From positions 1 to 20,392 of the IMG/VR virus record IMGVR_UViG_3300027839_000082: 20,392 nt of DNA, one strand, 5' to 3'. Every line of letters begins with the position of its first letter. Within the stretch, counting starts at the first letter, position 1. The notes beneath the pieces were generated by a model, which did not search any database, had not been told where the DNA came from, and saw only the letters and a list, made by a program, of their open reading frames with translations. Source of the stretch: a virus. Positions 1 through 20,392 of the stretch are shown here, one piece after another. The position numbers and the translations under genes are program-made.

Positions 1-198
1 GCTAAGGGCGTTGTTAAGATGACTGTAGACCCGAAGTGTGTTTATTTAATAAAAGATTTAGAGCAAGTTCAGCGTGACAGAAAAGGTGGCATTGATAAGA
101 GCAATGTTGAGTTAACTCATTCTCTCGATGCAGCCACATATTTAATTTCGTACAAATGGCCAATAGTTCAACGGATCGCAACCTCAATGAAATGGTAA
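1..198 (+). CDS. terL: Terminase large subunit, C-terminal end (partial)
   Basis: The first reading frame is open from base 1 to the TAA at 196-198 and gives 65 residues with no start in the window, so this is the 3' end of a gene that begins upstream. The text DPKCVYLIKDLEQVQ, then IDKSNVELTHSLDAATYLI, matches the end of the RNase H-like nuclease domain of phage large terminases. In that family the Asp of the H-x-x-D-A motif (codon 127-129 here) is one of the metal-binding acidic residues that cut concatemeric DNA during packaging. The next gene, eight bases on, is portal-like, which is the usual terminase-portal order. The N-terminal ATPase domain lies outside the window. Family assignment is by motif and context. 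Confidence 0.88.
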   Translation, partial: AKGVVKMTVDPKCVYLIKDLEQVQRDRKGGIDKSNVELTHSLDAATYLISYKWPIVQRIATSMKW

Positions 199-205
199 AG
201 AAAAA

Positions 206-1513
206 ATGATAGTTGAAACTAAGGATCATGTAAGGAGTTCTCTAAAGGAATTTCTTTCAAATATAACAACCGACAATGTGGAAGATCGTTATCGCAGTTT
301 ATCTTATTACGAAGGGATACAGGGGGAAATGGAAACTGACTTGGGAAAATACTTTCCCTTGAAGTCAATAGAAGTTCCTTTAATTGTTCAGAACATAACA
401 TCTAAGCTAATCAACGCTCGTGCTATTGGGTACAAAATACCACCAGTAAGAACTAACGAGCCTTATCTGGATAGTGTGAAAGATTTAGATCAAACAATGT
501 TAACGGCTGAACGCTTGACTTACTTATTGGGATCTCATCTAATTAGAAGCAGATTTAACGATGAAGATAATGTCTTAGAATACGATCAGATCATTGAGTT
601 TGAGCCTGTATTTGAAGCAAGGGCAAGACAGCCTTTCGCATATATCTATCCAATCTATAATCATGGTCAAGCAAGGAGCAACGAAGTTGTTTATGCTTAC
701 TGGTCAGCTGATGAGCATTTCTTGGTTCACCAGAGCGGACGGATTGAATCTATAAATGAGGGCAATGTCAATCCGTACGGAGTCCTCCCCTTTACTGTAT
801 GTCACCGCCATCCTTATACGACAGATTTTATGCGTAACGGCGCAAATGATATTGTGAACGCTAATCTAATGATTAACCTTTTAATGACCGAACTTGGTTT
901 GGCTATGAGATTACAAGCGTTGGGTCAGCCTGTTATTACTGGGATAGATAGCGCAAGCGAGGTTTCGCTGGGAGTTGACAAGCCGATGGTACTGCCAGAA
1001 GGCGCATCGTTCCAGTTTGTTTCACCTGGTGCTAATATAGATTCTTATCTAAACGCCGTAAGGTTTTATGTTGATTCAGTAGCTTATAATAACAATTTAA
1101 AAGTGAAGTGGTCGGTTGGTCGTGAGGCTTTTATCAGCGGTGAATCCCTAAAGATGGCAGAGATAGATTTAACCGAAGCGGTTATGTCAGACTATCAAAT
1201 GATTTGGAGGGGTGTAGAGAATAAAAGATTTAAGACCGATCGTATAATACTGGAAGCCCACAATATTAGAGTCCCCGATGAATACAGCGTTGACTTTTCC
1301 GAGCCAAGATTTCCCCTTACCGCTAAAGAAGAAAGAGAACAGTGGGCATGGGAATGGGATAACAATCTATCCACTACGAAGGACTGGTTAAGGAAATATA
1401 ACCCAGATTTAAGCGATGAAGAATTAGATGAAATGGTTGCTAAGATAGTCCCCGAGCAACCAGAGGAAGCAACGGCAGGATCTTTCCTGGCAGAAGCGTT
1501 GAGCAGTGAATGA
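206..1513 (+). CDS. Portal protein
   Basis: The gene encodes 435 residues, a normal size for a portal. It would form the ring at the head vertex through which terminase pumps DNA and onto which the neck assembles. I see no single diagnostic motif. The call rests on its position directly after the terminase and overlapping a MuF-type head gene, on its size, and on its mixed alpha/beta composition. Its middle (about residues 205-290) reads like portal stem and clip text, beginning MRNGANDIVNANLMINLLMT. The C-terminal 70 residues are acidic and helical (KEEREQWAWEWD; LSDEELDEMVAKI), as is common for the portal crown. The ATG at 206 has only a weak A-rich leader (GTAAAGAAAAA). The stop overlaps the next ATG (ATGA at 1510), which suggests translational coupling. 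Confidence 0.85.
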   Translation: MIVETKDHVRSSLKEFLSNITTDNVEDRYRSLSYYEGIQGEMETDLGKYFPLKSIEVPLIVQNITSKLINARAIGYKIPPVRTNEPYLDSVKDLDQTMLTAERLTYLLGSHLIRSRFNDEDNVLEYDQIIEFEPVFEARARQPFAYIYPIYNHGQARSNEVVYAYWSADEHFLVHQSGRIESINEGNVNPYGVLPFTVCHRHPYTTDFMRNGANDIVNANLMINLLMTELGLAMRLQALGQPVITGIDSASEVSLGVDKPMVLPEGASFQFVSPGANIDSYLNAVRFYVDSVAYNNNLKVKWSVGREAFISGESLKMAEIDLTEAVMSDYQMIWRGVENKRFKTDRIILEAHNIRVPDEYSVDFSEPRFPLTAKEEREQWAWEWDNNLSTTKDWLRKYNPDLSDEELDEMVAKIVPEQPEEATAGSFLAEALSSE

Positions 1514-2235
1514 GCGAATTAGTAAAGTTTAAAAAAGAATATCTGTTAATGGTTAGTCGAATGACCGATCAAGTCTTTCAATTGATAAAGGCTGGCCAGA
1601 CTAAAGATCAGATCCTCGAATTGTTATCTAAGAAAGATTTTAAGAAAGTTATCCTTGCTGATAAGGAATTTAAAAATGCTTACAATGCGTTGAATGGTCT
1701 TTATGGTAAAGCCTTAAAGAATATGGATAAGTTCGCAGATATATCTCCCAATACATTGTTAGCCATTACAAAGATGAACCAAGCCACCTTCTTTGATAAG
1801 ATGGCTGTTGATATTGCGACCTCCCTAAAGGGAAATATGACCTCTGGAATATTAGGGGGACTAAGCAAGAACGACATTATTAACGGCGTAACAGCCTCTC
1901 TACGGCCAGATCAGATAGATACCTTAGTTACTACCGCACTAAGCAATTACACAGCTTCTATCAACTCGTTAATGGCTGATAAATTACCTAAGAATGTTTC
2001 TTATGTTTACACTGGTCCAGTTGATAAAAAGACCAGACCGATTTGCTTACAGCTTATGTCAAGTGGACAATTAACAAGGTCGCAGATAAACGGAATCGTT
2101 TCAAATGGGTTTATTGAGCGTGGAGGATTTAATTGCAGACACCAGTGGAGATTACTCACGAAGCAAACTCAAATGTTTGATCCTAAAGGGGCTAAGAAAG
2201 AAGCCAAATTAAGGGGGATCTCTTTAAGTGGCTAA
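1510..2235 (+). CDS. Minor head / head morphogenesis protein (MuF type)
   Basis: The product is 241 residues. The C-terminal part carries the MuF/SPP1 gp7-like signature: YVYTGPVDKKTRPICLQL at residues 165-182 (D172, T175, R176, P177, C179), then GGFNCRHQW ending at residue 213. This D-x-x-T-R-P-x-C ... G-G-x-N-C-R-H pattern is typical of the family. Members are a few copies per virion, bind the portal and are needed for head assembly or early DNA ejection. The N-terminal 110 residues are helical and lysine-rich. The conserved Cys and His pairs could bind a metal, but that is inference. The start overlaps the portal stop by four bases. The 3' end overlaps the next gene by eight bases. Confidence 0.85.
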   Translation: MSELVKFKKEYLLMVSRMTDQVFQLIKAGQTKDQILELLSKKDFKKVILADKEFKNAYNALNGLYGKALKNMDKFADISPNTLLAITKMNQATFFDKMAVDIATSLKGNMTSGILGGLSKNDIINGVTASLRPDQIDTLVTTALSNYTASINSLMADKLPKNVSYVYTGPVDKKTRPICLQLMSSGQLTRSQINGIVSNGFIERGGFNCRHQWRLLTKQTQMFDPKGAKKEAKLRGISLSG

Positions 2236-2731
2236 ACCAAAACCAATAGATGATATGTTTGATAAATTAACAACAACCCAGAAGATGATAAAGCTTGGTG
2301 AAGAAATGATTGGTTTGATAATCGAAAGAACTCAAAGAGGTTATGGAGTCAATGGTTTATTTAAGGAGTATTCGAGAAAAGGATTAAATCCTTACTGGAA
2401 AAGAAAGCAAAGGGGAGAAGGTAAAGCGTTCAAAGGTCAATCTGAAAAACACAAGCCGAACAGTCCCAGGGATGTCAACCTAACTTTAACAAGTAAGATG
2501 TTAAGCAGTCTTAGAGTTAAAGGTAGCACAACTGCGGATCAAGTAACGATAGGGATGCCAGGTACAGAAGCGATTAAAGCAAACGCACAAGAATTACAAG
2601 GGAGAGCCATGTCAACTACTGCTAAACCAGTAACGACAATGGAAGAAAAATTTATTGCTGAATTCTTTGGTAAGGAAATTAAAAAAGCCATGAAAGATGC
2701 AAGCGGTAGAACAAGGATAGTAATTGGATAA
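2228..2731 (+). CDS. Virion morphogenesis protein (Mu gpG / P2 gpS-like)
   Basis: The gene has a GTG start and encodes 167 residues, overlapping the minor head gene by eight bases. The basic centre (NPYWKRKQRGEGKAFKG) is followed by LTLTSKMLSSLRVKG at about residues 85-99, a V-x-I-G strand, and KPV ... KFIAEFFGKEIKKAM near the end. The order 'LTxTGxLxxS(I/L)', a beta strand ending in I-G, a gap, then a proline-led FLG-like tail resembles virion morphogenesis and tail-completion proteins of the Phage_tail_S group. In those phages the protein joins or stabilises the head-tail interface. The match is loose, so a related minor head or neck role is possible. No membrane segment is visible. Confidence 0.55.
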   Translation: MAKPKPIDDMFDKLTTTQKMIKLGEEMIGLIIERTQRGYGVNGLFKEYSRKGLNPYWKRKQRGEGKAFKGQSEKHKPNSPRDVNLTLTSKMLSSLRVKGSTTADQVTIGMPGTEAIKANAQELQGRAMSTTAKPVTTMEEKFIAEFFGKEIKKAMKDASGRTRIVIG

Positions 2732-2750
2732 CTCACAAAAGAGGATATAA

Positions 2751-3278
2751 ATGTCAAACGAAGAAGTCGGTCAGGACGAAAAAACTGAAGCCATCGGTCA
2801 GGATGTAAAAACTGAAGTCGTAGAGAGCAACGATAAAGCTGAAGATTATAGTGTTCCAGGCTATCGTTTCAAAGAACTCAATGAGAAAAATAAAGCCCTT
2901 GAATCCAAAGTAAAGGCTATGGAAACCGATGCAAAAACAAAGGTTGAATCCGAAGCCGTGGAACGAGAAGAATTTAAAGAGTTGTATGAAGCTGCAAAAG
3001 TTGAGCGTGATAAATACGCCAGCGATGCGGAAAAATATTACTCCATTGAAGAATCTCGTAAGAGCAGACTCCTTGAGTCTTTTCCAGAAAACCTTAGAGA
3101 GAAAATGTCTAAGTTAGATTCTGAAACGCTGGAACAAATGAAAACAGAATTTACAAATAAAATACCTCAAGTAGATAATAGCGGTGGGGGAGTATCTGGT
3201 GGAAAGGTGTTGGAATGGAAAAACCTTACAGCAACAGACCGAAAGAAGAACTTCGCTGATATTATGAGGAAAAAATAG
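2751..3278 (+). CDS. Capsid scaffolding protein
   Basis: The product is 175 residues: an acidic, disordered N-terminus rich in repeated GQD-x-K-T-E blocks (residues 6-25), then a long charged coiled coil (about 37-100, KNKALESKVKAMETDAKTK and onward). A short basic C-terminus ends in MRKK. This charge-polarised helical layout immediately before the major capsid gene is typical of scaffolds, where a basic tail binds the coat protein and the scaffold leaves on maturation. A G-rich hinge (NSGGGVSGGK, about residues 143-152) separates the coil from the capsid-binding end. A good ribosome binding site (AAAAGAGG) ends seven bases before the ATG. No head maturation protease gene is visible beside it, so it may be released whole. 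Confidence 0.82.
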   Translation: MSNEEVGQDEKTEAIGQDVKTEVVESNDKAEDYSVPGYRFKELNEKNKALESKVKAMETDAKTKVESEAVEREEFKELYEAAKVERDKYASDAEKYYSIEESRKSRLLESFPENLREKMSKLDSETLEQMKTEFTNKIPQVDNSGGGVSGGKVLEWKNLTATDRKKNFADIMRKK

Positions 3279-3289
3279 AAAGATAAACA

Positions 3290-4159
3290 ATGGCAAATGT
3301 AACTTTAACAACGGCTGCCGTATTCGTCCCAGAAGTATGGAAGGATGCAATCCTTGATTATGCTGAAGCAAATTTCAGAATTCGTAATCAAGTTACTAAT
3401 GTTTCCGACATCGCTTCTGGTGATACAGTACATGTCCCGAGAATTTCTCAGGAAACTGCAGCCGCAAAAGCAGCTGGCACAATAGTAACCTATTCTGCTC
3501 AGACTGATGGTGAAGTATCGATAGCAATCGATCAACATGCTTATGAAGCAAAACGGATTGACGATATAGTCCGTGTCCAGGGATCATATGACCTCTTTTC
3601 TTTATATGCTAAATCAATGGGATATGCTTTAAGTAAGAAGATCGAGAATTACCTTGCACTCTTAATTCAAAGTGCTACAGCAAATGATGTTACTCTGGCT
3701 GCAGACAACACATTTACTACGGCTGAAGTGCGTTCCGGATTACAGAAATTACTCGATGTGAATGTAGACTACACCAATGGAGAAACGCATCTTTATGCTT
3801 CCCCTGCTGGTTATATGGGTCTTATGAGCCTCGGTGAATTCTCTGACTTCCAAGAGCGTGGTCCAGAAGCTGGCGGTGGTGCTGGTCCAAATATTACTGG
3901 TCAACTTGGCTCCATTTATGGAATGCCAGTTTACACCAGTACTGATTGGGATGACGATGGCGGAACTGGTGACGAGACCGCTTCCATCTTCACAAAAGAA
4001 TCGGTAATGTTTGCAATGCAAATGGAACCAAGAGTGCAGTCAGTATATGACATCGATTTTTTATCCACAAGTGTGGTAGCCGATGTTTTATTTGGTGCGT
4101 CTCTGACTCAAGCGGTAGGTACTGCAGCAGGTCAAATCGTAAACTTCAATAATCCCTAA
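3290..4159 (+). CDS. Major capsid protein
   Basis: The product is 289 residues, within the range for HK97-fold coat proteins. It sits directly after the scaffold and is closed by a strong terminator. The N-terminal text VFVPEVWKDAILDYAEANFRIRNQV, then SGDTVHVPRI, then the acidic-to-basic stretch AYEAKRIDDIVRVQGSYDLFSLYAKSMGYAL with a helix KKIENYLALLIQSA, is the familiar layout of coat proteins of marine podo- and siphoviruses: N-arm, E-loop strand and spine helix. A YASPAGYMGLMSLGEF motif and the strand VMFAMQMEPRVQSVYDIDF near residues 240-260 match the P-domain and end strand of the same group. There is no long N-terminal delta domain, consistent with a separate scaffold. The leader before the ATG is weak (GAAAG). 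Confidence 0.88.
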   Translation: MANVTLTTAAVFVPEVWKDAILDYAEANFRIRNQVTNVSDIASGDTVHVPRISQETAAAKAAGTIVTYSAQTDGEVSIAIDQHAYEAKRIDDIVRVQGSYDLFSLYAKSMGYALSKKIENYLALLIQSATANDVTLAADNTFTTAEVRSGLQKLLDVNVDYTNGETHLYASPAGYMGLMSLGEFSDFQERGPEAGGGAGPNITGQLGSIYGMPVYTSTDWDDDGGTGDETASIFTKESVMFAMQMEPRVQSVYDIDFLSTSVVADVLFGASLTQAVGTAAGQIVNFNNP

Positions 4160-4181
4160 TCGGATAGGTTGAACTAAGAAT

Positions 4182-4216
4182 AGGTGGGGGGCTTTAATTA
4201 GCCCCCTAACCTTTTT
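4182..4216 (+). terminator. Intrinsic terminator after the capsid gene
   Basis: GGGGGCT (4187-4193) pairs with AGCCCCC (4200-4206) around the six-base loop TTAATT. The stem extends through G4186:T4207 and T4185:A4208 and, with one bulged A, to AGG:CCT outside. A run of five T follows directly. This is a textbook rho-independent terminator. It lies 22 bases after the capsid stop and 24 bases before the giant fibre gene, so it can lower fibre expression relative to capsid. Confidence 0.9.
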
Positions 4217-4239
4217 AAACTTTTAAAAGGAATAGAATT

Positions 4240-7200
4240 ATGGCAACAGATTTAACAAATGTAGCTGTCTCCACTGGATATGTTCAATTATTACATATTG
4301 ATGGTGGGGTTGGGGGATCTGTCACTCGTGTTTACGATGGTGACGGAACAGGTACACCATTACAAATATCTACATCAGAAGTACAAATTTTAGATGGTTC
4401 TTACAACTTTGATGTAGCTTCTCACGATGGAACAAACGGATTAAAGTTAGGGGGAACTTTAGTAACGAGTTCTGCAGCTGAATTAAATTACAATGATATA
4501 TCCACGCTTGGTACAGCCCAGGCGAGTAAGGTATTAACAGTCGATTCCAGTTTAGATGTTACTGGTATAAGGAATTTGACCGCTACAGGAACTGTCCAAG
4601 CAGCCAATTTTACTGGCACAGGGAATACTCAGATAGGAGATGCGGCAGCAGATACAGTAGCGATGAATGCTACGATCACAACGAATTTAATCTTTGAGGG
4701 ATCAACCGCTAATGCTTACGAAACAACTTTAGCAATAACCGATCCAACCGCTGATAGAACCTGGACGATTCCAGACTCAACAGATACTTTTGTTGGGAAG
4801 GCGACCTCTGACACTTTAACAAATAAGATTTTAACAGCCCCAGATATTAATACGCCAGATATTGATGGCGGTACAGTGGATGCGATTACAACTTTGACAG
4901 TAGCGAACTCAGTCGATATTGGGAACTATACTTTAACGGCTAATGGGTTAACAATTGATGGGACATTTACAGATGGAAGTCTATCTATCGCAAGTGGATC
5001 CATTGCAAGCGCAGTGAATGGAACTTTTTCTGGAACTGTTCAAGCGGAACAATTAACCACAACCGATGACTTAACAGTTTCGGGATTAGCAACTATCGGT
5101 GAAACTCTTGCCGTTACAGGCGTGGCAACTTTCACGGCACAATCGGTACATAATGGAGGCTTGAGTACAGGGGCTTTGGTTATGAACGATGGATCTATTA
5201 CAGATACAAGTGGAACTATAAATTTTGGAAACGAGAATTTGACCAGTACAGGCGTTGGGACTTTTGCCTCACTGGACATTAGCGGTAACGCCGATATTGA
5301 TGGGACTATGGAAGCAGATGCGTACACAGTAGATGGAACAACATTGGCTGAGTATATTGCAGATACAGCAGGGGCTATGGTTTCAAGCAATACCGAAAGC
5401 GGTATCACAGTAACATATCAAGACGGAGATAATACAGTTGATCTTTCTGTGGATGCTGCTCAAACAGGTATAACTTCGATTTATGCTACAGATTTAATTT
5501 TAGGAGAAGATTCTCAAACTGCTATTGATTTTGGAACGGCAAATGAGATTGACTTCAAAGCAGATAATGCAGCCAGATTAACATTAACCGCTTCGGCCTT
5601 ATATCCTGTAACTGATAACCAAATAGATTTAGGTACAAGTTCCTTAGAATTTAAAGATGCTTTCTTTGACGGAACTGTTACATCAGATACTTTTACTGAT
5701 GGTACTTTATCAGTAGCCAGTGGGTCTATATCGAGTGCGGTAAACGGAACCTTTTCTGGAACAGTTCAAGCCGAACAACTTACGACTACAGATGATCTAA
5801 CTGTTTCGGGTCTGGCTACAATAGGTGAAACACTTGCGGTAACTGGAGTGGCAACCTTTACGGCTCAGTCAATCCACAATGGTGGAATGAGTACAGGAGC
5901 ATTAGTATTAAATGATGGTTCAGTTACAGACACCAGCGGTGCAATCTCTTTTGGTAATGAAAATTTAACAACTACTGGAACACTGGGAGCAGGAGCAACC
6001 ACAGTAACATCATTAAGTGCAACTGAAGGGAATATTACAAATGTAGGTGATATAGCTCTGGATTCCATTAGTGCGGATACGACTGATATTAATGTAGCTG
6101 TATCTGATAATTCAGCGACAGCTTTCACGGTCAAGCAAGGAACAGATGCTTATCTTATTGTGGATACCGCTAACACGAGTGAGTCGGTAGCCATTGGAAC
6201 TGGTATCTCTGGAACGGCAGTATCTATAGGTCATGGAACTTCCGAGACAGTAGTCAATGATAACCTTACTGTAACAGGAGATCTTACTGTATCAGGAACA
6301 ACCACGACAGTATCTTCTGGAACTCTAACTATTGGAGATACCTTAATAAAATTAGGCCAAGCATACACAGGAAGTGCTTACGACCAGGGGATTGTATTCA
6401 CCAGAGGCGATGGATCGAGTACCAATACGCAGAACATGGCCTTTATCTGGGATGAATCTGCTGATACCTTCGCAGCAATTAAAGCTGCAACAGAAGCAGG
6501 AACGACTTCGGGTAATGTCACGGTAACAGATCATGTACCTTTAAGAGTCGGTGCTTTAACGGCAGATGACGCTTCAACTTTTACAAGTACAATCTCAGCA
6601 GCCACAGGATCTACGATTGGCAACTTAACTTTAGCCAACGGATCCATAACTGATTCTTCTGGTGCTATTGATTTCGGAAATGAAAATTTATCAACCTCTG
6701 GAACATTAGGAGCAGGGGTTATCACAGCAACTGGTTTAACAATCGGAAGTGCGGTCATAACAGAAGCTGAATTAGAGATTTTAGATGGAGCAAGTTTATC
6801 AACTACAGAATTGAATTATGTTGATGGAGTTACTTCGGCAATCCAAACTCAGATAGATACAAAAGCACCTCTCGCAAGCCCAACTTTTACAGGAACAATC
6901 ACTATTGGTAGCGCAGGGATTAGCGAAACAGAATTAGAAATCTTAGATGGCTTGACAGTTACGACTGCCGAACTTAATATCATGGATGCAGACACAGTTC
7001 AAGCAACTGTGACATTAGCAGCAACAGACGGAGTCGTGATAAGCGATGGTACTGTAATGAAACAGGCTTTGGTATCCGACTTTGAAGTCTATATGGAAGC
7101 CAACCTTGATACAATGGGATCACAGTTTACTTCTGCAAGTTCATTGGCTACTGTGGGAACGATCGGAACTGGTACTTGGGAAGCAACGGATGTTGCAGTG

Positions 7201-9501
7201 GCACATGGTGGAACTGGAGCAAGCACACTCACTGATGGTGGTATTTTATTAGGTAGTGGAACAAGTGCAATCACAGCCACAGCAGTTTTGGGTGATGGTG
7301 AAATTTTAATTGGTGACGGAACAACTGATCCAGTGGCACTTGATATTGGAAGCTCAACAGCAGTCACGACACTTGGGACAATCACAACAGGTGTTTGGAA
7401 TGCCGGAGCAGTTACTTCTTCAGGCGTAGGTACTTTTGCTTCATTAGATATTAGTGGAGCCATAGATGTGGATGGAGTTACCAACCTTGATGTAGTGGAT
7501 ATTGATGGTGCTGTAGATATGGCAAGTACATTAACTGTTATTGGGAATGTTGGTATTGGGGCTGCTCCAAGTGCTTGGAACGCTTTACACGAAGCAATTC
7601 AGTTTGGCAACGCTGGTATTGCATACAGAACCAGTAACAACACACTTTCTATTATGGGGAATGCTTATTATGAATCTTCAGGAAGTGCTAATCCTACCTA
7701 TCTCTCAAATAATGAGGCAACTGAACTATCTTTATCTGATGGTGCTTTTGTTTTTAGAAGTGCGAGTGCAAGTACTGGAACTATTTCCTGGTCAGAAAAA
7801 ATGAGGATTGATTCAGCAGGTACAGTAACATTAACAGGTGTTACAACCAAATTATCTAGTACTGCTGCTCAATTATGGATAGGTGAAGGTGATGGTGCCA
7901 CTGACCTTTATTTCTCAAAAGGTGATACTAATGAAGAAGTAAGATTTTCTAAAAATGGAGGTGGTGATTTAGATATTCTTACCAATGCAGCCACTTTACA
8001 CCTTGACCAAGACGGCGAGGGATATTATTCTGGCGGGAATTTTGGGATTGGGGGAACTCCGGCCTCAACTACACACTTACAAGTAAATAATGACACGATA
8101 AATACAAGCTCAGATTTTTATGGGATTTACGCTAACCATACAAAAACATTAGGTACTTCTAGTGTTGGAGATTTAATGACTGGCATTCGTTCTTATATGG
8201 TTTTCAATGATGCTGATGCCGCTTATAGCAACGTAATAGCCGGAAGTTTTGAGGCTATTGGTCAGTCGTCATCGGGTGAGTGCGTAGGAATAATAGGAAT
8301 AGATGTCACAGCCTCATTTGCTGCTGGTGATATAAATAGTATCTACGGAGCTAAAATAGTTACAGATATTAATGGTGGCACAATAGACAGTTCAGCGTAT
8401 GGTATTTTTAATCAAATTGATTTGGAAAGTGGCGTTAGTGGTTCTTTTTCCAATTATGGATATTTCGGTAATGTCGATTCAGATACAGATGTGGCTACTT
8501 ACGGTGTATATTATGAGGGAGCTAGTAATCAGGATTACCATTGGGTTGGGTCTAGTAGTACTGTAGGTTCTATTACTTCAAGAATAAGTGATGCTGGTCT
8601 AATAGAGGCGAAAACTACAACTATATCTGGTCTTGACTATGCAGAGTATTTTGAGTCTAAAGATGGAAAATCGATTGCCGTAGGAATGACTGTTAAACTT
8701 GACGGAGATAAAATAGTCGCTTGTAGTGATGGAGATACGCCAATAGGTGTTGTTAGACCTCTTGGCTCTTCAGGTGTTATTGGTGGTGACCAACCTTTCC
8801 ATTGGCAAGGTAAGCACGAGAAAGATGTATATGGTGGTGTTGTAATGGAAGACTTTACTAAAACAAAATGGGAAACTGAAGTCGATGAGGCTGAATATGT
8901 TAAAAGAAAAGACGAGAAGGAACAACGGAAATATAAAAGAGTTGAAGGCAGTGAAGCTATTCCAGCTGTAGATGCAGTTACACAACAAAAGACAGTTGAT
9001 GAAGAAGTCGAAGAAGAAGTGACTACCGCAGAAGTTGTATTAGAAGATGGTAAATATGTACAAAAGACCACTACTGAAACTGTAACTAAAACAGTTAAAG
9101 TTCCTCAATATAATGAAGTAGATTTATACGATAAAGATGGCGAAGTGATTGGTAAACATCAAGTCCCAATAATGGAAACTGTTGAAGAAGCTGTAGCGGC
9201 TGTTGATGCGGTAGCTGATACTTACTTTAGGAAACATAAATATTATTCAGATAGAATCCCAGATGGGCTAACAGCTCCTGATGATGCTGAAGTTATAAAT
9301 AGAAGTGATAAGCGACCAAAGTTAAACTCAAGCTATGATGCTTCCAAAGAAGAAAGTTATAAATCAAGAGAAGAACGGGATGAATGGCATATCGTTGGAT
9401 TACTTGGACAGATTCCTATTACCAAAGGGCAACCGATGGCAGATAGTTGGATTAAAATGAAAGATGTTTCAGATACAGTTGAAATGTACTTTGTGAAATG
9501 A
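4240..9501 (+). CDS. Giant tail fibre / appendage protein with C-terminal Peptidase_G2 chaperone domain
   Basis: The product is 1753 residues. The first 1100 or so are low-complexity beta repeats rich in Thr, Ser, Gly, Asp and Ala, with recurring units such as T-x-AELN-x-x-DG, GTxTIGS, NFGNENLTSTG and TKAPLASPTFTG, typical of fibrous phage appendages. Residues 243-338 and 485-580 are two copies of one 96-residue module. From about 1105 to 1460 the text changes to less repetitive sequence (IGAAPSAWNALHEAIQFG; IYGAKIVTDINGGTIDSS) that may form the receptor-binding tip. Residues 1466 to the end match the IMC autoprotease domain (see 8635-9501). The ATG follows an AAAAGGA ribosome site and a terminator. 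Likely role: trimeric host-binding fibre, with the domain acting as an intramolecular chaperone that cuts itself off. Its place between head and neck genes is unusual. Confidence 0.85.
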   Translation: MATDLTNVAVSTGYVQLLHIDGGVGGSVTRVYDGDGTGTPLQISTSEVQILDGSYNFDVASHDGTNGLKLGGTLVTSSAAELNYNDISTLGTAQASKVLTVDSSLDVTGIRNLTATGTVQAANFTGTGNTQIGDAAADTVAMNATITTNLIFEGSTANAYETTLAITDPTADRTWTIPDSTDTFVGKATSDTLTNKILTAPDINTPDIDGGTVDAITTLTVANSVDIGNYTLTANGLTIDGTFTDGSLSIASGSIASAVNGTFSGTVQAEQLTTTDDLTVSGLATIGETLAVTGVATFTAQSVHNGGLSTGALVMNDGSITDTSGTINFGNENLTSTGVGTFASLDISGNADIDGTMEADAYTVDGTTLAEYIADTAGAMVSSNTESGITVTYQDGDNTVDLSVDAAQTGITSIYATDLILGEDSQTAIDFGTANEIDFKADNAARLTLTASALYPVTDNQIDLGTSSLEFKDAFFDGTVTSDTFTDGTLSVASGSISSAVNGTFSGTVQAEQLTTTDDLTVSGLATIGETLAVTGVATFTAQSIHNGGMSTGALVLNDGSVTDTSGAISFGNENLTTTGTLGAGATTVTSLSATEGNITNVGDIALDSISADTTDINVAVSDNSATAFTVKQGTDAYLIVDTANTSESVAIGTGISGTAVSIGHGTSETVVNDNLTVTGDLTVSGTTTTVSSGTLTIGDTLIKLGQAYTGSAYDQGIVFTRGDGSSTNTQNMAFIWDESADTFAAIKAATEAGTTSGNVTVTDHVPLRVGALTADDASTFTSTISAATGSTIGNLTLANGSITDSSGAIDFGNENLSTSGTLGAGVITATGLTIGSAVITEAELEILDGASLSTTELNYVDGVTSAIQTQIDTKAPLASPTFTGTITIGSAGISETELEILDGLTVTTAELNIMDADTVQATVTLAATDGVVISDGTVMKQALVSDFEVYMEANLDTMGSQFTSASSLATVGTIGTGTWEATDVAVAHGGTGASTLTDGGILLGSGTSAITATAVLGDGEILIGDGTTDPVALDIGSSTAVTTLGTITTGVWNAGAVTSSGVGTFASLDISGAIDVDGVTNLDVVDIDGAVDMASTLTVIGNVGIGAAPSAWNALHEAIQFGNAGIAYRTSNNTLSIMGNAYYESSGSANPTYLSNNEATELSLSDGAFVFRSASASTGTISWSEKMRIDSAGTVTLTGVTTKLSSTAAQLWIGEGDGATDLYFSKGDTNEEVRFSKNGGGDLDILTNAATLHLDQDGEGYYSGGNFGIGGTPASTTHLQVNNDTINTSSDFYGIYANHTKTLGTSSVGDLMTGIRSYMVFNDADAAYSNVIAGSFEAIGQSSSGECVGIIGIDVTASFAAGDINSIYGAKIVTDINGGTIDSSAYGIFNQIDLESGVSGSFSNYGYFGNVDSDTDVATYGVYYEGASNQDYHWVGSSSTVGSITSRISDAGLIEAKTTTISGLDYAEYFESKDGKSIAVGMTVKLDGDKIVACSDGDTPIGVVRPLGSSGVIGGDQPFHWQGKHEKDVYGGVVMEDFTKTKWETEVDEAEYVKRKDEKEQRKYKRVEGSEAIPAVDAVTQQKTVDEEVEEEVTTAEVVLEDGKYVQKTTTETVTKTVKVPQYNEVDLYDKDGEVIGKHQVPIMETVEEAVAAVDAVADTYFRKHKYYSDRIPDGLTAPDDAEVINRSDKRPKLNSSYDASKEESYKSREERDEWHIVGLLGQIPITKGQPMADSWIKMKDVSDTVEMYFVK
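4966..5253 (+). repeat. Fibre module, copy A (96 codons)
   Basis: This stretch encodes residues 243-338 of the fibre, from FTDGSLSIASGS to FGNENLTSTG. The same 96-residue unit recurs at 5692-5979 with ten substitutions, nearly all conservative. Residues 15-60 of the module are identical in both copies, while the DNA there differs at about 31 of 138 positions by my count. A shorter relative covering the last 22 residues of the unit lies at 6637-6702. Confidence 0.95.
5692..5979 (+). repeat. Fibre module, copy B (96 codons)
   Basis: This stretch encodes residues 485-580 of the fibre, the second copy of the module at 4966-5253, in the same frame and orientation. The two starts are 726 bases (242 codons) apart. 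About 29 of the 46 codons in the identical core use a different synonymous codon from copy A. The duplication is therefore old or has been kept free of long DNA identity. Confidence 0.95.
8635..9501 (+). other. Peptidase_G2 / IMC self-cleaving chaperone domain of the fibre
   Basis: The domain begins at SGLDYAEYFE (D1466, Y1467, A1468, E1469), the family's conserved entry motif. TVKLDGDKIVACSDGDTPIG and VVRPLGSSGVIGG follow, then WQGKHEKDVYG (W1522), and after a long insert RPKLNSSYDASKEE and EWHIVGLLGQIPI (H1717). The same ordered blocks occur in C-terminal domains of phage appendages such as phi29 gp12, which trimerise the spike and then self-cleave near the start of the domain. The insert of about 120 residues, very rich in Lys, Glu, Val and Thr, separates the halves. 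Cleavage near D1466 would release about 288 residues. Domain identity is by motif order; cleavage is inferred. Confidence 0.8.
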
Positions 9502-9547
9502 TGAGTAAAATACTACTCGCATGAGTACAATAGTACGCAATGACTAA
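9501..9547 (+). other. Two overlapping mini-ORFs bridging fibre and next gene
   Basis: The fibre stop TGA (9499-9501) shares its A with an ATG that opens MSKILLA (stop 9522-9524). That stop overlaps a second ATG at 9521 (ATGA) opening MSTIVRND (stop 9545-9547), and this spans the ATG of the next real gene at 9540. The two mini-ORFs begin with near-identical DNA: ATGAGTAAAATACTAC and ATGAGTACAATAGTAC. The next gene has no Shine-Dalgarno sequence, so ribosomes could reach it by stepwise stop-and-restart. That role is inference; chance is possible in so short a span. Confidence 0.4.
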
Positions 9548-9842
9548 ACCAATATCAGAGAACAGTTCTTTAAACATCAGCTTGCCGATGCTGGTTCAAG
9601 CAGTCGGATTTATCGGTGCAATGATTTGGGGATTTGGAGAACTGAACGGCAGGATCTCTTTTTTAGAATACCAGGTAAAGATGAACGAAGAACATATTAT
9701 AACTATAGAGGAAGAAGCTGCAGTTAATCAGGATGCTGAAATTCCAGCGGACATCCGTCAAGATGAAAGAATTAATTTTTTAGAAAAAGAAGTTGTAAGA
9801 CTTCGCAACAAAAAAGGAAATAATAATGGCAAAACAAAATAA
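9540..9842 (+). CDS. Small membrane-anchored coiled-coil protein
   Basis: The product is 100 residues with one likely membrane span at about 13-33 (ISLPMLVQAVGFIGAMIWGF), followed by two charged helices. Each helix carries the same core: RISFLE (about 38-43) and RINFLE (about 78-83), so the cytoplasmic or periplasmic part probably forms a coiled coil. The protein ends in a basic KKGNNNGKTK tail. Such one-span coiled-coil proteins are common in phage lysis regions as holin-like or spanin-like partners, but no specific family can be proved. It has no Shine-Dalgarno sequence before its ATG and may depend on coupling from the mini-ORFs upstream. Its 3' end overlaps the next gene by 17 bases. Confidence 0.7.
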   Translation: MTKPISENSSLNISLPMLVQAVGFIGAMIWGFGELNGRISFLEYQVKMNEEHIITIEEEAAVNQDAEIPADIRQDERINFLEKEVVRLRNKKGNNNGKTK

Positions 9843-10050
9843 AGAACAAAAGCCAGTATTGATGATGGACGATAAGGAATATCAGATTGACGATCTTGCT
9901 GATGACCAGAAATTAATGGTTGCGCATATCAACGATTTGAACCGCAAAATTGATGGAGCGACCTTTAACCTTCAGCAATTACAATACGGCCGTCAAGCCT
10001 TCACTAACGCCCTTAAAGAGGCATTAGAGCCAGGAGAAGTTGAAGCGTAA
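9826..10050 (+). CDS. DUF6447-like small protein
   Basis: The product is 74 residues, soluble and mostly helical. The order 'PVLMMDDKEYQIDDLADDQKLMVAHI' (residues 11-36), then NDLNRKIDGATFNLQQLQ, then an alanine-rich end ALKEALE, fits the small phage family I know as DUF6447: a short beta hairpin 'IDGKEYxLxDLSDE' followed by a two-helix coil. The function of that family is unknown. A good ribosome site (AAAAAAGGAAA) lies inside the end of the preceding gene, with which it overlaps. The family is frequent in aquatic phages next to structural genes. Confidence 0.65.
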   Translation: MAKQNKEQKPVLMMDDKEYQIDDLADDQKLMVAHINDLNRKIDGATFNLQQLQYGRQAFTNALKEALEPGEVEA

Positions 10051-10064
10051 GGCTTCAGAAAGCT

Positions 10065-10098
10065 ATGGGGCATCGGGTTTTCCTTTGCCCCTTATAGG
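10065..10098 (+). terminator. Possible hairpin / weak terminator
   Basis: GGGGCA (10067-10072) pairs with TGCCCC (10086-10091), and the outer bases CTAT pair with ATAG after a two-base bulge. The loop is 13 bases. Only a short T/A stretch follows, so it may be a leaky terminator or an RNA-stability hairpin and not a true stop. It lies in the only real gap (58 bases) of the small-gene island. Confidence 0.4.
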
Positions 10099-10108
10099 AA
10101 AAAAATGA

Positions 10109-10366
10109 ATGGAAAAATTATTAATACAAGAGTGGGGAATTGTTGGCGTGATGCTGGCAATCTTGTGGATTCTAATAGCGTTTCTTCAGAAAACATTAAT
10201 GAAGAAATTGGGAGAGACTGACGATAAGGTGATTGCCTTGATTAACAGGTGGAATCGGTCTGACGAAATTTCTTTAAGGCATCGGGAAGATATTATTAAA
10301 GAATTAAACGATGTGACGGATGATCTTAATTTTATAAAGGGAAGGCTAAACGGTAAAGGGCAATGA
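10109..10366 (+). CDS. Holin-like small membrane protein
   Basis: The product is 85 residues. A hydrophobic helix at about 9-28 (WGIVGVMLAILWILIAFLQK) is followed by a charged helical region (about 34-85) without hydrophobic stretches. One span plus a charged tail fits class III-like holins, anti-holins or a membrane-anchored accessory, and the neighbours support a lysis-region role. No family signature is certain. TAGGAA ends about ten bases before the chosen ATG. An ATG four bases earlier is in another frame and was not used. The stop overlaps the next start (ATGA at 10363). Confidence 0.6.
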   Translation: MEKLLIQEWGIVGVMLAILWILIAFLQKTLMKKLGETDDKVIALINRWNRSDEISLRHREDIIKELNDVTDDLNFIKGRLNGKGQ

Positions 10367-10587
10367 AATTGAACGAATACAGAGATGAAATGATGAGCCT
10401 TTTGATTAAGGTGGATACTCGCCAGGAAGAAGTATATCATAGGATTGGAAGGATTGAGATTCACTTAGAAAGATTAAATGGAAAAGTAGCTGAACACGAA
10501 AAGAAAATAACTTCCCTGTGGAGTTATGGAGTTGCTTTTATATTTGTAGTGAGTGTTGGGATTAACTTAATAATGAGAGGATTCTAA
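10363..10587 (+). CDS. XhlA-like holin-associated membrane protein
   Basis: The product is 74 residues: an amphipathic coiled coil (about 10-52, VYHRIGRIEIHLERLNGKVAEHEK) and then a C-terminal membrane helix (about 52-71, SLWSYGVAFIFVVSVGINLI) ending in MRGF. Coil first and tail anchor last is the layout of the haemolysin XhlA family, small phage and prophage proteins that act with a holin in host lysis. The similarity is of layout and heptad text, so other tail-anchored accessories remain possible. It overlaps the previous gene by four bases, and an AAAGGG ribosome site lies just before the ATG. Confidence 0.6.
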   Translation: MKLNEYRDEMMSLLIKVDTRQEEVYHRIGRIEIHLERLNGKVAEHEKKITSLWSYGVAFIFVVSVGINLIMRGF

Positions 10588-10588
10588 A

Positions 10589-10744
10589 ATGACAGCAGTA
10601 GAATTTATTGCAATGAATTGGGAGTGGTTTTTATTAGGCTTTATGATATGTGAAAAACTTGTAAAGCTATCGCCGACTAAGGCTGATGATATTTTGTTGG
10701 ACATAGTTTGGGGAAGTATTAAAAAAACAGTAGGGAGAAAATAA
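10589..10744 (+). CDS. 51-residue hydrophobic small protein
   Basis: My own translation gives 51 residues: MTAVEFIAMNWEWFLLGFMI, a short amphipathic membrane-seeking helix, then CEKLVKLSPTKADDILLDIV and a basic end (KKTVGRK). A strong AGAGGA site lies seven bases before the ATG. The stop overlaps the next start (TAATG). The S-P-T-K-x-D-D motif followed by a short helix recurs in small holin-region phage proteins and is echoed in the next gene. Function is unknown; a holin-like or lysis-accessory role is inferred from context. Confidence 0.65.
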   Translation: MTAVEFIAMNWEWFLLGFMICEKLVKLSPTKADDILLDIVWGSIKKTVGRK

Positions 10745-10899
10745 TGCTAAAGAGAGTAATCGGGAGATTGGTAAAAAAACACGGAATGAAAAAATTATTA
10801 ATTATGGTAGGAGATTGGGCAGTTCGTGCTTCTAATTCCAAGAAAGACGATGAGGCGTGGGAGATGGTTGTCAAACCTTTTATTGAAGAAAAATTCTAA
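10744..10899 (+). CDS. 51-residue small protein, probable paralogue of the preceding gene
   Basis: This gene encodes 51 residues, exactly as long as the preceding gene. Its N-terminus is basic (MLKRVIGRLVKKHGMKK), followed by LLIMVGDWAVRASNSKKDDE and a helical end (AWEMVVKPFIEEKF). Aligned with its neighbour the pattern V-(K/R)-x-S-(P/N)-(T/S)-K-x-D-D-x-x-x-(D/E)-(I/M)-V is shared. It has a GGGAGA ribosome site and starts inside the previous stop (TAATG). The next gene starts immediately after its TAA. Function is unknown. The hydrophobic segment is too short to be sure of a membrane span. Confidence 0.65.
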   Translation: MLKRVIGRLVKKHGMKKLLIMVGDWAVRASNSKKDDEAWEMVVKPFIEEKF

Positions 10900-11394
10900 A
10901 TGGTTAGCATTGACCAGGTAAGAGATTTGATCTTTAAAGTCTGTCACGGATTGCAAGACAAGTTTTCTTCAGACGATGCCATTCAACTTGTCCTGGAAAC
11001 TGGATTGGTGGAATCCAATTATAAGTTTTTAAGGCAATTAGGAAATGGTCCAGCCAGAAGCTTTTGGCAGATAGAGCCATCCACCGCAGTTGACAATCTA
11101 CAGCACTATTTGAAACATAGAACTCCGCTAATGCACAAATGCGCAGATGTAAGTATTGTCGATTTAAAGCATTGGCAGAATTATTCAGATCCCTTATGGT
11201 CAGATATATTAGAAAAGAATATGGCGGCAGCCATAATCCATTGCCGTTTGAAGTACTGGAGAGTGCCGAAGCGAATGCCAAATACCTTAGAAGGCCGGGC
11301 TGAATATTGGAAGACATATTACAATTCTTCTGATGGGGCTGGCACAGAGGAAAAATATGTTGAAACGATAAAAGGGATGAGAGACCTCTTGTGA
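10900..11394 (+). CDS. Lysozyme-like / lytic transglycosylase-like protein
   Basis: The product is 164 residues. The segment LETGLVESNYKFLRQLGNGPARSFWQIEP (residues 32-60; two blocks) reads like the active-site part of the lysozyme superfamily: an E-S pair (E38-S39) equivalent to the catalytic Glu of soluble transglycosylases, then G-P-A-R-S-F-W-Q in place of the usual G-x-x-G-L-M-Q loop. The rest (AAAIIHCRLKYWRVPKRMP; EGRAEYWKTYYNSSDGAGT) matches a family common in aquatic phages and usually listed as hypothetical. It would cut peptidoglycan, either as the endolysin or as a virion-associated entry enzyme. Position after several small membrane genes favours lysis. No signal peptide is visible. 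Its stop overlaps the next start (GTGA). Confidence 0.65.
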   Translation: MVSIDQVRDLIFKVCHGLQDKFSSDDAIQLVLETGLVESNYKFLRQLGNGPARSFWQIEPSTAVDNLQHYLKHRTPLMHKCADVSIVDLKHWQNYSDPLWSDILEKNMAAAIIHCRLKYWRVPKRMPNTLEGRAEYWKTYYNSSDGAGTEEKYVETIKGMRDLL

Positions 11395-12146
11395 TTACAA
11401 AGACAGCGATAGTTATTCCAGATCAGCACTTCCCAATTCACGACCAGAAGGCGGTTAATTGTGCCTTAGAAATTATCAAGATTGCGAAGCCTGATATGTT
11501 TATTAATCTTGGGGATGTCGGCGAATGGGAAACAGTAAGTGCCTGGCGTTGGAGAGATAAAAAGCAACCGCCATTAGAATATCAACTTCCATTAATAGAT
11601 GAGGAAATTGAAGCGGTTAACGATGGAATAGATCAGTTTGATCAGGTGTTGGATAAAGTCGGTGTTGAGGAAAGGCATATTCTTGAGGGCAATCATGATT
11701 ACTGGCTGAATAATTTCGTGAATAAATACCCATATCTGAAAGGATATAGATTCAAGAACGCCTGCCATTGGGATAAAAGGGGCTACAAGTTTCACAGTAT
11801 GAATCGGCCGTTAAGGATTGGAAAATTATCTTTTATTCATGGAGCCTATGTAACTATGAACCACGCTAAAAAACACGCTGAGATTTATGGCAATTTAGTC
11901 TATGGGCATACTCACGATGTTACTTCTTCGGCTATCGGGAGACTGGATGGAACAGTTAAGGCTTGGAGCCTGGGCAATTTGAAAGACATGACCGCCGAAA
12001 AGAATGAATGGTTGAAGGGGAGAATACATAATTGGCAACACGCCGTAGGGCATATCACTTGGTTTAAGAATGGTAATTTTAAGGTTGAGGTAATTGATAT
12101 TGTAAAAGGTGTAACCGCTTTTAGAGGTGAAGAAATCAATGGATAA
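11391..12146 (+). CDS. Calcineurin-like metallophosphoesterase
   Basis: The product is 251 residues from a GTG start that overlaps the previous stop. All metal-binding blocks of the superfamily are present in order: PDQHF (D11, H13), NLGD (D42), EGNHD (N101, H102), FIHG (H150) and VYGHTHD (H173, H175). It should therefore be an active two-metal phosphoesterase, hydrolysing phosphate mono- or diesters. The substrate cannot be read from the sequence: nucleotides, nucleic acid ends and host signalling molecules are all possible. Phage members of this group are widespread and mostly uncharacterised. No signal peptide or membrane span is seen, so it acts in the cytoplasm. Its place inside a late structural operon suggests late expression. 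Confidence 0.88.
   Translation: MITKTAIVIPDQHFPIHDQKAVNCALEIIKIAKPDMFINLGDVGEWETVSAWRWRDKKQPPLEYQLPLIDEEIEAVNDGIDQFDQVLDKVGVEERHILEGNHDYWLNNFVNKYPYLKGYRFKNACHWDKRGYKFHSMNRPLRIGKLSFIHGAYVTMNHAKKHAEIYGNLVYGHTHDVTSSAIGRLDGTVKAWSLGNLKDMTAEKNEWLKGRIHNWQHAVGHITWFKNGNFKVEVIDIVKGVTAFRGEEING
12124..12130 (+). promoter_or_regulatory. Strong ribosome binding site that fixes the start at 12139
   Basis: GAGGTGA lies inside the end of the metallophosphoesterase gene with eight bases between it and the ATG at 12139. An in-frame GTG at 12127 falls within the site itself and so is unlikely to be the start. Confidence 0.75.
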
Positions 12147-12333
12147 TTATGTAGAAAATTTAAAGAAGATAAAGGAATTGGCTGGTGAAATTAGAGTCTT
12201 AAATCTATTAGAACCTTCGAGCCACACTGTTAGTATTATGGCCGAAATAATAGAACGATGTAAGCACATTCCTGAGTTAGAGATGGTTGACAGTAATTTT
12301 ATTAATATGGATAATTTTGAGGCTGAAGCATGA
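12139..12333 (+). CDS. Small hypothetical protein
   Basis: From the ATG at 12139 the product is 64 residues, MDNYVENLKKIKELAGEIRV at the start and an acidic end (MDNFEAEA). It is soluble and mostly helical with Leu/Ile spacing suggestive of a short helical hairpin. I do not recognise a family. It overlaps the metallophosphoesterase by eight bases at its start and the next gene by four at its end (ATGA), so it is coupled to both. Its position at the start of the neck genes could mean a minor virion or assembly role, but nothing in the text shows it. Confidence 0.6.
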   Translation: MDNYVENLKKIKELAGEIRVLNLLEPSSHTVSIMAEIIERCKHIPELEMVDSNFINMDNFEAEA

Positions 12334-13301
12334 GTACATATTTAGAAACGATTTGCACACAAGAAGATATGCAATCAATTTTACCATCGCTTGGTGAATA
12401 CAATCGGAATACAGTTTTAACCACCTGGGCGATATATTCTGGGAATGTTTACAAGTCGGCAAGTTCTGGGAGAGTAGACATTTTATATCGAGATGGAAAC
12501 GAATTAACATTGGCTGCTAATTTGGCAGCGGTTGATTCTGATGGGGAATATTTTTACGATAGTTCTAAGGATGTGGTTTATTTATTTAGTTCCGCAAGCC
12601 CTTCAACAAGCCACACAATAGAGTCGGGGAAAGACTTCACGGATACAGTTACAGAAGCAAGAAATCGTGCTTCAGAACTGGTTAGATCAATGGTAGCAAA
12701 ACCAATCTATAAAAGAAAAGGGGTCGGCTATCAAGGAGAAACAACCAGGAATTATGACGAGGTATTAATCTTATCTGCTGCAGCTATCGCAGTTGCTTTA
12801 ATGGTTAGACCTTTTGATTCAGAACTTGCCACAGAGATTGAAGAAAAATATAATAATGAGGGAGATCCCCCAGGAATTCTACAGCTTATAAGAGATGGTT
12901 TTATTAAACTCCATCACGAATTCTCGGCTGATCGCAGTCAAGGATTGATTATTCCAGTTAGTGTTAATTCCTCTACAACTGGAAGCATCGTTGATATATC
13001 TGGATCTCCTTCAAGAACTGATATGCTAAGAATACAAATAACAACTGGTGGAACTTTGGCTTATGGAACAGCATCACCAGTTAAATATAAAGTATTGGCA
13101 TCTGACGATACTGGAGTTCAGACAACTACAATAGTAGAAGGAGAAACATTAACTGGGGGCTATGATACTTTAGGAATGGGATTAAGGTTTAAAGGATCTC
13201 AGGGAGTATTTACTTCTGGAGATTATTGGTTTGTCGATGCAATATCTGGAACGCCAGAAACTCAGAATCCAATTAGAACCTCAACTGCACGGAGATATTA
13301 A
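12330..13301 (+). CDS. Neck / head-tail connector-like protein with C-terminal beta domain
   Basis: The product is 323 residues in two parts. Residues 1-205 contain a beta-rich start (IYSGNVYKSASSGRVDILYRDG; EYFYDSSKDVVYLFS), then helices (VTEARNRASELVRSMVAKPIY; VLILSAAAIAVALMVRPF; LQLIRDGFIKLHHEFSA) of the kind seen in head-tail connector proteins. Residues from about 207 form a Thr/Gly/Ser-rich beta domain that begins LIIPVSVNSSTTGSIVDISG and reads like a decoration or immunoglobulin-like add-on. Such proteins extend the portal to form the neck. The place just before a tail-terminator-like gene supports this. The family match is by layout only. Confidence 0.5.
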   Translation: MSTYLETICTQEDMQSILPSLGEYNRNTVLTTWAIYSGNVYKSASSGRVDILYRDGNELTLAANLAAVDSDGEYFYDSSKDVVYLFSSASPSTSHTIESGKDFTDTVTEARNRASELVRSMVAKPIYKRKGVGYQGETTRNYDEVLILSAAAIAVALMVRPFDSELATEIEEKYNNEGDPPGILQLIRDGFIKLHHEFSADRSQGLIIPVSVNSSTTGSIVDISGSPSRTDMLRIQITTGGTLAYGTASPVKYKVLASDDTGVQTTTIVEGETLTGGYDTLGMGLRFKGSQGVFTSGDYWFVDAISGTPETQNPIRTSTARRY

Positions 13302-13825
13302 TGGCAATAGTTTTTAAGCCAAATCATAGAAGAATGCTGGATGCTTTGACTGATATTATTTCAACGGAGTTTACAGGAACACCAATTTATTATGAAGATC
13401 CAGATAGATTTAAATCGAGGTCGTCCCAATTCTTTAGTCTAATTCCAGGCGAAAGTACATTAGTTCAATCTTATGCTGGTGGTTCATTAAGGGGCTACCA
13501 GGTTTCAATCAGATATTATCTAAGGAAGCCGAGACTGGATAACTACAGAACGAATGTATTTGATTTTATGGCTGATCGTGGGGAAAGGTTAATCAGGCTA
13601 ATTAATAATAAGAATAAGTATGAGGATTCTGTAAACACTTTTTCTGAATTGGATACTACGTTTGGTACTTTAGCCGATGTCTTTTCTTCTATCATTACCT
13701 ATAGATGGCACAATGGCAGAATAGATAATATTGATTACGATCCGTCAAGATCCGAGAGAGAGAATAAAAGAGATTTACAGATTTTTGAAGCAGATTTTTT
13801 GTGTAACGTAATGGAGACAACATAA
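13301..13825 (+). CDS. Tail terminator / tail completion-like protein
   Basis: The product is 174 residues, mixed alpha/beta. A first helix (MLDALTDIISTEF) is followed by a strand pair, a central GYQVSIRYYLRKPR strand (about 68-81), a helix with DFMADRGERLIRLINN, and a final strand block (RENKRDLQIFEADFLCNV). A short N-terminal helix, an amphipathic strand and a second helix before a closing strand fit the gpU-like or gp17-like tail terminators that cap the tube and join it to the neck. The call rests mainly on its position between the connector-like gene and the tail tube. It starts within the previous stop (TAATG). Confidence 0.55.
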   Translation: MAIVFKPNHRRMLDALTDIISTEFTGTPIYYEDPDRFKSRSSQFFSLIPGESTLVQSYAGGSLRGYQVSIRYYLRKPRLDNYRTNVFDFMADRGERLIRLINNKNKYEDSVNTFSELDTTFGTLADVFSSIITYRWHNGRIDNIDYDPSRSERENKRDLQIFEADFLCNVMETT

Positions 13826-14004
13826 TGAAAGTAAAAGCTGGACCATTTTTCGGGAGAATTTCAGAAGCGAGAGATTACTTTCGTTTGGGAAAAGAGACTT
13901 GGAAAAAATTAGGAAAAGGTGAATCCGTAGATATTGAACCACCGGAAGAACTGGTGCGTAAAAACTACTTAATCAAAATAAAAAAAGAAAAGGAGAATAA
14001 ATAA
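13825..14004 (+). CDS. 59-residue small basic protein in the tail operon
   Basis: My own translation gives 59 residues: MKVKAGPFFGRISEARDYFR at the start, a central acidic turn (ESVDIEPPEELVRKNY) and a very basic end (KIKKEKENK). Both ends overlap neighbours by one base (TAATG on each side), strong evidence that it is translated. I do not recognise it. Small proteins between the tail terminator and tube genes occur in many long-tailed phages and are often minor neck components; that is context only. The strong AAAGGAGA site for the tube gene lies inside its 3' end. Confidence 0.65.
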   Translation: MKVKAGPFFGRISEARDYFRLGKETWKKLGKGESVDIEPPEELVRKNYLIKIKKEKENK

Positions 14005-15032
14005 TGGCACAAGTTTATTCTGGGAAAAAATACTCCCTTTTCTTAGGACGACAGACAGATGCTTCTACACCAGTAGCTATGGGAACTGCTCAATCTGCAA
14101 ATGGTGAATTTGTAGTATTAGATGTTGCTTCCATAACTGATATAGATTTTACTGGTGGATTGGTAACAGATCGGACACTAAGAACAGGACAACAAGTCAA
14201 ACGATTGACAGATCACTATGTAAGTGAAAAAGGAGCCACAAAGACATTCGCTTTTGAATGGGTTGTTTCTCATAAAGAAGGTTTAATGATATTGCTTGAA
14301 CTGATAAGCGATGGCGATGTTTTGACACCATACACAATCTTAGGAAATTACGAAGCTAAAACCTATGCGGTCGCAGCTTCAACTGGCGCATTAGCTACGA
14401 TAATTCTGAAGAATTTAGATTCAAATAAAGCAGCCGGTCAAGATAGGCTTATGCAGGATGCGGCACTTACAAGTCTTAGCCTAAGAATGGAAGCTGGCAC
14501 ATCTGGCGGTCGGTTGATCGCAAGCGGTACTTTTATGAGTGGACATACTGTAAGCACGGCAAGCACAAGCGTTGTTCCAGATGGGGCGCAGAATTCTTTT
14601 GTGAAAAGCCTCTATGATATGACAACTAAAACAATAGACGGAGTCGCTGTGATTGTTAATTCATTTTCATTAGACATAACCAATCCTTGCGTAAGAGTTG
14701 GATATGATGCTACTGGCGATGCTGAAGGTTATTCAAGAGCAGGGGAAACCACCTGCGTTGGATCTATGAATGTTCTATACAATGAGAATTCAGATGCTTT
14801 CTTGGCTACAGTTCTACAGAATCCAGCAACGACTCCAGGGGCAGTAGCTGCCGTTTTATTTGCAGACGCAGCCATTGGTTCTGGTGCTTTGGGATTTAGT
14901 ATTCCACAAGCGGTATTGACGAGCCATACTGTTTCAATGGAAGGTGCTGAAGAAGGCATGATGCTTGAAGTCGGTTTTGAGGGAACTGCTTTAACTACTG
15001 AAAAGTTGTATGAAATAGATGTGAGTCCTTGA
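14004..15032 (+). CDS. Major tail tube protein
   Basis: The product is 342 residues, beta-rich with few charges and no membrane segment. It opens with YSGKKYSLFLGRQTDAST and SANGEFVVLDVASITDIDFTGG, typical of tube subunits. A long Ala/Ser/Thr-rich middle follows, and a TVSMEGAEEGMMLEVGFEGT strand pair lies near the end. Tube proteins stack as hexameric rings around the tape measure. The gene has the best ribosome site in the window (AAAGGAGA, about eight bases upstream), as expected for an abundant protein, and lies between the terminator-like gene and the assembly chaperones. The length exceeds the usual 150-250 residues, so an extra decoration domain is likely in the C-terminal half. Confidence 0.75.
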   Translation: MAQVYSGKKYSLFLGRQTDASTPVAMGTAQSANGEFVVLDVASITDIDFTGGLVTDRTLRTGQQVKRLTDHYVSEKGATKTFAFEWVVSHKEGLMILLELISDGDVLTPYTILGNYEAKTYAVAASTGALATIILKNLDSNKAAGQDRLMQDAALTSLSLRMEAGTSGGRLIASGTFMSGHTVSTASTSVVPDGAQNSFVKSLYDMTTKTIDGVAVIVNSFSLDITNPCVRVGYDATGDAEGYSRAGETTCVGSMNVLYNENSDAFLATVLQNPATTPGAVAAVLFADAAIGSGALGFSIPQAVLTSHTVSMEGAEEGMMLEVGFEGTALTTEKLYEIDVSP

Positions 15033-15058
15033 TAAAATAAAAAACAGGAGATAGAGAG

Positions 15059-15325
15059 ATGAAAGTAAAAGCCATTGGTAAGGATTGGGATGTAAACGAT
15101 GCTACATACAAACAGCGCAGGGATATTTACAGGATAAATGTCAAGGCGTTCTGGGATGGCAAGGTTGACCCCGATCAATATTATGAGGTATTGGAGAAAT
15201 GCGCAGAGGTTTCTGGATTAAAAGAGAAAGATTTTAAGGATCTTTCAATGGTTGAGGTGGATCAATTACTTCAATCTATTTTAACCAGTTATCTTGGATT
15301 GGAAAAAAAAGTAGATGGGGATTAA
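15059..15325 (+). CDS. Tail assembly chaperone, short form (gpG-like)
   Basis: The product is 88 residues ending at TAA 15323-15325. It is helical and charged (KQRRDIYRINVKAFWDGKVD; YYEVLEKCAEVSGLKEKDF) with a final helix VEVDQLLQSILTSYLGLEKK. It has a good AGGAG site nine bases before the ATG. The place between tube and tape measure, and the slippery run near its end, identify it as the short member of the lambda gpG/gpGT-type chaperone pair that coats the tape measure during tail assembly. It is not expected in the mature virion. Confidence 0.82.
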   Translation: MKVKAIGKDWDVNDATYKQRRDIYRINVKAFWDGKVDPDQYYEVLEKCAEVSGLKEKDFKDLSMVEVDQLLQSILTSYLGLEKKVDGD

Positions 15326-15726
15326 GTCTTTTTGTTTGGGCTACTTACTACAAACTGGAGTCTATAGATCGGTTTTTAGAATTTCCCTACAGGGCTCAAT
15401 CCCCCATCTCGGCAGAATTTAAGGAGTTTAAAAACGAGGCAGATATATGGAAAGAAGTTGAAGCGATTGCTGAACTTGCTAAAACTTCAAAGACAAGAAC
15501 TATGGGCCACTTATTATATGATCTTGTTCCTTTATTTGCCTCACCTCCTTTACTCGTTAAAGATTGGATGGTAGACATTATGAACGAATATCATTGGATT
15601 AAAAATTGGAATATATCGCCAGGAAACTTAGATGATATTTCCGCATTTCGTCTTGATTGCTGGACAATTATCGAAAATGAATTAACTCAAATTCAAATGA
15701 ACGAAAGAAATAAAGATGGCGTCTAA
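15059..15726 (+). CDS. Tail assembly chaperone, -1 frameshift fusion (gpGT-like)
   Basis: This is the long product: 84 codons of the short chaperone to 15310, then 138 residues in the -1 frame starting at AGT 15310-15312 (SRWGLSLFVWATYYKLESID and onward) to the TAA at 15724-15726. The -1 frame is open from 15256 to 15726, yet its first ATG is at 15502, deep inside conserved-looking coding text, so it needs a frameshift to be translated whole. The fusion is 222 residues. The G and T parts together recruit tube subunits to the tape measure. The T part overlaps the tape-measure start by 11 bases. Frame and slippery site are seen directly; the frameshift rate is unknown. Confidence 0.85.
15304..15310 (+). 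other. Slippery heptamer A AAA AAA
   Basis: Zero-frame codons are GAA AAA AAA GTA, so two lysine tRNAs can slip back one base and still pair fully with AAA. The heptamer resembles the bacterial dnaX site A AAA AAG. The zero-frame stop follows at 15323-15325. Confidence 0.85.
15313..15409 (+). promoter_or_regulatory. Candidate frameshift-stimulating long-range RNA stem
   Basis: AGATGGGGATT (15313-15323) is complementary to AATCCCCCATCT (15398-15409), giving 11 pairs with a single bulged C. The 5' arm starts two bases after the slippery heptamer, and the loop is 74 bases. The arm covers the first base of the zero-frame stop codon. Placement and length fit a stimulator, but the loop is longer than usual and the fold is not tested. 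Confidence 0.5.
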
Positions 15727-17695
15727 AAGAATATTTGACATAATTTTTAAGACTAAGGGAACTGATAAAGCTAAGAGTGCGGTTAAAGGTTTGGGGAGTG
15801 CTTTAGGTACAATCGTAAAAGTTGGTGCATTAGCAGGGGCAGGAATTGCAGCTTTATCCGTAAAGCTTGCAGGAGATTTCAGTAAAAATTTAAGAGAAGT
15901 TTCCACCTTGATGGATAATACTTCTGAAAAAAGTATTAAAAAGATGGGAAAGGAATTAAGACTTTTATCCCAGACTTCTGGTCTCGCATTATCTTCTTTA
16001 TCAAAAGCAAAATATGATATAGTATCTGCTGGCTTTTCTGGTGCGGCTCAATCTGCGCAAGTCCTTGCAGCTTCTTCTCAGCTTGCCGTTGGAGGTGTTA
16101 CTTCTGCCGCATCTGCAGCCGATCTTTTAACCACTTCTTTAAACGCTTATGGATTAGGTGCGGATCAAGTAAACGATGTAAGTGATACTCTATTCACTAC
16201 AGTCAGGCTTGGGAAAACAACGATGGACGAGCTGGCCGGATCGCTTGGTAAAGTTCTTCCAATAGCTAAAGCATCGGGGGTTTCTTTATCTGATATTGGT
16301 GCAGCAATGGCTTCATTAACCGCAGGCGGTATTAATACGGCTGAATCAACGACCGCCTTAAGAGGGGCAATCATAGCGTTAACTGCCCCGACAGAAGCGG
16401 CAGCAAAAGCTATGAAAGTCGGGGGAATAGAAGCAAAAAGATTTGATGATGGTTCATTTGATTTACTGGAAACAATTAAACAATTTGAGGGAATGGATCC
16501 AGCGGCATTAAGAAAATTTATTCCTGACATCAGTGCTTCCGTAGCAGTCTCCGCATTAGCAAATAATGTGGAAGGATTAAGCGATAATTTACTGGCTTTT
16601 GAAGATAGGGCTGGGGCATCAGAAACCGCTTTTAATAAGATGGCTGGCGAGTTTAATACTCAAATGGCTATGCTTAAAAATACCTCTCAATCTGTTATGA
16701 TTGAAATTGGCAATGTAATTATAGATGCAATTCTTCCTTCAATAACTTCAGCAAACGAATCTTTAGCAACGATGGGAGAAATTGGCTGGGATGTTATAGC
16801 TGGCAGACTTGTTGAAAACATGGATGTGTTAAAGAATCTTGCCGTCCAAAGTTTCGAAATTATAGGGGCTGAATTGGGCATAGTAGCACAAAAGACAATC
16901 GCACTTCTTCCAGGATGGTTAGGGGGAAGCGATACAAAAGCCCAAGAAAACATAGACATCTATGAAAAAGAAATTAAAGATCGTATGGCAATCATAGGCT
17001 TTGACATTCAGGCTTTAACTAAAGAATTGACTGAGCCTGGACCAGTAAATGAAGAAGTCTGGGGTGAATGGCAAGAGGGCATGAATGCGATGTTTGGCGA
17101 TATGAAAATAGGCGAAGAACTCTGGACAGCACCAGAACCCAAACTAATGAAAGGGATTGATTCTTATGCCGACTCAATGCTTAAAGCTAAAATTCAAGCT
17201 GGAAATTTAGCTGCAGCCGAAGCGATGAAAAGGAAAACCATCGAAGAATCACTTGCAGCAACTGCAAAAGCCGCAGCATTAAATGCTACAAGTGCAGAGG
17301 ATGCTATGGAAAGAGTTGTAAGAGCAGCATATATGGAAGCGGTTGCGAAACAAATTGCAAAGATAATTGTAGGCGTTCCTTTCCCTTTTAATATCGGGCT
17401 TGCTGCAGGGGCAGCTGGAATTATGAGTGGCCTGTTTGATGGTGCTGTAGGAGCAGCGAAGAAAATAAAATTTGCTCAGTTCGGAATGAATGAGATGGTT
17501 TCTCAACCGACTTTAATTATGGCAGGAGAAGCTGGGCCAGAGCGTGTAAGTATAACTCCAGCATCAAGACCATCTTCAGAGCAAGGCGGTGGGGGAATGA
17601 CGATCAACTTTCTTGGGCCAGTAACGAATAAGGAATTTGTAAGGGATACAATTATTCCCGAAATTAATCGGGTGCAAGGTTTGGGATTAGCTTAG
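15716..17695 (+). CDS. Tape measure protein
   Basis: The product is 659 residues, mostly helical and Ala-rich. The N-terminal FDIIFKTKGTDKAKSAVKGL followed by a hydrophobic helix (about 31-53) starts a TP901-type tape measure core. The region 90-300, including SLSKAKYDIVSAGFSG, GLGADQVNDVSDTLFTTVRL and TTMDELAGSLGKVLPIAKAS, matches that core closely. A second hydrophobic stretch lies at about 543-575 (KIIVGVPFPFNIGLAAGAAG). The C-terminus (ELAG-like text ending MAGEAGPERVSITPA) is also typical. Using the usual rule of about 1.5 angstrom per residue, the tail would be about 100 nm. It is ejected early and may form the channel in the inner membrane. The ATG sits inside the end of the chaperone fusion. 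Confidence 0.9.
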   Translation: MASKRIFDIIFKTKGTDKAKSAVKGLGSALGTIVKVGALAGAGIAALSVKLAGDFSKNLREVSTLMDNTSEKSIKKMGKELRLLSQTSGLALSSLSKAKYDIVSAGFSGAAQSAQVLAASSQLAVGGVTSAASAADLLTTSLNAYGLGADQVNDVSDTLFTTVRLGKTTMDELAGSLGKVLPIAKASGVSLSDIGAAMASLTAGGINTAESTTALRGAIIALTAPTEAAAKAMKVGGIEAKRFDDGSFDLLETIKQFEGMDPAALRKFIPDISASVAVSALANNVEGLSDNLLAFEDRAGASETAFNKMAGEFNTQMAMLKNTSQSVMIEIGNVIIDAILPSITSANESLATMGEIGWDVIAGRLVENMDVLKNLAVQSFEIIGAELGIVAQKTIALLPGWLGGSDTKAQENIDIYEKEIKDRMAIIGFDIQALTKELTEPGPVNEEVWGEWQEGMNAMFGDMKIGEELWTAPEPKLMKGIDSYADSMLKAKIQAGNLAAAEAMKRKTIEESLAATAKAAALNATSAEDAMERVVRAAYMEAVAKQIAKIIVGVPFPFNIGLAAGAAGIMSGLFDGAVGAAKKIKFAQFGMNEMVSQPTLIMAGEAGPERVSITPASRPSSEQGGGGMTINFLGPVTNKEFVRDTIIPEINRVQGLGLA

Positions 17696-19708
17696 ATGCC
17701 ATTGTCTAAAGGATCTTGGTCTCCAACTTCAGGAATGCGAGAGAATTGGCTTATCCAAGTTCATGAAACAGATGGAAGTGGGTTTAAATCATTTTCTTTC
17801 TTTGATCAAACTGTAAACAGCGTTGCTTATTCTGGCGTTGTAATAAATAATCCATCAATAAGAGAGTCGATTGATATTTTCCGATCCTCTTTTGCTGTGA
17901 GCAATTTAAATTTAGAGTTACAAGACGATTCCGATTTAAGACAGGATTTTTTATTCGGAAGCAATTACTATTTAAATGGAGATGTTAAAGTTTTTTCTTG
18001 CCTGGACTCAGGGACAGTTGCAAACCTCAATAATGTTCCGCAGATATATCAAGGCAGATTAGAATCTGTAAGCCATAATGATAATACAGTCACTTTAAAT
18101 ATTGTTGCAAAAAGACCTTATGATAATGTTACAGTTCCAAAAGTTTATAGTGCTGAAAATGTAGTAGCACCTTTGGTTTATGGGGATTATTCTGGCCACG
18201 ATTCAATCAAGACGAATGGGACTCCAAATAATTGGAGGGCAATCCCTTTTACTAAATTTGATTCAACTGGAATGTCTTTTATAAGTGGAACTCTTGCCGA
18301 AACTTCTCAAGAGGTATCTACATATATTCCAAATTATGATATGTTTATAAAATATCATGGGGGAACTTATAATAATGCGACTGCTGGCAGTGTTAAAGTT
18401 TTTAAAATACCAGTTTCTGGAAAACATATTTATCAAGCAGCACCAGTTTCTAATAGTGCTATCACTACAAGTTCTGAAATAACTGCTGCAAATTTATCTA
18501 ATACTTATGATTTAAATGATTCTACCGAAGGCACATTAACATTTCCGATTGGATCAGTCTCCGCAGCAACTTATTCCTATAAAGAGAGATATGTTTTTGA
18601 CAGTGTTTTGGAAATAGGTCAAGCAGCAAGAGTTACTTATGATGTAACTGGATATAATAATGTAACCGAAGTGAATGTTCAACTAATATTATTAGATGCT
18701 GACGGAGCAAATGCTGGCACAGGCGTAGAAGATGTGGCTGCTGCAAATGTAAGCAATAGAACTGTTAAAGTAATAGCTACTGCTGATGCTGTAAGTGTTG
18801 ATGTATTAGTAAAATTTGAATATTCAAGCGGTGTAAGTCCAGTTGCAGTTGTAGAAATTAAAGAGGTGTTTGCTTATATTATAAAATTTAAAGAAGATGT
18901 TAAATTTATTTATAGTGCAGCAGATGGAGAAACACAAGGTTATAAAGGAAGTTCAACCAGAGTAAGTAAAATTCACGAGGCTCACAGATCTTTTGTTCAT
19001 AATATATTAGGTGTAGATACAGATGGGGGAGGAAGCGATGATCCAGATGGTTGGTCAGACCTAAACACTTCAAGGGCTTCCTGGACTTGTAGGTATAATT
19101 TATTGGATACTATCCCAGCAAAAAAGTTTTTAGATAAGATTCAATTTGAAGGTGGATTTGTAAGTACATTTTCAGCTTCTGGGGATGTTAAGTATATATA
19201 TGTAAAAGATTCTTATTCCTCAGCCGATCACACTTTAGATAAAAACGATCTGGCTGATGTGTCCTTTTCACATACTCCGCTTTCGAGCTTAATAACAGAT
19301 ATCTTAGTTAATTATGATCCACACCCAGCTAAAAAAAGTCATTACAGAAGTCAGACAACTGCTTCAGAATCAACGATTAGATCTAATTATAACATAGCAA
19401 CCGCACAAGTTGTTAATTATAATTTAGATGCCTTAGTTGGGGCAATAGGTTCTGATCTAACGCCTTCTTCTGCTAATTCTGGATTTATTGATTATTATGG
19501 CAATCTAAGATCTTCTCCAAGAGTTATTATAAAAGCTGGAATAGTAAATCCGACTTTATTTGATATGGAATTAGGAGACATTTGCACTTTTTCATCTATG
19601 CTTCCGGCAACTGTATTTAATAAAAGTTTCTCTGGAGTGCATTTTATGGTTACATCTTTGACAAGGAATTCTGGCAAATTACAAGCACAATTTATAGAGG
19701 TTAGTTAA
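17696..19708 (+). CDS. Large tail tip / hub-like protein
   Basis: The product is 670 residues and starts directly after the tape-measure stop. Residues 1-165 contain beta strands typical of hub or distal tail proteins (SIRESIDIFRSSFAVSNLNL; VPQIYQGRLESVSHNDN; VPKVYSAENVVAPLVYGDYS). Residues about 270-395 form a Ser/Thr/Val-rich insert (VLEIGQAARVTYDVTGYNNV; VDVLVKFEYSSG) that reads like a beta-sandwich and could bind sugars. The remainder (AKKFLDKIQFEGGFVSTFSA; SSLITDILVNYDPHP; GVHFMVTSLTRNSGKLQAQF) resembles the end of tail-hub domains in marine phages. Role: tail tip assembly and possibly adsorption. The family is inferred from order after the tape measure, as for lambda M/L/J or SPP1 gp19.1/gp21. 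Confidence 0.65.
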   Translation: MPLSKGSWSPTSGMRENWLIQVHETDGSGFKSFSFFDQTVNSVAYSGVVINNPSIRESIDIFRSSFAVSNLNLELQDDSDLRQDFLFGSNYYLNGDVKVFSCLDSGTVANLNNVPQIYQGRLESVSHNDNTVTLNIVAKRPYDNVTVPKVYSAENVVAPLVYGDYSGHDSIKTNGTPNNWRAIPFTKFDSTGMSFISGTLAETSQEVSTYIPNYDMFIKYHGGTYNNATAGSVKVFKIPVSGKHIYQAAPVSNSAITTSSEITAANLSNTYDLNDSTEGTLTFPIGSVSAATYSYKERYVFDSVLEIGQAARVTYDVTGYNNVTEVNVQLILLDADGANAGTGVEDVAAANVSNRTVKVIATADAVSVDVLVKFEYSSGVSPVAVVEIKEVFAYIIKFKEDVKFIYSAADGETQGYKGSSTRVSKIHEAHRSFVHNILGVDTDGGGSDDPDGWSDLNTSRASWTCRYNLLDTIPAKKFLDKIQFEGGFVSTFSASGDVKYIYVKDSYSSADHTLDKNDLADVSFSHTPLSSLITDILVNYDPHPAKKSHYRSQTTASESTIRSNYNIATAQVVNYNLDALVGAIGSDLTPSSANSGFIDYYGNLRSSPRVIIKAGIVNPTLFDMELGDICTFSSMLPATVFNKSFSGVHFMVTSLTRNSGKLQAQFIEVS

Positions 19709-20103
19709 TGGCAATTTCAACAGCAGCATTTGATGATGGCGACAATGGTGCGAGCAAAGCAAGTTTTACACCAAGCAGGAATCCAAATATAGGGGTTCAA
19801 TACGGCACGGATTATTCAGGAATCGTAAGGAATCAAGCCGTGGGTGGAGAAGTCTATACAGTAGAAAGATTTGGCAAGCGTAGATCGTGGTCAATGACTT
19901 ATGCTTTTTTAAGTTCTGCAGATCAGGTTTTATTACAGGCACTAATAGATTATGCGGGTGGCAGGAAAACTTTTTTTTATTTTAGCGAGGATACTTTTGC
20001 GACAACTGGCATCAAGGTTCGGTTTAACCAAGATTCATTCGCTTTCGAGGAAGTGGCACAAGGGGCAACAAGCATAACGCTCAGTATTATCGAGCAATTA
20101 TAG
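19708..20103 (+). CDS. Small distal tail protein
   Basis: The product is 131 residues, beta-rich with aromatic strand ends (VGGEVYTVERFGKRRSWSMT; GRKTFFYFSEDTF; KVRFNQDSFAFEEVAQGATS). The pattern 'RSWSMTYAFLSSADQVLLQALIDYAGGRKTFFY' as two blocks (strand, helix with a LxxLIDYxGG turn, strand) is the small tail protein seen after hub genes in many siphoviruses and resembles DUF2460-like or minor tail M-like folds. It probably closes the tail tip. It starts within the previous stop (TAATG) with a GAGG site and is the last gene of the late operon here. Confidence 0.6.
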   Translation: MAISTAAFDDGDNGASKASFTPSRNPNIGVQYGTDYSGIVRNQAVGGEVYTVERFGKRRSWSMTYAFLSSADQVLLQALIDYAGGRKTFFYFSEDTFATTGIKVRFNQDSFAFEEVAQGATSITLSIIEQL

Positions 20104-20106
20104 GTT

Positions 20107-20127
20107 TCTCTCCTCCTCTCTCCTCCT
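20107..20127 (+). repeat. Tandem polypyrimidine repeat with mirror symmetry
   Basis: CTCTCCTCCT occurs twice in tandem (20108-20117, 20118-20127), and the 15 bases 20107-20121 read the same forwards and backwards along one strand (mirror repeat centred on T20114). The transcript would contain CCUCCU twice, the same sequence as the 3' end of 16S rRNA that pairs with ribosome sites. Confidence 0.9.
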
Positions 20128-20164
20128 CCCCCTGGCGATAACATCAAAGGGGGGATTTCTTTTA
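20128..20164 (+). terminator. Intrinsic terminator of the tail operon
   Basis: CCCCCT (20128-20133) pairs with AGGGGG (20148-20153) around a 14-base loop, followed by ATTTCTTTTAATTT. It lies 25 bases after the last tail gene. The stem is short but GC-only except one pair, so termination is likely though perhaps incomplete. Confidence 0.7.
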
Positions 20165-20392
20165 ATTTATACGCCCAAGCTGGTATTCCACTGAAATTAG
20201 CGTCCAAATTTAGCCCTCTAAGGCTGTTTTATAAGTTTTCCGTGAACTTGTGCGCTTGGTCAAGGTGTGGTGATGAAGCACCAATTTAGAGCCAAATGGG
20301 AAAAACGCCCTCTAAGATGATTTTGGTAAAAATAATTAAAAAAAGGCTTGGTTTGCGCTGGTGAAAGCGTGAACTTGTCGTATGATGATTAA
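20165..20392 (+). other. Non-coding end region with paired short motifs
   Basis: No credible gene is seen on either strand. Two motifs each occur twice in the same order: GCCCTCTAAG at 20213-20222 and 20307-20316, and CGTGAACTTGT at 20241-20251 and 20368-20378. A five-pair hairpin TGGTG-ATGAAG-CACCA lies at 20268-20283, with a 15-codon ORF (MKHQFRAKWEKRPLR) starting at the ATG in its loop. The copies keep the same relative reading frame (PLR then SVNL), but the second is interrupted by stops, so this could be decayed coding sequence or regulatory repeats. No clear -35/-10 promoter pair was found. Confidence 0.6.

Follow-up and report, generated by a model that had tools for sequence, protein, structure and literature searches.

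Two copies of a phage fibre module, alike in protein and different in DNA, probably have separate ancestries

A phage tail fibre gene carries a 96-residue unit twice in one open frame, and the central core of this unit is identical in protein between the two copies while its synonymous codons differ as much as independent codon choice would make them. We demonstrate that copies A and B are not each other's closest relatives, that copies in different genomes have diverged in the same manner, that similarity to other fibres breaks off sharply at module edges, and that a second fibre, in contig L006, parallels the pattern. These observations are very probably explained by the shuffling of modules among phage fibres combined with strong constraint on the protein. 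The window analysed here is the whole stretch of 20,392 nucleotides that makes up positions 1 to 20,392 of IMG/VR record IMGVR_UViG_3300027839_000082.

Results

The fibre gene and its C-terminal domain lie at the following places.

4240-9501, + strand: tail fibre or appendage gene, 1753 amino acids, with a C-terminal Peptidase_G2 intramolecular chaperone-type domain (ORF, Pfam, phrog and PDB matches)
8563-8922, + strand: Peptidase_G2-like domain, fibre residues 1442-1561 (Pfam PF11962)

The Pfam match (E 5e-25) scores 88.6 bits and is thus above the curated cut-off of 25, and the gene also matches phrog_4775, a pre-neck appendage, and the PDB chains 3gqh and 6qz9. Given these C-terminal matches to Peptidase_G2 and to pre-neck appendages of the phi29 type, the protein most likely serves in receptor binding, as an appendage that carries a chaperone-type domain. 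The modules belong to the N-terminal two thirds of the protein. The 96-residue unit matched nothing in annotated phages, to which low-complexity filtering possibly contributes, and the AlphaFold2 monomer prediction made for the module with a 10-row alignment was too poor to use (pLDDT 55, pTM 0.24). Elsewhere in the window, a metallophosphoesterase-like gene (11391-12146; Pfam Metallophos_2, E 4e-5, just under the curated cut-off) stands among the phage structural genes.

Copies A and B are read in the same phase and are offset by 726 bases.

4966-5253, + strand: copy A of the 96-residue unit
5008-5145, + strand: 46-residue core of copy A, with zero residue changes relative to copy B (codon comparison)
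5692-5979, + strand: copy B of the unit
5734-5871, + strand: 46-residue core of copy B (codon comparison)
6469-6702, + strand: degenerate third copy, 38% identity over residues 21-96

Apart from the two cores, these features come from sequence comparison. Our recount of the core agrees exactly with the sequence-only reading: 46 of 46 residues are identical, and 31 of 138 bases and 29 of 46 codons differ. The base changes fall at third positions in 28 cases and at first positions of leucine codons in the remaining 3. A and B differ over the full units (96 codons, 288 bases) at 77 bases, at 69 codons and at 10 residues, and these ten substitutions, which had been described as lying outside the core and mostly conservative, are indeed mostly of that kind (S/T, I/V, A/S, L/M, T/A, N/S). 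Where the residue is the same, 59 of 86 codons differ. Similarity is lost abruptly in the flanks, with the same residue in only 6 of 100 flanking codons. Both copies are also present in a second contig that is 99.95% identical over 10,877 bases and may not be an independent sample. Only five differences separate the two contigs over about 11 kb, and two of them, 5955 and 5958, fall within copy B at a spacing of three bases; each is synonymous (GGT/GGC, AAT/AAC) and one gives copy A's codon. A short motif of the SITDTSGAISFGNENL type occurs at three places in the window fibre (5194-5241, 5920-5967 and 6643-6690). Across fibre-like ORFs of 73 loci it is found 224 times, at most nine times per ORF, and is followed by 109 different contexts, as a frequent module end or seam would be.

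If the codons of each copy are picked separately according to the codon usage of the window's genes, the core should show 29.0 ± 3.1 different codons, compared with 29 observed. At the 86 same-residue positions the observed 59 lies a little above the expected 53.7 ± 4.3, by no more than 1.3 standard deviations; when only the fibre gene supplies the codon usage, the expectation is 52.0 ± 4.3 and the deviation 1.6 standard deviations. The 77 base differences over the full units compare with 80.4 ± 6.0 in simulated pairs, and the longest exact run shared by A and B is 11, compared with 14.0 ± 3.6 (P=0.31). The synonymous sites of A and B are saturated, with no divergence beyond independent codon choice. 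As the codon difference equals the expectation for independent draws, selection for divergence is not called for. Several dN/dS estimators fail at saturation, and the NG86 dN of 0.010 for the A/B core is a path-averaging artefact, with zero residues differing.

The unit recurs in other viral contigs. L005 resembles the window over 2642-5693 at 78% DNA identity and has one copy there, whose core protein is identical to the window's although 44 of 90 same-residue codons differ from unit A. In L007 the last 38 core residues are unchanged with 17 codons different, and the two copies in L006, separated by 219 bases, have 38 of 38 residues identical and 26 codons different. NG86 estimates were dN 0.031 and dS 1.38 for A and L005, 0.025 and 1.21 for A and L007, 0.077 and 1.82 for B and L005, and 0.050 and 2.47 for B and L007, from which dN/dS between contigs is about 0.02-0.04. 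The strong constraint in both places that the sequence-only reading had suspected is borne out by these values and by the core being kept in other contigs. Since the portal-position and capsid genes reach a synonymous codon difference of 0.49-0.51 against the same relatives, the synonymous divergence of the unit is the background of the group. Relative to L005, 94% of the unit's residues are kept compared with 86% for the capsid, and at such a background the conservation of the unit equals or exceeds that of the capsid. For the portal-position and large tail proteins no annotated phage relative was found. When the module profile was run against species genomes, nothing but two weak partial matches came up, both in Neomarinimicrobiota MAG contigs (L247 and L248), which are a possible lead to the host; a relative of the window's capsid was sought in these genomes and not found.

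In a DNA tree of ten module copies over 74 codons, whose inner branches are mostly unsupported, the sister of copy A is L006 copy 2 (99/99 support, 93.7% DNA identity). A and B as sisters are rejected (p-AU 0.0018), and so are the two L006 copies (p-AU 0.0045). For copy B no close DNA relative was found, the best standing at 78%, which leaves some room for an old duplication followed by exchange of A. The two copies are hence not each other's closest DNA relatives, as a recent in-place duplication would have left them. It had been argued from the window alone that recent duplication or gene conversion would keep the DNA alike, and the DNA of A and B excludes both; the point missed was that A and B may have arisen otherwise than by duplication in place. 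One finding named as speaking against the earlier interpretation, namely modules having independent closest relatives with different protein, was encountered in part: copy A does have an independent closest relative in L006 copy 2, but the protein is nearly the same (1 of 74 residues differs).

An old duplication inside the fibre lineage, with purifying selection acting on both copies and time alone saturating the synonymous sites, would fit saturation and protein identity equally well. It would also agree with the N-terminal 22 residues (FTDG...VNGTF), which precede the portion that every copy has, are found in A, B and L005 and are absent from most other core copies, pointing to an ancestor of these three with the same arrangement. 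Nevertheless, we regard such a duplication as unlikely, given that A groups with L006 copy 2 over 74 codons, that A and B are rejected as sisters, and that B is absent at the corresponding place in L005, which is syntenic to 5693. Moreover, a duplication after the split from L005 does not fit, because A is nearer to the L005 copy (44/90 codons different) than to B (59/86).

The boundaries of the shared segments are as follows (from sequence comparison and match ends).

5032-5698, + strand: block 95.5% DNA-identical to L006, where it follows a different module copy; a putative recently exchanged segment
5254-5691, + strand: intervening fibre segment, DNA identity 97% to L006, 95% to L027/L030 and 89% to L005
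5685-5699, + strand: seam at the left edge of copy B, where similarity to other fibres starts or stops in 20 loci

Shared segments with differing flanks, as expected of a mosaic fibre, are found in two comparisons: the window and L006 share 5032-5698 with unrelated upstream contexts, and 5270-5698 is 94.6% identical to L027/L030. At 5692 five relatives (L005, L006, L020, L027 and L030) carry FFDGTVTSD-AFAGPLTG instead of copy B, although these are incomplete contigs with fibre frames cut off, and a copy B further downstream is possible. Matches to 20 loci have an end within 5685-5699 and matches to 12 loci within 5025-5039, compared with at most 9 per 15-base bin under random placing (99th percentile); these sharp recurrent boundaries are indicative only, as the loci are partly related and were chosen by similarity. 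In L006 the N-terminus and copy 1 consist of L026/L010-type DNA (84-92%), and copy 2 and the downstream part of window- and L030-like DNA (94-96%). L006 is thus a chimera whose parts meet where the module core starts, and it reproduces the pattern of the window independently, through recombination between genomes.

The same pattern in other long fibre repeats had been put forward as a check, and we surveyed 354 fibre-like ORFs from 214 loci for within-gene identical-protein runs of at least 25 residues. The 65 within-gene pairs, from 37 ORFs, range in codon difference from near 0 to above saturation, and 11 loci indeed have a pair at 0.9 of saturation or more. Identical runs between genes cover the same range of divergence. 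The fibre ORF of L189 contains a 68-residue identical repeat (residues 293-360 and 666-733, 0-based) with 41 codons different, which is a stronger case than the A/B pair of the window.

As an alternative, the sequence-only reading had considered that synonymous divergence is itself selected, stopping recombination between A and B and the deletion of 726 bases. Phages recombine readily, and among diverged pairs the within-gene median is slightly above the between-gene median (0.79 versus 0.70 of saturation; p=0.06, not significant, rows not independent). However, this alternative is very improbable in our view. Codons, bases and the longest exact run show no excess over saturation, copies in separate genomes, which are unable to delete each other, are similarly diverged, and near-identical repeats exist within other fibre genes (6 of 65 pairs below 0.2 of saturation). 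In addition, short-read assembly tends to drop DNA-identical repeats, and this alone could bias the within-gene set upwards and produce such a difference. That two phages' fibres were joined by the assembly, which in metagenomic contigs such as these can misjoin at repeats, deserves hardly any credence, as the frame is open throughout, L006 is a separate case of the same pattern, and the whole arrangement recurs in the second contig (possibly not an independent sample).

Discussion

In module shuffling under strong protein constraint, the fibre would be a mosaic of modules that circulate among related marine phages. The modules would be old and their proteins under strong purifying selection, so that copies arriving from separate lineages would look similar as proteins, with no trace of kinship in their synonymous codons. 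Copy A sits in a context shared with relatives. As to the direction and order of exchange, we infer that copy B was added at the module seam, where recombination with a diverged fibre gene is its most likely source. Less likely, B may have been kept from a much older duplication and copy A exchanged later. The constraint on the protein may have a structural cause, such as a place in a trimeric shaft or in an adaptor.

Phage tail fibres and tail spikes have been documented as domain mosaics before (Smug et al. 2023, PMC10684548). As in that study, high-identity fragments are common to otherwise different receptor-binding proteins in differing orders; the window fibre differs in that the same fragment stands twice in one protein, with different ancestries. 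Persi, Wolf and Koonin (2016, PMC5120217) likewise compared dN/dS of repeats inside one protein and reported accelerated evolution between repeats with relaxed selection. In contrast, constraint on the two copies of the window is not weaker than on copies from different genomes, in keeping with separate ancestry and not with a fresh duplication. The contrast with fast divergence of within-protein repeats vanishes because A and B are not each other's closest relatives. With phi29 gp12-type appendages and Peptidase_G2 tail spikes (PF11962, phrog_4775, 3gqh, 6qz9) the fibre shares the C-terminal autocleavage-type chaperone domain and sequence just ahead of it (fibre residues 1241-1541). It differs from them in its N-terminal 1200 residues, where the modules are located and for which no family or solved relative was found here, and in about 190 residues that follow the matched part of the domain.

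A further, tentative and rather unlikely reading is that fibres keep repeated modules for long only if the donors had already diverged, DNA-alike copies being deleted by recombination. If this were true, synonymous divergence between circulating parts would decide which fibre architectures stay stable. A literature search on whether diverged codons protect repeats from recombination gave nothing usable.

Overall, the window offers a clean example of fibre repeats that are identical in protein and different in DNA, very probably through separate ancestry and constraint on the protein, with no special selection on codons. It is also a warning that within-gene fibre repeats should be placed in a tree with other genomes before they are called duplications. 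In this phage group, a fibre module changes no faster than the capsid.
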